From Candidatus Nitrosotalea sinensis (GTDB taxonomy: Archaea > Thermoproteota > Nitrososphaeria > Nitrososphaerales > Nitrosopumilaceae), in assembly GCF_900143675.1 (NCBI RefSeq), contig NZ_FRFC01000003.1, positions 62,001-126,000 on the forward strand: a stretch of 64,000 bases of DNA. The letters run 5' to 3'. Positions 1 to 64,000 of this stretch are shown here, one piece after another. Both the position numbers and the translations under genes were made by a program. The notes under the pieces were generated by a model. It made no database searches. It was not told where the DNA came from and worked only from the letters and a program-made list of their open reading frames with translations. Position 1 is the stretch's first letter; each line of letters opens with the position of its first letter.

Positions 1-1
1 T

Positions 2-1018
2 TTAGCAATTATAGCCGCAGTATACGCACTAGGGTCCATCTTCTTTAGGATACTAGTGCTCAAAAGGGCTCTTAAAAAAACAGATGGCTCTTCACTAAGA
101 GTAGACCTGTACCATGCCCTCATGGACATGGGAGCAACCAGTGTAGCATTGGTTGGAATTGTATTTGTCATGATAGGATTCTACCAAGGTGACTATGTTG
201 CAGCGTTAATCCTAGGAGGTTTGCTTGCAGTACTAAGCCTGAAGCTTATCCATCAAAGCGGCCTTGAGTTGACTGATGCCGTACCTGTAAGCATGGTAAA
301 AAAAGTACAAGACATAGTCAATAACACTGCAGGTGTAATGAAAACAGAGTCAGTTCAGATACGCAGATCTGGTAGCGATATATTCACAGAGATTACCATA
401 TCACTTTCTGCCGCGTCAAGTTTTGAAGAAGCTCACAAAATTAGTGCCAATGTAGAAAAAAATATCAAAAAGGCAATTGCAAATTCGAATGTAACTGTAC
501 ACTTTGAGCCAACATGGAAAGATGTTCCCGCCGATTACATGATAAACAAAATTGCATCTTCAGTACAGGGTGTGCGCGGCATTCACAATGTAAGTGCATT
601 TTCGTCAGACAATGGAATATTCATAAGCTTGCACGTGATGGTTGACAGAAACATGTCGCTTGAAGATGCACATGGGGTATCAGATGAGATAGAGGACCAA
701 ATAAAAAAATCAGTTTCGAACATAAATCACATAACTATTCACTTGGAACCATATGTCTCAATTCCCCAAAGCATTCCGGTAGAAGACATTACAATAGAAG
801 AACAAGTTAAAGAAATCATAAAGAAATATCCAAAAGTGAAGAAAATTGGCCGAGTGATTACATTACATCTACAAGACATATTCAAAGTTGATATTGATTG
901 TTCTTTTGAAAAAAATCTTACCATTGAGGAAGTGCATGACATAGTATCAGACATGGAAAGCCAAATTAAAAATCAAATAAAAAATGCGGTAATTACCATA
1001 CATCCAGAGCCTATCTAG
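2..1018 (+). CDS. CDF-family cation efflux transporter, 5' end cut by window
   Basis: The reading frame is open from the first bases, so the N-terminus lies outside the window; about 338 residues are visible. The first ~90 residues hold the last membrane helices of a cation diffusion facilitator, including an HALMD segment that fits the conserved HxxxD metal site in TM5. Such proteins export divalent metals (Zn, Co, Fe, Mn) in exchange for protons. After the membrane part come three successive cytosolic domains of ~78 residues each (roughly 94-172, 175-252 and 257-338). Each ends in a strand with an HFEP, HLEP or HPEP signature, typical of the CDF C-terminal dimerization/metal-sensing domain. 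Most CDF proteins have one. The metal cannot be told from the sequence. The next gene starts 2 bases after the stop. Confidence 0.85.
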   Translation, partial: LAIIAAVYALGSIFFRILVLKRALKKTDGSSLRVDLYHALMDMGATSVALVGIVFVMIGFYQGDYVAALILGGLLAVLSLKLIHQSGLELTDAVPVSMVKKVQDIVNNTAGVMKTESVQIRRSGSDIFTEITISLSAASSFEEAHKISANVEKNIKKAIANSNVTVHFEPTWKDVPADYMINKIASSVQGVRGIHNVSAFSSDNGIFISLHVMVDRNMSLEDAHGVSDEIEDQIKKSVSNINHITIHLEPYVSIPQSIPVEDITIEEQVKEIIKKYPKVKKIGRVITLHLQDIFKVDIDCSFEKNLTIEEVHDIVSDMESQIKNQIKNAVITIHPEPI

Positions 1019-1020
1019 AC

Positions 1021-1626
1021 ATGAAAAAAGACGATCCAATATCATTTCTAAGAAAGGACCAAGCATTGGCAACCATAATTGACAGAGTGGGTGAATACAA
1101 GCTAAAGAAAAAAAATCACCACTTTGCAGTACTGGTAGAATCAATAATTTCTCAACAGCTTGCAACAAGCGCAGCAGATGCAATCTTTAAGAGATTCAAG
1201 GAACTTTATCCTAGTTTTCCAACTGCATCGGAGGTTCTTGCCACAAGAAAATCAAAGCTTCGCAAAATTGGCCTTTCAGGTATGAAGATAGAGTACCTAA
1301 AAGATCTGGCAAGACATGTAGACGAAGGAATACTGGACATGAGTTCACTTTCAAAGATGAGTAATGAGGAAGTAATATCCCAGCTTACCCAAGTAAAGGG
1401 AATAGGCAGGTGGACTGCAGAGATGTTTCTTATCTTCTCACTTGGAAGACAAGATATCTTTCCTGTAGGTGATCTTGGGCTGAGAAAAGGCGTCCAGTTG
1501 TTGTTTTCATTGCCTGAGACTCCAAAACCAAGTGAGATTGAAGAGATCGGCCAGGGATGGAGACCCTATAGGACTGTTGCCACTTGGTATCTTTGGAAGA
1601 GTCTGCAAAAATTTGATAATGTTTGA
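1021..1626 (+). CDS. DNA-3-methyladenine glycosylase, AlkA-like (HhH-GPD)
   Basis: A 201-residue protein of the helix-hairpin-helix GPD superfamily, which removes alkylated bases from DNA in base excision repair. The hairpin VKGIGRWTA lies near residues 123-131 and is followed by the catalytic-aspartate segment PVGDLGL about 22 residues later, the usual spacing. SQQLATSAAD near residue 45 matches the N-terminal helix of the family. No C-terminal FeS cysteines are present, which excludes the EndoIII/MutY branch. It is shorter than E. coli AlkA because it lacks the N-terminal beta domain, as archaeal members often do. It starts 2 bases after the transporter stop, so co-transcription is likely. 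Confidence 0.87.
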   Translation: MKKDDPISFLRKDQALATIIDRVGEYKLKKKNHHFAVLVESIISQQLATSAADAIFKRFKELYPSFPTASEVLATRKSKLRKIGLSGMKIEYLKDLARHVDEGILDMSSLSKMSNEEVISQLTQVKGIGRWTAEMFLIFSLGRQDIFPVGDLGLRKGVQLLFSLPETPKPSEIEEIGQGWRPYRTVATWYLWKSLQKFDNV

Positions 1627-1677
1627 TGATACATTGTTGCAACTTTAATTATGCATGACTTGGTATGATATAACAAA

Positions 1678-2034
1678 ATGGATTTTGATGGAATATTACA
1701 ACTAGTTGAGAAGGATCGTCAGAGATTCAAAGAATGGTTAGAAGAATCTGGAAATCTTACATTAGAGGAACTAAATGCAGGGTATAACAAATGGCTAGAA
1801 CACTATAACACAACATATGCAAAATATAAGGACCTAGAAGCTGACAATGATGCAAAAAATATTTCATTGTTAGCTGCAAAATTGATGTATTTTAATGACC
1901 TGACAAATTTTGCGATGCATGCACTTACCATCTACACTACAAGACTCAAAGAAGAGTACGATGCGCTAAAAAACAAATCAAGACTGAACATCAAGAAAAA
2001 TCAAAAAAAGGAAAAACGAAAACATGACAATTGA
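1678..2034 (+). CDS. hypothetical protein, helical, lysine-rich tail
   Basis: I do not recognise this 118-residue protein. It looks almost entirely helical and charged, begins MDFDGILQLVEKDR, has several tyrosine/tryptophan-containing helices in the middle, and ends in a strongly basic tail (KKNQKKEKRKHDN) that could contact nucleic acid. No cysteine motif, signal peptide or membrane segment is visible. The ATG follows the glycosylase stop by about 50 bases. Function is unknown. Confidence 0.65.
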   Translation: MDFDGILQLVEKDRQRFKEWLEESGNLTLEELNAGYNKWLEHYNTTYAKYKDLEADNDAKNISLLAAKLMYFNDLTNFAMHALTIYTTRLKEEYDALKNKSRLNIKKNQKKEKRKHDN

Positions 2035-2258
2035 GAAAACTAGAACTATTAATGATTATGTTAATTTATAATATAATTTATCACTGATAATAATCTAGTA
2101 ATAAAGTGTCTCATTTTACATGAAATATAGAGTATCTTAAATATCAATTTTAAGAAAATGTCCTTCAAGAATATTATTACTGCAGATAGATAATAACAAA
2201 CTAAATGTACTCGTCATGAATTTTATGTTTAATTATTAGTAAATGAATAAAACAGATA
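2035..2258. other. AT-rich intergenic spacer
   Basis: The spacer is very AT-rich. It contains no convincing ORF, tRNA or repeat, only several TATA-like runs that could serve the following TTG-started gene. Confidence 0.5.
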
Positions 2259-3011
2259 TTGTTTGAAGAATTGATTAAGCAAGCAGAGAAGCTTTTAGAT
2301 ATGAATGTAGGAGATAATTTGAGATTAACTAGCATTATTGAGAGATTGAAAAAAGGAAATGATTTGTATTTATCCGATCAGAAATATCTAGATGATTTAA
2401 TTTCAAAGTATCTCTTCCTCACAGAGGAACTAGATGAACAGGCCTCTAATATACAAACATCTCATTCGAATGATGATGCTATTTCAATTCTGAGAGAGAG
2501 ACTTGCAAGAGGAGAGATAACAATAGATGAGTTTAACACATTACAAAAAACACTTGATGCAAGTGAATCTGAAAAATCCAAAGATATGCTAAAAGAAATT
2601 ACAGAGAAATTAAACAAGGTGCAAGAGGAGCAAAATGTTCAAGAAACAATTCAAAGCGAAGGGTTGAATCAGAATACCGCATTAGTTCTTTCTCTTGTCT
2701 TAGGGTTAATTGGACTTCAAGGAATAGGCCACATTTATGCAGGAAAAATTGGAACTGGTATTGCATATCTAATATTCTCACTAATTCTATTTGCATCTGG
2801 TTGGTCATTAGTATTATCACCGGGAGGAGTATTGGCGCCTATTGGATATTTCATTTTTTTGGTATATCTTATGATGTTCATCTTCCAAATTATTGGAGCT
2901 CGTAGAGCATGTTATGAATATAATTTAGAAATATATAGAAAATCAAAATATTCAATTAATAAATCGGCAGATTCTAACAAGTTGACATCATCAAAAAAGA
3001 AAAGGTTTTGA
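2259..3011 (+). CDS. SHOCT-like plus TM2-like membrane protein
   Basis: A 250-residue protein with an acidic helical N-terminal part. A short segment near residues 75-100 (LRERLARGEITIDEF) matches the SHOCT oligomerization motif, and a coiled-coil linker follows. Residues ~140-225 form a membrane region with GIGHIYAGKIGTGIAYL, typical of TM2-type proteins, and two further hydrophobic helices. A basic tail closes the protein. The start is TTG at 2259, because the nearby ATG at 2243 lies in another frame that stops at once. SHOCT plus TM2 proteins are widespread and their biochemical role is not established. The gene stands alone between AT-rich spacers. Confidence 0.65.
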   Translation: MFEELIKQAEKLLDMNVGDNLRLTSIIERLKKGNDLYLSDQKYLDDLISKYLFLTEELDEQASNIQTSHSNDDAISILRERLARGEITIDEFNTLQKTLDASESEKSKDMLKEITEKLNKVQEEQNVQETIQSEGLNQNTALVLSLVLGLIGLQGIGHIYAGKIGTGIAYLIFSLILFASGWSLVLSPGGVLAPIGYFIFLVYLMMFIFQIIGARRACYEYNLEIYRKSKYSINKSADSNKLTSSKKKRF

Positions 3012-3162
3012 CTATCAAAAAAGAAAATTTAGTAATATTTTCTAATCAAATAGATATTTGTTTAATATATGAATCATAAATCATACTAACAAAAAATGAG
3101 TAAAATATCACACTGCAAGCGATTAAGTATTGTAGTTTCAGTGTCTTATCGACGAAAGCAAG

Positions 3163-4851
3163 ATGACTACTGTCCTAGAACACTTTCCAGAGGAATTCAA
3201 ACCAAGAGAGATACAAAAGGAGATACTGCAAGGAATAGAACAAAAGATCAAATCAGGATACAAAACAATCATACTTTCTGCTCCTACGGGTGTTGGCAAG
3301 TCATTGATTGCAGCAACACTTGCACGATATTATGGTAGCTCATTCATAGTCACAGCATCAAAACAACTACAGGACCAGTACTCTAAGGACCTAAAATTTC
3401 TCATGCCTGTAAAGGGCAAGTCAAATTTCGCTTGCCTGAGATTGATGGAGCAGGAATCAATTGCCCTGTCAGATACAAAAAGTGCAATCCAGAGGAACCT
3501 TACATGTGAGAAAGGTCTATGCGAGGAGACAACCATGAAGGACGGAAAAAAGATCAGAGATGTATGCAGGTTCAAACCAAAACTTGGAGAACCGGAAGCT
3601 GTTACAGGTGACCTTTGCCATTATTATTCCCAAAAATATCGTGCATTGACATCACCACACTCCATCTGGAATTATGCATCATATTTTCAGTTAATGAAAT
3701 TCAACAGAAAGTCATATTCTGAATATGTTACAAAACCAATAGCAATATTTGATGAGGCACATAAGATAGAGGACCAGATTATACAATTCATAGGAGTAGA
3801 CATTTACAACATCTATCTTAACGAGTGTGGCATAAATCCAAATGCATATGATTTGACTGAAATTGGCATGATAGTGCAATTACTTGATGATTTGGCGAGA
3901 TCATATTCAGACCAGCTACGCAAGTTGCAAGAAAGCAGATCGTTTGCACTAAATCCTGATTATGTCTTGCTTGCAAAACTAGAATCAAGATATGAAAAGG
4001 TAGCAAATGCTCATGCAGAAATGTACTCTAACAAAAATAATTTTGTGGTAAACGATCCATTCAAAGATGAAAGAGGAAATTTCAGATCAGTTTCCATCAA
4101 GCCTCTTGACATTTCCAAGTATGTCAAGACTTTCTTTGACATAGAGCACCAGATTTTCATGTCTGCTACCATAGACAAAGACAGTTTTTGTGAGAACGCT
4201 GGACTTGAACCATCAAAAGTTGGATTTGTAGACACCCCCAGATCTCCATTTCCTCCAGACAAGAGAAGAATCAATTTCCTAAATACAAGAAAACTAAGCT
4301 ATTCATCTAGCAAAGACGATGAACTTGCAGTCATAAAAAAAATTGATGACATATTATCTCAGCATGACTCTGAGAGAGGCCTGATACTTACTTCTTCAGA
4401 AAAGAGATGTGCTGATATCAAAAACAATCTTTCTGAGAAAAATAGACGCAGAATAAGAATATGCCACAGTAGAAATGAGAACGGTATGACACAAGATGAG
4501 GTACTGCAGGAACATTCTCGCGATGAGAATGGTGTTTTGCTTTCATCATCATTGTGGGAAGGAGTAGATCTCAAAGATGATCTGTCAAGGTTTCAGATAA
4601 TAGCCAAAGTGCCATATCCAAACTTGAGTGAAAAACGAACTAAAATCAAGATGCAAAAGTTTCCCTTGTGGTACAAATCACAGACATTAACAAAATTGCT
4701 TCAAGGATTTGGCAGATCTATTAGAAACGAAGAGGATTGGGCAGTAACATATGTTCTTGATTCAGCTGCAAGCGACTTGCTGCTCCTGTCAAAATCAATG
4801 ATTCCAAAATCATATCATGATGTATTGGGATTTCCAAGATACCAACCATGA
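3163..4851 (+). CDS. XPD/Rad3/DinG-like superfamily 2 helicase
   Basis: A 562-residue ATP-dependent DNA helicase. Walker A is APTGVGKS near residue 42; motif II is DEAH near 195 (IFDEAHKIED). Motif VI is QGFGRSIRNEEDWA near residue 515. Four cysteines or more lie between motifs Ia and II (FACLR, TCEKGLC, VCRFK, LCHYY), consistent with the 4Fe-4S domain of XPD-type helicases, which move 5'-3' on single-stranded DNA. Archaeal members are thought to act in repair or replication-fork processing. It is somewhat shorter than crenarchaeal XPD and closer to the DinG-like group, so orthology to XPD proper is uncertain. The ATG at 3163 is taken because the upstream overlapping frame lacks helicase motifs. 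Confidence 0.87.
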   Translation: MTTVLEHFPEEFKPREIQKEILQGIEQKIKSGYKTIILSAPTGVGKSLIAATLARYYGSSFIVTASKQLQDQYSKDLKFLMPVKGKSNFACLRLMEQESIALSDTKSAIQRNLTCEKGLCEETTMKDGKKIRDVCRFKPKLGEPEAVTGDLCHYYSQKYRALTSPHSIWNYASYFQLMKFNRKSYSEYVTKPIAIFDEAHKIEDQIIQFIGVDIYNIYLNECGINPNAYDLTEIGMIVQLLDDLARSYSDQLRKLQESRSFALNPDYVLLAKLESRYEKVANAHAEMYSNKNNFVVNDPFKDERGNFRSVSIKPLDISKYVKTFFDIEHQIFMSATIDKDSFCENAGLEPSKVGFVDTPRSPFPPDKRRINFLNTRKLSYSSSKDDELAVIKKIDDILSQHDSERGLILTSSEKRCADIKNNLSEKNRRRIRICHSRNENGMTQDEVLQEHSRDENGVLLSSSLWEGVDLKDDLSRFQIIAKVPYPNLSEKRTKIKMQKFPLWYKSQTLTKLLQGFGRSIRNEEDWAVTYVLDSAASDLLLLSKSMIPKSYHDVLGFPRYQP

Positions 4852-4897
4852 TACATGTAAATTTTCATCATACATCAAAAAGGACGCAATGGGAAAA

Positions 4898-5206
4898 TTA
4901 GCTGGCAACAGTGTGCACAGATTTGTCAGGCAAGTCAGTAAGAGTAAAGACAAATCTTGAACCCTCAAATTCTGTTGTGCCTTCTCTTTCCCAGTTTATC
5001 TTGTAGGATTTTATCAAATGGCCACCCACTATGGAAATTGTTTGTGGTACTTGTTCGAAGAGCTTCTCAACTTTGTTCTTGTCTCTAGTCATAAGTAAGG
5101 ATCTACGCCTCTTCATGAGGTACTTGATTGCAACATTCTTGTGTTGATGCCCTTCGACCTCGATCTTCTCGTTACCAAGATCGATAGTGAATTTGCGTTT
5201 TCCCAT
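4898..5206 (-). CDS. small conserved-looking protein, unknown function
   Basis: A 102-residue protein starting MGKRKFTIDLGNEKIEVEG. It is predicted to be mostly beta strand with a basic central helix (YLMKRRRSLLM) and no cysteines or membrane segment. The repeated strand pattern and basic patch would suit RNA or protein binding, but I do not recognise a family. It lies alone between the convergent helicase gene and the tRNA-Pro gene. Confidence 0.7.
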   Translation of the reverse strand: MGKRKFTIDLGNEKIEVEGHQHKNVAIKYLMKRRRSLLMTRDKNKVEKLFEQVPQTISIVGGHLIKSYKINWEREGTTEFEGSRFVFTLTDLPDKSVHTVAS

Positions 5207-5292
5207 GAGCTGGCTATGTATGTAATTCTACAAAAAATGGGTTTGACAACTTGGCATTAGCAAGTGGATTGGAAATTATGACAAAAAACTGG

Positions 5293-5367
5293 TGGGGCCG
5301 GCCGGACTTGAACCGGCGACCTCTAGCACCCCAGGCTAGCATCATAACCAAGCTAGACAACGGCCCC
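5293..5367 (-). tRNA. tRNA-Pro(GGG)
   Basis: The minus strand folds into a cloverleaf. The acceptor is GGGGCCG paired with CGGCCCC, with discriminator A. The anticodon stem is CTAGC/GCTAG around loop CTGGGGT, giving anticodon GGG. The T arm is GCCGG-TTCAAGT-CCGGC. The D arm is weaker. No intron is present and CCA is not encoded. Confidence 0.95.
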
Positions 5368-5440
5368 TAAAGGTGCTGGCAATTATCCAAATTATTAAAT
5401 TGTAGGATCTAAATTGTTGTCAAGAAATTTGAATAAAAAT

Positions 5441-6583
5441 CTAAAGCCACTTTTTCAATCGATCTTGCTCAAACTTTTCTTTTTCTGCAAAATGTTCCGG
5501 TGTTGCAGATTTTAATTCAGTAAGAGGATCAGGCGTTGCAAACATGTCAACCTGAATGTATCCTGCTATTCTCTTGCCAGTTTCAAGAAAACATCCTCCC
5601 TTGCCATCAAATTTATCATGCTCTAGTTCGTGTTTTATTTGTGAGATGATATTTCTTGCAACAGTTATTCCTTCTGTCTCTGCAAAAATTCCTGCTTTTG
5701 GTACAGCAATTTTATCAGTTACCATTATCTGATTTACATCTCCAATTGCATAGACTCGGTCATAGTTTGTTTTGCATGTCTTATCTACTGACACAAACTT
5801 GCCAATTTCTGCAAAACCAGATTCGATAACAACTGAAGGAATCTTGTGTGGAGGAACAGAAATCAGTATATCAAAATTGGTTTCACCATTTTCAAATTTT
5901 ATCTTGTTTGGTTCTACGGAAACTGTTTTGTGGTTTCCATGAAATTTTATCTTTTTAGATTCCAGTATTTGCAGTATATCTTCGCTAACTTTTGGACCGC
6001 CTGCTGGAAGTGTTATAGGGGTGGGGCTGTAAAAATCCATTTGAACTGCATCACTAGCACCAGTCTCTTCAAGTACTGACCTTATCAAAAGAGCTGCCTC
6101 AAATGGTGCAGGAGGGCATTTGTACGGCAGACCTGTGATTGCCATCACAATCTTACCTGATTTCATATTTCTTATTGTGTCACGTATTTTTGGAACATCA
6201 TTGATATCATAAAGAATAAAGCCATTTTCCTTAAGGCCTGGGATCTGTTCAGGTGCAAGCTCTACCCCAAGTGCAATGATGAGATAATCGTAATGAAATT
6301 GTCTGTATTTTGTTCTAACTGCCTTGTTTGTAGGATCTATTTTCAATACAGCTTCATTTACAAATTCAATTCCTTTTTTTGTTACATTTTCCAAGGATCT
6401 TTTTGAAGATTCGAAATTTCTTGTGCCGTTGATTATCCATAACTTGACAAGGTCCATCATGAACCAATCTTTTTTGTCAATAATTGTAATTCTTGTATCT
6501 TGTGTGAGATTTTCGCGCAATTCATTTGCAGCAGCAAGACCACCAAATCCCCCGCCCAAAATTACAATGTTTATCGGTCTCAA
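5441..6583 (-). CDS. FAD-dependent NDH-2/sulfide:quinone oxidoreductase-like protein
   Basis: A 380-residue two-dinucleotide-fold flavoprotein. The N-terminal FAD motif is VILGGGFGGLAAA (7-19) and the second FAD contact is YAIGDVNQI (about 278-286). LPYKCPPAPFEAAL near 152-165 is characteristic of the sulfide:quinone oxidoreductase/flavocytochrome c dehydrogenase branch. Cysteines are at about 156, 270 and 331, and 156 and 331 could form the redox pair. SQR enzymes oxidize sulfide and reduce quinone at the membrane face; an NAD(P)H dehydrogenase role is the alternative. It lies 12 bases downstream of the SDR gene on the same strand, so the two probably form an operon. Confidence 0.85.
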   Translation of the reverse strand: MRPINIVILGGGFGGLAAANELRENLTQDTRITIIDKKDWFMMDLVKLWIINGTRNFESSKRSLENVTKKGIEFVNEAVLKIDPTNKAVRTKYRQFHYDYLIIALGVELAPEQIPGLKENGFILYDINDVPKIRDTIRNMKSGKIVMAITGLPYKCPPAPFEAALLIRSVLEETGASDAVQMDFYSPTPITLPAGGPKVSEDILQILESKKIKFHGNHKTVSVEPNKIKFENGETNFDILISVPPHKIPSVVIESGFAEIGKFVSVDKTCKTNYDRVYAIGDVNQIMVTDKIAVPKAGIFAETEGITVARNIISQIKHELEHDKFDGKGGCFLETGKRIAGYIQVDMFATPDPLTELKSATPEHFAEKEKFEQDRLKKWL

Positions 6584-6595
6584 AAGAGCAAAACC

Positions 6596-7336
6596 CTATT
6601 TTTCTTGTGTAGTCGGTCTTATAGTGATCTCATTTACATTCATGTGAGGCGGAGACTGGAGTGCAAAGATTATTGAATTTGCAATGTCTTCAGCCTTGAG
6701 AGATTGAATTGTTTTAGAGTGTTTTACAAATGATTCAAGAGACTTGTCAGTGATGGTATTTGTGAGTTCTGTATCTACAATGCCAGGTTCTATTGTTGTT
6801 ACTCGAATATTATTTCTGACAGATAATTCTTGTCTAAGACCTTCACTAAATGCCCATACTGCAAACTTGGTTGCACAGTAAACACTGCCAGCAGGAAAGA
6901 CAACTCTTCCTGCAATTGATGAAATATTTACTATATGACCAGAATTCTGTTTTATCATGTGAGGAATTGCGGCAGATGTACAGTACATTACACCCTTGAT
7001 GTTTACATCAATCATTTGTTCCCATTCGTCTATCTTTAGATTTTTCACAAAGCTTAACGGCATCAGGCCGGCATTATTTACCAATATGTCTATTTTGTTC
7101 CATTTTTTTATTGCAGCATTTACTAAATTTTCACAATCACTACGTTTTGTAACATCACATGATACTGAAATGCATTCTCCACCAATTTTTTCAATTTCTT
7201 TTTTGAGATGTTCTAGTTTTTCAGATCTTCGTGCACCAATTGCAACCTTTGCGCCTGCCTTTGCTATTGCAAGTGCAGTGGCATATCCAATTCCGCTGCT
7301 GGCACCAGTTATTACAGCTACTTGATCTTTTATCAT
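6596..7336 (-). CDS. short-chain dehydrogenase/reductase (SDR)
   Basis: A 246-residue classical SDR oxidoreductase. The nucleotide motif TGASSGIG is at residues ~10-17 and NNAG is near 87. The catalytic serine is in NISSIAG near 137-143, followed by YCATK near 153-157. The length is standard. The arginines after the second strand (GARRSEK) suggest a preference for NADP(H). The substrate cannot be told. The gene precedes the SQR-like flavoprotein on the same strand. Confidence 0.92.
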   Translation of the reverse strand: MIKDQVAVITGASSGIGYATALAIAKAGAKVAIGARRSEKLEHLKKEIEKIGGECISVSCDVTKRSDCENLVNAAIKKWNKIDILVNNAGLMPLSFVKNLKIDEWEQMIDVNIKGVMYCTSAAIPHMIKQNSGHIVNISSIAGRVVFPAGSVYCATKFAVWAFSEGLRQELSVRNNIRVTTIEPGIVDTELTNTITDKSLESFVKHSKTIQSLKAEDIANSIIFALQSPPHMNVNEITIRPTTQEK

Positions 7337-7406
7337 AATTAGAACTATTTTTCATCATGCAGTATTGCGTAAATAAGTTTTATCAATTAATTCTCAAGTA
7401 TCTTTT

Positions 7407-7667
7407 ATGACTAACACTAATTTAGGATCGCAGACGAATACAACTATGGAACAGTTTGACTGTGCTTATTGTGGTGAAAAGCAAGACTTGCCTTTTGAGT
7501 GTAGTTATTGCAAAGACAAGTTTTGTGCAGAACATAGACTTCCAGAGGCCCATCGATGTGTCAAGTTGTTTCAAATACGATCAAAAAAGTTTGGAGAGAA
7601 AAAGATCCAAAGAACAAAAGGGATCGGAAGGCAAAGTTTCATCAAGAGAATTTTTGGAAGATTTTAA
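7407..7667 (+). CDS. AN1-type zinc finger protein
   Basis: An 86-residue protein with a clear AN1-type metal site: CAYCGEK near 21-27, ECSYCKDKFC near 32-41, then AEHRLPEAHRC. The C-terminal 30 residues are basic. Related archaeal proteins have one or two AN1 fingers plus a membrane or basic tail. Eukaryotic AN1 proteins bind ubiquitin-system partners; the archaeal role is unknown. The ATG at 7407 lies just after a TATA-like TCTTTTATG run. The gene ends back to back with the minus-strand gene at 7668. Confidence 0.85.
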   Translation: MTNTNLGSQTNTTMEQFDCAYCGEKQDLPFECSYCKDKFCAEHRLPEAHRCVKLFQIRSKKFGEKKIQRTKGIGRQSFIKRIFGRF

Positions 7668-7940
7668 CTAGTACAGTGCTTTTTGTGGATCAAGTTTTGA
7701 TCGTCTTGCCTGATAAAATAGCGCTATTGCAAGTGCAAGAAGTACCCCAGCTGTAAGCCAATGTGCAACATGCATTGTAAGATATGCAATACCAAAGCCT
7801 ACACACATTACTGCCTGTGTGAGAAGCTTTACCCAATTTGCAATCTTTACCATCCTGCATATCATTTCAATAATAAACAGGCCTGCAACAGGGTACAGGA
7901 TAATCTCAAAGTAGACGTCTAGGTCTATTCCATTATGCAT
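7668..7940 (-). CDS. small membrane protein, unknown
   Basis: A 90-residue protein with two or three predicted membrane helices (around residues 12-30, 35-58 and 60-77) and a short basic C-terminus. No catalytic motif is visible and I do not recognise the family. It lies downstream of the GINS gene on the same strand with a gap of about 30 bases, so it may be co-transcribed. Confidence 0.68.
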   Translation of the reverse strand: MHNGIDLDVYFEIILYPVAGLFIIEMICRMVKIANWVKLLTQAVMCVGFGIAYLTMHVAHWLTAGVLLALAIALFYQARRSKLDPQKALY

Positions 7941-7970
7941 GCAATTTTACAAAATCAATTGGTCTAATTT

Positions 7971-8528
7971 CTAGTCTTCCCAGCTTACCTTTATTGCCAC
8001 TTTTTTACTAATCAGAGAGAGAGCATTTTCAAATGGTAGCGTAGCAACATCTTCTGCGTCAAATGGTCCATATGATTGCAGATCAGTTCCCATTATCTGA
8101 TCTATGGGCTTGAGAAATCGTACAACAATTGATCGTGCCCTATGGTTTTCTCCCACTGTCTCAAGAAGTTTCAATCTTCCATTTAATGTGGCAGATAGAA
8201 CTGTATCTTTTCTTTGTCTCATCTCATCTTCAGAGTCTAGAACAAATCTTTCCTCATCAAGAAGATTAGAATAGTCAATATCATCTAGAGATGTAGCTTT
8301 TTCAATTCTTATTTTCAAAAGCAATGTAGTCATTTCATTTATCATTTTTACAAGTGATTCAGTAATTTTTGATTCAATTCCATCATAATCATGATTCTTG
8401 ATGTTGCCGAGAAATTCTGCAATGTTATGATATAGTTTAGGATCTACCTCTTGAACCGTATCGTTCTCTATTTCACGAAGAAGAGTGGCATACAATGAAT
8501 TTACATCAATTTTTTTTGTTTCCGACAT
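7971..8528 (-). CDS. GINS complex subunit, Gins51-type
   Basis: About 185 residues. A helical A-domain comes first and a C-terminal B-domain of small strands follows (VVRFLKPIDQIMGTDLQ, then YGPFDAEDVATLP). A-before-B order is that of the archaeal Gins51 group (Sld5/Psf1 side). GINS binds Cdc45/RecJ and MCM to form the replicative CMG-like helicase. An upstream in-frame ATG at 8543 would add five residues. I prefer the ATG at 8528 (MSETKK) because the compact divergent promoter with glnA leaves little room upstream. This fits the large number of replication genes in the window. Confidence 0.85.
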   Translation of the reverse strand: MSETKKIDVNSLYATLLREIENDTVQEVDPKLYHNIAEFLGNIKNHDYDGIESKITESLVKMINEMTTLLLKIRIEKATSLDDIDYSNLLDEERFVLDSEDEMRQRKDTVLSATLNGRLKLLETVGENHRARSIVVRFLKPIDQIMGTDLQSYGPFDAEDVATLPFENALSLISKKVAIKVSWED

Positions 8529-8543
8529 TTCCATACCCAACAA

Positions 8544-8552
8544 TACTTAAAT
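8544..8552 (+). promoter_or_regulatory. TATA box of glutamine synthetase gene
   Basis: TACTTAAAT is centred at about 8548. Archaeal transcription usually starts ~26 bases downstream, here near 8574. That excludes the in-frame TTG at 8564 as translation start and favours the TTG at 8588. Confidence 0.5.
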
Positions 8553-8587
8553 CATAGACCCCTTTGTGTTATGATCAAGGTGCAAAA

Positions 8588-10048
8588 TTGCCATATAAAG
8601 TGATTGGTGGAGAGCCAGTACCGATTTCTTATTCTGCCGAAGATGTTTTCTCAAAAATAAAGCATGATCAGATAAAATTTATCGATTTACAGTTTACTGG
8701 CCTTAGAGGAAGGTTCCATCATACAACAATTTCTGCAAACCTGTTTACTCCACAACAAATGCAAGATGGACTTCCCAAACTAGATGGTTCTTCAATTGTG
8801 GGATTTGCCTCAATTGAGGACTCGGACATGGTCCTCAAACCAGATCCAACTACTTTTGCAATAATACCTTGGATGGAAAATGCAAAGACTGCCAGATTAA
8901 TCTGTGATGTATACTGGGGCAGGGACAAGGGAAGATTAGAGGCAGACCCAAGAGGAATTGCACAGAAGACGGAAAAATATCTAAAAACCCAGGGTTTTGA
9001 CAACAGCTATTGGGGTCCAGAGGTAGAGTTCTTTGTATTTGATAAAATCAATTGGGATGTTTTGACTCCATACAAAGGTCAGTCATACTCAATCGAATCA
9101 AAGGAGGCACCATGGAGCCAGGACGGCAAGGGATATCCAATGGCACTAAAGAAGGGATACTATCCAAGCACACCAGCAGACACTCTTACAGAATTCAGAA
9201 ATGACTGTGTTGAATGTCTCAATGAATATTTTGGAATCTTGTGCGATAATCATCATCATGAAGTAGCAACTGCAGGACAATGTGAGATAGACATACGATA
9301 TGATACATTGACAAATGCTGCAGACGGCGCTCAGACATACAAGTATGTCATAAGAAATATTGCTAAAAAATACGACAAGGTTGCCACAATGATGCCAAAA
9401 CCAATCTCAATGGATGCAGGTTCTGGAATGCACACAAATGTCAGCTTGTGGAAAGATGGCAAAAACATGTTTTACGATAAAGATGACAAGGAAGAGGTAA
9501 GTCAAACTGCAAGATACTATTGTGGAGGAATCATGAATCATGCAAAGGCGTTATCTGCAATTGTTGCACCTACAACAAACTCGTATCACAGATTGGTTCC
9601 GGGATATGAGGCACCAGTGTATATTGCATGGAGTCCAAGTAACAGATCAGCAATAATTAGAATTCCTTCACACTTCAAGGGAGAAAAATATTCTAAAATA
9701 AAGAGAATTGAATTTAGAGCACCTGATCCGTCATCAAATCCATATCTAGTATTTGCTGCAGTACAAGCAGCAGGACTAGATGGAATCAAAAAGAAGATGG
9801 ATCCTGGAGATCCAGTGTATGAAGATATTTACAAGATGACCAAGGCTCAGAGAACTGCAAAAGGAATTGGAGACTTGCCTGCTACATTAGGAGAAGCACT
9901 TGATGAGTTAGAAAGTGATAGAAAGTTCCTCTCGCCTGTATTTTCAAATGAAACTGTGGACAAACTAATTGAGGTAGAAAGAGCAGATGATCATGAAGTT
10001 TCAATCAGACCTCATCCACATGAGTTTTATCTCTACTTTGACATCTAG
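8588..10048 (+). CDS. glnA: glutamine synthetase type I
   Basis: This enzyme joins ammonia to glutamate with ATP and is the main ammonia assimilation step. Visible motifs are the beta-grasp segment FIDLQFTGLRGRFHH, GFASIEDSDM, the metal-ligand segment WGPEVEFFVF, the EVATAGQCEIDIRYD glutamate-binding segment, GSGMHTNVSLWKDG, and the C-terminal NRSAIIRIP and KRIEFRAPDPSSNPY. The frame is open from a TTG at 8564. The TATA box position and the GGTG just upstream support the TTG at 8588, giving about 486 residues starting at LPYKVIGGEP. It is divergent from the GINS gene. In an ammonia oxidizer it competes for the energy substrate. Confidence 0.97.
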   Translation: MPYKVIGGEPVPISYSAEDVFSKIKHDQIKFIDLQFTGLRGRFHHTTISANLFTPQQMQDGLPKLDGSSIVGFASIEDSDMVLKPDPTTFAIIPWMENAKTARLICDVYWGRDKGRLEADPRGIAQKTEKYLKTQGFDNSYWGPEVEFFVFDKINWDVLTPYKGQSYSIESKEAPWSQDGKGYPMALKKGYYPSTPADTLTEFRNDCVECLNEYFGILCDNHHHEVATAGQCEIDIRYDTLTNAADGAQTYKYVIRNIAKKYDKVATMMPKPISMDAGSGMHTNVSLWKDGKNMFYDKDDKEEVSQTARYYCGGIMNHAKALSAIVAPTTNSYHRLVPGYEAPVYIAWSPSNRSAIIRIPSHFKGEKYSKIKRIEFRAPDPSSNPYLVFAAVQAAGLDGIKKKMDPGDPVYEDIYKMTKAQRTAKGIGDLPATLGEALDELESDRKFLSPVFSNETVDKLIEVERADDHEVSIRPHPHEFYLYFDI

Positions 10049-10102
10049 ATAGAAAAATTCAGTTACGTGTGTGTACAATTAGAAGAATCTGAATTTTAAT
10101 GG

Positions 10103-10381
10103 CTAGACCTTGCCGATTGCGCCATACACAAGGAATAATGCCAATGATGTGATGGCAAGTCCTATTATGAGATAGGCTTTCTTGTGTCTGTCAGTAGTTG
10201 CTGCTTTGTATATTGATACTGTTCCTGCAAGACCTACAAAGAGAATCAATGTTCCAGATATTACTGGATCCCAGCTACCATGTGTGATTATAGGATAGAA
10301 CATTCCAGAGAGCAATGCAAAGAATGCTACAAGATAGACATATCTTGCACCAGTTAGAATTTTGGTTCCACCCAACTGCAT
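10103..10381 (-). CDS. small three-helix membrane protein, unknown
   Basis: A 92-residue hydrophobic protein with three predicted membrane helices (about 12-30, 36-56 and 68-88) separated by short polar loops, the last containing DRHKK. No motif identifies a function. It lies downstream of the thermosome gene on the same strand, about 70 bases from its stop. Confidence 0.68.
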   Translation of the reverse strand: MQLGGTKILTGARYVYLVAFFALLSGMFYPIITHGSWDPVISGTLILFVGLAGTVSIYKAATTDRHKKAYLIIGLAITSLALFLVYGAIGKV

Positions 10382-10451
10382 GAAATTTGTACTTGATATT
10401 AGTCAAATAAAGGTACTGTCAAAATTTAGGAAGAATGTGGAGAGTTTGTTA

Positions 10452-12152
10452 TTACATATCCATAGGTGGCATACCCATACCACCCATACCGCCCATGCCT
10501 CCCATACCGCCCATTCCACCCATACCCATGCCTTCAGCTCCTGGTGGTGGTCCACCTGCAGATTTTGCGGTTGCGATAACATCATCGATTCTCAGTATCA
10601 TCGATGCTGCTTCTGTTGCGCATGTAATTATCTGGATCTTGACAGAGAGTGGTTCAAAGATATCGCTTGCATGCATACTGGAAACTTGGCCCTTCATTAC
10701 GTCTATGCCTGTCCATTTGTTTCCTTTGAGTTGCTTTGATCTTAATGATGCTAATGTATCAATTGGATCCATTCCAGCATTTTCAGCAAGTGTGATTGGG
10801 ATAACTTCTAAGGAATCTGCAAATTTTTCTACTGCAAGTTGTTCTCTGCCTTCAAGTGTCTTTGCCCATTCTCGAAGCTTTGTTGCAGCATAAGTTTCTG
10901 GTGCTCCTCCTCCTGCAACTATCAATGGTTTTTCCATTACATCTTTTACAACCATTAATGCATCATGAACTGACCTTTCAACTTCATCTACAACTCTTTG
11001 TGAGCCACCTCGTAGAAGCAATGTTACTGCTTTTGGATGTTTACAGCCTTCAACAAAGACCCATCTGTCTGTCTCTACTTTTCTCTCTTCTACTGATTCA
11101 GCAGAACCGAGGTCTTTCTCAAACAAATCATCAAAATTGCTTATAATTCTGGCACCTGTTGCCTTTGCAAGTTTTGTCATGTCACTTTCTTTAATTCTTC
11201 TAACTGTAAGTATTCCAGCTTTTGCAAGATAGTGCTGTGCCATATCATCAATTCCTTTTTGGCAGAACAATACATTTGCGCCAGAAGCAATAACCTTGTC
11301 TACCATGTTTTTGATCATTTTTTGTTCTTCATCAAGAAATGATTTCATTTGTTGTGGGTTTGTAATATTTATTTTGGCATCAAATTCTGTCTTGTCTATC
11401 TCAAGTGCATTGTTAACTAGAGCAATCTTTGCATGGTCAATTCGCTTTGGCATTCCGCTGTGCACAATTTCTTTGTCAAGAACTATACCTTTGATGATGG
11501 CACAATCCTTGATAGAACCACCTGCTTTCTTTTCTACTTTGATGTCATCAATATCTACTAGGTATTGACCATCATCTTTCTTTTCTGCAACAGCAATTAC
11601 AGATTTTACTATCATTTCAGCCAAGTTTGCAGAATCTCTTCGTACAAGCTTTGTTTGCATTGATGTTCTTGCAATTCTTTCAAGTGCATCCTTGTCTGTT
11701 GCAGATACCTTGTCTGCAATTTTTTCTAAAAGTTCTACTGCCTTTTGTGCAGCTTTTCTATAACCATCAACAATTATTGTTGGATGAACATCTTGTAAAA
11801 TTAAGGATTCAGCATTTTCCAATAGGGAACCTGCAAGAACTACAGCAGATGTTGTTCCATCTCCTACTTCGTTATCGGTTGCTTTTGATATCTCCACCAA
11901 CATTTTTGCAGCTGGATGTTGTACATCAATTTCCTTGAGTATTGTAGCACCGTCGTTTGTAATTGTAACATCTCCCAGTGAATCAACAAGCATCTTGTCC
12001 ATTCCTCGTGGACCAAGACTTGAGTGAACAATTTCTGCAATTAATTTTGCTGCAGTGATATTGTTTTTCTGTGCATCACGACCCTTGGTCTGTTGGGCAC
12101 CTTCTTTTAGAATAACTACTGGTATACCGCCAGCGGAAGACTGTATCGACAT
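10452..12152 (-). CDS. thermosome subunit (group II chaperonin)
   Basis: A 566-residue CCT/TRiC-type chaperonin subunit that forms double-ring cages for ATP-driven protein folding in the cytosol. Motifs include [14 protein letters not shown] near 45-58, TNDGATIL near 65, [12 protein letters not shown] near 97-108 (nucleotide binding and catalytic Asp), and GGGAPE near 407. The C-terminus is a methionine-glycine repeat tail (GGMGGMGGM) ending MPPMDM, usual for thermosomes. Only one subunit gene is in this window. Transcription is divergent from glyA across a 120-base spacer. Confidence 0.98.
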
Positions 12153-12243
12153 ATTTGCAAAAGGCCGATTTTCCCTTATTATGTCTTATGAGATCAAAAG
12201 CCTTTACACTTCAAACAGATAATTTTCAACCACGAACGATGTT

Positions 12244-12250
12244 TTTAAAT
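12244..12250 (+). promoter_or_regulatory. TATA box of glyA
   Basis: TTTAAAT is centred at about 12247, 27 bases before the ATG at 12274. This predicts a leaderless or nearly leaderless transcript. Confidence 0.5.
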
Positions 12251-12273
12251 TAGGAAAACTGAAGGAACTAGAC

Positions 12274-13596
12274 ATGTCTCGTTCTTCGCCGCGCTCGTCT
12301 TATAATGAAGTGCTTTCAATGCTCAAGACTCACAACCAATGGTTTGCTAACTCTATTCCTCTAATTGCAAGTGAAAATGTAACTAGCCCTGCAGTACGTG
12401 AGGCAACAATATCAGACTTTGCTAATAGATATGCAGAAGGCTGGCCTGGTGAGCGAGTATACGCTGGATGCATCTACATTGATGAGGTAGAGTTCAAGTG
12501 TATGGAACTTGCAAAAAAATTATTCAAGGCAGAGTTTGTTGATGTAAGACCAATCTCTGGTGTTGTAGCTAATCTTGCCATTTATTCTGCATTTTCAAAT
12601 CCAGGAGATACCATGATGGCTCCATCCATTCCCTCTGGTGGTCACATATCACATGGAAAAAAGGAACATGCAGGAACTGCAGGACTTGTGCATGGGTTGG
12701 ACATTGAGTTTTATCCATTTGATGCCGAAGAGATGACTATTGATGTTGACAAGACAAAAGAAAAGGTCAAAGAACTTGAAAAGGCAGGAAAGATTCCAAA
12801 GCTAGCAATGTTTGGTGGCTCTGTTTTCCTATTTCCGCATCCAGTAAAGGAACTTGCGGACTTTTTGAAAAGTTACAACATGTTTGTCAATTATGACGGT
12901 GCACATGTAGCTGGTCTTATTGCAGGTGGACAATTTCAGGATCCCCTAAGAGAAGGCGCAGATGCAATGACAATGAGTACACATAAGACTTTGTTTGGTC
13001 CACAAGGTGGAATGGTTTGTTCATTTGAAAAATACGGTGAAAGTATCAAAAAGGCAACATTCCCAGGAATGACTAGTAATCACCATCTGCACCACATGGC
13101 TGGAAAAGCAATTGCATATGCAGAGATGCTAGAGTTCGGCAAAAAATATGCTGTTCAAGTGATAAAAAATGCCAAGGCCCTTGCAGAGGCACTTAATTCA
13201 TCTGGTTTTACAGTTCTTGGAGAAAAACGAGGATTTACAAAATCTCATCAGATAGTAGTAAACGTTCTCTCATTTGGAGATGGTGGAACAATTGAAGCGG
13301 ACTTGGAAAAAGCAAACATCATTGTAAACAGACAGCTCATACCAGGAGACATAAAGGCAGGACGCAACTATTTCCACCCAGGAGGAATGCGACTTGGTGT
13401 TGCAGAGCTTACACGTCTTGGAATGAAGGAATCAAACATGAAACAAGTTGCAGAATTTATCAAAAAAGTAGTCATAGATAAAAAAGACAAGAAGAAAATT
13501 GCTTTAGAGGTTAAGAAGTTTAGAAAAGACTTTCAAAAAGTTCGCTATTGTTTTGAGAGCAAGCATGGCGGATATGATTACATCAAGATTCGCTAG
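12274..13596 (+). CDS. glyA: serine hydroxymethyltransferase
   Basis: A 440-residue PLP enzyme that interconverts serine and glycine with a pterin C1 carrier. The substrate segment IPLIASENVTSPAVRE is near residue 28, and the PLP lysine is in MSTHKTLFGPQGG near 233-245. NRQLIPGD and the arginine in GGMRLGVAELTRLG fit the C-terminal domain. The length matches archaeal SHMT, which often uses tetrahydromethanopterin rather than folate. The ATG is supported by the TATA box 27 bases upstream. Its 3' end overlaps the convergent DP2 gene by 4 bases. Confidence 0.97.
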   Translation: MSRSSPRSSYNEVLSMLKTHNQWFANSIPLIASENVTSPAVREATISDFANRYAEGWPGERVYAGCIYIDEVEFKCMELAKKLFKAEFVDVRPISGVVANLAIYSAFSNPGDTMMAPSIPSGGHISHGKKEHAGTAGLVHGLDIEFYPFDAEEMTIDVDKTKEKVKELEKAGKIPKLAMFGGSVFLFPHPVKELADFLKSYNMFVNYDGAHVAGLIAGGQFQDPLREGADAMTMSTHKTLFGPQGGMVCSFEKYGESIKKATFPGMTSNHHLHHMAGKAIAYAEMLEFGKKYAVQVIKNAKALAEALNSSGFTVLGEKRGFTKSHQIVVNVLSFGDGGTIEADLEKANIIVNRQLIPGDIKAGRNYFHPGGMRLGVAELTRLGMKESNMKQVAEFIKKVVIDKKDKKKIALEVKKFRKDFQKVRYCFESKHGGYDYIKIR

Positions 13597-16500
13597 GCAA
13601 AGTCTGTAAGAATAGACTGGCTACTCTCTTCTTTTCCAAATACCAATTCTAGTTCATCTAAGAGAGATAATACACGACTCCTAAGATATGGAGATATTGT
13701 ATACTTGTTGAGCATTCTTCGTGCAAGTTTCAAATATTTTTGTACGGAAGGTCTAGTCATAGTTTGGATTAGTTTATTATCGCATTCCAGGCATTTGCCA
13801 ACAAGAGGAATTCTCCTATAGCTTGCTCCACACGCAGTACATCTAAAAGATTGGCCAGAATATGCCCTGAGATTACCCATGATATCAGGAAGCAGGTGTG
13901 TTGTCATCACCATAGATACGACTTCACTTGGATCAACTGCATTAATGATATCTGCAGTTCTAATCTGCATGTCAAGTTTTTCAAGAAGTGAACCAAGAGT
14001 AGAATATGCGCTTCTTGATTTTGATGTGGTAAGTGTAGATGTTGTATGTGTGAAATCATGATCAAAAAATTGTCTTTCTGTTTCTAATCTTGATTTTAAA
14101 ATCTCGACATCTTTTATCTCACTTGCTTTTTCTTTTCTAAGAGTAGCTTCAAAAAATGAGAGCGGGTATTCTTTGACCACTTCAAAGTTATGTGCCTGCC
14201 TTTGTACCTCTTGAGGAATCACAATTGGCTGTACAAGCAATGGTGCATCCATAAGTCCACCAATCCTGTCTGATAGAAACAATCTTGAAAAGTTTAGCAA
14301 ACTATCCATCAATAACATAATAGAATCAGCATCTCCATCAGCATCACGTCTTTTTGCAGAATGCCAGACTGCAGTTCCAAGACAGACTTGAGTATTGGTG
14401 TATCCAATTATTCTTCCTACAATACCTACAGATGTATGAGGAGCAAGACCAATAATGAGCTGCCCCACCAAGTCATTAGTATTTTTCACATTGTAGAATG
14501 ATTGACGTCCAAAAAGTTTTGCAAGTTCCCTGTCAATGTATTGGCAAACAGAAACAAGACTTTCTCCACATTCTTTTGGTATTATTACATCTTGAACCCT
14601 TAGCTCCACAAGTTGGTCTGAGCTTACAAGAGGATTACCATCTGCATCATGCGTGTATCCAAGTTCAACAAGTTTTTGCGGTGTTGTGCCAATCCAGGAC
14701 GGTTTGAAATGTGAGAGTGGTGCATTAGTAGCATCAAATCTAATTGTTCCATCTTTGAAGACATTTAATCCAAGACTTTGTCTTATCAGACCCTTTTCAA
14801 GTGGTTCAGGCACTCTATCTTGGTTTATCAGCTCTTTTACCCCCTTGAATGGTTCTTGAGCCCTATATCCGGTTCTTTCTTGTGCAAGATACAGTAAATC
14901 TTTGAGAGGAAATGAGCGGTATAGGTGTACTCGTGCTCTAGATTTGCACTTGGGGCAATAATTAGTCTCAAGCTCATCCCTGCACTTGAGACATGTAAAG
15001 ATCACACTTGTTTTTGTATTACATTTAGCACATGATATACTAATAGATGGCATGTTACAGTTTTTACAAAATCTATTGTATATGTTGCAGTAAAAGTTTG
15101 GTTGCTTTGCAGCTTTTAGTAAATCACGTGATGCACCTCCCTTGTTTCCTACAGGAAATAGAGTATGTACCGGAGGCTTCATTTTCCTCAGTGAGGCCTT
15201 TTCTGGTCTTCCCACTCTTACTCCAATAGAGGTTGAAAATTTATTTGGTATCTTGATTCCGGATGAATTTGTTATGATTTGAGGTACAGAAAGGCCATTT
15301 TCAATCTGGATTTGTTTTCTAAACAATAGATAAAAAAATACTCTAGCTTCTACATCTTTCAAAAGCAGTGTAGTATCAGCAACTTCATGTGGAACCCCTA
15401 GTTTTTCTAAAATTTCTTTTATTTCATATGGATATACTACAAGATCAGACTCGAATTTGATGGGTTTTAGGAGTTTTTCAAATTCTTCGATTGTAATTTG
15501 ATCCCAATAGTACAGATAATGCGGATGAAGGCCAATGCCAAAATTTAATGATATCCTAAATGCTTCTTCCAAGTCCGGTACTTTGTTTACATAACTTAGG
15601 AGTTCAGTGTCATTTGGTTCATACTTGGTTACCTTGTCTTGAAGTTCCTTTGCCCAAAATTCCTCTACATATCCAGTTGGTATGAGCTCTGCATTATTTT
15701 CCAAAAAATCACCATAACTTATCAGAATGTCTCCAAGATGTAGAATTTTTTCAATGTGTGGTTTTAGATGAATTCCATGGGCTGTGTCTCTTATTTTTAC
15801 AACATTTCCATTAGTAAGCCTGACAATTGGGGTATCTATCGAGTCCACAAATGCCACTGTTGAGGCTTTTCCTGGCACATCTAGTTTGATCTGCGTGCCT
15901 ACAGCTATGGTATGATCAAGTATCTCTGCAACCACAGGATGTATGCCAATTGAGGCAAAACCAGTATTGCAGGCACGGCCATAGCGTAGCCTGAATCCCC
16001 CAAGTTTTTTAGGCATGGAGAGAACTGATCTTCCTGTGATTACCTCTCTCATTCTGTGAGCTGCTGCATCCTCATCTCCTGTCTGGATTGCTCCCTTTAG
16101 GTCCTTGAGCCAGTCCCAACCATCAAGTTTGTAGAGTTCTATGAGTTTGAGAAGTTTGCGAGACCTGCCAATCAGACCATCATTTAGTACACGAAGAGCA
16201 CCACCTCTCACCCTATTGGTCCCTATTCGAACCATATTCCTATGACTTACAATCTCCACAAGGTCGGTATCTACACCATCAAGCTCGACTGGAAGATTAG
16301 ATATGACACTGGTCACATCTTGATCAGGAACATGGAATTGGAAGCTGCCAACTTCTCTTTCGTATACTCTTAACTCTTCTACAAATCTGCCCGTCTCATC
16401 ATCAAAAGAATTTGCTTGATATTTTGCAAGTCCGGCTATCTTTCTTACATGATCTGCAATAAGCATAGTAGAAGCTGCCTCTGTTCCTCCTGCTGACCTG

Positions 16501-16967
16501 ATTGGACCAGCAAATGATACAGATAGATATTCAGAGCCGTCTGCATTTTTTTTTATCTGGACCTCACTTATGCCTTGAAGCGGTGCAATAGTGACTCCTT
16601 CTGTAACTATGGCTAAGGCCACACGTACTGCAAGATCGAGTTTTTCTTGTAAATCCGTGTCAGGTCCAGAATATTTTCCTTGAGCTATATTTTCTGCAAG
16701 CTGTAGGGCAGCAAGTTCTTTTGTAGTATTTTGAATTAAATATCGTAGGTCATCAGTGACATCGATATCGTGCATTTTTGATACACGATCTGCCAAGTCA
16801 AAAGCAATCTTTGGTTCTACCATCCCAGAAGAATCAGAAAGTGTGGCTTTGGCAGATGCTGCTTGTTCAAATATAGCAAATACCTCTTCAGATATTTTTG
16901 AATAATAAGCAAAATAGTCTTGGGGCATTGGGACTTCTTTGAGTCTCAATGCAAGGTTCTCAGACAT
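13593..16967 (-). CDS. polC: DNA polymerase D large subunit DP2
   Basis: A 1124-residue catalytic subunit of PolD, the replicative polymerase of most archaea outside the Crenarchaeota. Visible features are the SFAGPIRSAGGTEAA segment near 150-165 and a Cys-rich zinc region near 640-690 (CKNCN, CAKCN, CLKC, CPKCK). The catalytic aspartate motif DADGDADS is near 895, and a C-terminal zinc module CTAC...CLEC near 1040 contacts DP1/PCNA. No intein interrupts it, unlike several euryarchaeal homologues. It starts 1 base after the GGGP synthase stop on the same strand. DP1 is 9 kb away at 22748-24181. Confidence 0.97.
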   Translation of the reverse strand: MSENLALRLKEVPMPQDYFAYYSKISEEVFAIFEQAASAKATLSDSSGMVEPKIAFDLADRVSKMHDIDVTDDLRYLIQNTTKELAALQLAENIAQGKYSGPDTDLQEKLDLAVRVALAIVTEGVTIAPLQGISEVQIKKNADGSEYLSVSFAGPIRSAGGTEAASTMLIADHVRKIAGLAKYQANSFDDETGRFVEELRVYEREVGSFQFHVPDQDVTSVISNLPVELDGVDTDLVEIVSHRNMVRIGTNRVRGGALRVLNDGLIGRSRKLLKLIELYKLDGWDWLKDLKGAIQTGDEDAAAHRMREVITGRSVLSMPKKLGGFRLRYGRACNTGFASIGIHPVVAEILDHTIAVGTQIKLDVPGKASTVAFVDSIDTPIVRLTNGNVVKIRDTAHGIHLKPHIEKILHLGDILISYGDFLENNAELIPTGYVEEFWAKELQDKVTKYEPNDTELLSYVNKVPDLEEAFRISLNFGIGLHPHYLYYWDQITIEEFEKLLKPIKFESDLVVYPYEIKEILEKLGVPHEVADTTLLLKDVEARVFFYLLFRKQIQIENGLSVPQIITNSSGIKIPNKFSTSIGVRVGRPEKASLRKMKPPVHTLFPVGNKGGASRDLLKAAKQPNFYCNIYNRFCKNCNMPSISISCAKCNTKTSVIFTCLKCRDELETNYCPKCKSRARVHLYRSFPLKDLLYLAQERTGYRAQEPFKGVKELINQDRVPEPLEKGLIRQSLGLNVFKDGTIRFDATNAPLSHFKPSWIGTTPQKLVELGYTHDADGNPLVSSDQLVELRVQDVIIPKECGESLVSVCQYIDRELAKLFGRQSFYNVKNTNDLVGQLIIGLAPHTSVGIVGRIIGYTNTQVCLGTAVWHSAKRRDADGDADSIMLLMDSLLNFSRLFLSDRIGGLMDAPLLVQPIVIPQEVQRQAHNFEVVKEYPLSFFEATLRKEKASEIKDVEILKSRLETERQFFDHDFTHTTSTLTTSKSRSAYSTLGSLLEKLDMQIRTADIINAVDPSEVVSMVMTTHLLPDIMGNLRAYSGQSFRCTACGASYRRIPLVGKCLECDNKLIQTMTRPSVQKYLKLARRMLNKYTISPYLRSRVLSLLDELELVFGKEESSQSILTDFA

Positions 16968-16968
16968 G

Positions 16969-17718
16969 TTATTTCCTTACAGATTGGATGGTTTTTACGA
17001 TATCGGATATTGTCTTGAAACTGCCGCCCTTTTCAATAAAAGTTCCAATCACAATGGCATCTGCTCCTGCTTTTGCTACTTCTTTGGCAGTCTCTGGGCT
17101 ACGAATACCTCCTCCAACTATGAGAAATCCTTTGAAAAGCTTCCTTACAGCAGCGATCATCTCAGGTTGTACATTGGATTTGGCTCCAGAACCTGCTTCC
17201 AGATATACAAATCTCATTCCCATGAATTGGGCGGAGAGTGCGTACATAACTGCAAGTCCGGGCTTGTCAAAGGGAATTGTTCGTACAGAACCAACGTGCC
17301 AGACAGTGGTTCCTTCTCCAATGATGATATATGCAGTAGGCAAAGGCTCAAGGCCAAATCGAAGCACGCTTGGTGCACCTAATGCTTGTGCCTGTGAAAT
17401 AAAGTACGGATTATCTGAATTCAAGAGTGAACTGAAGAGAATTGCATCAGCCCCAGGAACCACTCCTGTAACATTGCCTGGAAAGAGAATTACTGGAATC
17501 TTGACTGCTTTTTTGATGCTTGATACGGTTTCAGTCATGGTTAACTGATCAGTTGCTGATGAGCCTCCAATTAGTATTGCAGATGCCCCATTCTTTTCTG
17601 CCTCCTTTGCTAATGATGAAGCAGATTGCCCTGCAGAGTTTTCAGAATCAATTAGTACGAAGAGAAGAGTTCCATTCTTCTTCCTAGCCGTATGAAGATA
17701 ATTTTCTGTCTTTTCCAT
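16969..17718 (-). CDS. geranylgeranylglyceryl phosphate synthase
   Basis: A 249-residue TIM-barrel prenyltransferase that makes the first ether bond of archaeal lipids from sn-glycerol-1-phosphate and GGPP. Diagnostic segments are LIDSENSAGQ near 23-32, ILIGGSSATDQ, VILFPGNVTGVVPGADA near 96-112, YLEAGSGAK near 173, the phosphate-binding IVGGGIRSPETA near 200, and ADAIVIGTFIEKGG. Length and order fit the archaeal family. The stop is separated by a single base from the DP2 start, so the two genes are surely one operon. Confidence 0.95.
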   Translation of the reverse strand: MEKTENYLHTARKKNGTLLFVLIDSENSAGQSASSLAKEAEKNGASAILIGGSSATDQLTMTETVSSIKKAVKIPVILFPGNVTGVVPGADAILFSSLLNSDNPYFISQAQALGAPSVLRFGLEPLPTAYIIIGEGTTVWHVGSVRTIPFDKPGLAVMYALSAQFMGMRFVYLEAGSGAKSNVQPEMIAAVRKLFKGFLIVGGGIRSPETAKEVAKAGADAIVIGTFIEKGGSFKTISDIVKTIQSVRK

Positions 17719-17783
17719 AAGGAGGGTGGAATGCCTATTGATTAAAAGTTTAATTGAATATAGTAATACAGATTTGTATAGCT

Positions 17784-18146
17784 ATGAGCAAACTTCCAGA
17801 TGATAATTTTAGTAATATTATTAGAGAAATTATAAAAAAATCATTATTTACTGAAAGACAAATTGAAATTATTGCAAAACGGAAAAATCTTGTTGACGCT
17901 CAATTTACTATTAGTAAAGGGGCATTCTATCGACAAGTAGCCCAGTGTGAAGACAAGTTTACTGCACTATGCTACTCGTGGATTCTTCTAAAAGGCCTAG
18001 GAGTACTTGATGATGATGATATTGATGTGATAAATCGCCTTTCTGAGCAGGTTTCTGTGATAAAAAGTAGTGATATTTTCCCCGAACGGGAGGAAGAAAT
18101 CATGTCTGTGATACGAGTATTGTTACAAAGAACATGTAAACTGTGA
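17784..18146 (+). CDS. hypothetical helical protein
   Basis: A 120-residue protein taken from the ATG at 17784; an in-frame TTG at 17754 would add ten hydrophobic residues. It is predicted to be all helix. The segment LFTERQIEIIAKRKN followed by ISKGAFYRQVAQ resembles a helix-turn-helix, so DNA binding is possible. LDDDDIDVINRLSEQV is an acidic helix near the end. I do not recognise a family. It is divergent from the GGGP synthase gene. Confidence 0.65.
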   Translation: MSKLPDDNFSNIIREIIKKSLFTERQIEIIAKRKNLVDAQFTISKGAFYRQVAQCEDKFTALCYSWILLKGLGVLDDDDIDVINRLSEQVSVIKSSDIFPEREEEIMSVIRVLLQRTCKL

Positions 18147-18183
18147 TTTGGCTTCAAAAATTAGGCACAAACTGCCATACAGG

Positions 18184-18285
18184 ATGTGATACCATGTGAT
18201 AATGTGTGTTTGATATTGATGTGTAAGGTGTGAAATAATTTTACCCAAATATGATAAATCACATCATTTAGCCCTAATGTGTGAT
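18184..18285. promoter_or_regulatory. cluster of TGTGAT elements upstream of winged-helix gene
   Basis: ATGTGAT occurs at 18184 and 18194 (one helical turn apart), its reverse complement ATCACAT at 18258, and TGTGAT again at 18280 across the start codon. The cluster fills the spacer before the winged-helix gene and could be an operator, possibly for autoregulation. This is inference from repeats only. Confidence 0.3.
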
Positions 18286-18841
18286 GTTAGTAGACATTCC
18301 TGATGTAGGAGTCATTTTAGGCATATTTGCATCATTTTTTGGGGGTTTGGTAGCAATTACAGCATACAACAAGATCAAACCAAGACTAGCATCAAAGACC
18401 GAAGATGCAAAAATTGTAGCAGAACGCCTACAATATTATGAAAATTTACTTATCGATATGAAAATTCGTTTAGATTCATTAGAAATTACACAGGAAACAC
18501 AGGAAATCCCCCAGGCACAAATTTCCAAGCCAAAAGAACAAAAAATACAGCCAGAAGAGCCAATTGTTGTCAAAGAAGAGAAACCAAAGGAAAGAATTCA
18601 GAATATGCAGTTCAATAATGCTACAGAACACATTCTGAGATTAATCACAGAGAAACCTATGACATCACGTGATATCCAAGTCACAATAGGAAGGACCAGA
18701 GAGCATACATCACGTATGTTAAAGAAGCTCTTTGAGGAGGGTTTGGTGGAAAGAGACATGTCAACCAAGCCATTTTCCTACAAGATAACTGATAAGGGTT
18801 TGACAAAGATTGGTATTGTCAAGATGGCCCCGGCTCAGTAA
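18284..18841 (+). CDS. membrane-anchored winged-helix protein
   Basis: A 185-residue protein. One membrane helix lies at residues ~8-28 (VILGIFASFFGGLVAITAY). A short coiled coil follows, then a Glu/Lys/Pro/Gln-rich linker (~70-105). The C-terminal winged-helix domain (~110-180) contains MTSRDIQVTIGRTREHTSRM as likely recognition helix and KPFSYKITDKGLTKIG as wing. It would hold a DNA-binding domain at the membrane, like other archaeal one-component regulators. The start is ATG 18284 or the adjoining GTG 18281. The spacer carries repeated TGTGAT elements. Confidence 0.75.
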   Translation: MLVDIPDVGVILGIFASFFGGLVAITAYNKIKPRLASKTEDAKIVAERLQYYENLLIDMKIRLDSLEITQETQEIPQAQISKPKEQKIQPEEPIVVKEEKPKERIQNMQFNNATEHILRLITEKPMTSRDIQVTIGRTREHTSRMLKKLFEEGLVERDMSTKPFSYKITDKGLTKIGIVKMAPAQ

Positions 18842-19017
18842 TTTCTGGTAATCTGTCCCGTTTTTAGATCATTAAAATCAAGTTCTTTACTAATCGTCTT
18901 TTCTTTTTTGATTTAATTTTTACACCAAGTTTTTGTCAAAGTCGTAGAAAATCATTATTATTTCATAATATTATATAATTGTAAAATCTTAAATTATTGT
19001 TATTATAATTTAATATC
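18842..19017. other. AT-rich spacer with promoter for AbrB-type gene
   Basis: No ORF is visible here. It contains T-rich runs after the winged-helix gene (likely terminator, 18890-18920) and dense TATA-like sequence at 18955-19010 ahead of the AbrB-type start. Confidence 0.4.
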
Positions 19018-19173
19018 ATGCCTGATGAACAATTAATCAAAATTACCACGGCTGGCACCATCTCCATTCCAAAAGATTTTAGGAAATTTCTAGAGCTTCA
19101 AAAGGGAGATTATGTTAAAGTCGCAATAGATGGTGATCATCTAGTAGTAAAAAAGGTAACAATCTCAGGTTGA
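19018..19173 (+). CDS. AbrB/SpoVT-type small DNA-binding protein
   Basis: A 51-residue protein starting MPDEQLIKITTAGTISIP. It has the swapped-hairpin AbrB signature: KITTAGTISIPKDFRK, LQKGDYVKVAIDGD, then HLVVKK. Such proteins are dimeric transcription factors or antitoxins. No toxin gene follows. Instead the 3' end overlaps by 9 bases the convergent winged-helix gene at 19165-19602. It sits about 0.5 kb from the ORB elements, so a chromatin or origin-linked role is possible but unproven. Confidence 0.8.
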   Translation: MPDEQLIKITTAGTISIPKDFRKFLELQKGDYVKVAIDGDHLVVKKVTISG

Positions 19174-19602
19174 ATTCTTCTCCCTTTGTGTTATCTTTAG
19201 TACTTGGTAGGCCCATTCCTTACCATTCTTCTCCCTGGCCACCTTGCCTTTGTTTGCAAATCTAGAAAGATATGTAGAGATCACGCTTAGTTTTATTGGT
19301 TCACCGTATTCATCTTCATATTTTTCAAGTATCATTGATGATGTAAACTTGCCAATTGGGTAGTGTTTATCCACTAAATTCCAGATCTTGGCCCCTATAG
19401 AATCAAGTTGAGCCGCATCTCCCTGTTCTTCAATATTCATAAGGTCCATTAACTCAAATATTTTTAGCATCTTCTCCCGGGTTACGTTGCCCTCCAGGCT
19501 AAAGTTATACTTGGCGCCATCCGAGTCCTCCAAGTCTATCCTAATTCGTTTTCGAGCCAATGTGATCGATCCGGTTAACTCATTAACACTTGAACAGATC
19601 AT
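19165..19602 (-). CDS. basic-hairpin/winged-helix protein next to the origin
   Basis: A 145-residue protein; an internal TTG at 19560 would give a start at ARKRIRIDL. The N-terminal half has a hairpin rich in basic residues (ARKRIRIDLEDSDGAKYNF) and an acidic helical middle. Residues ~75-140 form a winged helix (VISTYLSRFANKGKVAREK). The architecture matches four other proteins in this window (39673, 40124, 41321 and 52798). Its promoter side opens onto the origin and two GTTAAC hexamers lie near its start, so it is a candidate origin-linked regulator. I do not know a named family. Confidence 0.72.
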   Translation of the reverse strand: MICSSVNELTGSITLARKRIRIDLEDSDGAKYNFSLEGNVTREKMLKIFELMDLMNIEEQGDAAQLDSIGAKIWNLVDKHYPIGKFTSSMILEKYEDEYGEPIKLSVISTYLSRFANKGKVAREKNGKEWAYQVLKITQREKNST

Positions 19603-19712
19603 AGAAGAATTGTTAACTAGTAGGTTTGTTAACGTTCACTGCCTGGCTCACGAATGACCCTTTTACTCATGTTAACACCCTCTATAGCCTTTATATTCAA
19701 TTAGACCCTAAA

Positions 19713-19740
19713 TTCACGCCTGGAGTGGAAATAATGGGGT
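19713..19740 (+). repeat. origin recognition box ORB1
   Basis: First copy of a perfect 28-bp direct repeat with core CTGGAGTGGAAATAATGGGG. The TGGAAA element and the G-run match archaeal ORB/mini-ORB sites, where the Orc1/Cdc6 winged helix and AAA+ domain bind. The second copy starts 62 bases later. Confidence 0.8.
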
Positions 19741-19774
19741 AGGATTTGGCTTGTTAACAATGTTAAGGACCATC

Positions 19775-19802
19775 TTCACGCCTGGAGTGGAAATAATGGG
19801 GT
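19775..19802 (+). repeat. origin recognition box ORB2
   Basis: Identical second copy of the 28-bp element, in the same orientation and 62 bases downstream of the first (about six helical turns). Identity over all 28 bases points to selection. Confidence 0.8.
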
Positions 19803-19876
19803 CATTTTTGGTCTTTTCTGGTTAAAAGTTAACAGATACTTCACAGAATGTTAACTTCAATCTAGGAAGACCCACA

Positions 19877-19896
19877 CACCTATCCTTCCACTCTAG
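19877..19896 (-). repeat. degenerate inverted ORB
   Basis: On the minus strand this reads CTAGAGTGGAAGGATAGGTG. It shares CT-GAGTGGAA and part of the G-rich end with ORB1/2 but in opposite orientation, on the edge of the AT-rich run. ORBs facing each other across an unwinding element are common in archaea. The match is partial. Confidence 0.42.
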
Positions 19897-19995
19897 CTTT
19901 ATTAAAAAAATTTTTTTAAGAGAAAATAAAAATAATTAATGATATACTAAATCAAGTTTAGTTCTTCAATTCTAATCTAATTAATTTAGTAATGT
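19897..19995. other. AT-rich candidate duplex-unwinding element
   Basis: About 100 bases made almost only of A and T, including an A7-T7 run at 19904-19917. The stretch lies between the ORBs and cdc6, the expected place for strand opening. It may also hold the cdc6 promoter. Confidence 0.5.
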
Positions 19996-20034
19996 CAATA
20001 TGTTAACAGAGAAGAAATGGTGGTGTCTGGGTAA

Positions 20035-21243
20035 ATGATCGATCCAATTGATAAATTATTAGATGATGCACAGAGTGGAAAATCCTTATTCAAAAATAGA
20101 GAAGTATTACATTTTACATTTATTCCTGATGTAATTTTACATAGAGAAGACGAGCAGAAAAAAGTGACCCAATCACTCTTACCTCTACTAAAAAAGGCTC
20201 GTCCATCAAATCTACTAGTTTATGGTAAACCAGGTACAGGTAAAACACTAGTAGTCAAAAAAGTACTAAATAAAATACAAGATAGAGTAAACGAGGCTTC
20301 ATTTCCAATACAATTACTATATGCAAATGCAAAGGAAGAGACTACACTCTATGGACTACTAATAAAACTCGGTAGGCAATTAATAGAAAAAGGTAAAGAA
20401 AAAGAGTTTCCTACAACAGGTCTTTCAATTAGTGAAATTTTTAATCGTATTATATCAGCAATAGAAAATAATACATTGAACACAGTATTTGTAATAGATG
20501 AGATTGATTACCTGGCAGAACTTGTATCAAAATCTGGCAAGGATGTCTTCTACTCATTAACAAGAGCAAATGAGCGATTAAAGAAAGGCTCACTAACCCT
20601 AATTGGAATCTCAAACGACCTTACTTTCAAAGAAAGACTAGACCCACGTGTACTCAGCAGCCTCAGCGAGGAAGAAATTGTCTTTACTAATTATACAGTA
20701 AGCCAGATCAAGGAGATATTAGAAGAACGTATCAGGGCGGCCTTTATCCCTAACACCATAGAACAATCAGCAATAAACCTCTGTGCTGCCATGTCTGGCC
20801 AAGAACATGGAGATGCAAGGCGTGCAATTGACCTATTACGCATTGCAGGTGAGATTGCCGAGCGTGAACAATCAGATATGGTAAAAGATGAGCACATCAG
20901 ACGTGCTGCACAAAAGATGGAAGAGGATAAGGAGACAACTGCTCTAAACTCATATCCATTACATGAAAAGCTCTTGATCTTATCAGTAATGAAGGCAAAT
21001 GGAAGCACTACCGGAGAGATATACCAATCATACAAGAACCTATGCAAAACAACACGACAAAAAGAACTTACACAGAGACGAGTTACACAGATGCTAAGTG
21101 AGATAGAAATGACTGGGTTGATCTCAGGAAAAATAATCCATCAGGGAATGCATGGTAGAACCAAAAAATTTTCTCTTACCCTTAACCCAGAAACTGTAAA
21201 AAAAGCATTCAAGGATGATCTGGTATTGGAAGACTTGCTATAA
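20035..21243 (+). CDS. cdc6: Orc1/Cdc6 replication initiator
   Basis: A 402-residue AAA+ initiator that binds ORBs and loads MCM. Walker A is YGKPGTGKT near residues 62-70, Walker B is VFVIDEID near 152-159, and sensor 1 is LIGISND near 194. The C-terminal winged helix (~310-395) contains SSTTGEIYQ-like and RRVTQMLSEIEMTGLI segments. Length is typical. The ATG has a GGTGGTG purine stretch 10-16 bases upstream. A GTTAAC hexamer lies 28 bases before the start, so autoregulation through the origin is plausible. Confidence 0.96.
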   Translation: MIDPIDKLLDDAQSGKSLFKNREVLHFTFIPDVILHREDEQKKVTQSLLPLLKKARPSNLLVYGKPGTGKTLVVKKVLNKIQDRVNEASFPIQLLYANAKEETTLYGLLIKLGRQLIEKGKEKEFPTTGLSISEIFNRIISAIENNTLNTVFVIDEIDYLAELVSKSGKDVFYSLTRANERLKKGSLTLIGISNDLTFKERLDPRVLSSLSEEEIVFTNYTVSQIKEILEERIRAAFIPNTIEQSAINLCAAMSGQEHGDARRAIDLLRIAGEIAEREQSDMVKDEHIRRAAQKMEEDKETTALNSYPLHEKLLILSVMKANGSTTGEIYQSYKNLCKTTRQKELTQRRVTQMLSEIEMTGLISGKIIHQGMHGRTKKFSLTLNPETVKKAFKDDLVLEDLL

Positions 21244-21289
21244 TGATAAATTTGAAGACTTATGTATTTGAGAAAAAGAATTGTGTTAA

Positions 21290-22738
21290 TTGAATCTGTT
21301 AATTATATTATTAATTGCAGTTTCCATCACATGTAGCATACTATTTTTGTCCGATGCAACTGGACAAGAAAATTACATACCTTCTTGGTTAAAAAATAAT
21401 GCAAAGTGGTGGTCGCAAGGGCAGATCACTGATTATGAGTTTATCTCAGGTATTCAATATCTAGCCCAAAAAGGGATAATCCAAATACCTATACAAAATC
21501 AAACTTTAACAAACACTCAACAAACTCCAGACTGGGTAAACAACACAAAAGAGTGGGCATCAGGAAATATATCAAACAATGATTTTGTAAAAACAATACA
21601 ATTTTTTGTGCAAAAAGGTACACACTCAAAACCTGTAGATAATTCTATTACAAATTACACGAACAGTCTTGCCACAACCCAAGTATTATTGTCCGACAAA
21701 AATCTTCTCACCATGGCCGGCAACAAATATGCAGATGGAAACATACAGCTGGGTGATGGCAAATACGTCACTACGGGCCCACAAAAGGGATTCATCTACC
21801 TATGTCACATCCCTCCAATGGGACGAGGTGCCTCAGGAACAGGGCCTTGGATTAATGGTGACACTTGGAACTTTCTACAAAAGCCTTCTGTAAGTGGCTC
21901 AGTTTCCTGGCCAAATGCAGTATTCTCTGATACAGTTTTAGGCGATACGAGAATTTTGTCAGGAAATGATTTACCAATTGGTAACACTACGGGCAATTTC
22001 CCAATATCTCCAAATGATGCAATTAGCAAGTATGATCAAAATCCAAATTCAATTCTAGTACAATCCTTTACTGACAAACTCCCAGCAAATCCAACATATT
22101 CTGATACTCCATATTGCATGGGAGGCGAGGTCGGAATCATGTTATCTGGAGTTCCGCTCTTTGATGGTTTTGATGCAGAACTTAGAGATGCACAGGCACA
22201 TGAGGGCCAAGATTCATGCAATGGACATCCTCAAGAAAAGGGAATGTATCACTATCATGGTTTGAGTTCCTGTTTTAAAGATCCTAGTGAAAAAACAATT
22301 CTTGGTTATGCGCTTGACGGATTTCCAATAACTGGGCCAAAGGTATCAAATGACAAGTATCTAACAACAGATGATCTAGATGAATGCCATGGAATTACAA
22401 GTGAAATTATTGAAAACGGTGTCCCGGTAGTAACATATCATTATGTAATGACATATGATTTTCCCTATTCTGCCAGTTGTTTTAGAGGCAAACCTGCAGA
22501 GTACATGGTAATTAGCGAACAAAACCAAAACACACCAAACCAAAATACATCAAATCAAAGTACAATACAAGATGGGCAAAATCAAAATAATCCGAGAACC
22601 CCACCCCAAGAGGCTATAGATGCATGCAGCAACAAAACAATAGGGAATCAATGTTCATTTACATCACCACATGGTGATGAAATTTCAGGAATATGTCAAA
22701 CTCCACCAAATAGCCAGCTTGCTTGTGTTCCACATTAA
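21290..22738 (+). CDS. secreted YHYH-domain protein
   Basis: A 482-residue exported protein. An N-terminal signal/anchor helix (residues 1-25) is followed by two copies of a short module typical of thaumarchaeal surface proteins: IPSWLKNNAKWWSQGQI then DFISGIQYLAQKG-like, and PDWVNNTKEWASGNI then TIQFFVQKG. Residues ~135-420 form a YHYH domain, with the name-giving YHYHG near 319-323 and conserved DGFPI and GCxH-like segments. YHYH proteins are extracellular and of uncertain function. A Gln/Asn-rich linker leads to a C-terminal cysteine-rich segment with four Cys. Start is TTG, because the frame has a stop one codon upstream. Confidence 0.75.
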   Translation: MNLLIILLIAVSITCSILFLSDATGQENYIPSWLKNNAKWWSQGQITDYEFISGIQYLAQKGIIQIPIQNQTLTNTQQTPDWVNNTKEWASGNISNNDFVKTIQFFVQKGTHSKPVDNSITNYTNSLATTQVLLSDKNLLTMAGNKYADGNIQLGDGKYVTTGPQKGFIYLCHIPPMGRGASGTGPWINGDTWNFLQKPSVSGSVSWPNAVFSDTVLGDTRILSGNDLPIGNTTGNFPISPNDAISKYDQNPNSILVQSFTDKLPANPTYSDTPYCMGGEVGIMLSGVPLFDGFDAELRDAQAHEGQDSCNGHPQEKGMYHYHGLSSCFKDPSEKTILGYALDGFPITGPKVSNDKYLTTDDLDECHGITSEIIENGVPVVTYHYVMTYDFPYSASCFRGKPAEYMVISEQNQNTPNQNTSNQSTIQDGQNQNNPRTPPQEAIDACSNKTIGNQCSFTSPHGDEISGICQTPPNSQLACVPH

Positions 22739-22747
22739 ATAAAGAAT

Positions 22748-24181
22748 TTAGCCTGAATTTTCTGTAAAATCTTTTGTAAAAACCTTCATTGTAGCTAGAT
22801 TTACTATGATTGCTATTCCTGGAGTAGGGCTGATTCCAACACTGGCTTGAAATGGAGTCTGACTTTGCCAAGCTCCGGAATTTACAATTAATGTTCCTTT
22901 GTACATATCAAGATCAACAACATGTATGTGTCCGGAATGGTATATGTCAGGAACTTCTGATATTACCATCAAATCCTCAAGTTCTGGTGCAATTGGAGTT
23001 CTCTTACCATAGATTGGACTCAAATGTCTTGTTTTGAGCAAAACCCTCATAGCTTTTGCAGGTTGCGCATAACTTAATCCAGGAGTGCTACCAACTACAT
23101 CATCAAGACTCTGACCATGAAACATCAGTATCTTTACACCGTTTAACTCAATCATTGATGGATTACCTAACATGAAAAAATTCTCTCTATTCCAAAGGTG
23201 CATGTTATGTTTCTCTGGAATTGCAGGCTGTGGGAGTGCTCTTCTTCCTGGATCGTGGTTTCCTGGAATGATAAAGACCTTGATGTGTTTTGGGATCTTG
23301 TCCAAAAGCTCTGCAGCCTTTGCCATCTGTTTGTCTACGTCTAAAAGCAAAAGTTCCTTGTCTTGATTGGGGAATATGCCTATCCCATCAATAACATCGC
23401 CTCCTACCAAAACAAACTTGACTTTTCTTGCTATAGGATCAGGGCTTGAAAGCCAAGAAACAAATTCTGTAAACTCTTTCTCCATGAAAAATTTACTGCC
23501 TACATGCAAATCTGAGATAAACACAGCATAGCTCTCAGTCTTGGAACGATTTGATATATGATCAGGTATATCAGGCACAATAATCTCTTTTACAAAGAAT
23601 CCTCCATTTTTTCCACTTGCAATTGAGACCATGATAAATTGATCAATTAGTAAAGAATTTGCTGTTTCTTGTATCTCTTTATTGAAAATTAACAATTCTA
23701 TAGAGCCTGAGGGATCATCTATGACTAGTTTGGTAACATCTCTTTCTATTCGTCTATCCATGAGTAAACCTGCAATGTAGATATCATCATCTAACTTGCC
23801 GTTTGTCACATTCGAAATAGGAGTTAATTTTTTTGATTGTGATCTCTGCATCATTATTTTAAGTAGTTTTGAATATCTATCCCGAAATAATGCGTGAAAA
23901 CCCTCTATTCCTTCTGCTGATGTGACCTTGCTTGTAGGGTCAAATAAAATTACATGATTATTCTCTACGCTTTCATCAATCTCTGATTCTACAAACATTT
24001 TAAGATCGCTCTGATTAATCAAAAACAAATTCTGTTTAGCTTTCTCCCTAACTATCTGCTTGATTATATTCTGAAGCTCCTTAACATCAATTTTTTCTAA
24101 TATCTTAAATGCGTCAGGATGAATCTGAAATCCTTTACTTAACGCATAGGTAATTGCAGAGGATACTTCTTCTTTCAACAA
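22748..24181 (-). CDS. polB: DNA polymerase D small subunit DP1
   Basis: A 477-residue partner of DP2 that carries the proofreading 3'-5' exonuclease. An N-terminal helical domain is followed by an OB fold (~120-220). The calcineurin-like phosphoesterase domain has SDLHVGSKFF near 243, GGDVIDGIG near 276, IPGNHDPGRR near 320, MFHGQSLDD near 366 and SGHIHVVD near 427. All metal-ligand motifs are intact, so exonuclease activity is expected. It lies 1.5 kb from cdc6 on the opposite strand, part of the replication cluster around the origin. Confidence 0.97.
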   Translation of the reverse strand: MLKEEVSSAITYALSKGFQIHPDAFKILEKIDVKELQNIIKQIVREKAKQNLFLINQSDLKMFVESEIDESVENNHVILFDPTSKVTSAEGIEGFHALFRDRYSKLLKIMMQRSQSKKLTPISNVTNGKLDDDIYIAGLLMDRRIERDVTKLVIDDPSGSIELLIFNKEIQETANSLLIDQFIMVSIASGKNGGFFVKEIIVPDIPDHISNRSKTESYAVFISDLHVGSKFFMEKEFTEFVSWLSSPDPIARKVKFVLVGGDVIDGIGIFPNQDKELLLLDVDKQMAKAAELLDKIPKHIKVFIIPGNHDPGRRALPQPAIPEKHNMHLWNRENFFMLGNPSMIELNGVKILMFHGQSLDDVVGSTPGLSYAQPAKAMRVLLKTRHLSPIYGKRTPIAPELEDLMVISEVPDIYHSGHIHVVDLDMYKGTLIVNSGAWQSQTPFQASVGISPTPGIAIIVNLATMKVFTKDFTENSG

Positions 24182-24248
24182 GGTCTCATAATATGACTTT
24201 TAATTAAATCTGATCCAACCACCAACCTCAAATATAGTTCGTTTGAAA

Positions 24249-24794
24249 ATGGAATTATTGTTCAGCAATAAACGAGCTCTAGTATTTCTGATTTTTATTG
24301 GAATTTTCTCTTTATCGTATTTAATTGGAACTCAAAGTAAACTATCTGATGAAGAATCACAAACATTTCTCAAAGAATTTCAAAAAGTTGTTGAGGGAAT
24401 AGACGCAATTGGGATCTTTGAACACAATGCATCTGTTGCTTTACCTATGTTTATTCCAGGATTTGGCCTAGCATGGGGCTCATTTGCAGCTTGGTCTACA
24501 GGTGTTGCATTTGAAGCACTAGTAACCACAACTCCCGCACTAGCAAAAATTCCTCCATTAGCTTTACTCTATCTATCTCCATTTGGAGTTATGGAACTTG
24601 TTGCCTATTCTATTGGGATGTCTAGAAGTCTTTTGCTAATACTTGTAATAATAAGAAAAAAACCCCTAAAATCTGAAATTCGCAATACTGCTATAGAAAT
24701 AGGAATTGTTCTAGCCTTATTGCTTGCAGGAGGATTCATTGAATATTCAATGATTCAACATTTTGGTTCAAGTGTGATTACCCCAAAATCGTAG
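24249..24794 (+). CDS. SpoIIM-like integral membrane protein
   Basis: About 181 residues with four or five predicted membrane helices. The segment LPMFIPGFGLAWGSFAAWSTG followed by PLALLYLSPFGVMELVAY resembles the stage II sporulation protein M (DUF95) family, which is widespread in non-sporulating archaea with unknown role. ATG 24249 is chosen; TTG 24243 is two codons upstream. It is divergent from DP1. Confidence 0.75.
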   Translation: MELLFSNKRALVFLIFIGIFSLSYLIGTQSKLSDEESQTFLKEFQKVVEGIDAIGIFEHNASVALPMFIPGFGLAWGSFAAWSTGVAFEALVTTTPALAKIPPLALLYLSPFGVMELVAYSIGMSRSLLLILVIIRKKPLKSEIRNTAIEIGIVLALLLAGGFIEYSMIQHFGSSVITPKS

Positions 24795-24870
24795 ATTGTT
24801 ATCCCCCATCAACCGGGAATTGACTAATTGTTTGATAAATTATACCCAGTAATTAAATATGCAATAAAGG

Positions 24871-26556
24871 ATGAGTAATCTAATGAAATACGTATTACTG
24901 TTAATGGTAATTACAGGACTTGTTTTGTATTTGCCAAGTGCATATTCTGATTTCTCTACTAATAACAAATACTTGATTGATGCTTCAGGATATCTTTCTG
25001 GCTCTAAAACAATTTTTGATTCAACTATAGCGTTGCAGCTAACTATGGGTGCAAAGAGTGGTAGTACTATGCAATCTACACTAGATAATGGTCTTATTAC
25101 AATAGCAGATGCACATTATCTCAATTCTGGCACCTGGCAAACCTCAATCTTGCGCGATGGAAAGTATTTTGTCATACAAGGAGATGCACAGGATGAAACT
25201 GGAAATGTGATACATCTTAATTTGTTTGGAAGAATAATTGACAGTAACCCAGACGGTTCTGTCTATACTATAACTGGAAAGATTACTAGTTCTGAAACAC
25301 TAAAAGTAAGCTACAGTGCTAAAGTATTAGCTGCAAATACTGCAACCACTCAATCAACTACAACCTCAACTTCAACCACTATTACTCCATCATCACCTAA
25401 GGTAAACATCAACATTGTATATGGCGCATCTGATATCAATAATCAAGTACATTATTCTCCATCAAGCTATATTCAGGTATCAAGTGGAACAACAATTGTC
25501 TGGACCAACAATGATTCTGTTCCACATAGAATAATGAGTGGTATAGCAAAAGCAATTACAACAAATCAAACCACTCCAGTCTTTACATCTGACGGAAAAA
25601 TTGACAGTGGAATAATCATGCCAGGTCAATCATTCCAATTTACCATTACAAGCTTTGATACTACCCAGTCTTTAGATCCTAGAATTGCTACACGTTATAG
25701 TATTCCACAAAATCAAACAGCTGGAGACATTACATTCTTTGATCCTAATTACCAATTCATGGTAGGAATTATTGCACCACTTTCACAATCAACAACTTCA
25801 GCAAAAACCGTTCAAATGAATATTGTTTCAGGAGCATCAAATCTTAACAATGGACAATTCCTTTTACCATCCTCATTACAAATTACTCCTGGAACAACAA
25901 TTGTCTGGACCAACAATGATTCTGTTCCACATAGAATAATGAGTGGTCAACTACTTACTACAACTCAGGGCGGATCAAAAGGATCAGCACCTCCCAAAGT
26001 ACCACAGTTTGTATCTGACGGAAAAATTGACAGTGGAAACATAGCTCCTGGACAACATTGGTCAATAACAATAAGTAATACCGGTTCTACACAATTCTTC
26101 GATCCTTCCTTTACATGGATAAATGGAATTGTTATATCATCACCTCCAATTACTAGTCAAATCCCTCCAGTACAAATTAGCATAAATGCAGGCTCATCAA
26201 ATCAAAAGGGAACTGCAACTGCTCAAACGTATAATCAATACAATACCTACTATACACCAGATACGATACAAATTGTTCCAGGTACACCAATTGTCTGGAC
26301 CAATAATGATTCCATAGCACATACAATTTTTAGTGGTACCAGTACACAAGATAATATCAACCCATTCAAACCTGATGGAAAAATAACAAGTAACCTGATT
26401 CCACCAGGTCAAACATTTACTGTTATAGTAAATGACACAGGAATAATCCGATTCTATGATCCTCAATATACTTGGATGAATGGTGTAATTATCTCAATGC
26501 CGCCAACTCAGTCATATACGATTGGCGCACCATCTCATAATCCGGGACAGCACTAA
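24871..26556 (+). CDS. secreted triple cupredoxin-fold protein without usual copper ligands
   Basis: A 561-residue exported protein with a signal helix (1-24), an N-terminal beta domain (~25-155) and a Thr/Ser-rich linker. Three tandem cupredoxin-like domains follow (~170-305, 310-435, 440-550). Each repeats a TIVWTNNDSVPHRIMSG-type strand with the first His ligand position. The usual C-terminal Cys-x-x-His-x-x-x-Met loop is replaced by FFDPSFTWINGI or FYDPQYTWMNGV, so Cys and His are missing. It is therefore probably a structural or binding protein, not an electron carrier. Two domains share a stretch identical at DNA level. Confidence 0.82.
   Translation: MSNLMKYVLLLMVITGLVLYLPSAYSDFSTNNKYLIDASGYLSGSKTIFDSTIALQLTMGAKSGSTMQSTLDNGLITIADAHYLNSGTWQTSILRDGKYFVIQGDAQDETGNVIHLNLFGRIIDSNPDGSVYTITGKITSSETLKVSYSAKVLAANTATTQSTTTSTSTTITPSSPKVNINIVYGASDINNQVHYSPSSYIQVSSGTTIVWTNNDSVPHRIMSGIAKAITTNQTTPVFTSDGKIDSGIIMPGQSFQFTITSFDTTQSLDPRIATRYSIPQNQTAGDITFFDPNYQFMVGIIAPLSQSTTSAKTVQMNIVSGASNLNNGQFLLPSSLQITPGTTIVWTNNDSVPHRIMSGQLLTTTQGGSKGSAPPKVPQFVSDGKIDSGNIAPGQHWSITISNTGSTQFFDPSFTWINGIVISSPPITSQIPPVQISINAGSSNQKGTATAQTYNQYNTYYTPDTIQIVPGTPIVWTNNDSIAHTIFSGTSTQDNINPFKPDGKITSNLIPPGQTFTVIVNDTGIIRFYDPQYTWMNGVIISMPPTQSYTIGAPSHNPGQH
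25486..25542 (+). repeat. 57-bp exact intragenic repeat, copy 1
   Basis: Identical over 57 bases to 25891-25947 in the next cupredoxin-like domain. It encodes the TIVWTNNDSVPHRIMSG strand. Synonymous sites are unchanged, pointing to recent duplication or gene conversion. Confidence 0.9.
25891..25947 (+). repeat. 57-bp exact intragenic repeat, copy 2
   Basis: Second copy of the repeat at 25486-25542, 405 bases downstream and in the same reading frame. Confidence 0.9.
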
Positions 26557-26557
26557 A

Positions 26558-27259
26558 TTATTTGAAGTTGATATATGATTCCAACTTTGTCTGATCAAAA
26601 ACCATTACTGACAAGTCAGAGAATTCTTTTCCTTCCAAATCTCTTACCTTTCCAATGAAATGCGTCTCTTTTTCAGTGGTTAAAAATTCAAAAACATGTA
26701 CTTTCATGTTTGAGGTATCAAATCCATGTTCTCTCAAGTAAATTGCTATCTCTGACTGCATGAAATGTTTGGAGGGCTCCTTTGGCCAAGGTCTTGGAAC
26801 AAGTATTACACTAAAACCATCAATGAGTGCCTTTTGAAGCTCTAATTTTTTTTCCTCTATGCTTGTAGAAATATGCATAGTTATGACCTTGCTTTTGTCT
26901 GTTGGAACCCTGGCCTTTGACGCTGCTACTTGTGTTGAACTAATGCCTGGAACGATTTGTACGTCTCCAAAAATCTCAATTAATCTGTCCACTACCTCTG
27001 ATTCGGAAAAATTAACATCACCAGTAAATGGCACTACACAAGTCTTATTTCCTAATATCTTTGATACTTTTTGATATGCCTCTTCTTGGTCTTTCATAGT
27101 GATTTCGTATATCTCCTTGTTTTGCAACAAGGTTTCTATCGTTTTTAGTGTGTATTTGTAACCAATTACAATATCTGCACCAAGTACAATCTCTTTTACT
27201 ATTTCTGTAACATACTTTGGTGAACCTGGCCCTACACCTACAGCAAAGACTTTGCCCAT
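26558..27259 (-). CDS. cbiE: cobalt-precorrin C5-methyltransferase, CbiE-like
   Basis: About 233 residues of a tetrapyrrole methylase that transfers methyl groups from SAM to the corrin ring during cobalamin synthesis. GKVFAVGVGPGSPKYVT is the N-terminal SAM-family signature. VVPFTGDVNFSE is the second, and IVPGISSTQVAASKARVP followed by MH is typical of the CbiE (precorrin-6Y/7 C5) branch. The frame is open to an ATG at 27292, but the ATG at 27259 directly precedes the conserved start and is preferred. The CbiT half for decarboxylation is not fused. CbiH is at 45851 and BluB at 56761. Confidence 0.82.
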   Translation of the reverse strand: MGKVFAVGVGPGSPKYVTEIVKEIVLGADIVIGYKYTLKTIETLLQNKEIYEITMKDQEEAYQKVSKILGNKTCVVPFTGDVNFSESEVVDRLIEIFGDVQIVPGISSTQVAASKARVPTDKSKVITMHISTSIEEKKLELQKALIDGFSVILVPRPWPKEPSKHFMQSEIAIYLREHGFDTSNMKVHVFEFLTTEKETHFIGKVRDLEGKEFSDLSVMVFDQTKLESYINFK

Positions 27260-27310
27260 GAATGCAGTCTTACACCGTTCAATATATTTCACTGATGTTA
27301 GATTCTATTT

Positions 27311-28672
27311 TTACCAAACATCATCTACTTCATCAAGTTCTGTAAATTCTTCAATAGGTTTATCACGCATAACTTTCAATCTTGCAATATCTCTATCAAA
27401 GAAAAGGTCTATTGTCCAATCAAGAAAAATTCTTATTTTTTTATCAAGACGTGGTATTTTTGAAAGATATATTGTTCTCCAAAGCAACCATGCAAAAAAT
27501 CCATGTAAATGAATTCCAAATATACTTGCAATAGCACTTCGTTTTCCTATTACGGCCATTTGGCCCTTTGATGTGTAGACAAATTTTTCTTTCTCTTTGT
27601 TTGTAATCAAAGCGTATAGATTTTTTGCAACAATTTCTGCTTCTGATTCTGCATTTTGAGCAGTTGGTGGAAGAGGACGTTTTGTATTAGGATCAATCAA
27701 ATAGCTACAATCACCTACAGCAAAGACTTCTGGAAAGTCTACTGATTGAAGAAATTCATTGACTACAATTCCACCTCGGTTGGTTTTAAAAACAGATTTT
27801 TTTATGATATCTACAGGTGTCACACCCGCAGTCCATACTAGAGTTTTTGTCTGTATTGCATTCATTGAATATTGCTTGACTGGATCAGTTTGTGGGCGAG
27901 AATCCTCAATCAGTACTTCATCACCTGAAAAATTAGAAAGTTTTGTGTTTACCATTACCTCAATTCCACGTTGATGTAACTTCTCTAATGCAAACTTGGC
28001 AAGCTTTTCATTAAATCCAGGAAGTATGGCAGGCATTGCTTCAAGAACTGTAACTCGAATGTCAGTTTTTTGAATATTAGGATAATATTTTCTTGCGTCA
28101 TGAAGCAAGTCCATTAATTCTCCAGCTGTTTCTATTCCCGCAAATCCTCCACCAACAATTACAAAAGTAAGTAAACTTTTCTTGAGGGCAGGATCAGTTT
28201 CATTGTCTGCCTGCTCAAGCATATCAATAGCTCTGTTTCGTAACACTACTGCATCATTGAGAGTTTTCATAGAATATGCAAGCTTTTCCAGATTGTCCAT
28301 TCCAAAGAAATTTGTCTGGCTGCCAAGGGCCAAGACTAGATAATCATACTGTAAGGAAATTCCACGTTTTTCTTTTGTACCACTTAGGTCTACTATTTTT
28401 TTATGAGGATCAATACTCTTAACTCCCGCCTCGTAGAACTTGGTTCTTTTTAGTAATGTTCGAACTGGAATTACAATATGTCTTGTCTCAATTGTTCCAG
28501 AAGCTACTTGCGGTAGCATTGGAGTAAATAAGAAAAAGTTGTCTTCACTTACCAGGCTAATCTGAACTTCCTTATTATTTGAAAAATATGCCTCTAGTTT
28601 CCTTACGCATTCTATTCCTGCAAATCCCCCTCCTAAAACAAGAATTTTTTTGGCTTCTGGCATTGTACTCAA
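27311..28672 (-). CDS. type II NADH dehydrogenase
   Basis: A 453-residue membrane-associated flavoprotein that passes electrons from NAD(P)H to quinone without pumping protons. The FAD motif is VLGGGFAGIECVRKL near 13; EDNFFLFTPMLPQVASG near 43 is the NDH-2 signature. A second nucleotide motif VIVGGGFAGIETAGEL is near 170, and FAVGDCSYL near 312 is the C-terminal FAD contact. The C-terminal 70 residues hold a hydrophobic/amphipathic stretch (FFAWLLWRTIYLSKIP) for membrane attachment. It differs from the SQR-like protein at 5441 by lacking the Cys-Pro-Pro motif. Confidence 0.9.
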   Translation of the reverse strand: MSTMPEAKKILVLGGGFAGIECVRKLEAYFSNNKEVQISLVSEDNFFLFTPMLPQVASGTIETRHIVIPVRTLLKRTKFYEAGVKSIDPHKKIVDLSGTKEKRGISLQYDYLVLALGSQTNFFGMDNLEKLAYSMKTLNDAVVLRNRAIDMLEQADNETDPALKKSLLTFVIVGGGFAGIETAGELMDLLHDARKYYPNIQKTDIRVTVLEAMPAILPGFNEKLAKFALEKLHQRGIEVMVNTKLSNFSGDEVLIEDSRPQTDPVKQYSMNAIQTKTLVWTAGVTPVDIIKKSVFKTNRGGIVVNEFLQSVDFPEVFAVGDCSYLIDPNTKRPLPPTAQNAESEAEIVAKNLYALITNKEKEKFVYTSKGQMAVIGKRSAIASIFGIHLHGFFAWLLWRTIYLSKIPRLDKKIRIFLDWTIDLFFDRDIARLKVMRDKPIEEFTELDEVDDVW

Positions 28673-28775
28673 TTAGTGTTATCTTCTGGGATAAAAAAGG
28701 TAGTAGTGTTTCTCATTGTACCCTAATGTAACATTTGAGCGAAAGGTAAAATATGCAGACCAGAGAAGTTAGGAT

Positions 28776-29093
28776 ATGAAGAAAGAGTACATTGTTGTAA
28801 GAATAGACGCATCACCGGATGGTTCTCCATATGTGGTAGTATCACTTTCTACCTCTAAGGATTTCAGAGAACAAAGCACGCCTGCATCTCCATTTGGTGC
28901 AGGAGGTGTAATGGGATTCACAAGTATGGATGATATGATGAAAAATCTAAACAAAATGTTGTCTGGGGGTATGGGTCAATCTAATACTGTAACCTCGATT
29001 AAACTAGATATGCACGAGTACAAGGAGTTGAATCTTGCAGTAGGAGACAAGGTTTATCTTGAAATAACAAAGGCAGAAGCCACTGGAATTTAA
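28776..29093 (+). CDS. small conserved-looking protein, unknown
   Basis: A 105-residue protein. It opens with a strand-rich part (EYIVVRIDASPDGSPYVVVS). A Gly/Met-rich flexible middle follows (GGVMGFTSMDDMMKNLNKM), then a C-terminal strand with LAVGDKVYLEITKAE. The end resembles a small beta-barrel, but no family is recognised. It is divergent from NDH-2 and its stop is 3 bases before the convergent ACT-domain gene. Confidence 0.7.
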   Translation: MKKEYIVVRIDASPDGSPYVVVSLSTSKDFREQSTPASPFGAGGVMGFTSMDDMMKNLNKMLSGGMGQSNTVTSIKLDMHEYKELNLAVGDKVYLEITKAEATGI

Positions 29094-29096
29094 GTA

Positions 29097-29759
29097 TCAG
29101 CGAGAAACTTCTCTTCTTAAAATTTGATATGCTCTTGCTGCATCCTCTTCATGAAGAACCACTACTATGTGGTCTTGTCCGAAAAACGCATTAACTAGCT
29201 CGATTCCATTATCGTGTAGAATCTCAGATACGTACGAAACTACGTCAGAACTATGTTCGGATTCGGGAATGCTTATGGTTATTTTTGCTAGTCCTGTTTG
29301 AAAGAAATTTTTATGTGATGAAAAAGACTCTAGAATTTTTCGTACATCGCTTATATCTTCTGTAAAAAATCTAAAAGAATCAGTAGATCTAAAAAATTCA
29401 TAATTTGGATCGATTTGCATGAATCTATCCATTAAATCTACAGCGTCTTTCATTTCAAAATCATCTGAAGAAAATCTAATGTCTGCAATTCCATCCCTGA
29501 GAGAAAGTCTTGCATTTTTTAATACTGTTTCATTTTGCATATCATCTTTTTTCTCAAAAGAATCTGCATACCTTTTAATTGCAACTACAATTGTATTTGG
29601 ATTGACTGGTCCTCCTACCTGGGCTTCGACTTCTTTTTGGAGTTTGATTGCAAGTGATGTGTAATTTATCAAACCCATCTTGATGCAGTCATAAATGGAT
29701 CTATTTCTTGTAATTATCTCTCTGACCGCGTCAGGGACTGAAACACTCGGAGCTCTCAT
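29097..29759 (-). CDS. ACT-domain-like regulatory protein
   Basis: A 220-residue soluble protein. The N-terminal 75 residues look like a helical DNA-binding-type domain (SVPDAVREIITRNRSIYDC, GLINYTSLAIKLQKEVEAQ). The C-terminal ~75 residues alternate strand and helix (AKITISIPESEH, VVSYVSEILHDNGIELVNA, HIVVVLHEED), the pattern of an ACT small-molecule-binding domain. Proteins of this shape are common in archaea and are presumed ligand-responsive regulators. Ligand and target are unknown. It is divergent from the Hsp20 operon across a short AT-rich spacer. Confidence 0.68.
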   Translation of the reverse strand: MRAPSVSVPDAVREIITRNRSIYDCIKMGLINYTSLAIKLQKEVEAQVGGPVNPNTIVVAIKRYADSFEKKDDMQNETVLKNARLSLRDGIADIRFSSDDFEMKDAVDLMDRFMQIDPNYEFFRSTDSFRFFTEDISDVRKILESFSSHKNFFQTGLAKITISIPESEHSSDVVSYVSEILHDNGIELVNAFFGQDHIVVVLHEEDAARAYQILRREVSR

Positions 29760-29823
29760 GAGAGTAATTTATATTCATAATTATATTAATTTATGTAATG
29801 AAATAGTTAGTTAATCAATAATC

Positions 29824-29832
29824 TTTATATAA
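29824..29832 (+). promoter_or_regulatory. TATA box of the hsp20-cdc48 operon
   Basis: TTTATATAA is centred at about 29828. Transcription is predicted at ~29854, which excludes the ATG at 29832 inside the box and places the ATG at 29853 at the transcript 5' end. Confidence 0.55.
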
Positions 29833-29852
29833 TGTCATATGTATTACATAGT

Positions 29853-30365
29853 ATGCATAACTATGACATGAATGAATGGGATGAGTTTGACCAACTCTTC
29901 CAGAAAATGATGCGACCCTTCAAGGGTTTGGACAAGATTTGGAATGACATGAAGATGTCTGATGACTTGCAGACATTTGGTCCTTACTACTATGGATATT
30001 CCCTAACAGTGGGACCTGATGGAAAACCTGTAGTCAAAGAATATGGTAACGTCAAACCTGGTCTTAGTCAAAAATCAGAAGTACGAGAACCTTTTGTAGA
30101 CGTCATCGTAGATGAAAAAGAAAAAGTTCTAAAAATTGTTGCAGAGATGCCGGGTGTAGAAAAAAAAGACATCAAGATCGAAGTTGTAGGACGAACAGTA
30201 AATCTTGATGCAGAAAATGGTGATAAAAAATATCACACCAAGATCCCGATTAAACAAAAGGTTGACGAAGATTCTGTCAAAGCAACGTACTCTAATGGAA
30301 TTTTAGAAGTAAAGTTCCAACTTAAAGAGGATCGACCGCAAGGAAGGACGGTAACGGTCGAATAA
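29853..30365 (+). CDS. Hsp20-family small heat shock protein
   Basis: About 170 residues. The alpha-crystallin domain occupies ~85-165: PFVDVIVDEKEKVLKIVAEMP near 88, then VEKKDIKIEV and NGILEVKFQL, the conserved G-I-L motif. A long N-terminal arm starts MHNYDMNEWDEFD. Such proteins bind unfolding proteins without ATP. The frame is open to ATG 29832, but this lies in the TATA box, so ATG 29853 (leaderless) is chosen. CDC48 follows by 24 bases, which links a holdase to an unfoldase. Confidence 0.9.
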   Translation: MHNYDMNEWDEFDQLFQKMMRPFKGLDKIWNDMKMSDDLQTFGPYYYGYSLTVGPDGKPVVKEYGNVKPGLSQKSEVREPFVDVIVDEKEKVLKIVAEMPGVEKKDIKIEVVGRTVNLDAENGDKKYHTKIPIKQKVDEDSVKATYSNGILEVKFQLKEDRPQGRTVTVE

Positions 30366-30389
30366 ACTCTATTTTTTGGTGATCAAATT

Positions 30390-32534
30390 ATGAATGAAAT
30401 TACATTAAAAATTGCAGAAGCCGCACAAAGGCACGTTGGAAAAGGAATTGCCGTAGTGGACCCTAAAATTGTGGAAGAAAATGGATGGGAAACAGGCCAA
30501 ATTCTCGAACTTGTTGGTAATAGAAAAAGCCATGTAAAACTATGGTCTGGATATGCACCCGATTATGGTACCGGAATTATAAAGATAGATGGAATTACAC
30601 GTCACAATATCGGTTCAGGCATAGGAGAAAAAATTACAATAAGAAAGGTGGATGCAGCGGAGGCACAACAGGTTGTACTCTCACCTATAGAAAAGCTAAG
30701 TGAGGAGGGATTACAAGAATACATGCAGGCATACTATACAGGTCACGTATTGACTGCAGGCGATACATTAATTGTAACTACACAGTTGGGAGGAAAAACA
30801 CAACTTGTTGTAAGTGGGACTACACCTAGCTCAAAACCAGTCATCATTTCAGAAGAAACCGAGTTCAAACTAGGCTCAATGACCAAGGCAATTGACAACT
30901 CTATTCCAAGAATTACATATGATGACTTGGGTGGCCTAAAGAACGAGGTTCAGAAAATACGGGAAATGGTAGAACTTCCTATGAGACATCCTGAATTATT
31001 TGAAAAACTTGGGGTAGAAGCACCAAAGGGAGTGTTACTCTATGGACCTCCTGGAACAGGAAAGACATTATTGGCAAAAGCAGTAGCAGGAGAAACAAAT
31101 TCACATTTCACTTCTATTAGCGGCCCAGAAATTATTGGTAAATTCTATGGAGAAAGTGAAGAAAGACTACGTGAGATATTCAAACAAGCTGAAGAAAATT
31201 CTCCAAGTATAATATTCATTGATGAAATTGATTCAATTGCTCCAAAGAGAGAGGAAGTAACAGGCGAAGTAGAAAAAAGAATTGTATCACAACTTCTCAC
31301 CTTGATGGATGGAATGAAATCAAGAGGCAAGGTAGTTGTAATTGCAGCAACTAACAGGCCAGACTCTATAGATCCAGCATTAAGAAGGCCAGGCAGATTT
31401 GATAGAGAAATTGAGATTGGAATTCCAGATCAGGAGGGAAGAACCGAAGTCCTTCACATACATACACGTGGAATGCCAATTGAAGATAAAGTAAACTTGG
31501 AACAAATTGCTAAAGTAACTCATGGCTTTGTTGGAGCAGATCTAGAAGTTCTTGCAAAAGAAGCTGCAATGAGATCTCTTAGAAGAATTTTACCTGATCT
31601 AGATCTAGAAGCAGAAAAAATTCCCGCTGAAATCCTTCAAAAAATTATCATTACTGAAAATGATTTTAGAGATGCACTAAAAGAAGTACGACCATCTGCA
31701 TTAAGAGAAGTACTAGTTCAGGTACCAAATGTATCATGGGATGATATAGGTGGACTGGAGTCTCTAAAAGAGGAACTTCATGAGGCAGTAGAATGGCCAT
31801 TAAAACACCGAGAGGCATTTGAACATACAGATGTTGCAGCTCCTAAAGGAATCTTACTCTATGGACCTCCTGGAACAGGAAAGACATTGATTGCAAAGGC
31901 AGTAGCACACACATCAGAGTCTAATTTCATAAGTATCAAGGGCCCTGAATTGCTTTCAAAATGGGTAGGAGAATCTGAAAAAGGAGTTCGTGAAGTATTT
32001 AGAAAAGCACGACAAGCTGCACCATGCATAATATTCCTAGACGAGCTTGATTCGCTAGCTCCAAGTAGAAGCTCTGGAAGCTCTGACTCTAATGTAACAG
32101 AGAGAGTAGTATCACAACTTCTAACTGAGATTGATGGTCTTGAGGAATTGCATGATGTGTTGATAATTGGAGCTACCAATAGGGTTGATCTAATTGATAG
32201 TGCATTATTGCGTCCTGGTAGATTTGACAAGATCATTGAAGTACCAGTACCAGATGCAAAAGGACGTGAGAACATATTTCAGATACACACAAGAAAGAAA
32301 CCACTTGCCGAGAAAATTGATTTTGCAAAACTTGTCAAGTTGACTGATGGCTTTAGTGGTGCAGAAATAGAAGGAATATGCAACAGAGCAGCAATGAGAG
32401 CCATACGAAGATATGTAGACAAGAAGGAAAAGGACGTCAAACTAATCAAGGTAACTCAAGAAGATTTCGAAAACGCGATAGAAAAAATGCGACCAAACAA
32501 ATCTAAAAAACAGATAACATCAGCAATTATATGA
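30390..32534 (+). CDS. CDC48/VAT-type AAA+ ATPase
   Basis: A 714-residue unfoldase. The double-psi-barrel N domain (1-~180) precedes two AAA+ modules. D1 has [14 protein letters not shown] near 213 and [10 protein letters not shown] near 270. D2 has the same Walker A near 489 and [10 protein letters not shown] near 546, with arginine fingers in [19 protein letters not shown] and the D2 equivalent. The hexamer extracts and unfolds proteins, usually for the proteasome. It is the second gene of a string with hsp20 (24 bases before) and the radical SAM gene (18 bases after). Confidence 0.98.
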
Positions 32535-32552
32535 TAAAATAGCTGGTGTACA

Positions 32553-33614
32553 TTGACGACAAAGGAAGCAATTCTATATCAAAAGTTACCTAATGACAAG
32601 GTTAGATGTACAGCATGTGCTAGGTATTGCGAAATAGGAAGAGATCAAATTGGTTTATGTGGAATCAGAGCAAACAATAATGGCAAACTTGACCTTCTTG
32701 CATACGGCAAAGTGATAACAGGTCATGTGGATCCTATTGAAAAAAAACCAGTAACTCACTATAGGCCTGGAACAAGCATATTTTCTATTGCTACCACTGG
32801 TTGTAACTGGCTCTGTAAATATTGCCAAAACTATGACATCAGTCAGAGACGAAAGATAGAAGGAACTGATATGACTCCGCAACAGGTAGTTGACCTAGCC
32901 AAACAGTCAGGATCTGATGGCATTGCATATACGTATAATCAACCATCGATATTCATTGAATTTGCACATGATTGTGGAGTAGTTGCAAGAAAAAATGGAT
33001 TATTCAATATCTTTGTCTCAAACGGTTATGATACTCCAGAAACAGTAAACATGATGAATGAGTTTCTAGATTGCATAACAATTGATTTTAAAGGAAATGC
33101 AGAACCTCAATTTTCACGAAGATATATTGGAATTCCTGATCCAGGGCCAATATTTGATACGCTAAAAGAAATTCACAAGAAAACAAAGATCCATGTAGAA
33201 ATAACTGACTTGATTGTACCGAGAGTTGGTGATAATATAGAATATGCCAAAAGACTTTGCAGGTTCATTTATGATGAATTTGGCCCTGATATGCCAATAC
33301 ATTTTCTTAGATTCCATCCAGATTACAAGATGATGGAATTTGAATCAACACCTATACTCACTCTTGAGAAACACTATGATGTGGCCAAGGAAGTTGGGCT
33401 CAATTATGCCTACTTGGGAAATGTTCCAGGTCATCGTCTTGAAAACACATACTGTCCTCAATGCAAAGAAATTGTTGTTAAAAGATATGGATTTGATATC
33501 CAAGGGTGGCATCTTGATAACAATAATAATTGTAGCTTCTGTGGTGCTAAAATAGCAATTACGGGCAGTCTATCTAAGAATTACAAACAAAATAGATTTC
33601 AATTTGTTATTTAG
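32553..33614 (+). CDS. AmmeMemoRadiSam-type radical SAM protein (AmrS-like)
   Basis: A 353-residue radical SAM enzyme. The N-terminus has cysteines CTACARYC...LCGIR as in this family, and the FeS/SAM motif is GCNWLCKYCQNYDIS near 88-102. ITIDFKGNAEPQF is the conserved SAM-barrel strand. A C-terminal zinc-ribbon-like pair (CPQCKE, CSFCGAK) ends the protein. Family members occur with AmmA/Memo-like proteins and resemble pyruvate-formate-lyase activases; the reaction is not established. Start is TTG, 18 bases after CDC48. No Memo or AmmA gene is in the window. Confidence 0.86.
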   Translation: MTTKEAILYQKLPNDKVRCTACARYCEIGRDQIGLCGIRANNNGKLDLLAYGKVITGHVDPIEKKPVTHYRPGTSIFSIATTGCNWLCKYCQNYDISQRRKIEGTDMTPQQVVDLAKQSGSDGIAYTYNQPSIFIEFAHDCGVVARKNGLFNIFVSNGYDTPETVNMMNEFLDCITIDFKGNAEPQFSRRYIGIPDPGPIFDTLKEIHKKTKIHVEITDLIVPRVGDNIEYAKRLCRFIYDEFGPDMPIHFLRFHPDYKMMEFESTPILTLEKHYDVAKEVGLNYAYLGNVPGHRLENTYCPQCKEIVVKRYGFDIQGWHLDNNNNCSFCGAKIAITGSLSKNYKQNRFQFVI

Positions 33615-33695
33615 AGTGTTTTTTCTAAAAATAAAGAAAACACATTTCTCTAATTTTTAATCAAAGGTTAAATATCGTATAACTAGAATTAGAAC

Positions 33696-33956
33696 ATGCC
33701 AACAACTTACATACTGATTAATTCAGATCTAGGCTCTGATGTTGAAATCATACAAAAAATAAAACAAATTCTTAGCAGTGAAAGCGGTATCAAATATGAG
33801 ATTCAGGGCGTGTATGGAGTTTATGATATTATAGTCAAAATTAGCGCTGATTCAATGGATCTTTTACGAAGTATTATCACAAATAAAATTAGAAAAATCG
33901 ACAAGGTTTACTCTACCTTAACTATGATGGTAATTGAAGAACAAGAGAAATTCTAG
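33696..33956 (+). CDS. stand-alone Lrp/AsnC ligand-binding (RAM) domain protein
   Basis: An 86-residue protein that is only the C-terminal effector domain of Lrp/AsnC regulators: TTYILINSDLGSDVEI, GVYGVYDIIVKI, then STLTMMVIEE. There is no helix-turn-helix. Stand-alone RAM proteins form ring oligomers that bind amino acids or modulate full-length Lrp proteins. The ATG follows a TATA-like AAATATCGTATAAC region. Its 3' end overlaps the convergent aminotransferase gene by 4 bases. Confidence 0.87.
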   Translation: MPTTYILINSDLGSDVEIIQKIKQILSSESGIKYEIQGVYGVYDIIVKISADSMDLLRSIITNKIRKIDKVYSTLTMMVIEEQEKF

Positions 33957-35095
33957 TTCTTTTTTATAGCATCTATAACCTTGTGAATCTCTGATTCTGT
34001 ATTGTAAAAATGTGGAGAAGCTCTTACAATCTTTTTGGTAAAAATATCTCTTACAGCAAGAATCATGTTCATTTTTTCAAGCCGTGCAACTAATGTCTTT
34101 GAATCTTGATCTTGAATTGAAAATGACACTATGCTAGTACGTTTTTCTGGTTCCTCTGGACCATACAAGGTAGCACCTCTTATTTTTGAAAGCTCATCTC
34201 GTAGTAGATTTGCCAGCTTTATGTTACTCTCTCTTATTTTCGATATTCCTATCTTTTTTAGATAAATTATTGATGCCTCCAGACCAGCCACGCCTGACCA
34301 ATTACGAAAACCAGCCTGAAATCTAGCAGGCATTTCTTTATGCACTATTTTGTTTTCATGAAACAATGCAGATTCTCCACCAACTTGCAACGGTTCAATA
34401 AGATCTGCTGAATCTTTTTTACAATAAAAGATACCCATTCCCATTGGTCCACATAGCCATTTTGAACCATTAAATGACATAAAATTACATTTTATTTTAT
34501 TTACATCAACATCGGTAAGACATCCTACAGTTTGTGCTGCATCAACAAAATAGGGTATGCCTCTCTCTGAAAGTGTTTTACCAATCTCCTCAATCGAAAT
34601 TATTGCTCCTGTGTTAAACAATGCATGACTGAGAACCACAAGGCCCGTATTCTTATCAATAGTTTTTACAAAGGAATCCGACTCAAAATAACCAGTTTCA
34701 TCTATGGGTAAATTTCTAAGATCAATTTTTTGTCCCATCCGCACCCATGGATAATGATTAGCAGGATGCTCATGAGTAGAACCACGTATGACTACATTAG
34801 AATTTGAATCTAGTTTTAATCCGTTTGCAACAAAATTTATTCCATCCGTTACACTTTGAGTGAGAACTACTTCTTCTGGCCTACATTTTATCAATTCAGA
34901 AATTTCTTTACGAAGACTAGCAAGTCTTTCCCTTACGTAACTATCTGAAGCCTCAGAATCTGGTCCAAGCTCGCTATATTTTGTGAGAAAATCACTCATT
35001 GCAGTAATACTTGATCTTGGCATTCTGGAAGTAGATGCATTGTTTAGGTAGATCCTTTCTTTGTATGGAAAGTCCTCGGAATAATCTAAATTCAT
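33953..35095 (-). CDS. class V aminotransferase / cysteine-desulfurase-like PLP enzyme
   Basis: A 380-residue fold-type I PLP enzyme. IYLNNASTSRMP near 14 matches the N-terminal substrate loop, SVTDGINFVANGL near 84 and HEHPANHYPW near 108 bind the cofactor, and DAAQTVGCLTDVD near 180 carries the PLP Asp. The lysine is in MSFNGSKWLCGPMG near 207. A typical SufS/IscS active-site Cys loop is not evident, so it may be an epimerase or another class V enzyme. It shares a short divergent promoter with the RecA-like gene. Confidence 0.86.
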   Translation of the reverse strand: MNLDYSEDFPYKERIYLNNASTSRMPRSSITAMSDFLTKYSELGPDSEASDSYVRERLASLRKEISELIKCRPEEVVLTQSVTDGINFVANGLKLDSNSNVVIRGSTHEHPANHYPWVRMGQKIDLRNLPIDETGYFESDSFVKTIDKNTGLVVLSHALFNTGAIISIEEIGKTLSERGIPYFVDAAQTVGCLTDVDVNKIKCNFMSFNGSKWLCGPMGMGIFYCKKDSADLIEPLQVGGESALFHENKIVHKEMPARFQAGFRNWSGVAGLEASIIYLKKIGISKIRESNIKLANLLRDELSKIRGATLYGPEEPEKRTSIVSFSIQDQDSKTLVARLEKMNMILAVRDIFTKKIVRASPHFYNTESEIHKVIDAIKKN

Positions 35096-35124
35096 TATTA
35101 TATTACAATCTACTAGTCTCTATA
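35093..35124. promoter_or_regulatory. compact divergent promoter
   Basis: Between the aminotransferase start (35095, minus) and the RecA-like gene lies an AT-rich TTATATTAC block near 35098-35106. It is correctly placed (~26 bases) for transcription from the TTG at 35125. Confidence 0.4.
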
Positions 35125-35739
35125 TTGTTTAAAAATCCTAGCGATGGCTTACAATCTGGGTTAAACCTACAAACAATACTGGAACAAAATCTTATCAATT
35201 CGATATTTTACTCTGATCCATTCTTAAAAGCTGGATTTATCTCAAAACTGGTTCAAGATACAAAACTCGATGTTCTGTATCTAGACCTTGATTTGCTATA
35301 CAGTGGATATGTAGTATCTGGGATACTTGGGACACAAAAAAACGTGACTTTGTTTCAACCCACTGATGAGACTCTGAATAAAATACTCAATGAGATACTG
35401 GTCAAAGCTAGTCTGTCTCAGACTATGATCATAGTTGATTCCATTAATGGCTTATTCAATATGCTAAACAAAAACAAGAATGTTGGCAAGACCGTCATGT
35501 CCATCATCATGCTTCTTGCAAGTATAGCAAAGATGACTAAATCATATTTGGTTGTTGCAAGTATGGTCCGATACAAAAAGGAGGAGGGATGGATCTTATC
35601 TCCTACAGGTAAACGTCTTGTTGAAACAAAAAATAACAAGAAAATTCTTCTTGAGCATGGTAAAGATGGAATAATTCTGAATATGCCAAGTGACTCGTGT
35701 AAACTTGTTATTCCTTCAAATCTGATCCCACTAGTCTAG
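35125..35739 (+). CDS. degenerate RecA/KaiC-fold protein lacking Walker A
   Basis: About 204 residues from TTG 35125. The frame is open further upstream to 35035, but that part lies on the opposite strand of the aminotransferase gene and upstream of the likely TATA box. The order of strands resembles RecA-superfamily ATPases: LDVLYLDLDLLYSG, then a Walker-B-like QTMIIVDSINGLFN near residue 115, then KSYLVVASMVRY. At the expected P-loop (FYSDPFLKAGFISK) the GK[ST] residues are missing. It is probably non-catalytic, like RecA-fold accessory subunits. No DNA-repair neighbours are seen. Confidence 0.62.
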   Translation: MFKNPSDGLQSGLNLQTILEQNLINSIFYSDPFLKAGFISKLVQDTKLDVLYLDLDLLYSGYVVSGILGTQKNVTLFQPTDETLNKILNEILVKASLSQTMIIVDSINGLFNMLNKNKNVGKTVMSIIMLLASIAKMTKSYLVVASMVRYKKEEGWILSPTGKRLVETKNNKKILLEHGKDGIILNMPSDSCKLVIPSNLIPLV

Positions 35740-36006
35740 TCGTTTTATTATGTGATATCCAAATTGAGTCTTTACAATGTCCGAGACTTGTCCTTTTTGT
35801 AAAGCAAAAGCTGCTTTTTCAAATTCTGATACCATTGCACCTCTTGAAAAAAATCCCAAATCTCCGCCCCTTTTTTTTGAAACATCGATTGAAAATTCTT
35901 TGGCAAGATTGGCAAAGCTTTCACCTTTTGAAATTCTTGCCTTTAGATCTTGTGCTACACTAAGCTTCTCGACTAAAATATGTGCACAGTGAATTTTACT
36001 TCCCAT
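35731..36006 (-). CDS. parvulin-type peptidyl-prolyl isomerase
   Basis: A 91-residue single-domain PpiC/parvulin. IHCAHILVEK near 4-13 has the first active-site His, FANLAKEFSID and GGDLGFFSRGAMVSEFE fill the middle, and QFGYHIIKRLD carries the last His. There is no signal peptide, so it acts in the cytosol on proline bonds during folding. Its 3' end overlaps the RecA-like gene by 9 bases. Confidence 0.96.
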   Translation of the reverse strand: MGSKIHCAHILVEKLSVAQDLKARISKGESFANLAKEFSIDVSKKRGGDLGFFSRGAMVSEFEKAAFALQKGQVSDIVKTQFGYHIIKRLD

Positions 36007-36097
36007 GATCTTTGAATTAATAATAAATTATAAAAAAACATCTCGATCCTGAAGTTGATATTCTAAAGATTTAGAATGAGTCGATCTACAATTAACG

Positions 36098-36130
36098 GTG
36101 TTATAAAATTCCCAAACGCCGTTATAACAC
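36098..36130. promoter_or_regulatory. inverted repeat upstream of ferredoxin promoter
   Basis: GTGTTATAA at 36098-36106 is repeated inverted as TTATAACAC at 36122-36130, perfect over 9 bases with a 15-base spacer. It ends 17 bases before the ferredoxin TATA box, a place where archaeal activators bind. Confidence 0.45.
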
Positions 36131-36146
36131 GCCATTTTTCAGCAAG

Positions 36147-36154
36147 TTATATTA
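36147..36154 (+). promoter_or_regulatory. TATA box of ferredoxin gene
   Basis: TTATATTA is centred at ~36151, 27 bases upstream of the ATG at 36178. This predicts a leaderless mRNA. Confidence 0.5.
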
Positions 36155-36177
36155 AGATCTTTTCTAGAAGTACTCAC

Positions 36178-36477
36178 ATGCCAGTTGGAATTATTCCAGA
36201 TATAGGCGAACAAATGTGCATAGGATGTGCACTCTGTGTAGAGATTTGTACATCACTAGGCCCAGACGTATTAAGAGTAAAACCAGTAGAAGGCTGGAAG
36301 AGAGGTAAAGCATTTGTATTTTATCCAGAAAGATGCATTTCAGATGGTGCATGCATAGGTGTATGCCCAACAAAGGCAATCTTCTGGATGAGACCAATGG
36401 ACTTTACTCCAGGTCAACCAGTACCACTCTACAGAAACTCTGTATTCGTAAAGGGCTGGACTGAGTTAATCGATTAA
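36178..36477 (+). CDS. two-cluster ferredoxin with a CxxDxxC site
   Basis: About 99 residues from ATG 36178 (MPVGIIPDIG). The frame continues to 36076, but the TATA box at 36147 rules out the longer form. The first cluster site is complete: CIGCALCVEIC. The second reads CISDGACIGVCP, so Asp replaces the second Cys, as in Pyrococcus furiosus ferredoxin where Asp ligates an iron. It is a small soluble electron carrier with an extended C-terminus (WMRPMDFTPGQPVPLYRN). A T-rich terminator follows. The inverted repeat upstream suggests regulation. Confidence 0.9.
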   Translation: MPVGIIPDIGEQMCIGCALCVEICTSLGPDVLRVKPVEGWKRGKAFVFYPERCISDGACIGVCPTKAIFWMRPMDFTPGQPVPLYRNSVFVKGWTELID

Positions 36478-36488
36478 GTCCGCATAAA

Positions 36489-36511
36489 ATTTCTCTTTTT
36501 ATTATTTTTAA
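36489..36511 (+). terminator. T-rich terminator after ferredoxin
   Basis: A T-dense run (TTTCTCTTTTTATTATTTTT) begins about 12 bases after the stop codon, the usual form of archaeal intrinsic terminators. Confidence 0.4.
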
Positions 36512-36539
36512 TTCAAAACTTCGTTTTCTACATATATGG

Positions 36540-36558
36540 TATAACACTATAACACGCC
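36540..36558 (+). promoter_or_regulatory. tandem TATAACAC motif before phosphatase start
   Basis: TATAACAC is repeated at 36540 and 36548. The second copy extends to TATAACACGCC, an 11-base match to 36123-36133 upstream of the ferredoxin gene. It sits between a TATATGG box (36533-36539) and the GTG at 36559, where a bound repressor would block initiation. Confidence 0.42.
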
Positions 36559-37053
36559 GTGAGTAAACCAGGAAATCTGTGGAGAAAGGTACATGGCAAA
36601 ATCGCCAAGAAACCTACCAATTTCAGCTGGTTAATTGATGACAAACTTGCTGGAAGTGGAATGCCTACTTCTGTTTCTGAAATTGACTGGATAATAAAAC
36701 AAGGGGTACGATCTATTGTCACAATGACCGAGGACTCACTTCCTGAACAATGGGTAAAAGATGTAAAATATCTTCATGTTCCAACAGAAGATTTCTCAGC
36801 ACCTGATATGCAACAAATTGATGAGGCAGTTGAATTTATTCAAACTAGAATTGTTAACAATGAACCTGTGATGGTTCACTGTGCTGCAGGAATAGGAAGA
36901 ACTGGAACAATTCTTGCTTGTTATCTTGTAAAATATCATAAAATCTCAGCAAAAGATGCTATACAAAAAGTACGAAAAGAAAGACCGGGTTCAATCCAGT
37001 CTGAATCTCAAGAGATAGCAATTGGTCTATACTATAAATTCCTAAAAAAGTAA
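36559..37053 (+). CDS. dual-specificity/tyrosine protein phosphatase
   Basis: A 164-residue cysteine-dependent phosphatase. The P-loop is VHCAAGIGRTG near 112-122 (HCx5R), the general-acid loop is PTEDFSAPD near 78-86, and SIVTMTEDSLP is the entry strand. The size fits compact archaeal dual-specificity phosphatases that remove phosphate from Tyr or Ser/Thr. Start is GTG 36559, directly after the tandem TATAACAC motif. It is separately transcribed from ferredoxin but shares its upstream motif. Confidence 0.87.
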   Translation: MSKPGNLWRKVHGKIAKKPTNFSWLIDDKLAGSGMPTSVSEIDWIIKQGVRSIVTMTEDSLPEQWVKDVKYLHVPTEDFSAPDMQQIDEAVEFIQTRIVNNEPVMVHCAAGIGRTGTILACYLVKYHKISAKDAIQKVRKERPGSIQSESQEIAIGLYYKFLKK

Positions 37054-37055
37054 TT

Positions 37056-37211
37056 CTACTCTGGAATTGATGTGGTAACCATCTTGCCGTTTTCTAGTTT
37101 GATGAAAAGATACCTGTTGTCTTTGAAAATCAAGGTTATTTCATTTTCTTTCTCTGATTTGTCTTCAACTTCAAGTAATTCTTGTCCTCTAATTCCGTCA
37201 AATTTTGCCAT
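37056..37211 (-). CDS. small acidic protein, unknown (51 aa)
   Basis: A 51-residue frame starting MAKFDGIRGQELLEVEDK and ending KLENGKMVTTSIPE. The predicted five-strand pattern (ENEITLIFKDNRYLFIKLE) looks like a real small beta protein, and codon use is like that of its neighbours. It is convergent with the phosphatase gene, with two bases between the stops. I do not recognise a family. Confidence 0.6.
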   Translation of the reverse strand: MAKFDGIRGQELLEVEDKSEKENEITLIFKDNRYLFIKLENGKMVTTSIPE

Positions 37212-37293
37212 ACTGATACCCTCATAATTTCCATTTATATCTCTTAAAATACGGATAATTGCTTACAAAAATGAAAAACTTGACTGGCAGACC

Positions 37294-37503
37294 CTAGTTT
37301 CTTGGCAGATCTGACTTGATTGTATTTTCAAATTGAGTTTGTATTGAATTTTCTATGCTTAATGCTTTATTTTGTACTTGTTGAAGTGCTGGATTTTGTT
37401 CTACTTTGTGATATCCTGCAAACGCAGCATTAATGGTTCCACTTGTACCTAGACCCAAAAATACTAGAGCTACAAACACAAATGCCAGTAGTTTCAACAG
37501 CAT
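37294..37503 (-). CDS. small exported protein
   Basis: A 69-residue protein. Residues 1-29 form a signal peptide or N-terminal anchor (LLKLLAFVFVALVFLGLG, then AAFA). The remaining ~40 residues are polar and helical (ALQQVQNKALSIENSIQ). There are no cysteines. Function unknown. Confidence 0.62.
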   Translation of the reverse strand: MLLKLLAFVFVALVFLGLGTSGTINAAFAGYHKVEQNPALQQVQNKALSIENSIQTQFENTIKSDLPRN

Positions 37504-37616
37504 TCTATTGTCACCATTTGAGTCTAGAATGGCTCAAGTTGCATTTATACATCAAGTAGAAAAGCTACTTGTTTCATATATGCAACACAAGTTGAAAAAC
37601 TTGAATTCCTTGATCT

Positions 37617-38207
37617 CTACTTGGTAACTTCTATCTCAATATCCTTAGAATGTGCAGTTTGATCAAAGGGCTCTGCATAATCATGTTTGAACCAGGAGAC
37701 ATATACCTCTGCCCCAATCTTGTGTTTTCCAACTCCTAATTCTGATGCATTAAATTGTATTTTTTCATCAAAATCAAGAAACATCTGCTGAGCTTCAGAT
37801 TGACTACTTGGAATCAATGGTTCAAAATTTTTGGATATTTGTACCCAAATTTTCTTCTCGCCCATCTGAGTAAGCTTTGGGTTGCGTGTCCAAAAAAGTG
37901 CAACTTTCTTGTATGTGTCTAATGGCTTTCCAACTTCCTTCTTTCTTAGCCCGCTTGTGTGAAGTTTGACACCGTATCTTAGCTTGAAAGTATTGTCGTG
38001 ATTATTGTAAGCTTTTTCCCAGTTTTTCTCAGTAAAGGCCTCTCTGAGTGCTCCTGTGACAGAAAACTTGACGTTTAGTGTAATACTGTCTTCTATTCTT
38101 GGTTTGTCTGAAGATTTCTCAAGAGAAACTTCACTTATTGAATTTTTATCGCTTGTCAATGATTGGGGATGGTTTATATCCTCAATAAGTATTTTTTTGA
38201 CTAACAT
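37617..38207 (-). CDS. hypothetical beta-rich protein
   Basis: A 196-residue soluble protein without signal peptide. It has alternating strands (SITLNVKFSVTG, FKLRYGVKLHTSG, KKVALFWTRNP, KKIWVQISKNF, GAEVYVSWFKHDY), an immunoglobulin-like or jelly-roll pattern. A family is not recognised. It is divergent from rpoL; the first codons of the two genes are back to back, so their promoters must overlap each other's genes. Confidence 0.7.
   Translation of the reverse strand: MLVKKILIEDINHPQSLTSDKNSISEVSLEKSSDKPRIEDSITLNVKFSVTGALREAFTEKNWEKAYNNHDNTFKLRYGVKLHTSGLRKKEVGKPLDTYKKVALFWTRNPKLTQMGEKKIWVQISKNFEPLIPSSQSEAQQMFLDFDEKIQFNASELGVGKHKIGAEVYVSWFKHDYAEPFDQTAHSKDIEIEVTK
38173..38179 (+). promoter_or_regulatory. 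TATA box of rpoL-tfs-pcn
   Basis: TTTATAT is centred ~30 bases before the ATG at 38206, inside the 5' part of the divergent gene. Confidence 0.5.
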
Positions 38208-38487
38208 GGATGTTCAGCTGAAAAAATCTTCGCCAAAAGAAGTTCAATTGGACATAAGAAAATCCGATATCAGCACTCTCTATATAGTACAATATGAGAT
38301 GCTCAAGGATCCTACTGTAGAGTTTGCAGGTGTAGTATTGAAACACCCATTGACAAAACAACTGGCAATGAGAGTAAACACCTCAAAAGGCAATCCAGTC
38401 AAAGAGATCGAAAAGGCAACAAAGGCTGCCATGGAATACACTGAAGAACTAAAAAAAGCAATTTTTTCTAAAATTAAAGGTGAGTAG
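38206..38487 (+). CDS. rpoL: RNA polymerase subunit L (Rpb11-like)
   Basis: A 93-residue subunit that pairs with RpoD to form the assembly platform of archaeal RNA polymerase. YIVQYEMLKDPTVEFAGVV and KHPLTKQLAMRVNT match the family's strand-and-loop region, followed by the long C-terminal helix. The frame is open upstream to 38056, but ATG 38206 (MDVQLKKSS) follows the TATA box and gives the family length. The stop abuts the TFS start, so transcription with tfs and pcn is expected. Confidence 0.9.
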   Translation: MDVQLKKSSPKEVQLDIRKSDISTLYIVQYEMLKDPTVEFAGVVLKHPLTKQLAMRVNTSKGNPVKEIEKATKAAMEYTEELKKAIFSKIKGE

Positions 38488-38802
38488 ATGAAATTCTGTC
38501 CCAAGTGTCAGGCTAGATTAAAGATAGATAGTTCTGACTCTGAATTTGTATGTCCAAAGTGTGGGTACAGCGAAAAAGGAAGCAAGACTACTAAGGCAGT
38601 AAAAAGTGAAAGTGTTTCAAATATCAATGTCTTAGATGAGGAAGAAAAAAAGGAAGCATTGCCTACAATTAAGATTGATTGTGAAAAATGTGGACATGGA
38701 GAAGCTGTGTGGTGGATGCTTCAGACAAGAAGTGCTGATGAACCAACTACACAATTTTACAGATGCATAAAATGCAGCTATACCTGGCGCAATTACGCAT
38801 AA
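38488..38802 (+). CDS. transcription factor S (TFS, RNA cleavage factor)
   Basis: A 104-residue homologue of TFIIS/Rpb9. The N-terminal zinc ribbon is CPKCQARL...CPKCG. The C-terminal ribbon is CEKCGHGEAVWW...CIKC, with the acidic hairpin SADEPTTQ whose Asp-Glu stimulates transcript cleavage in stalled polymerase. The intact DE pair indicates an active factor rather than an inhibitory paralogue. It directly follows rpoL. Confidence 0.94.
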   Translation: MKFCPKCQARLKIDSSDSEFVCPKCGYSEKGSKTTKAVKSESVSNINVLDEEEKKEALPTIKIDCEKCGHGEAVWWMLQTRSADEPTTQFYRCIKCSYTWRNYA

Positions 38803-38838
38803 AGATTTAACTTGGACATTCTTGAGATGTGATTAAGT

Positions 38839-39585
38839 TTGGTATTTTCTGCAAAGACTGGGGGTTCTGAAGAATGGAAGGCAGTAATATCTGCTATATC
38901 TACACTTGTTGAAGAAGCTACATTCGAAGCCACTGGTGAAGGAATTGCTTTTAGAGGAATGGATCCGTCACATGTAGCATTAATTGATATTGCTTGGCCT
39001 AACTCTGCATTTGAAAAATATGTTTGTGATGCAGATGTCAAATTCGGAGTAAGAATAGATGAATTTTCAAAACTCATCAAAAGGGCAGATAAAAAAGACA
39101 ATATAGAAATCAGCATATCTGAAGATAATCTTTTACTTGTTACAATTGGTAAAAATAAAAAATACAAAATGAGATTGATTGAAAGTTCTGCAACTGATAC
39201 CCCACTTCCAAAAATTACTTACAATGCCAAGGTGGGTGTAACGGCTGCTGAATTTGACAAAATACTTGGAGACGTTCAGGTGGTTTCTGAATATTTGTCC
39301 ATTAATGCTAGTTCAACAAAGGCAGAGTTTTCAGGAAGAGGTGATTCTGGTGAGGCAACAATAACACTTGAAAAAGGAATGCCTGAGATGCCAGAGATTG
39401 ATGTAAAAGAAGACAGCAATGCAACATATAGCTTAGAATATCTTAATAGTATTGTAAAGGCAGTTGGCACTGTTGCAGGCACAATAGTCTGTGAATATTC
39501 AAGTAAAATGCCTCTTAGACTAGAGTTTAAAGTAGCAAACATAGGGAGAATCCACTTCTATCTTGCTCCTAGAGTGGAGAGCTAG
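38839..39585 (+). CDS. pcn: PCNA sliding clamp
   Basis: A 248-residue trimeric clamp that tethers polymerase D, ligase and Fen1. EGIAFRGMDPSHVALIDI near 32-49 and the interdomain part around residue 120 are characteristic, and FYLAPRVES at the C-terminus matches the conserved end used by PIP-box partners. The start is TTG at 38839, because a stop codon lies three codons upstream in frame. It is 36 bases after TFS, so transcription and replication factors are co-expressed. Confidence 0.97.
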   Translation: MVFSAKTGGSEEWKAVISAISTLVEEATFEATGEGIAFRGMDPSHVALIDIAWPNSAFEKYVCDADVKFGVRIDEFSKLIKRADKKDNIEISISEDNLLLVTIGKNKKYKMRLIESSATDTPLPKITYNAKVGVTAAEFDKILGDVQVVSEYLSINASSTKAEFSGRGDSGEATITLEKGMPEMPEIDVKEDSNATYSLEYLNSIVKAVGTVAGTIVCEYSSKMPLRLEFKVANIGRIHFYLAPRVES

Positions 39586-39672
39586 TTCAAATTGCAGAAA
39601 TACATTGCCAATTTGATATTAACAGAACGTCTGTAGAAAAGCTAAAGTAAATAACAATTCAGAGAATTATTC

Positions 39673-40137
39673 ATGTCGAAAGAGCTTCGGATCAAAAAAG
39701 GCGATGTAGAACTTGCCATACATTTCGATACCAAAGACCAGCTAAAAGAACGATTAGAGGATTATGAAGAGATTTCGAAGATTGTTGAAGAAAGATTAGG
39801 TGTTTCATTTGAATCTAAGAAAGCAATAAGAAAAGATCTAGAAGGCATATGCGATTTTGAGAATAACCATATCGTGCTCATTAAATCTCCATCTTCGAAA
39901 GTAAAGAAGGTGTGTCTAGTTTTACATGCATATGGCCCTTCTGGGGCAACTTTGGAAGAAATTACCCTAAGCAGTGGAGTTACAAACCCCTCAAGAAATG
40001 TCATAAACAATACAGCTAATAAAAAATATTTCAGAAGACTAGTGCAAGGAAGATACGCATTAAGTGATAAGGGGATATCCTTTGTTACGGATGAAATTTT
40101 ACCTGAGTTGAAAGGTGGAAATAATGGCACAAATTAG
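39673..40137 (+). CDS. island protein A: hairpin plus winged-helix (154 aa)
   Basis: I do not know this family. It begins with a basic strand pair (ELRIKKGDVELAIHF). A helical middle follows (KDQLKERLEDYEEISKIVEE), then a linker. The C-terminal part looks like a winged helix (LEEITLSSGVTNPSRN, then a basic wing RLVQGRYALSDKGISFV). It ends LPELKGGNNGTN, much like island protein C. It overlaps gene B by 14 bases, so translation is coupled. A DNA- or RNA-binding role is likely; the partner is unknown. Confidence 0.65.
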   Translation: MSKELRIKKGDVELAIHFDTKDQLKERLEDYEEISKIVEERLGVSFESKKAIRKDLEGICDFENNHIVLIKSPSSKVKKVCLVLHAYGPSGATLEEITLSSGVTNPSRNVINNTANKKYFRRLVQGRYALSDKGISFVTDEILPELKGGNNGTN

Positions 40138-40570
40138 AATTAAAACAAAAGTTGGAGAAGTTGCAATAGATTTTAGTGATAACAAAGATCTTGAAAATCA
40201 ATTATCTAAAATTGATTTTAAGGACTTGGAAAATATTGTAGCGAAAAGCGTACCTAACATATTACGTGTAGAAACAACAGTGATTGAAGAATTCAAAGAT
40301 CTTTACAGATTAGATTCTTCTGGCAATGTTCACCTGAATAAAATTCCGAAGAAAAAAGGCGATGCGATAAAACTGGCTGTCTTCCTTTCTGAAAAAGGTC
40401 TTTCAACTAACGAAGTAAAAACTTCTACAGGGATTTCAAACCCAAAGGCTTACATGAATAAAAAAGATTTCATAGAGAATGGAGATTCTTTTACCTTAGA
40501 AACAGAAGCTCGAAAAGATGTGCTAGAAAAGATAATTCCAAAATTAAGGCAGAATAATAAATCAGACTAG
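40124..40570 (+). CDS. island protein B: hairpin plus winged-helix (148 aa)
   Basis: A paralogue of island proteins A and C. AQIRIKTKVGEVAIDF is the hairpin start, followed by DLENQLSKIDFKDLENIV and a linker with DLYRLDSSGNVHL. A winged helix (LSTNEVKTSTGISNPKAYM) and KIIPKLRQNN close the protein. ATG 40124 is chosen because GGTGG lies 7-11 bases upstream inside gene A; ATG 40115 is three codons earlier. Its stop overlaps the convergent HEPN gene by 9 bases. Confidence 0.65.
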   Translation: MAQIRIKTKVGEVAIDFSDNKDLENQLSKIDFKDLENIVAKSVPNILRVETTVIEEFKDLYRLDSSGNVHLNKIPKKKGDAIKLAVFLSEKGLSTNEVKTSTGISNPKAYMNKKDFIENGDSFTLETEARKDVLEKIIPKLRQNNKSD

Positions 40571-41317
40571 AAACTTTTTACGTAGTTTGGATTCACCTTT
40601 ACCTTTTAATCTTAATTCACCTCTCTCAATATGACCATTACCCCTTAATTCCGATAAGCGCGCAGCTAAAACATTCTCTGGTATGCTAAATCCGCTTAAC
40701 ATGAGAGATTGTCTTAATTCATCATCTAATGGAGTCCTGGCACGAGTAACTTGATATCCAAAAATTACAAGCATAATTTGTTCGGTATTTTTCGGTTCTG
40801 CTGGAGTTGTTATTCTTACAAGATGTTTTCCTTCTATTTCTACCGGGTCGAATGAAACAGGTTCCTTTAATGACACATTAGTCTTGGCAAGCTCTTTTCT
40901 TACGTTATGAACAGATTTCTGCCACTCAGATTCTGTCATCTGTATGTTAAAGAGAATTCTAAACAATTCCTTGGCATCTTTCACATACTCATTGATCACT
41001 TTGTCTAGAACTGTTGTAATATCAGCACCATGGTAGAGATTATTTCTCGTATCATGAAATTGTTTTATTCTTTGGCTCAAATCAGAAGGAACTTTTCTAT
41101 TACCTTCCAAAATTCCCAGAATCTTGTAAAGTGCATCATTTGAGCTTAATTCTTTCTTTTGTAAGAGACTATTAGTTTTAGCATAAAACTTTAAACCGAA
41201 TTCAACAGCATTATCTATTACAATCAATGCCAATCTATTGCTAGAATCTAAAGTGCTTTCTTTGAGGGCAATTCCAAGAGTAATCTGCTCAATTATTTCT
41301 TTAATCCATAAATCCAT
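40562..41317 (-). CDS. HEPN-like domain fused to winged helix (251 aa)
   Basis: Residues 1-135 are all helix and carry FHDTRNNLYHGAD near 88-100, that is R91-x4-H96, the signature of HEPN domains that are often RNases in toxin-antitoxin and antiviral systems. Residues ~160-250 form a winged helix like those of island proteins A-C (RTPLDDELRQSL, then VLAARLSELRGNGHIERGE). It is the last gene of a minus-strand set, 3 bases after protein C. If active it would be a toxin or effector with its own nucleic-acid-binding end. HEPN domains can also be structural, so RNase activity is inference. Confidence 0.7.
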   Translation of the reverse strand: MDLWIKEIIEQITLGIALKESTLDSSNRLALIVIDNAVEFGLKFYAKTNSLLQKKELSSNDALYKILGILEGNRKVPSDLSQRIKQFHDTRNNLYHGADITTVLDKVINEYVKDAKELFRILFNIQMTESEWQKSVHNVRKELAKTNVSLKEPVSFDPVEIEGKHLVRITTPAEPKNTEQIMLVIFGYQVTRARTPLDDELRQSLMLSGFSIPENVLAARLSELRGNGHIERGELRLKGKGESKLRKKFLV

Positions 41318-41320
41318 AAT

Positions 41321-41770
41321 CTAACTACCATTGTTTAGTTTTTTCAATTTTGGAACTACCTCATTGATAATCCATGAAAGGCCAGCCGCATTGAGTTTGT
41401 AATAGCCACGTTCAAGTTTATCGAAATATTTTGAATTTCTCATATAATCCTGTGATTGTTTCACACCGCTAAACAGAGTAATGAGATCTGTCTTTAGAGG
41501 TTTAGGATCGTATGCATACAAAACTATTCCAATATTTTCAGTTTTAGTTCCTGGTCTTAGTATTGAGATAGAGCCATCATCATTAATTGTGTAAATATCT
41601 TCAAAGCCAAATTTTACTTTTGGTTTTTCTTTACCCTTTAGGTGACCAACTTTAGAATTTACAATTTCTATAACTTTATCTATGTTTGCAAGGCCTTTTT
41701 CTAAATCTGATACTTCATTGTATGGTATAACAACTTCACCAAATTCTGTTCTTATCCTAACTTCTGACAA
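41321..41770 (-). CDS. island protein C: hairpin plus winged-helix (149 aa)
   Basis: A paralogue of proteins A and B. SEVRIRTEFGEVVIPY is the hairpin start, DIYTINDDGSISIL the linker, then a winged helix (LKTDLITLFSGVKQSQDYM, then KLERGYYKLNAAGLSWI) and the end VPKLKKLNNGS. The start chosen is TTG 41770, because GGAGGT sits just upstream within the preceding gene; the frame is open to ATG 41785. It overlaps the 60-residue gene by 14 bases and precedes the HEPN gene by 3. Confidence 0.66.
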   Translation of the reverse strand: MSEVRIRTEFGEVVIPYNEVSDLEKGLANIDKVIEIVNSKVGHLKGKEKPKVKFGFEDIYTINDDGSISILRPGTKTENIGIVLYAYDPKPLKTDLITLFSGVKQSQDYMRNSKYFDKLERGYYKLNAAGLSWIINEVVPKLKKLNNGS

Positions 41771-41939
41771 TTTTGATACCTCCATTATTAATTGAATTCT
41801 GGATTAAAAACCAATATCCGAAAAGTTCCATCTCGCGTTTCTCATGATCCTCTAATTTACGCTCTACGATGTGCCAGAAATTGTTTGCATGTTTCTTTTC
41901 TATCGATTTTTTACCTTTTTGATCTTTTTTTCCAAACAT
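41757..41939 (-). CDS. island protein D: lysine-rich 60-residue protein
   Basis: Starts MFGKKDQKGKKSIEKKHANN: a strongly basic N-terminus, then an amphipathic helix with Trp and Glu (FWHIVERKLEDHEKREM) and a short hydrophobic stretch. Its last codons contain the GGAGGT that serves gene C. A TTTAAATA box ~28 bases upstream suggests a leaderless start of the D-C-HEPN operon. It could be an antitoxin-size partner, but nothing proves it. Confidence 0.52.
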   Translation of the reverse strand: MFGKKDQKGKKSIEKKHANNFWHIVERKLEDHEKREMELFGYWFLIQNSINNGGIKIVRS

Positions 41940-42131
41940 ACTCTCTCATATTATAGAATTCTTTTAAATATTAATGGTTTATAATAAAAATTGGAAAATG
42001 CTATTTAGCGAGTTAGTTAGATGGAATTAAAACGATGAATAATTCCATTAACATATCAGTAAGATTGCTAATCTAGAAATCATTTTCAATCAAAAAATGA
42101 AATCTTAATGCTTGTAATCTTAAAACTGTAT
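41940..42131. other. AT-rich spacer of the island
   Basis: 192 AT-rich bases with no supported gene. It holds the promoter of the minus-strand D-C-HEPN set at its left end. No tRNA remnant or direct repeat marking an attachment site is seen. Confidence 0.4.
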
Positions 42132-42743
42132 TCAAATACTTGGTCTAATCTTGTCTTCTTTTATTATCTTTGTAATTTTTTCCTTTGCCTTGTCTGAAAC
42201 CGATATTTTATCAAATAACGTCAACAACCGATTATCTTTCTTATTATCTTTCAGCCATTTGTTAATTACTCCTACAGAAAGATCAACTATTCGTTTTGAA
42301 GATTCTCCTAACTTATTATGTATATGCAAAATCTTACAATCAATTTCATATATCAAACGTTCCAGCGCAAGCCTCTCCTGAAAGGATTCTGCCTTGTCTA
42401 GTTGTTCACGTAATCTAGTTCTTTGAACTTCCAGTCGCTGCATATTGAAAATTATTACATTTTCAGGATTCAGAATATTACTTTTGTTGTATATTTTAGT
42501 ATACCAATAATCAATGTAACCGTTTACTGTATTTCTGTTTATTTTCATCAACTCTGAAATTTTTCTTGCAGAATAACCATACTCAAAATGTAGCTTGTAT
42601 ACTTCCTGTCTTCTTTTGTCCCGTTCAAATTTAGAATAAGGTCCACCATTTTTTGATCTTGTTTTAGATACTTGTTTCTTATTTTCTTCAATAAATTCAG
42701 CATCAACAACAGGTAATTCCAAATCTTCAGTTGTTATTTGCAT
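42132..42743 (-). CDS. helix-turn-helix protein of the island (203 aa)
   Basis: A 203-residue, mostly helical, basic protein. Residues ~50-85 carry a homeodomain-like helix-turn-helix (YGYSARKISELMKINRNTVN), like resolvase or terminase-small-subunit ends. A long helical segment (VQRTRLREQLDKAESFQERLAL) suggests a coiled coil for oligomerization. A family is not recognised. It is transcribed away from aspartate kinase. A perfect 14-bp palindrome lies just upstream of its TATA-like element and may be its own operator. Confidence 0.7.
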   Translation of the reverse strand: MQITTEDLELPVVDAEFIEENKKQVSKTRSKNGGPYSKFERDKRRQEVYKLHFEYGYSARKISELMKINRNTVNGYIDYWYTKIYNKSNILNPENVIIFNMQRLEVQRTRLREQLDKAESFQERLALERLIYEIDCKILHIHNKLGESSKRIVDLSVGVINKWLKDNKKDNRLLTLFDKISVSDKAKEKITKIIKEDKIRPSI

Positions 42744-42774
42744 TCTTACCTAATAAAATTTATGGTATATTACA

Positions 42775-42788
42775 GTACTGTACAGTAC
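42775..42788. promoter_or_regulatory. 14-bp perfect palindrome, candidate operator
   Basis: GTACTGTACAGTAC lies 32 bases upstream of the helix-turn-helix gene start (42743, minus), adjoining TAATATACC which would be its TATA box. The position overlaps the BRE side, a classic repressor site. The dyad fits a dimeric helix-turn-helix protein. Confidence 0.5.
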
Positions 42789-42903
42789 CTTCGTAAGAAA
42801 AATGGCATAGTTTGGCCTAGTCTTGTTATATGATCTAAGAGAAATTAGGCCTAAAGTAAGCCTATAAAAGATTTTAAGGATATCAAGTCGAGGTTATACT
42901 GAT

Positions 42904-44301
42904 TTGAAACTCATTTTAAAATTTGGTGGAACATCCGTCTCTTCTCCACAAAACATACGAAATGTGGCAAATTTAATAAAAAAACTAAGCAAGGAACATA
43001 AAATTATTCCAGTGTTTTCTGCAATTAGCGGAGTTACTGATGACCTAATCCGAGTTACTAATTTGATTCAAAACAGAAACAAAGATGCCGCAAATTCATT
43101 AGCAAAGAAAATTATCAAAATGCATACTGATGTTGCAGATCAATGTATCCAGAACTCCAAAATAAAAAAAGATTTGATGAATAAGATGAAAACAGATCTT
43201 GATGAATTCCAAGATCTGTTACATGGGATGTTACTACTTGGAGAAGTTACTCCACGTTCTTCTGATTATATGATTTCTTTTGGAGAAAGACTATCCATCA
43301 ATTTGGTAGCTTTTACATTAAATGAAATTGGAATAAAGGCAGTTCCACTCACAGGAAAAGATGTTGGAATAGTTACTGATTCTCATTTTGGAGGAGCAAA
43401 ACCTCTGATGGATACTACTAGATTACATGTATCTCATACAATAGATGATCTACAACAAAAGAAAATCATGGCAATAATTGGAGGATTTGCGGGTGCAGAT
43501 CAACATGGTAACATAACTACATTTGGAAGGGGCGGATCTGATTATACAGCTACAATTATTGCATCAAGTATCAAGGCAGATGAAGTTTGGTTAATGAGTG
43601 ATGTAGATGGACTAATGACAACAGATCCGAAAATTGTAAAAAATGCAAAACTGATCAAGGAAGTATCATACATTGAAGCAATGGAGATGGCATTATTTGG
43701 TGCCAAGTATATTCATCCAAGAGCACTTGAACCCCTAGTTGCAAAAAAAATTCCTTTACGTATACGAAATACGTTTAATGTTGACAATCCAGGTACCCTA
43801 GTAACTGCAACCCCACAACCTGATACTCAAAAGACAGTCAAGTGTGTTAGTACCATAAGACATACTGGATTAATTGATGTAAGAGGAGGAAGTATGGTTG
43901 GTGCACCAGGAACTGCTGCCACGATATTTTCCATACTTGCAAAGGAAGGCGTCAATATAATGATGATATCTCAAAGTCCATCAGAGTCTTCTATATCAAT
44001 AATAGTAAAGAAAAATGATTTAGACAAAGCAGTAAATGCACTTGAAATGAATCTGCTAGGAAAAATCATCAAGAAAGTTGATGTTACTGTAGATGTCTCA
44101 ATAATTGCTCTTATAGGATCCGGAATGAGAGGAATTGCTGGAGTTGCCTCCAAAGTCTTTACAGCGGTAGCAAAAAAAGGTGTAAATGTTATAATGATTG
44201 CGCAAGGTTCTTCTGAACTTAATATTGCATTTGTAGTAAAGGACTCTGACTGTAATGCTGCAGTTCAAGCACTACATGACGAATTTAATCTTGGAAAATA
44301 A
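42904..44301 (+). CDS. lysC: aspartate kinase
   Basis: A 465-residue enzyme that phosphorylates aspartate, the first step to threonine, methionine and (in some archaea) lysine. KLILKFGGTSVSSPQNIR is the kinase start, SFGERLSINLVA is near 125, and GRGGSDYTATIIA near 208 binds ATP and substrate. Two ACT domains at the C-terminus (from ~300; SIIVKKNDLD, LNIAFVVKDSD) are regulatory amino-acid sites. Start is TTG 42904. A TATAAAAG box lies at ~42861. Confidence 0.95.
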   Translation: MKLILKFGGTSVSSPQNIRNVANLIKKLSKEHKIIPVFSAISGVTDDLIRVTNLIQNRNKDAANSLAKKIIKMHTDVADQCIQNSKIKKDLMNKMKTDLDEFQDLLHGMLLLGEVTPRSSDYMISFGERLSINLVAFTLNEIGIKAVPLTGKDVGIVTDSHFGGAKPLMDTTRLHVSHTIDDLQQKKIMAIIGGFAGADQHGNITTFGRGGSDYTATIIASSIKADEVWLMSDVDGLMTTDPKIVKNAKLIKEVSYIEAMEMALFGAKYIHPRALEPLVAKKIPLRIRNTFNVDNPGTLVTATPQPDTQKTVKCVSTIRHTGLIDVRGGSMVGAPGTAATIFSILAKEGVNIMMISQSPSESSISIIVKKNDLDKAVNALEMNLLGKIIKKVDVTVDVSIIALIGSGMRGIAGVASKVFTAVAKKGVNVIMIAQGSSELNIAFVVKDSDCNAAVQALHDEFNLGK

Positions 44302-44353
44302 AACCTGAATTATTTCTAAAAGCATATTTATCTAAATTAGATAATCATATCTT

Positions 44354-45805
44354 ATGAATCGAATTTTACTTTTATCTATTGTTGTTATCATTGGAGGTTT
44401 GATCGCTTCAATATCATTATTCAATGATCAACTTGCCAATGCCGGATCTACAAAAAAAATTCAATTCACTAAGACAATAACGTCCTCACAAGATCCAGGA
44501 GTTGGACACGGTAATGAACAAATGGCAATAATATTGCCTCCTAACAAAGGTTCTATCTATCATGGTTCCATTACATACAGCTCAAGTATGCCAGTCCAAG
44601 TTGTAATTTTACATCAGATTGACAAGACTGACTCTGCAGGTCAACCAACCTGGACTGTAGATGGTAATACACTATATGCTGTTACTACAATTGATCAAAA
44701 TTCTAGTGGAGGTAGTTTAGATTTTACAGGATCTGCAATTGGACTTCATTCTGTAAACTCTAGTCAATTTACAGTAACTGCAAGTGTAGATGGGTGGATA
44801 CGAACAACCACTCCTGATGTTATTCCAGTGTCTACCATTATGCCTACCGCAAATAATACTCTCAAGATGGCAGAAAGTACAACTCCAATAAAGATACCGC
44901 TTCATGAAGGACTAGTTAATGGTAAAACCATGTATTATGTAATAACTGATTCAAGCAATATTCTTGTGGCAAATAACATTTCAGAGAAACAAAATTGGCA
45001 AGTTCAACTATCTCCCACACTTGCACATGTTCCTATAATGTCATTTGGTAATATTTTCATATTTACCAACGGAATCACTGGAAATGGAACACGTGGGTAT
45101 CAAGATGATGTCTTGTCCTCTATTCCATCTGATAACCAATACAGCCCACTGAATAAAGTAATTGAAGTATCTTGGAATGTAGGACGAGGACCATTTATTT
45201 TGAATTCTACAAAGGCAATACTTGATGCAAATACGACTGGAAAAGTAAAACTAACTACAACTGATACAATTCTTAACACTCCTGCAATATCTTGGGATGG
45301 AGGTAATCTAGGTATAAGATCCAACAAAATATTGTCAGATCAGGTTGCATATGTTGGAGGACAATTACTTGATGTAAATACAAACAACATGACTGCTACA
45401 TTTGTAGGGCATAGAGGATGGGGACCAGATGGAAAGACCATCTACTATATTATCACCTCTGGAACTCCACAAGGACCTGCGCAAACGATGAAGATTCCAA
45501 ATGTGTCTGTGCTCTCTTTTCTTGATTCATATGCAAGAGATGTCTATCATTTTGCCAATGGTATTCAAGGTGCAGGACCATTTGGATACCAAGAGGGAAT
45601 TTCTAGTACACAACTTGGAGACTCTGATTATAGCCCTCTCTGTAAAATTTCAATAATAACATGGAAAGATCCTAAAACTGCCGAAGTCTTGGAGACCAAA
45701 AATGACATTGATTTTGAAAAAGCAAATGGCGCAATTGATATCCAAGAAGCAATAACCTCAGGCAAGAATTACATGCTTGATTGTCCTATTGTAAAAAGTC
45801 CATAG
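44354..45805 (+). CDS. secreted protein with two related beta domains
   Basis: A 483-residue exported protein with a signal helix (1-30), an N-terminal beta domain (~35-165) and two related domains. The first runs ~190-330 (NGKTMYYVITDSS, then FIFTNGITGNGTRGYQDDV and YSPLNKVIEVSW). The second runs ~350-480 (DGKTIYYIITSGT, then FANGIQGAGPFGYQEGI and YSPLCKISIITW). The pattern resembles thaumarchaeal surface proteins of DUF7482 type, a name I give tentatively. It has no transpeptidase or metal motif; two Cys in the second domain may form a disulfide. Role unknown. Confidence 0.76.
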   Translation: MNRILLLSIVVIIGGLIASISLFNDQLANAGSTKKIQFTKTITSSQDPGVGHGNEQMAIILPPNKGSIYHGSITYSSSMPVQVVILHQIDKTDSAGQPTWTVDGNTLYAVTTIDQNSSGGSLDFTGSAIGLHSVNSSQFTVTASVDGWIRTTTPDVIPVSTIMPTANNTLKMAESTTPIKIPLHEGLVNGKTMYYVITDSSNILVANNISEKQNWQVQLSPTLAHVPIMSFGNIFIFTNGITGNGTRGYQDDVLSSIPSDNQYSPLNKVIEVSWNVGRGPFILNSTKAILDANTTGKVKLTTTDTILNTPAISWDGGNLGIRSNKILSDQVAYVGGQLLDVNTNNMTATFVGHRGWGPDGKTIYYIITSGTPQGPAQTMKIPNVSVLSFLDSYARDVYHFANGIQGAGPFGYQEGISSTQLGDSDYSPLCKISIITWKDPKTAEVLETKNDIDFEKANGAIDIQEAITSGKNYMLDCPIVKSP

Positions 45806-45850
45806 AATTATCAAAAGGGATAAATTTACTTTAAAAGCCTTCAAAAATGA

Positions 45851-46639
45851 ATGACCGGCAAGCTGTTTATCGTTGGTGTAGGACCGGGACACCATGATCA
45901 TATGACTTTTCGAGCAAAACAAGCAATTGAGGAAAGTAATACCATTGTAGGATATGAGACATATGTCAATTTGGTTGAAGATCTAATTGAAGGAAAAGAA
46001 GTACATAGGTATGCAATGACACAAGAAGTAGAACGAGCTCATCAATGTATTGATCTTGCCAAATCTGGAAAAATAGTCTCTCTTGTATCAAGTGGGGATC
46101 CTGGAATCTATGGAATGGCAGGGCTAATCTATGAAATTTTGGCAGAAGAAGGATGGGATAGAAAAGCTGGTCTAAGTGTAGAAATTGTTCCAGGAGTTTC
46201 ATCTCTTAATTCATGTGCTGCACTAGTTGGCTCACCGCTTATGACAGATTTTGCAGTAGTTAGCATGAGTGACCTTCTTGTTCCTTGGGAAATTATAACA
46301 AAAAGAGTGGAAGCTGCAGCTCAAGGAGATTTTGTTATTGTCATATACAATCCGGCAAGTAAGAAAAGAATACATCAATTACAGGATACTAGAAAACTAC
46401 TTCTAAAACACAGGTCTCCAAATACTCCAGTTGCAATTGTCAAGGGTGCATTTAGAGAATCTGAAGAAATTGTTCTAACAGATCTTGAGAATATGGAAGA
46501 ACATAGTGACAAGCTTGGTATGATAACCACTGTGATAGTTGGAAATTCTTCTACTTTCAGATACAAAGACCTAATGATAAACCCACGTGGTTATACATCC
46601 AAATACAATATAGCAGAGCCACAGCAGACAAGAAAATAA
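45851..46639 (+). CDS. cbiH: precorrin-3B C17-methyltransferase (CbiH/CobJ)
   Basis: A 262-residue SAM-dependent enzyme that methylates C17 and contracts the corrin ring. GKLFIVGVGPGHHDHMT is the N-terminal motif, and TIVGYETYVNLVEDL near 31 and YAMTQEVERA near 53 are typical of CobJ/CbiH. VSSGDPGIYGMAGL near 79 and IVPGVSSLNSCAALVGSPL near 108 continue the pattern, and YNPASKKRIHQL near 162 is the family's third block. With CbiE and BluB in the same window this supports de novo cobalamin synthesis. Confidence 0.92.
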   Translation: MTGKLFIVGVGPGHHDHMTFRAKQAIEESNTIVGYETYVNLVEDLIEGKEVHRYAMTQEVERAHQCIDLAKSGKIVSLVSSGDPGIYGMAGLIYEILAEEGWDRKAGLSVEIVPGVSSLNSCAALVGSPLMTDFAVVSMSDLLVPWEIITKRVEAAAQGDFVIVIYNPASKKRIHQLQDTRKLLLKHRSPNTPVAIVKGAFRESEEIVLTDLENMEEHSDKLGMITTVIVGNSSTFRYKDLMINPRGYTSKYNIAEPQQTRK

Positions 46640-46640
46640 C

Positions 46641-47621
46641 ATGGCATCAGTCCAGATAGGACTTACATTACCACAAGGATGGCTAGATGAGTTTCCTACC
46701 ACAAATCCTCATGAACAATTCTCATTCTCAAAAAATGTTGCATTGACTGCAGAAAAACTTGGATTTGATGCAGGATATGTATATGATCACTTTGTACCTC
46801 ATCCAATAGATAACCGTACTGAGACTTTTTTTGAGGCCTATACACTTCTCTCCGCAATATCCACAATAACATCAAAGCTTAGAATAGGTCAGGTAGTTAC
46901 CTGCAATTCTTATCGACACCCATCATTGCTAGCAAAAATGACTTCTACACTTGACGCAATAAGTAATGGCAGATTAGAATTCGGCATTGGAGCAGGATGG
47001 TTTGAATATGAATACAATGCATACGGCTATGATTTTAACGATCCAATTACTAGAATAGAACAACTAGACGAATCCATTACCATAATCAAAACAATGTGGC
47101 AAAATCAAAAATCAACCTTCAAAGGCAAACACTATTCAATAAAAAATGCAATTTGCCAACCAAAACCCATGCAGAAACCTCATCCTCCAATCATGATAGG
47201 TGGTGCAGGAAAAAGGCTCATGAAAGTTGCAGCAAGGCATGCTACTAGATACAATCATCCTTTTGGCACTCCAGATATTTTAGAAGAAAAAATAAAACTA
47301 TTACAAGAAAATTGTAAATTGATAAAAAGAAATCCTGCAGAAATAGAGAATTCTGTATTGTTGAGAATATTGATTGGAAAAGACAAAGATGATGTAAAAG
47401 ATATTGTATCTAAGCTAAAAAAGAAAAACGAATCAATTGCAGAATTTGTTGTACGCTCAAAGGATAGCATTGCATTAGGTACCCCTGATGAAGTTAGCAG
47501 CTATCTACATCAATATATGAAAATTGGAATAAATTACTTTATTGTCAATTTTATAGGCGTGTCAAAATCGCTTGAGATGTTGCATCTCTTTTCTAAAAAT
47601 GTAAGACCGACTCTCAAGTAG
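46641..47621 (+). CDS. LLM-class flavin/F420-dependent oxidoreductase
   Basis: A 326-residue TIM-barrel luciferase-like protein. FDAGYVYDHFVPHP near 39 and IGQVVTCNSYRHPSLLAKM near 77 fit the family. RLEFGIGAGWFEYEYNAYG near 113 and PPIMIGGAGKRLMKVAARHATR near 180 are the F420/FMN-binding parts. Most archaeal members use F420, but the substrate is unknown. It starts 1 base after the CbiH stop, so they are co-transcribed. Its 3' end overlaps TyrRS by 8 bases. Confidence 0.87.
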   Translation: MASVQIGLTLPQGWLDEFPTTNPHEQFSFSKNVALTAEKLGFDAGYVYDHFVPHPIDNRTETFFEAYTLLSAISTITSKLRIGQVVTCNSYRHPSLLAKMTSTLDAISNGRLEFGIGAGWFEYEYNAYGYDFNDPITRIEQLDESITIIKTMWQNQKSTFKGKHYSIKNAICQPKPMQKPHPPIMIGGAGKRLMKVAARHATRYNHPFGTPDILEEKIKLLQENCKLIKRNPAEIENSVLLRILIGKDKDDVKDIVSKLKKKNESIAEFVVRSKDSIALGTPDEVSSYLHQYMKIGINYFIVNFIGVSKSLEMLHLFSKNVRPTLK

Positions 47622-48666
47622 TTCTCTTTATTGCCTCTGAAAGCTCTTCTGTTAACACAATTTTCTGCCTGATAGGCCTTATTATGTCCGTGACATATCT
47701 GGAAACTGTGGACTTTAGGTCTGATGGATGCAATTTTTTCTGTGCAAAATCACTTTCTAAATCTTGATAGCTTGTATATGTCACATTACCACCAAATTTG
47801 GCTGGGCGTTCCACTGTCATCTCATTGAACTCATGAAAAACAATATGTTTTGATATCTCAAGCACAGGGTTCTTCTCTACAATCCCCTCTGGGCACCAAG
47901 CTTTTTTGAATTTTGAATTAATCTCTTCATCTGTATCATGTACAAATATTCCCGAGGCAGATTTTGATTTACTCATCTTGCTTGATACTGCATCGGGGTC
48001 TGAACCTACAGCTTCTGGTTCTCCAAGGCCTGCAAGTATGTGATGATGAACAGCAACTGGAACCTTCCATTTCATCTTTGGAAAGATCTCTCTTACAAGC
48101 ATGTGGATCTTTCTCTGATCCATTCCTGCATGAACTATATCCAAATCCATTGTATGAATATCTACAGCTTGCATTGGAGGATAGAAAAGTTGACCCAGAT
48201 CAATTTTGTCTTTATCAGTACTTCTTCCCATTATTGTAAGTGAACGCATTGTTCTTTCAAGCGACATATTTTTTGAAAACTTGACAAGATCCATCCAATA
48301 GTCTTTTTTTGATTCATAAAGTTGTGAACCTTCAATAATCTCAACCCCAGGACAAAACATCTTGAATGCATCAGCATAGTACTTGGACACCATCCTGATT
48401 TTTTCCCAGTCTCCTCCTAGTTTGTTGTTAAGATATGTATGCCAATCTGCTAGAAATACAATACAATGTACTCCAGCTTTGATAAAGTCATTTATCTTAA
48501 ATCCTGTAAGTATAAGACTTCCAAGGTGCATAAAACCAGAAATCTCAAGTCCAATGTAGTGCCTTGGATGAGAATTTGTATTAAATAGATTCAACAATTC
48601 TTCTTGGGTTACAACTTCTTCTGTAGGTTCTCTAGTTACCAGTCTGATTTTTTCTGTAACATCCAT
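47614..48666 (-). CDS. tyrS: tyrosyl-tRNA synthetase
   Basis: A 350-residue class I synthetase of archaeal/eukaryotic type. The HIGH equivalent is SGFMHLGSL near 43-51, the active-site segment YPPMQAVDIHTMDLDIVHAG is near 162, QRKIHMLVRE is near 184, and KMSKSKS near 230 is the KMSKS loop. No bacterial S4 domain is attached, as expected for archaea. It could be confused with TrpRS, but the tyrosine-specific D-Q spacing fits TyrRS. Confidence 0.92.
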   Translation of the reverse strand: MDVTEKIRLVTREPTEEVVTQEELLNLFNTNSHPRHYIGLEISGFMHLGSLILTGFKINDFIKAGVHCIVFLADWHTYLNNKLGGDWEKIRMVSKYYADAFKMFCPGVEIIEGSQLYESKKDYWMDLVKFSKNMSLERTMRSLTIMGRSTDKDKIDLGQLFYPPMQAVDIHTMDLDIVHAGMDQRKIHMLVREIFPKMKWKVPVAVHHHILAGLGEPEAVGSDPDAVSSKMSKSKSASGIFVHDTDEEINSKFKKAWCPEGIVEKNPVLEISKHIVFHEFNEMTVERPAKFGGNVTYTSYQDLESDFAQKKLHPSDLKSTVSRYVTDIIRPIRQKIVLTEELSEAIKRTT

Positions 48667-48699
48667 TCTAGTAAGATTCCAACCTGTATTCCTATAAGT

Positions 48700-49263
48700 T
48701 TAAGCATCAAGCTCTTGAATCGATTTTCTCGGGCGTGTACTGAGATAAAATGCGTGTGCACTTATCAAAAAGGCGGCAAGAAACATCTTTGCAGCAAATA
48801 CCAAATTCCAGGGTCTGTGTGGATCTGGGTATGCAATTGTAAGCGAGTCAATATCTGGAGTACCTCCGCTGATTAGACCTGCAGTGATTTGTGAGTTTAA
48901 TAAAATAAAATTGTAAATTGTTTCATAGAGTGTTACTATTGCAAGTCCTAAAAGCATAAGCTGTACAGTGGCAAGCTTCCATTTGGATACTGTAACCGTT
49001 CTCTTCCAGCCTATTCGTGAAACACAATACCAACTGATAATTGCCGAGAAAAATAACCATGTTATCAACTTGGCAAAGTGTGGAGTAGGAAATTCCGTTT
49101 TAACTAGGACTTCACCCATTACATACGTGCCCTTGGTTAGCCATTCCTGGATCATTGCATAGAATCCAAATATGGTGATAGAGCACATTATGAATGCGCT
49201 AACATAGAAAACATACAAGAATATCTTGTAACTTGGATCGCTTTCTTGCAGGTGAATCTTCAT
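48700..49263 (-). CDS. four-helix membrane protein, unknown
   Basis: A 187-residue integral membrane protein with four predicted helices (about 14-37, 62-80, 93-117 and 150-172) and polar loops. The loop after helix 3 contains GTPDIDSLTIAYPDPHRPWN, with conserved-looking Asp, Pro and His. No known transporter or enzyme motif is recognised. It lies upstream of TyrRS on the same strand with a ~30-base gap. Confidence 0.74.
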   Translation of the reverse strand: MKIHLQESDPSYKIFLYVFYVSAFIMCSITIFGFYAMIQEWLTKGTYVMGEVLVKTEFPTPHFAKLITWLFFSAIISWYCVSRIGWKRTVTVSKWKLATVQLMLLGLAIVTLYETIYNFILLNSQITAGLISGGTPDIDSLTIAYPDPHRPWNLVFAAKMFLAAFLISAHAFYLSTRPRKSIQELDA

Positions 49264-49349
49264 TTGATCACCGGTGGAGCACTCTAAAATATAAAAATTG
49301 GTTTTGATTCAGGAAGTTTAATTATAGTATAAAATTTTCTATTGTATTA

Positions 49350-50435
49350 TTGAAAATTCCAATAAATGCACCAATCATCGAGAAAGATGAGATAAATGAA
49401 GTAAGTTCTGTATTGACTGAAAAATCTCTTACATCTGCAGCAAATGCTGGCGGAAAACGAGTGCAAGAATTTGAAAATCTTTTAGCTTCATATGTCAAGT
49501 CAAAGTATGCTATTGCGGTAAATTCAGGAACTGCCGCATTACAAGCTGCACTCTATGCTCTTGATGTAAAGCAGGGAGATGAAGTCTTGATACCATCTTT
49601 TACATTTGTAGCAACTGCCAACTCGATTTTATCAGTTGGAGCAAAGCCTGTGTTTGTTGACATCCGGCCAGAAAACTATACCATGGACCCCATTGATCTC
49701 AAAAAGAAGATCACAAAAAAATCTAAAGTAATAATGCCAGTACACTTGTACGGAAATTTTTCATACATGGATGAAATTTCTGAAATCGCAGACAAGCATA
49801 ATCTAGAGATAGTTGAAGATGCATGCCAATCTCTGGGAACCACCTATAAGAAGAAACAATCAGGAACATTTTCAAAAATGGGATGTTTTAGCATGTATGC
49901 TGCCAAAGTTATGACTTCTGGAGAAGGAGGTGCAATTGTTACAGATGATAAAAACATCTTTGAAAAATTGCGCAAGATACGAAATCACGGAATGCTTCAT
50001 GGTTATGACACAAGAATACTTGGATTGAATCTCCGACTGCCTGAAATCTGTGCAGCTATAGCCAAAGTACAGATGAAAAAACTTCCAAAATTCTTAGAAA
50101 AGAGAAAAAGAAATGCTACCATTCTCAATGAGCTCTTATCTGATCTTAACATAATTCTGCCTCAAGAGAGAGACAACGTTGAAGTAAATTGGTATCTCTA
50201 TACAATTGCAACAAAAAATCGTAATAAGCTGATAAAACAACTAAACTCACAAGGAATAGGTGCAACTGCATACTATCCAATACCTGTTCACGAGACTCCC
50301 TTTTACAAAAAAGACATCAAACTTCCTCTCACAGAATGGGCTGCCAAATCAGTTCTTAGTCTGCCAGTAAATCCGCTTGTTACAGAAAATAACTTGCATC
50401 ATATATCTAAGGTGCTACATAAAATCATCAAATGA
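49350..50435 (+). CDS. DegT/DnrJ/EryC1/StrS aminotransferase
   Basis: A 361-residue PLP enzyme that aminates nucleotide-linked keto sugars. NSGTAALQAALYAL near 59 and IPSFTFVATANSI near 81 fit the family. VEDACQSLGTTYKKKQSG near 151 has the PLP Asp, and YAAKVMTSGEGGAIV near 177 has the Schiff-base Lys. RNHGMLHGYDTRILGLNLRL near 210 is conserved. It is likely used for surface glycan or cofactor sugars. Start is TTG. Its last 4 bases overlap the MtrA-like gene (ATGA), so the two are translationally coupled. Confidence 0.92.
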   Translation: MKIPINAPIIEKDEINEVSSVLTEKSLTSAANAGGKRVQEFENLLASYVKSKYAIAVNSGTAALQAALYALDVKQGDEVLIPSFTFVATANSILSVGAKPVFVDIRPENYTMDPIDLKKKITKKSKVIMPVHLYGNFSYMDEISEIADKHNLEIVEDACQSLGTTYKKKQSGTFSKMGCFSMYAAKVMTSGEGGAIVTDDKNIFEKLRKIRNHGMLHGYDTRILGLNLRLPEICAAIAKVQMKKLPKFLEKRKRNATILNELLSDLNIILPQERDNVEVNWYLYTIATKNRNKLIKQLNSQGIGATAYYPIPVHETPFYKKDIKLPLTEWAAKSVLSLPVNPLVTENNLHHISKVLHKIIK

Positions 50436-50920
50436 ATCTGATTGAGGAAATTGCAGGAGAAATATGCAAAATTATACTTCCAATAGAGGAAGAAGTATTT
50501 TTTGGTAATTCTAAATCTAACATTGCCATTTGTACTCTATCCAGCATCACATTGTTGCAAGACATTTCCAAATCCCCTATCATAAATGATGTTGCAATAG
50601 TTGGAAGATTATTATCTGAGAATAAGGGAATTGATGCACTTGTAAGATCTATGTTGTCAAACAAAAAAATTGATACATTGATACTTTATGGCAAAGAAGT
50701 ACTTGGACACAAATCTGGAGACTCACTTATCTGTCTTCATAAAAATGGTATTGATGAAAATCACAGAATCATGGGTTCATCAAGTCCACATCCAATTTTA
50801 ACACTTACAAAAAAACAAGTATTAGAATTTCAAAACCAAGTAAAAATTATCAACAAAATAGGTGAAACTAGTATCTCAAAATTGACAGGCATTGTTGAAT
50901 CCTTAAAGAAAACTCAGTAA
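50432..50920 (+). CDS. MtrA-like protein (methyl-H4MPT:CoM methyltransferase subunit A homologue)
   Basis: A 162-residue soluble protein that reads across its length like the cytosolic cobamide-binding domain of MtrA. Segments are IAICTLSSITLLQDI near 31, VAIVGRLLSENKGIDALVRS near 52, LILYGKEVLGHKSGDSLICLH near 84, and NRI-like HRIMGSSSPHPILT near 111. The His in VLGHKSGD is at the position of the cobalt ligand of MtrA. The C-terminal membrane anchor of methanogen MtrA is absent. Thaumarchaea do not make methane, so it may be a cobamide or C1 carrier protein. Confidence 0.82.
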   Translation: MNLIEEIAGEICKIILPIEEEVFFGNSKSNIAICTLSSITLLQDISKSPIINDVAIVGRLLSENKGIDALVRSMLSNKKIDTLILYGKEVLGHKSGDSLICLHKNGIDENHRIMGSSSPHPILTLTKKQVLEFQNQVKIINKIGETSISKLTGIVESLKKTQ

Positions 50921-51246
50921 CCATCTAACTGTCTCTGCTTGTTTATCTGATTCTTTTTTTGATATTCTTTTAAAATATCCTCTGGAGTCATGTTTAGCTC
51001 AAGAGATGCTTGAACTACAAAGTGCCAAATATCTATCAGTTCTTCACGTGCTGCTGCCTCATTAAATGGAGTAGGTTTTTTCCACCACTTCCAATTTGTA
51101 TTCATTTGAAGTTCAACCGCCTCATGAATTATTGCAGTACACAAGGCAGAGATCTTTCCTTGTGTATCTTTTGGATAACGTTCAAGATTCATCATCTTTT
51201 CAAGACTTTTCTGCATGCTGAAAATTGTATCTAGCTTGTCATCCAT
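50914..51246 (-). CDS. dUTPase/MazG-like nucleotide pyrophosphatase
   Basis: A 110-residue all-helical protein. HEAVELQMNTNWKWWKKP near 41-58 followed by REELIDIWHFVVQASLEL near 67-84 gives the E-x-x-E...E-x-x-D magnesium site of the all-alpha NTP pyrophosphatases. The Trp-rich NWKWWK loop and KKNQINKQRQLDGY end point to dimeric dUTPase rather than MazG proper. It would keep dUTP out of DNA. Its 3' end overlaps the MtrA-like gene by 7 bases. Confidence 0.82.
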   Translation of the reverse strand: MDDKLDTIFSMQKSLEKMMNLERYPKDTQGKISALCTAIIHEAVELQMNTNWKWWKKPTPFNEAAAREELIDIWHFVVQASLELNMTPEDILKEYQKKNQINKQRQLDGY

Positions 51247-51282
51247 TGACTTGTTTTTTAATTTGGATATCTATAACCTTTG

Positions 51283-52176
51283 TCAGAAATGCACCATGGT
51301 CTTGTATTTATCAAATCTTTTCTTAATGTCTAATCTCTTTAATCCGGTTATTCCGTATACCCCGTATTTTTCTACTGCAAACGAACCCATGATGTTTCCA
51401 TATACTGCAGCTTCTCTAATAGTCGACATCTTTGTACTGTTTTTACTAGCTAGATATCCTATCATTCCTCCAGCAAAGGAATCTCCTGCACCTGTTGGAT
51501 CTACAATATCTTCCATTGAAAATGCAGGTGACGGAAATATAACATCATCATAAAATAGCAAAGAACCATGTTCGCCTTTTTTTATTATTACATACCTCGT
51601 GCCCCATTCCATGATCTTTTTTGCAGCCTTGATCAGGTTGTGGGTCTTTGTAAGCAATTTTGCTTCCTCATCATTGATAACAACAGAATCTACTGCCCCC
51701 ATCATTTTGATAACATCGCTTCGCTTACTTGATATCCAAAATTCTATCGTATCACACATAGAGAACTTGGCATTGCCAAATTCCTTCAAGATTTTTGTAT
51801 TTTGGACTGGATCGTTATTTGCAAGATATACAAACTCTGACTTGCGATATTCTTCTGGAACAGTTGGTTTGAAATCCTTTAACACATTCAGTTCTGTTTT
51901 GTTTGTTGTACGTATGCTCAAAGTTGCATCATAGCTTCCGTCATAATGAAAAGTCTTGCCTTTTGCATGAACTACTCCCTTGGTGTCAACAAAATTATTG
52001 AGGATTTTTTGATAGTTTTTTGGAAAGTCTTGCCCTACAACTCCGATAAGTCCAGGCTTGACAAAGAAACTTGCAGATATTGCAGCATATGTTGCAGCTC
52101 CTCCTAATGCATTTTTGATAACCTTCCTAGGAGTTCTTATTGTATCGTATGCTATTGAACCAAATACTGTAAGCAT
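51283..52176 (-). CDS. PfkB-family sugar/nucleoside kinase
   Basis: A 297-residue ribokinase-fold enzyme. ALGGAATYAAISASFF near 25 is the first PfkB signature region, and VVINDEEAKLL near 163 fits the middle. DIVDPTGAGDSFAGGMIGYL near 223-242 is the second signature, with the catalytic Asp and anion hole. It phosphorylates a sugar or nucleoside with ATP. The substrate is not determined, and archaeal members often act on nucleosides. Confidence 0.88.
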   Translation of the reverse strand: MLTVFGSIAYDTIRTPRKVIKNALGGAATYAAISASFFVKPGLIGVVGQDFPKNYQKILNNFVDTKGVVHAKGKTFHYDGSYDATLSIRTTNKTELNVLKDFKPTVPEEYRKSEFVYLANNDPVQNTKILKEFGNAKFSMCDTIEFWISSKRSDVIKMMGAVDSVVINDEEAKLLTKTHNLIKAAKKIMEWGTRYVIIKKGEHGSLLFYDDVIFPSPAFSMEDIVDPTGAGDSFAGGMIGYLASKNSTKMSTIREAAVYGNIMGSFAVEKYGVYGITGLKRLDIKKRFDKYKTMVHF

Positions 52177-52188
52177 ACTTTGCTGCTT

Positions 52189-52662
52189 TTAGGAACCGTG
52201 TATAAATTCTCTGGCTTCCTGCTCTGTTGGATAGTATGTGAATGGCACATTGACTGATATGATGGATATTCCATATTTGCTTGTTCCACTCAACTTTACT
52301 TTTGGAATGACATCATTGTTACTGTATTTATCCAGAACTGTATTGTCTGCAGTAAATGGGGCAGATGAAGAAATCTTTCCCATGGGTGGTATTACAAGTG
52401 GCTGCAAGGTTCCTGTACCTAGATTTTCATCATTGACTGATATAACAAAATCTGTCTGTCCAACATTAATGGGTAATAGTGAGGGATTTTGGAACTGAAG
52501 TGTCATGTTGTATAACGAATTATTGTCATTTCTTTGTATTACCTTGCTTTCAAGTATGGAAATGCTCAGATGAGTAGCAGACAAGTATTGAGAATAGGCA
52601 AATATCCCTATTGCTGCTACCACGCATATTGCAATTATGATTACTTTTGCGCGTCTTTCCAC
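52189..52662 (-). CDS. membrane-anchored LEA14-like protein
   Basis: A 157-residue protein. One N-terminal membrane helix (residues ~6-25) precedes an extracellular beta sandwich with NMTLQFQNPSLLPINVG near 53-69, the LEA14/WHy-type pattern of a strand pair with Asn-Pro. Such domains occur in stress proteins. It shares shape with the protein at 58102. It lies 12 bases downstream of the PfkB kinase gene on the opposite side of its start. Confidence 0.7.
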   Translation of the reverse strand: MERRAKVIIIAICVVAAIGIFAYSQYLSATHLSISILESKVIQRNDNNSLYNMTLQFQNPSLLPINVGQTDFVISVNDENLGTGTLQPLVIPPMGKISSSAPFTADNTVLDKYSNNDVIPKVKLSGTSKYGISIISVNVPFTYYPTEQEAREFIHGS

Positions 52663-52797
52663 AACAATGACCTGTCAAATTCCCTTTTAGTAGTATGCAG
52701 AAAAAAAATCCAAATAAGTTGTGTAATCTTTTTGATCAGTTTTCTAAGCTACTTAGAGCCAACAAAATAAATCAAGACAATCAGATTGAAAGTTACA

Positions 52798-53271
52798 ATG
52801 GCTCGAATTAAGGTAAAATATGGTCAAAATGAAATAGAGATAGATTCAAAGGACTTCTATATTGATAATGAAAGTGTAGAACAAGTAATATGCAATCTTG
52901 CTTCATTTGTGAAGGATTCTACAAATAATAACGTTCAGTACGAATACTCCTGTGATCAAGTACCACAAACATCTGGAATACTCCATACGCTTGAGGATGT
53001 AGAAGTTCATGAACCAGAATTTGTAAAACCCACGTATATCGGAAAAGACCAAATCAAAAGCAAGCTTGAAGTGCTAATTCGAGATGCATTCTTCGACCAA
53101 CCAAGAACTGTATCTGAAGTTGTTGCACAACTACGAGAATATGGATGGTCTGCAGTACCACTAGATGTATCCAAAGTACTTACAAACATGGCATTTACAC
53201 ATGAGCTCCAAAAGGATTTGAAGGAAAAACGCAGCTACTATTCCGTAGTAAAACTACTTCAAGTCAACTAG
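52798..53271 (+). CDS. hairpin plus winged-helix protein (157 aa)
   Basis: Begins ARIKVKYGQNEIEID, then a helix (EQVICNLASFVKDS), a linker with acidic residues, and a C-terminal winged helix (VSEVVAQLREYGWSAVP, then LDVSKVLTNMAF and HELQKDLKEKRSYY). The layout repeats island proteins A-C and the origin-side protein at 19165, although sequence similarity is weak. ATG 52798 is chosen over TTG 52786, which would add four residues. Its stop overlaps the convergent zinc protein gene by 4 bases. Confidence 0.72.
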   Translation: MARIKVKYGQNEIEIDSKDFYIDNESVEQVICNLASFVKDSTNNNVQYEYSCDQVPQTSGILHTLEDVEVHEPEFVKPTYIGKDQIKSKLEVLIRDAFFDQPRTVSEVVAQLREYGWSAVPLDVSKVLTNMAFTHELQKDLKEKRSYYSVVKLLQVN

Positions 53272-53450
53272 ATATTAAATCCACATTTTTCACACGAATC
53301 AAATACATCGCCCTCTAGGTGGTCAAAATGTGCTTTGCACTTGAGACATGTATGATGCATGTCATAATATCCATCCTTTTCAATCTCTCCAACACGTTTG
53401 GATGAAAGTTCCATGCTCCCGCATTTTATACAATGACATCCACATTGCAT
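53268..53450 (-). CDS. small double zinc-ribbon protein
   Basis: A 60-residue protein with four Cys pairs or near-pairs: CGCHCIKCG at the start, HHTCLKCKAHFDH in the middle and DSCEKCGF at the end. Two structural zinc sites are likely. Small proteins of this kind often bind nucleic acid or assist a larger complex. It is convergent with the winged-helix gene. Confidence 0.66.
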   Translation of the reverse strand: MQCGCHCIKCGSMELSSKRVGEIEKDGYYDMHHTCLKCKAHFDHLEGDVFDSCEKCGFNI

Positions 53451-53492
53451 GTGATTGACTAATTTTTCACTATTAATATTCTAATTTAAAAA

Positions 53493-54491
53493 CTAGGTTC
53501 TAGGTTCTGACTTTCTTGCCTTTTTTCTTGTAATTACAAGCCATGCTATTCCAGCTGCAATAATTCCTCCAATTGCAAGGTAAACCATGGTGCTGTCGTA
53601 TGTGTTAGGCTGTGTAGGGCCTGATATTACAGCAGAACTGCCTGAATTGGATTCTGAGCTTTGTCCTGGTGCAGCACCTTTAATCTGAATGGTTCCACTC
53701 TTGCTAGGCTTGAATCCTATCCATGCATGTGTTGCATTGTTGTGGAACTCTTGGTGCAAAGTTGCGTTACCATTTATTGTAACAGTGTATGGACCAGATA
53801 ACAAGTCCAATGGCATTATTACGGTAACTGGCATATTTGCCTTGTCTACATCAAATGAATACGTATTCAAGGACTGATCAAATACATAATTTCCAAGTCC
53901 TGAAAGAGTTCTTACACCTACTGCATAGTCCTTTCCTGCAACTTGAACACTTTGAGTAGTTGTTGGTTCATTTATGACATATTCTAATGTAAATCCATTT
54001 CCATGTTGGCCAAGTCCACGTTCTCCTAGATATACTGGTCTATCATTTGCCCAAATTGTATCAACACCACTTGGGAAATAAAATGCAGTAAAATCGGTAT
54101 CCTGTGGCTCATAATAGTTCCATTTCCAAACACCATCAGTATTTGTAACTACATTGGCAAGATCATATTTTATCACGGTCATATTTCTCTGAGATGCATT
54201 CAAAATAATTGATAATGGTGATTTTTGGATTGAAGCATATTCCACAGATTTGCCGCTGCCATCTGTGACAGTAAGATTTGCCATATTGCCATCTACTAGA
54301 TCAACCTGAACTGGTGTAAAACCGGTCACAGTGTTATTTACTATGTGTGTGACATGCGCACTACCGTTTTCATCAATGTTTACTTTAATCATTTCATGTG
54401 GTGCTGTGCCCATTGACACTTGACCAAATGCTTGCGATCCTGAGAGAACTAATAATATCGGTATGACAAGAAGGCTAAGTAAAATCTTCAA
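53493..54491 (-). CDS. exported protein with C-terminal membrane anchor
   Basis: A 332-residue protein. The signal peptide (1-23, LLSLLVIPILLVLSGSQAFG) is followed by an extracellular beta-rich domain (~25-275). A Ser/Gly-rich linker and a C-terminal membrane helix (~305-325, LAIGGIIAAGIAWLVI) with a basic stop-transfer end (RKKARKSE) complete it. No enzymatic motif is seen. It lies 8 bases after the cyclophilin gene on the same strand and may share its transcript. Confidence 0.77.
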   Translation of the reverse strand: MKILLSLLVIPILLVLSGSQAFGQVSMGTAPHEMIKVNIDENGSAHVTHIVNNTVTGFTPVQVDLVDGNMANLTVTDGSGKSVEYASIQKSPLSIILNASQRNMTVIKYDLANVVTNTDGVWKWNYYEPQDTDFTAFYFPSGVDTIWANDRPVYLGERGLGQHGNGFTLEYVINEPTTTQSVQVAGKDYAVGVRTLSGLGNYVFDQSLNTYSFDVDKANMPVTVIMPLDLLSGPYTVTINGNATLHQEFHNNATHAWIGFKPSKSGTIQIKGAAPGQSSESNSGSSAVISGPTQPNTYDSTMVYLAIGGIIAAGIAWLVITRKKARKSEPRT

Positions 54492-54499
54492 TTCTTTTC

Positions 54500-54979
54500 C
54501 TACTCTGATACACTTATGCGAATAATCTTTGCTTCCTGATGTGGACAGTCATTTTTGTCCCTTGGGAGATTGACAATCTTATCTGCCACATCCATTCCTT
54601 GTAGGACTTGGCCAAAAACTGTGTATTGTTTGTCTAGGAAGGTGCTATCTGTTGTTACTATGAAAAACTGTGAACCTGCACTATTTGGGTCCATTGCTCT
54701 TGCCATGGACACTATACCTCTTAAATGAGAACGAGAATTAAATTCCGCCTTTATGGTATATCCTGGTCCACCCATGCCCCAATTACTCTTGTCTGATTTC
54801 TTTGTATTTGGGTCCCCTCCTTGAATCATAAAACCAGGAATTACACGATGAAACAATGTTCCATCATAAAAGTTACTTTTTGCTAATTTTGAGAAATTTC
54901 TCACAGTTTCTGGGGCAATATTTGGAAATAATTCTAAGACCATATTACCAAAATTTGTCTCTATAGTTGCCTTTGGCAC
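54500..54979 (-). CDS. cyclophilin-type peptidyl-prolyl isomerase
   Basis: A 159-residue cyclophilin. YDGTLFHRVIPGFMIQGGD near 38-56 has the catalytic Arg-Phe segment. GIVSMARAMDPNSAGSQFFI near 88-107 has the Gln-Phe pair. VFGQVLQGMDVADKI near 122 ends the barrel. It has no signal peptide, so it acts in the cytosol. It is the second prolyl isomerase in the window, with the parvulin at 35731. Confidence 0.96.
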   Translation of the reverse strand: MPKATIETNFGNMVLELFPNIAPETVRNFSKLAKSNFYDGTLFHRVIPGFMIQGGDPNTKKSDKSNWGMGGPGYTIKAEFNSRSHLRGIVSMARAMDPNSAGSQFFIVTTDSTFLDKQYTVFGQVLQGMDVADKIVNLPRDKNDCPHQEAKIIRISVSE

Positions 54980-55242
54980 CTTTTGACAACTGATTTTTAA
55001 TCATAAGAACTTTTCTCCACTATACTCCATGCATAATGAATTACAATTCTGCAATATTTGATAGTCAGTAAAATAAAAACATTAAACAATAATTTTTCAT
55101 TTGTAAATTTTTGTTAAATCAATAATCTTGTGATACAAACATGTAATCTTGTTTTTGTGTTACAAGTTATTTTTCAAATATCAAAAATTATTACCAAAAA
55201 CATAGTAACAGTCTTATATAGAACATCTGGAGATTAAAATTC
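54980..55242. other. 263-base intergenic spacer
   Basis: AT-rich and without a supported ORF. It contains two imperfect copies of AATCTTGT and a pair of near-inverted CTTGT blocks (55128-55172), and at its end the TATA box of the following gene. Confidence 0.4.
55213..55220 (+). promoter_or_regulatory. TATA box of small helix-turn-helix gene
   Basis: CTTATATA is centred ~26 bases before the GTG at 55243, so the mRNA should start at the initiation codon. Confidence 0.5.
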
Positions 55243-55485
55243 GTGAATCGTACTACTCAAAGCACAAGCATTAAACAAGCAATCAATGAATTGCTTGACA
55301 AAGGCTTTACAGATAAACAAGATATCTACTCTAAAGTAGTAGAAGAACTTGGGGTTCCAAGACCGACAGTAAGACGAGTAGCTAGAGACCTTCGCAACGA
55401 ACTTCTGCAAAAAATAAAGATCCTACAATCTGAAGTTCCAGAAATGGAGATTGCTCAAGGTAAGACTACTCAAAGCGCAGAATAG
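55243..55485 (+). CDS. small helix-turn-helix protein (80 aa)
   Basis: An 80-residue protein. SIKQAINELLDKGFTD is helix 1. DIYSKVVEELGVPRPTVRRV near 25-45 is a clear helix-turn-helix with Pro-Thr-Val-Arg-Arg in the recognition helix. RDLRNELLQKIKILQSE is a dimerization helix. It is probably a DNA-binding regulator; targets are unknown. The GTG start is supported by the TATA box 26 bases upstream. Confidence 0.77.
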   Translation: MNRTTQSTSIKQAINELLDKGFTDKQDIYSKVVEELGVPRPTVRRVARDLRNELLQKIKILQSEVPEMEIAQGKTTQSAE

Positions 55486-55572
55486 CTTTTCCCCTTTTCA
55501 TTTTTACAAAGTCCTTTTTTATCCTGACAATCTGCATTACTATTTATATTCAACTACCAGTGAGGTAAATTC

Positions 55573-56031
55573 ATGGAACGTCAATATGACATACCAACAA
55601 TCATGACAACCTGCCTTGCAGTTGCGATGTCTATCATGTATTTCATAATGCCAGCGGCTACACAGCAGATATTCATAGTATTTGCGGCTATCTCATGGTT
55701 CCTAGTAGCAATATGCTGGTTGGCCCTTAAGAGTACTCAGTATATGCACAGACTCGAAGGCCACGGCCACGAAGAAAAAAAAAAGCTAACTAGCCATAGT
55801 GGCAGTCAGACATTACAAATGACATCAAACCAAATTAGTCAGGCCAAGTCTGAGCTAAATGCAGAACTAGATTCACTGAAAAGCTCCCTTAAGAATAAGG
55901 ACGAAGAGATTGAAAACCTCAAGTCTGAGATATCTAATCTACATACACTTGTAGAGATTGAAAAATTAAAGGTAGACCTTGCTAACCTGAAGACTTTGGC
56001 AGCAAAAGAAAGTGCTAAAAAGAAAAAGTAA
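55573..56031 (+). CDS. membrane protein with C-terminal coiled coil
   Basis: A 152-residue protein with two N-terminal membrane helices (~10-27 and 31-52) followed by ~90 residues of coiled coil (SELNAELDSLKSSLKNKDEE, LKSEISNLHTLVEIEKLKVD) and a Lys-rich end. It looks like a membrane-tethered rod that could scaffold proteins at the inner face. No family is recognised. Confidence 0.76.
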   Translation: MERQYDIPTIMTTCLAVAMSIMYFIMPAATQQIFIVFAAISWFLVAICWLALKSTQYMHRLEGHGHEEKKKLTSHSGSQTLQMTSNQISQAKSELNAELDSLKSSLKNKDEEIENLKSEISNLHTLVEIEKLKVDLANLKTLAAKESAKKKK

Positions 56032-56151
56032 CTACTTGCAGTGTGGGCAAGAATGTTTACCATGATTTTCTTTACATGATGGACAGCTTATTGCTCCACC
56101 ATAATGGCAATTACATCTGCATCCATCATTTAGTTTTTCTTCCGATATCAA
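56032..56151 (-). CDS. tiny Cys/His-rich zinc-binding protein (39 aa)
   Basis: Starts TTG 56151 and reads MISEEKLNDGCRCNCHYGG then AISCPSCKENHGKHSCPHCK. Seven Cys and four His in 39 residues, as CxCxCH, CPSC and CPHC, fit one or two zinc sites. A TAAATATTA box lies ~33 bases upstream. It is convergent with the coiled-coil gene with no gap. The non-random Cys pattern is the evidence for a gene. Confidence 0.48.
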   Translation of the reverse strand: MISEEKLNDGCRCNCHYGGAISCPSCKENHGKHSCPHCK

Positions 56152-56206
56152 TTGATGTGAATAGATGATGCGTCAACTTAATATTTAACAATACGCAATT
56201 TTTGAC

Positions 56207-56623
56207 ATGAAGCTGCTAGTTGGTGCAATATTTGGATTCTTCTTACTTTTGCTTCCAAGCGTTACAATTCCTGCATCACAGGGTGCCGAATGGGACCAAA
56301 AGCTAGTACCTGAAGATAATGTTGTACTACAAAAGAATGTGATCTCAATGCATATTCCAAATGATAGCAAGTTACCATTTGCTGCAGTATGGGGAACAGT
56401 ACAAAATCCTGCACCAGGATATCCTGTTGTAATTCAGATATACAAAGATGGAAAACCAGTTTACTTTGCACAAACTGATGTAAAAAGTGATGGTTCTTAT
56501 GAAAAATATTTCAGAGTGCTATCTATTGACAATGGCAAAGCCATCCACATCTTCCAAGGCGATTATACCGTAGACATCTACAAAGCTGTGTTAAAGTCTA
56601 CTACTGGATCAACATCAACGTAA
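56207..56623 (+). CDS. small exported beta protein
   Basis: A 138-residue protein with a signal peptide (1-26, LLVGAIFGFFLLLLPSVTI then ASQGA). It continues as a single beta sandwich (AVWGTVQNPAPGYPVVIQIY, KPVYFAQTDVKSDGSYEKY, GDYTVDIY). The layout resembles domains found repeatedly in thaumarchaeal secreted proteins, with N-A-P-G near the middle. Function unknown. Confidence 0.77.
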   Translation: MKLLVGAIFGFFLLLLPSVTIPASQGAEWDQKLVPEDNVVLQKNVISMHIPNDSKLPFAAVWGTVQNPAPGYPVVIQIYKDGKPVYFAQTDVKSDGSYEKYFRVLSIDNGKAIHIFQGDYTVDIYKAVLKSTTGSTST

Positions 56624-56643
56624 TTCTCGTTTTCAAATAGAAC

Positions 56644-56736
56644 CGGGCTCGGAGGGCTTCGATCCCTCGACCTGTAACTTAGGAGGCTACCGCGCTATCC
56701 ATGTTTCGCGTCTATAAGACTCTGCGCCACGAGCCC
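56644..56736 (-). tRNA. tRNA-Arg(CCT) with a 28-base D-loop (probable intron)
   Basis: On the minus strand the acceptor GGGCTCG pairs with CGAGCCC. The D stem is GCGC/GCGC, the anticodon stem GTAGC/GTTAC around loop CTCCTAA gives anticodon CCT, and the T arm is GAGGG-ATCGAAG-CCCTC. The D-loop (56696-56723) is 28 bases instead of ~8-11. Its 3' end TGGATA looks normal, so ~18-19 extra bases lie after the first AG. They contain a small stem GTCT-TAT-AGAC. A noncanonical D-loop intron is the best reading. Confidence 0.87.
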
Positions 56737-56760
56737 AAAAAATCCACACCTGGTATGCAT

Positions 56761-57471
56761 TTAAGCGTAATCTAGATTTGAGATGATCATTTGCCGAATC
56801 TGTTGCCAGTTAGGATCATTAGAATTATTCCACTTTTCATAAAACACAACATCTTTCAAACCAAGCCTAGGCAACCAACCAGCACTTTCCAAATCTGGCT
56901 TGTCTGCAAAATTCGAAACATGTCCAAGACAAAGGTATGCTACAGGAACTACATGTTCAGGAATCTCAAGAATTTTCTTGAGATCATCATTTGAAAGTAT
57001 GCTAACCCAACCAACTCCTATTCCTTCTGTTCTTGCTGCAAGCCAAAGATTTTGTATTGCACAACAAACGCTATAGATCCCAGTCTCTGGAATACTAGAT
57101 CGTCCTATTACAAATGGACCAAATTTTGTAGGATCATATGTAACGCATATGTTTACATCGCAATCCAAAATTCCTTGAAGCCTAAGTGACAAATATTTTG
57201 ATCTCTTTGGATCTTCAACAAGAGTTGAGGAGCGAGTTCGCTCCCTATCAAATGAATCTTTAACTTGTTTTCGTGTCTCATTGTTTCTTACTAGGATGAA
57301 ATTCCATGGTTGCGAAAACCCGACAGATGGTGCATGATGAGCAGCATTGAGTATCTTTGTAAGTATTTTCTCATCAATAGGATCTGAAGTAAAATGAGAT
57401 CTAACATCTCTTCTTGAAAATACTGCCTTGTAAAAGCCATCCTTCTCCTCTGGTGAAAAATCACCAATCAT
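56761..57471 (-). CDS. bluB: 5,6-dimethylbenzimidazole synthase BluB
   Basis: A 236-residue nitroreductase-fold flavoprotein that breaks down FMN to the lower ligand base of cobalamin. FYKAVFSRRDVRSHFT near 13-28 is the BluB N-terminal signature, NAAHHAPSVGFSQPWNFILVR near 42 binds FMN, and GIGVGWVSIL near 153 and LCLGHVSNF near 180 are family blocks. It supports synthesis of true B12 rather than pseudo-B12. A general nitroreductase is the alternative. It ends close to tRNA-Arg. Confidence 0.88.
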   Translation of the reverse strand: MIGDFSPEEKDGFYKAVFSRRDVRSHFTSDPIDEKILTKILNAAHHAPSVGFSQPWNFILVRNNETRKQVKDSFDRERTRSSTLVEDPKRSKYLSLRLQGILDCDVNICVTYDPTKFGPFVIGRSSIPETGIYSVCCAIQNLWLAARTEGIGVGWVSILSNDDLKKILEIPEHVVPVAYLCLGHVSNFADKPDLESAGWLPRLGLKDVVFYEKWNNSNDPNWQQIRQMIISNLDYA

Positions 57472-57599
57472 ATGATAATCCTCTGTTGCATTGCATATTA
57501 TTCTTGTTTTCCACTATTACTGTTATGGTTATTGCCATAAAATGCAAGCATCTATTTTCTTAAACGTTAATAACGTCTAAAGTAAGCCCGAATCCTATC

Positions 57600-57674
57600 G
57601 GGCCGGTAGTCTAGTCTGGTTAGGATACCTCCCTGACACGGAGGTGGTCGAGAGTTCAAATCTCTCCCGGCCCA
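57600..57674 (+). tRNA. tRNA-Val(GAC)
   Basis: Acceptor GGGCCGG/CCGGCCC with discriminator A. The anticodon stem CCTCC/GGAGG around CTGACAC gives GAC. The T arm is GAGAG-TTCAAAT-CTCTC. No intron is present and CCA is not encoded. A T-run follows at 57676-57684. Confidence 0.96.
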
Positions 57675-57706
57675 TTCTTTTTATTTAATGCCGTTGAGTG
57701 GAATCT

Positions 57707-58105
57707 ATGATAAAATTTACCATAAAAGAATCAGAATTTCTAAAAGAAAATGAAGGATGCAGAATAGCTACATGTGCAAATGATGTACCACACATAGCTC
57801 CAGTCTCATATTATTTTGAAGATGGATTTTTCTATTTTGCAACTGATTATGACACAAAAAAATATGCAAATCTAAAAAAGAATAACAAAATTGCGATCAC
57901 TGTAGATCACTACTTGCCGGGAAAACACAAGGCCGTAGTTGTGCAAGGAACAGCCACACTAATTGATAATGGACCGCAATTCAAACGTCTGTATGAAATA
58001 TTTTTCAAAAAATTTGCCTGGGTCAGAGAAAATCCATGGAAAGAAGATGAAGCACCATTTGTAAAGATTAGTCCTAAAACCAAAACAAGTTGGGGACTAG
58101 GCTAG
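57707..58105 (+). CDS. pyridoxamine-phosphate-oxidase-fold flavin/F420-binding protein
   Basis: A 132-residue split-barrel protein. CRIATCANDVPHIAPVSYYF near 18 and FYFATDYDTKKYANLKKNN near 41 are typical, followed by KIAITVDHY and VVVQGTATLID. The family binds FMN or F420 and includes oxidases and uncharacterized reductases. ATG 57707 is preferred to the GTG 57698, which adds three residues. Its stop overlaps the convergent LEA14-like gene by 4 bases. Confidence 0.82.
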   Translation: MIKFTIKESEFLKENEGCRIATCANDVPHIAPVSYYFEDGFFYFATDYDTKKYANLKKNNKIAITVDHYLPGKHKAVVVQGTATLIDNGPQFKRLYEIFFKKFAWVRENPWKEDEAPFVKISPKTKTSWGLG

Positions 58106-58599
58106 CCGAAATTCAAATCAAAGTCTTTGATGACTGCTGTCAAGAATGATTCAATAGTTATCTGTCCTTTGACTTCATATTTTACAGGTTGATTGGTTGT
58201 AATATCTGAATATTGTTTAGCAATCTGTCCACTATTTACAAGATCAAATGTTGTGGGCAATGTCAAGGTACTATTTGCAAAAAGTGCAGGTCTTCCAGCC
58301 TCTGGTATGTCTTCTGTAGTAAAGTGACCTTCTCCTATGTTAACACCATTTGCGTATAGCTGATAATTGATCGTTGATACAGTTAATACAATTGTTGTGG
58401 GATTTTGTAGATTGAATCTAACATCAAGATGTGCACGTTTGTCCAGCTTGTTTTCATCAAGTACTGTGATACTATCAATGCTTACTATTACTTTGTTAAG
58501 GTCACCCTGGAAAGAATTTGCATAAACATAGAAAAATAACATCATTGCTCCAAGGCCTGCAAAGCATGCTATTATGACTAGTCTTCCCTTGCTTATCAA
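58102..58599 (-). CDS. membrane-anchored LEA14-like protein
   Basis: A 165-residue protein with one N-terminal membrane helix (~7-27) and an outside beta sandwich: DVRFNLQNPTTIVLTVST near 60-78 holds the Asn-Pro of LEA14/WHy-type domains. It resembles the 157-residue protein at 52189 in length and layout. TTG start. It is divergent from the CopD-like gene. Confidence 0.72.
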   Translation of the reverse strand: MISKGRLVIIACFAGLGAMMLFFYVYANSFQGDLNKVIVSIDSITVLDENKLDKRAHLDVRFNLQNPTTIVLTVSTINYQLYANGVNIGEGHFTTEDIPEAGRPALFANSTLTLPTTFDLVNSGQIAKQYSDITTNQPVKYEVKGQITIESFLTAVIKDFDLNFG

Positions 58600-58643
58600 A
58601 TCTAAAAGCTACCTGGCCTTTTGAATTAAAAAACCTTCGTCAT

Positions 58644-59177
58644 ATGAAAATAGTATTATTTGTTGATATTCCAACCAGTGTAATGCTAATTGCTGACGCA
58701 CTCATAATGTGGGCTCATCTTCTAGCTGCATCAATTTGGGTTGGTGGTTCAATATTCATTGGCATAGTTCTTGCACCTCTTCTAAAGACAATTTCCGATT
58801 CTGTGGAGGGAAGACTGTCTATAATGATCCGGGTTGGGCGCAAATTTAACAAAATCGGTGTCCCGTCCCTTATAGTACTGATAGTGACTGGAATTTACAA
58901 TTCTGCTGGAGTAATTACCAAGCCATCCATGATACTTGATACTAACTACGGGATAGTCCTTCTCATCAAGGTACTACTTGTAATTGCATTGATAATCATA
59001 TTTGCAATACATGTACGACTTATTCGAGGTGAGGTAGAACGAAAAATAGAATCAAAAGAACTTTCAGGCGATGCCCTTCAAAAATTACGCTCAAAAATTA
59101 TAACACTAGGAAGACTTACAGTAATAATTTCAATTCTGATATTATTGATGGCTGCACTTTTACATGCAGGTGTCTGA
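58644..59177 (+). CDS. CopD-like integral membrane protein
   Basis: A 177-residue protein with four predicted helices. ALIMWAHLLAASIWVGGSIF near 18-37 carries the His-Leu...Trp-Val-Gly-Gly motif of the CopD/YcnJ membrane family involved in copper handling. VTGIYNSAGV and ALIIIFAIHVRLIRG add another His. Copper metabolism is central to ammonia-oxidizing archaea, so copper import or storage is plausible but unproven. It overlaps RtcA 3' end by 18 bases. Confidence 0.72.
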   Translation: MKIVLFVDIPTSVMLIADALIMWAHLLAASIWVGGSIFIGIVLAPLLKTISDSVEGRLSIMIRVGRKFNKIGVPSLIVLIVTGIYNSAGVITKPSMILDTNYGIVLLIKVLLVIALIIIFAIHVRLIRGEVERKIESKELSGDALQKLRSKIITLGRLTVIISILILLMAALLHAGV

Positions 59178-60188
59178 GATCCCTGCAATTCTAACTTCAA
59201 AGCCATTATCAAGTTTCCCTATTCCATATTTGCAACCAGTCATTTTTGACGCAACAAACAGATTTGTTTCCAAATGTTTTGTAATGCTTCTAACTCTGTA
59301 CACTGAAGTATCTTTTACAAGTGAAAGTGGAACAACTAGCATGTCTGAAAGAAATCTGTCAACCCCTAAATTTTCTTCCACAAATTTTTCCGCAACAAAT
59401 TTACCAAGACCATTCAAACTCTTTTGATATATTCCATCATAACCCGTAACAGAATCTGCATCATGGGAAAATATCAAAATTGAACATCCTTTGTCTTGAG
59501 CATTTTCTTCTCTTATTGTAAATTCACAATCAAATCCATTTGCAACAAGAACATCTTTTGCATCCTGTACTTGGTTTTCTATTTCTTGCCTTGGTATATG
59601 TGAGTAAGTGCACAAAAGACTAGCATTTCTGGTCTTCCTGTGAAGAAGTGATGTAGAATGTAAAGCAGTGCATGGATGTATCTGCACTTTAACCAGCCCG
59701 CCTCCTTTTGGATAATACCCTCTTCTTTTTACCTCAAGATCAAAATTAATCCCAACTCTTGACATGGCATTACCAAAAACATGTTTTGTGTAATCCATGG
59801 TAGGACTAAAGGGAACATCGGTGCCTCCAATAATTGATAATTTCAGACTTTTTCTCATAAGAGAAACTGCAGGAATCAAAACTTGCAAGATAAGCGAGAT
59901 GCTTCCAGCAGTACCAACATCTTCCTGCAGATCCAGATCTAATCCATGTGAAGGAGAAAATTTCAATGAAGTTGAATTTACCTGAAGGCCTTCCACCTTG
60001 GCTTGACAAATCTTTGACAAAATTTTCACACCAAGAAGATGTTGTGGTCTTAGACCTGGAACTTTTCTGTTTTTTCTAATATTTTCTATCTCAACTGGTT
60101 TTCCTGTGACTGCGGACAAGGTAACTGCACTTCGGATTATCTGTCCGCCTCCTTCGCCAAATCCTCCGTCTATTCTTATTGGTTCCAT
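59160..60188 (-). CDS. rtcA: RNA 3'-terminal phosphate cyclase
   Basis: A 342-residue enzyme that converts RNA 3'-phosphate ends to 2',3'-cyclic phosphates through an AMP-enzyme intermediate. GGFGEGGGQIIRSAVTLS near 8-25 and RKNRKVPGLRPQHLLGVK near 38 are family blocks, GTAGSISLILQ near 92 follows, and the catalytic-His region is near 300 (the C-terminal VRSITKHLETN). No RtcB or RtcR gene is close by. The length is standard. Confidence 0.94.
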   Translation of the reverse strand: MEPIRIDGGFGEGGGQIIRSAVTLSAVTGKPVEIENIRKNRKVPGLRPQHLLGVKILSKICQAKVEGLQVNSTSLKFSPSHGLDLDLQEDVGTAGSISLILQVLIPAVSLMRKSLKLSIIGGTDVPFSPTMDYTKHVFGNAMSRVGINFDLEVKRRGYYPKGGGLVKVQIHPCTALHSTSLLHRKTRNASLLCTYSHIPRQEIENQVQDAKDVLVANGFDCEFTIREENAQDKGCSILIFSHDADSVTGYDGIYQKSLNGLGKFVAEKFVEENLGVDRFLSDMLVVPLSLVKDTSVYRVRSITKHLETNLFVASKMTGCKYGIGKLDNGFEVRIAGISDTCM

Positions 60189-60268
60189 GACTAGTTGCTT
60201 TATTGTAGAATCTAATTAACTATGGTTATGTAATTCATAAATATTCAAGATGTGTTAAAAGACAAATC

Positions 60269-61045
60269 TTGTCAGATAAAACATCAGTTCATACAGCATC
60301 TATAATAGATCAATTTACAAAGCAAGCAAACCCATTTGCTAAAAAACAGGGACACTCCGATGAAAGAGCATTCAAGCTCATGTATGATCTTACCCAAGTT
60401 ACTAACACTGATTCTGTATTGGATGTAGCATGTGGCCCAGGTCTTGTATCATGCGCATTTGCTAAAATTGCAAAGCATGTTACTGGAATAGACATTACAC
60501 CAGCAATGATAGAGAAAGCAAAACTTCTACAACATGAAAGACTGTTGAATAATTTGACATGGAATATTGGAAACGCTTCTCCACTTGTTTTTCCAGATGA
60601 ATTATTTTCTCTAGTAATTACAAGATATAGTTTTCATCATTTTCTAGAACCGGAGAAAGTTTTGTCAGAAATGATACGAGTATGCAAGCGTGGGGGTAGG
60701 ATAGCGGTAATTGATGTTACTCCCAGACCTGAAAAGGCACTTGCATATGATCACATTGAAAAACTTCGTGATCCCTCTCATGTGAGAGCTATACCATTTG
60801 ATGAATTACTAGACATGGTAAAAAAATTTGGATTGACAAATATCTCAGCTGCATTTTATCGTCTTGAATCTGAACTTGAAGAACAACTTGCTGCATCATT
60901 TCCAAATCCTGGAGATGATCAAAAGATTCGTAATCTTATCCAAAATGATCTTGGAATTGATAAGATGGATCTCAAATGTTATACAAAAGATGAAATGACA
61001 TACTTTTCTTATCCTACATCCATCATTGTAGCCTACAAACCCTAA
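60269..61045 (+). CDS. class I SAM-dependent methyltransferase (UbiE-like)
   Basis: A 258-residue methyltransferase. Motif I is VLDVACGPGLVSCAFA near 51-66, the acidic strand is VTGIDITPAMI near 73, motif II is FSLVITRYSFHHF near 116, and motif III is GGRIAVIDVTPR near 143. The layout fits the UbiE/COQ5 quinone-methylating group. In thaumarchaea a menaquinone or other lipid substrate is possible. Start is TTG. It is divergent from RtcA. Confidence 0.87.
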   Translation: MSDKTSVHTASIIDQFTKQANPFAKKQGHSDERAFKLMYDLTQVTNTDSVLDVACGPGLVSCAFAKIAKHVTGIDITPAMIEKAKLLQHERLLNNLTWNIGNASPLVFPDELFSLVITRYSFHHFLEPEKVLSEMIRVCKRGGRIAVIDVTPRPEKALAYDHIEKLRDPSHVRAIPFDELLDMVKKFGLTNISAAFYRLESELEEQLAASFPNPGDDQKIRNLIQNDLGIDKMDLKCYTKDEMTYFSYPTSIIVAYKP

Positions 61046-61055
61046 AGAATAATGT

Positions 61056-62393
61056 CTAAATCTTTAGTTTCATTTTTCTCATCAATAATTGTACCATCAA
61101 TTTAGGATGAAACAAAACCAGAGGTGATCTTGTCATTTGCATCATTTCCTGAAATGATTTTGCAGCAAGCTTGCTGTGTGGTGAAAGGTACAATATGCTG
61201 TCTGCGTACGCTTGCATCATCCTTGCAGGTGCACTTGGTCTCTGGCCCTTGGTAGTTGGCCATCGAAAATCTTCTCCTGTAGAAAGAAGCCAGGGATGTG
61301 AATTTCTCTTGTACAACTCTTTTTGAAACTCTAAAGGCAATTTTTTTTGGTTTGATTCTGACAAATTTTTCTTCAAAAATTCATCTAAAAGTTTGCATCC
61401 AAGTACCGCTATTGTCATTCCCTGGCCGTAAAACGGATTGAATGTACATACTGCATCTCCAATTACAATATAATTTTCAGGCCACACCTTGGCTCTTTCA
61501 TAATGTATTACTCTGCTCCCTCTTACTCTATACCCGTGAATCTCTGATTCTGGCTCTGCATTTTTTATCATGTCGTAAACTCTTTGATCTGCAAGTGTTC
61601 TTGAAAATTCCAAAAATTCTTTTTCATCTGTAGTTGGCAAGTCCTTTCCTATGCTGTACATGGTGACTTTCCATCTTTTTCCTTCTATAGGCAAGATTCC
61701 ACCCATCTTTGGTTGGTGTGGAGGGTGATTGAGAATGACAATGAATTCTTTTAGATTTTGATATTCTTTGGGAATTTTATAACATCTAGTAGCATATCCT
61801 ATGTTGGAATCAACATGAGTCTCTTCTGGTTTTGCGTATCCTATATCTTGTAACCACTCCGAAGTCTTTGAATTTCTACCACTTGCATCTACAACAATAT
61901 CTCCATGAAGAATTTGTTCTGACGAGAAATCTTTTCCAGATTTTATTTTTACAGATACATGTTTGTTATTGTCTGTTACAAGACCTGTAACAAGACCATT
62001 CATGAATTGTATCTTGTTATTTTTTTCCACTTGTTTTCTGATTGTGAATTCAAATAGTGTCCTACTTGAAAAATAACTGTCAAGACCTGATGAAAATCTC
62101 GGTGTCCAATAACCATCTATAAAATATTGACCATTTAGTATGTAATCAAGTCCTAACGCACCAGATTCCATCATCTCTTTTTCTAATTCTGGAAAAATTT
62201 CTGAAAGAACTTGTTTGCCTTTTACAAGTAGTGTGTGGATGTGATTTGCTTGTGGTGTACCATTTCGCACATCTGATGATTTTATGTCATCTTTCTCAAT
62301 TATTGTTACAATCTCAAAATATTTTGCAAGTATCTGAGCAGAAACCAGCCCAGAAATACTTCCACCTATTACTAGCGCATGTTTTCTTTCCAT
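61056..62393 (-). CDS. FAD-dependent monooxygenase-like protein
   Basis: About 445 residues from ATG 62393. The frame is open to 62519, but the extra residues look non-genic. FAD motif ALVIGGSISGLVSAQILAKY near 5-24; DIVVDASGRNSKTSEW near 170; the second FAD contact is YIVIGDAVCTFNPFYGQGMT near 300-319, typical of the PHBH-type monooxygenase fold. NAD(P)H-dependent hydroxylation is expected. The substrate is unknown, and a quinone- or lipid-modifying role beside the methyltransferase is possible. Confidence 0.82.
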   Translation of the reverse strand: MERKHALVIGGSISGLVSAQILAKYFEIVTIIEKDDIKSSDVRNGTPQANHIHTLLVKGKQVLSEIFPELEKEMMESGALGLDYILNGQYFIDGYWTPRFSSGLDSYFSSRTLFEFTIRKQVEKNNKIQFMNGLVTGLVTDNNKHVSVKIKSGKDFSSEQILHGDIVVDASGRNSKTSEWLQDIGYAKPEETHVDSNIGYATRCYKIPKEYQNLKEFIVILNHPPHQPKMGGILPIEGKRWKVTMYSIGKDLPTTDEKEFLEFSRTLADQRVYDMIKNAEPESEIHGYRVRGSRVIHYERAKVWPENYIVIGDAVCTFNPFYGQGMTIAVLGCKLLDEFLKKNLSESNQKKLPLEFQKELYKRNSHPWLLSTGEDFRWPTTKGQRPSAPARMMQAYADSILYLSPHSKLAAKSFQEMMQMTRSPLVLFHPKLMVQLLMRKMKLKI

Positions 62394-62632
62394 GATGGGT
62401 CCCATTTTGTGTTCAATTAAACAGTTTACACTATTGTTAAAACAGTAGCAGAAATATCTACAAGAAATACGCCACTTTTTTATTTCCAAAGTGGATCCCA
62501 TTTGCAGTACATTTACCATATAGGTATTAATAATATCAGCAAAATTCCACCTTGCTTAATGATTATGTTGACAATTTGTAATATTGATGATAAATACTGC
62601 CAAAACTGTTTTTTTCATTGGAAGGGATACAT

Positions 62633-64000
62633 TTGGATAGAAAAATCTTTGTTTTCATATTTGTATTATCAGGATTATCTCTGATTTCTTGTAGTAGTGC
62701 AGTTTCGGTCATGTATAATGCTCATTATGTGAATTACAATTACTTTAACACATTTAATTTCAAAAATCCTAAGACTAATGACAAATCCTCTATAGTAAAT
62801 ACTGATGAAGTCATAACTAAAAAACTAAAAAGAACTAGATTAGAACAAATATCAAATTATAACGCACAAAATACTAACGATAAATTTCTAGATACTACTG
62901 GCGTAATCGCAAAAAAAATAAAACGAAATAGATTTGATGATAGTCTTAATTTTAATAATTTACATCAATCATTGGACAAATCCACCATATCATATATACA
63001 ACAATTTTTTGACAATACAGTTCTAGGTCAACAACAAAATGATATAACAAAATCATTATATGAATTAAATATCTTTACCAAAAAAATTGAAAACAATGTA
63101 TATCTATATGTTACTTCAATCTCATCTTCAAAAGATACAAATCTAACCACAATCGTTCTACTTCAACTTGCACATGAAATAGAAAACAACCAATATCTTC
63201 TATTGGTATGCTTTATACCTCTGTCAATCTATGTTTTTATACGATCTAAATCAGAAAAAATAAATTCTAAACATTTTCTTTCATTTTTCTTCATTGTTAT
63301 TTTGATATCGTCATCAACAGTAACTCCATTTTCTACATTTGGAAATTATGAATGGATGGCATTTGGGGAATCAAATCCTTCAGACAAAAATACTGGACCA
63401 TCTCATTTTTCGTCAAACTCAAATTCCACAATCTCATTCCAATTCTCTAATGCCACTAACTATATCCCATCAAATCATTCTTCCACAATCTCATTCCAAT
63501 TCTCTAATGCTACAAAATTGATACCCCAACAATCCAATTCCACAATCTCATTCCAATTCTCTAATGCCACTAACTATATCCCATCAAATCATTCTTCCAC
63601 AATCTCATTCCAATTCTCTAATGCCACAACGTCTATTATAAAAAATAACTCGCATAACAATACAACCTTCCCAATTCCTACTCAATCTTGGAATTTCACA
63701 TCTTCTATCTTGAAGACGTTATCTGTTGGGAAAACAAGAATTGATAATTCTACAAATACAACATCATTACAACTGAATGGTAATGGTTATCTAAAACAAA
63801 ATGTAATCTCTACAAAAAACCTCTCTGCTCTAACCTTATCTGCATGGGTAAAACCTGATTACAGTCATGGTTCGTCTCAATTTACTGTAATTAGTAAAGA
63901 AAATACTTTCATTTTAGCTATAAACAATGACATACCACCCTCAAAGAAAGCCATCTTTTCTATATTTGATGGAATAAAATGGAATACTGTTACATCAAAC
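62633..64000 (+). CDS. LamG-type surface protein, 3' end cut by window
   Basis: The frame is open from TTG 62633 to the last base (456 codons), so the gene continues outside. It has a signal/lipobox-like start (IFVFIFVLSGLSLISCSSS) and an Asn/Lys-rich region. Two hydrophobic segments follow (~183-200 YLLLVCFIPLSIYVFI and ~215-232), then a repeat block of 19-residue units (STISFQFSNATNYIPSNHS). The start of a laminin-G/concanavalin-like domain is seen at ~395 (LSALTLSAWVKPDY). LamG domains bind carbohydrates. TTG 62618 is an alternative start. Confidence 0.72.
   Translation, partial: MDRKIFVFIFVLSGLSLISCSSAVSVMYNAHYVNYNYFNTFNFKNPKTNDKSSIVNTDEVITKKLKRTRLEQISNYNAQNTNDKFLDTTGVIAKKIKRNRFDDSLNFNNLHQSLDKSTISYIQQFFDNTVLGQQQNDITKSLYELNIFTKKIENNVYLYVTSISSSKDTNLTTIVLLQLAHEIENNQYLLLVCFIPLSIYVFIRSKSEKINSKHFLSFFFIVILISSSTVTPFSTFGNYEWMAFGESNPSDKNTGPSHFSSNSNSTISFQFSNATNYIPSNHSSTISFQFSNATKLIPQQSNSTISFQFSNATNYIPSNHSSTISFQFSNATTSIIKNNSHNNTTFPIPTQSWNFTSSILKTLSVGKTRIDNSTNTTSLQLNGNGYLKQNVISTKNLSALTLSAWVKPDYSHGSSQFTVISKENTFILAINNDIPPSKKAIFSIFDGIKWNTVTSN
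63425..63628 (+). repeat. 57-bp tandem repeat, about 3.6 copies
   Basis: In-frame units start at 63425, 63482, 63539 and 63596; the last is partial. Copies 1 and 3 are identical over 57 bases and copy 2 differs in its second half, so a 114-bp double unit was probably duplicated. Each unit encodes 19 residues with an N-x-T/S glycosylation-like Asn-Ala-Thr site. Confidence 0.92.

Follow-up and report, generated by a model that had tools for sequence, protein, structure and literature searches.

A HEPN protein sharing its winged helix with neighbouring hairpin-winged-helix proteins: a candidate conflict module in the archaeal pcn-lysC defence hotspot

In the window, a 64,000-nucleotide stretch from the nearly complete, 1.6-Mb genome of the ammonia-oxidising archaeon Candidatus Nitrosotalea sinensis (Nitrosopumilaceae), the genes pcn and lysC flank six small genes, all lying where an earlier note on this DNA had placed them. 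The accessory cassette that holds them (39586 to about 42865) begins directly 3' of the pcn stop codon; homology with the empty site stops at this codon and restarts at about 42866, and the six genes are packed into this single 3.3-kb insertion. The pcn-lysC spacer is just 35-36 bp in 21 of 29 loci of the same genus (window not counted), and in G163, the closest relative by PCNA (98% identical), it is an empty 36 bp. The cassette is a clean accessory insertion, and the empty spacers bear out the earlier description of an accessory island. Its ends carry no detectable terminal repeats or att sites of at least 10 bp, and the 3.3 kb contain no integrase, capsid or casposase gene. Relatives of the cassette were not found among the viral contigs, phages and plasmids searched, an Rfam search gave no match, and a scan for bacterial-type promoters returned matches at chance level. 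None of the six proteins matched Pfam, PADLOC, NCBIfam or PHROGs above the cut-offs.

Two of the genes lie on the plus strand: A (39673..40137), encoding a 154-aa hairpin-winged-helix protein, and B (40124..40570), encoding a 148-aa protein of the same type, whose start overlaps A by 14 bp. Convergent with B on the minus strand is the HEPN gene (40562..41317), the 3' ends of the two overlapping by 9 bp. Another hairpin-winged-helix gene, C (41321..41785, minus strand), lies 3 bp upstream of HEPN, and its start is overlapped by D (41757..41939, minus strand), an orphan ORF of 60 aa for which no credible homologue was found. The true start of C is probably the TTG at 41770, since a GGAGGT lies 7 nt ahead of it. 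An AT-rich, TATA-like stretch is present upstream of D, and D, C and HEPN are probably one operon of which D is the first gene. A, a paralogue of C, shares 30% identity with it over 151 aa (E 1e-20), and B is 28% identical to C (E 9e-10). In agreement with the earlier claim that A, B and C are related, each with a hairpin start and a winged-helix end, the three proteins are homologous along their whole length. An AF2 model of C built from three sequences reached a pLDDT of 42, too low to be used.

The HEPN protein has 251 aa and appears to consist of a HEPN domain (residues 1-145) followed by a C-terminal winged helix (about 165-251). In its AF2 model, block-mean pLDDT was mostly 72-93 for residues 1-140, with lower values near residues 21-30 and 91-100, and fell below 50 beyond about residue 150; confidence is thus reasonable for residues 1-145 only, and the winged helix was assigned by profile. 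In a Foldseek search, HepT chains ranked first (TM up to 0.74 on target length, rmsd 2.8). HepT was likewise the best match by VIA, which covered residues 1-128 of the model (Z 13.8, rmsd 2.4, 119 residues), and the first 20 matches were all HEPN or HEPN-like, bearing in mind that helical bundles may score comparable Z values through their arrangement alone. The HEPN fold proposed in the earlier note is supported by this prediction. The residues R91 and H96 are both at the positions reported earlier, forming an intact R-x4-H motif (RNNLYH) with the polar N92 after R91, and an Ex3[KR] motif is present as E39-x3-K43. Rx4-6H, a polar residue after the R, and Ex3[KR] are the motifs of the HEPN superfamily (PMC3710099). 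The protein as modelled has the fold and the motifs expected of that superfamily, and its RNase activity is a prediction. As for CARF domains of the Csx1/Csm6 type, there was no Pfam match in the cassette and PADLOC matched weakly to the HEPN part only; the C-terminus matches a winged helix instead.

We compared this C-terminus with the winged helices of the neighbouring proteins. BLAST was too insensitive to reveal the kinship. Profiles of the A/B/C family from which HEPN was left out matched the C-terminus with 22-23 bits, the best shuffles scoring 5-7 (5.4, n=500), and a larger profile gave 22.5 bits versus 16.4 for shuffles. With hhalign, the match to the hairpin-winged-helix family reached a probability of 94.8% (E 5.5e-8, score 46), whereas 60 shuffles scored at most 17. 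By these profile scores, the HEPN protein clearly has a C-terminal winged helix in common, by homology, with A, B and C, and the earlier idea that a helical domain takes the place of the hairpin on a common winged helix fits scores well above those of shuffles.

The A/B/C family extends far beyond this locus. A profile made from A, B and C alone matched full-length relatives in other families (E 1e-10 to 1e-15), and the family is present in 70 of 349 Thermoproteota genomes (E 0.001). At least two members occur in 32 of the 46 loci outside the taxonomic family of the window, several loci adjoin gatE, and a HEPN relative is absent from all 46 within the stretches covered. A tree places A, B and C together with a protein of 108 aa encoded on the chromosome of congeners, and B is its sister (33% identity, E 4e-15; clade support 100/98). 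This protein, which 19 of the 36 other congeners have, is missing at the expected place in the host genome. On profile and tree evidence, A, B and C are members of an undescribed archaeal hairpin-winged-helix family that is normally found in tandem arrays. The earlier suggestion that they are DNA- or RNA-sensing paralogues was not supported, the family being widespread and HEPN-free elsewhere.

The HEPN protein has named relatives in Thaumarchaeota MAGs and in one Candidatus Nitrosotalea MAG. In the taxonomic family, HEPN-domain relatives are about 100-160 aa long and have no winged helix; R-x4-H is broken in the 15 short relatives listed, and one more fragment, L020, may have R-x6-H. A tandem-HEPN protein (L021) keeps R-x4-H and adjoins integrase fragments, a mobile context. 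Scanning genome contigs with the HEPN alignment yielded five short relatives and nothing else, and a profile of HEPN relatives gave chance matches only against PDB sequences. Short relatives without the paralogues, which the earlier note would have counted against a linked system, do occur, but these proteins have no winged helix, and in most of them R-x4-H is no longer intact. The same note had advised looking for the gene set in related genomes, and no second complete set was found among 37 congeners, 200 family members and about 350-400 genomes of the phylum.

A possible second pairing is found in G357, which has the sole HEPN relative outside the family of the window in a HEPN-profile search of 398 phylum genomes. 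This relative carries the motif RCDLYH, and its gene is split by a frame break and convergent with a gene for a 228-aa protein. The latter aligns end-to-end with the hairpin-winged-helix family by hhalign (E 3.9e-5, score 35; shuffles at most 20.5), and by HMM it scored 10.8 bits, whereas none of 500 shuffles exceeded 4.2. The C-terminus of the G357 HEPN relative gave no match to the hairpin-winged-helix family. About 2.4 kb from the pair are genes for a helicase and a methylase, with matches to HmaA and HmaB in PADLOC. Taken as aligned, G357 would be one weak second case of the pair, supporting recurrence without proving it.

The sixth gene, HTH (42132..42743, minus strand), encodes a terminase-small-subunit-like DNA-binding protein and lies outside the HEPN module; it gave weak HTH matches only (Pfam, PADLOC, NCBIfam, PHROGs). 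Orthologues 65-68% identical precede lysC in G073 and G123, both without HEPN, and G067 has a broken copy at the same slot. HTH matches occur in 38 of 200 family genomes (host counted), and many lie at other places in the genome. One relative, in G002 (L121), adjoins a terminase large-subunit gene, which makes an origin of HTH from a terminase small subunit likely. Upstream of HTH, at 42803..42822, is a candidate operator, TGGCATAGTTTGGCCTAGTC, with two direct half-sites 10 bp apart. This paired motif has one copy in the whole window and none near A or D; near an HTH homologue, the motif TGGCATAGTTTGGC[AC]TAGT recurs in at least 10 other loci. Its presence near HTH elsewhere and the single copy in the window suggest that HTH regulates its own gene alone. 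HTH is probably a separate, self-regulated resident of the slot. We considered HTH as regulator of the HEPN module and rejected it, on account of its HEPN-free orthologues in the slot and its own operator.

In G073 the pcn-lysC slot holds cas8b, cas7, cas5, cas3, a CRISPR array, cas4, cas1 and cas2, a complete type I-B system, and in G067 another complete type I-B set that differs from that of G073 and has its own CRISPR array, the type assignment covering the tested genes and cas4 and the arrays being read from sequence only. In G123, which is tied to the slot through the lysC side only, a CRISPR array, cas4, cas1 and cas2 adjoin HTH and lysC. A TnpB-type element is found in G079, and further species have unrelated genes there. 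Given type I-B CRISPR-Cas in two genomes and cas4-cas1-cas2 in a third, the pcn-lysC slot is a defence hotspot.

These results suggest that the cassette is a candidate toxin-antitoxin or antiviral module. Few conflict effectors are as common as HEPN RNases, and antitoxin and toxin genes are often spaced like C and HEPN; as in type II toxin-antitoxin systems, a small partner lies upstream in a compact operon, C ending 3 bp before HEPN. The reading that we favour, tentatively and at somewhat less than an even chance, is an accessory conflict module in which a HEPN ribonuclease, as toxin or defence effector, is held by partners that share its winged helix. The HEPN domain would dimerise and cut RNA, with growth arrest or abortive infection as the outcome. 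C would be translated first from the operon shared with HEPN. Perhaps together with A and B, C would either bind the HEPN protein via the common winged-helix type or sit on the DNA site of that protein. HEPN would in this way be kept inactive or repressed, to be released when infection occurs or the partner is lost. HTH would be an independent resident of the slot, probably controlling itself. A bolder version, namely a new archaeal HEPN toxin or defence module whose effector has its winged helix in common with keepers from an old tandem family, G357 being a diverged example, we regard as rather unlikely; the claim of a new system has one clear case behind it and a second, weak one. What the earlier note had proposed as a toxin-antitoxin or defence system keeps its footing in the HEPN fold, the motif, the operon order and the CRISPR-Cas slot, and loses its HTH autoregulator.

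The very diverse contents of the slot among species could also mean that HEPN, A/B/C and HTH entered a permissive site separately as unlinked cargo, A, B and C being displaced chromosomal regulators and HEPN acting alone or being inert. The 46 HEPN-free loci of the A/B/C family would fit such a history, as would the nearness of B to a chromosomal protein missing from the host genome. However, the C-terminus of HEPN has the winged-helix type of its neighbours, which chance co-residence does not explain, and the 3-bp spacing of C and HEPN, the gene overlaps of 9-14 bp and the G357 pairing also stand against it, so that we consider this account doubtful. The cassette might instead encode transcription regulators, the HEPN-winged-helix protein being a DNA- or RNA-binding regulator that forms hetero-oligomers with A, B and C, with no toxin involved. 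MtlR is a repressor with a HEPN fold, and MtlR structures were among the VIA fold matches (Z about 9); the loss of R-x4-H in the short relatives makes a non-catalytic use likely in the family. The R and H are nevertheless kept here, unlike in those 15 relatives, and also in L021 and the G357 relative, and we judge a purely regulatory role to be quite improbable. That all six genes lie within one insertion would suit a single complete system with HEPN as effector, A-D as sensors and HTH as autoregulator, but HTH orthologues sit in the slot with CRISPR-Cas and without HEPN, or alone elsewhere, with their own operator, and the lone paired operator of the window is upstream of HTH; this arrangement, already disfavoured, is very hard to credit.

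If the favoured reading of a HEPN effector held by winged-helix-sharing partners is true, control by a partner that has the same DNA-binding fold as the effector itself would be of a new kind, described HEPN partners including MNT proteins and ParA-like ATPases (PMC3710099). It would also offer the first functional handle on the hairpin-winged-helix family, which lacks a Pfam entry although many Thermoproteota have it. Little is known of the antiviral systems of ammonia-oxidising archaea, and the pcn-lysC gap is indicated as one of their defence hotspots.

Among known systems, HepT/MntA is similar in its HEPN fold with R-x4-H and in a partner gene upstream in the same operon. However, HepT has RX4HXY, whereas the protein described here reads RNNLYHGA, with A at the Y position; MntA is an MNT nucleotidyltransferase with GSX10DXD, for which no protein of the cassette has a Pfam match or the motif; and here there is an extra C-terminal winged helix, with hairpin-winged-helix proteins as partners. 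Since both the tyrosine and the nucleotidyltransferase are missing, we rejected membership of HepT/MntA. Thaumarchaeal integrated elements bear type I-B CRISPR-Cas or a HEPN nuclease (PMC6563490) and thus likewise place defence cargo on accessory DNA of ammonia-oxidising archaea, but the cassette has none of the integrase, capsid or casposase genes, and 'pcn' is not mentioned in PMC6563490. Fusions of HEPN with wHTH are known, such as the EC042_2821 and SWT1/Abi2 types (PMC3710099), and they too combine HEPN and a winged helix in one protein in a defence context; these are larger, bacterial and restriction-linked, with nuclease or helicase domains, whereas ours has 251 aa and two domains. There is also the archaeal tandem family, of which A, B and C are members by profile and tree. 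Its genes are usually tandem, chromosomal and HEPN-free, whereas here they lie in an accessory insertion together with a HEPN-bearing member.

The gap between the core genes pcn and lysC is an insertion hotspot in the window's genus. In the window it holds the HEPN cassette and the HTH gene; its contents vary by species, and in the genomes compared they are type I-B CRISPR-Cas loci that differ from one another, or else an IS605-like element (L148 from G073, L153 and L156 from G067, L155 from G123, and L149 from G079).

In many Thermoproteota, hairpin-winged-helix genes form arrays of at least two, frequently close to gatE (L038-L066, L184-L202), and the arrayed genes match no Pfam family. The nearest relative of the cassette paralogue B is a 108-aa hairpin protein, found in 19 of the 36 other congeners (loci L033, L062, L159); it is absent from its expected place in the window's genome, where its 77-aa neighbour persists.

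Outside the family, the HEPN relative of G357 (L183, 9240-9994) has a frame break near a run of seven A, which may reflect a sequencing error, a pseudogene or a programmed frameshift. Tyrosine-recombinase fragments adjoin a tandem-HEPN protein with the motifs RNQLYH and RNELVH in L021 (G062).

The direct-repeat site TGGCATAGTTTGGC[AC]TAGT (42803-42822 in the window) is conserved close to HTH homologues (L118-L131, L137, L141). The palindrome CAGTACTGTACAGTAC lies close to this site in the window (42765-42790). In L121 (G002, 374-2106), a terminase large-subunit-like gene (phrog_2, E 1e-6) adjoins the HTH homologue, and solo HTH copies may be tailed-virus remnants or satellites.
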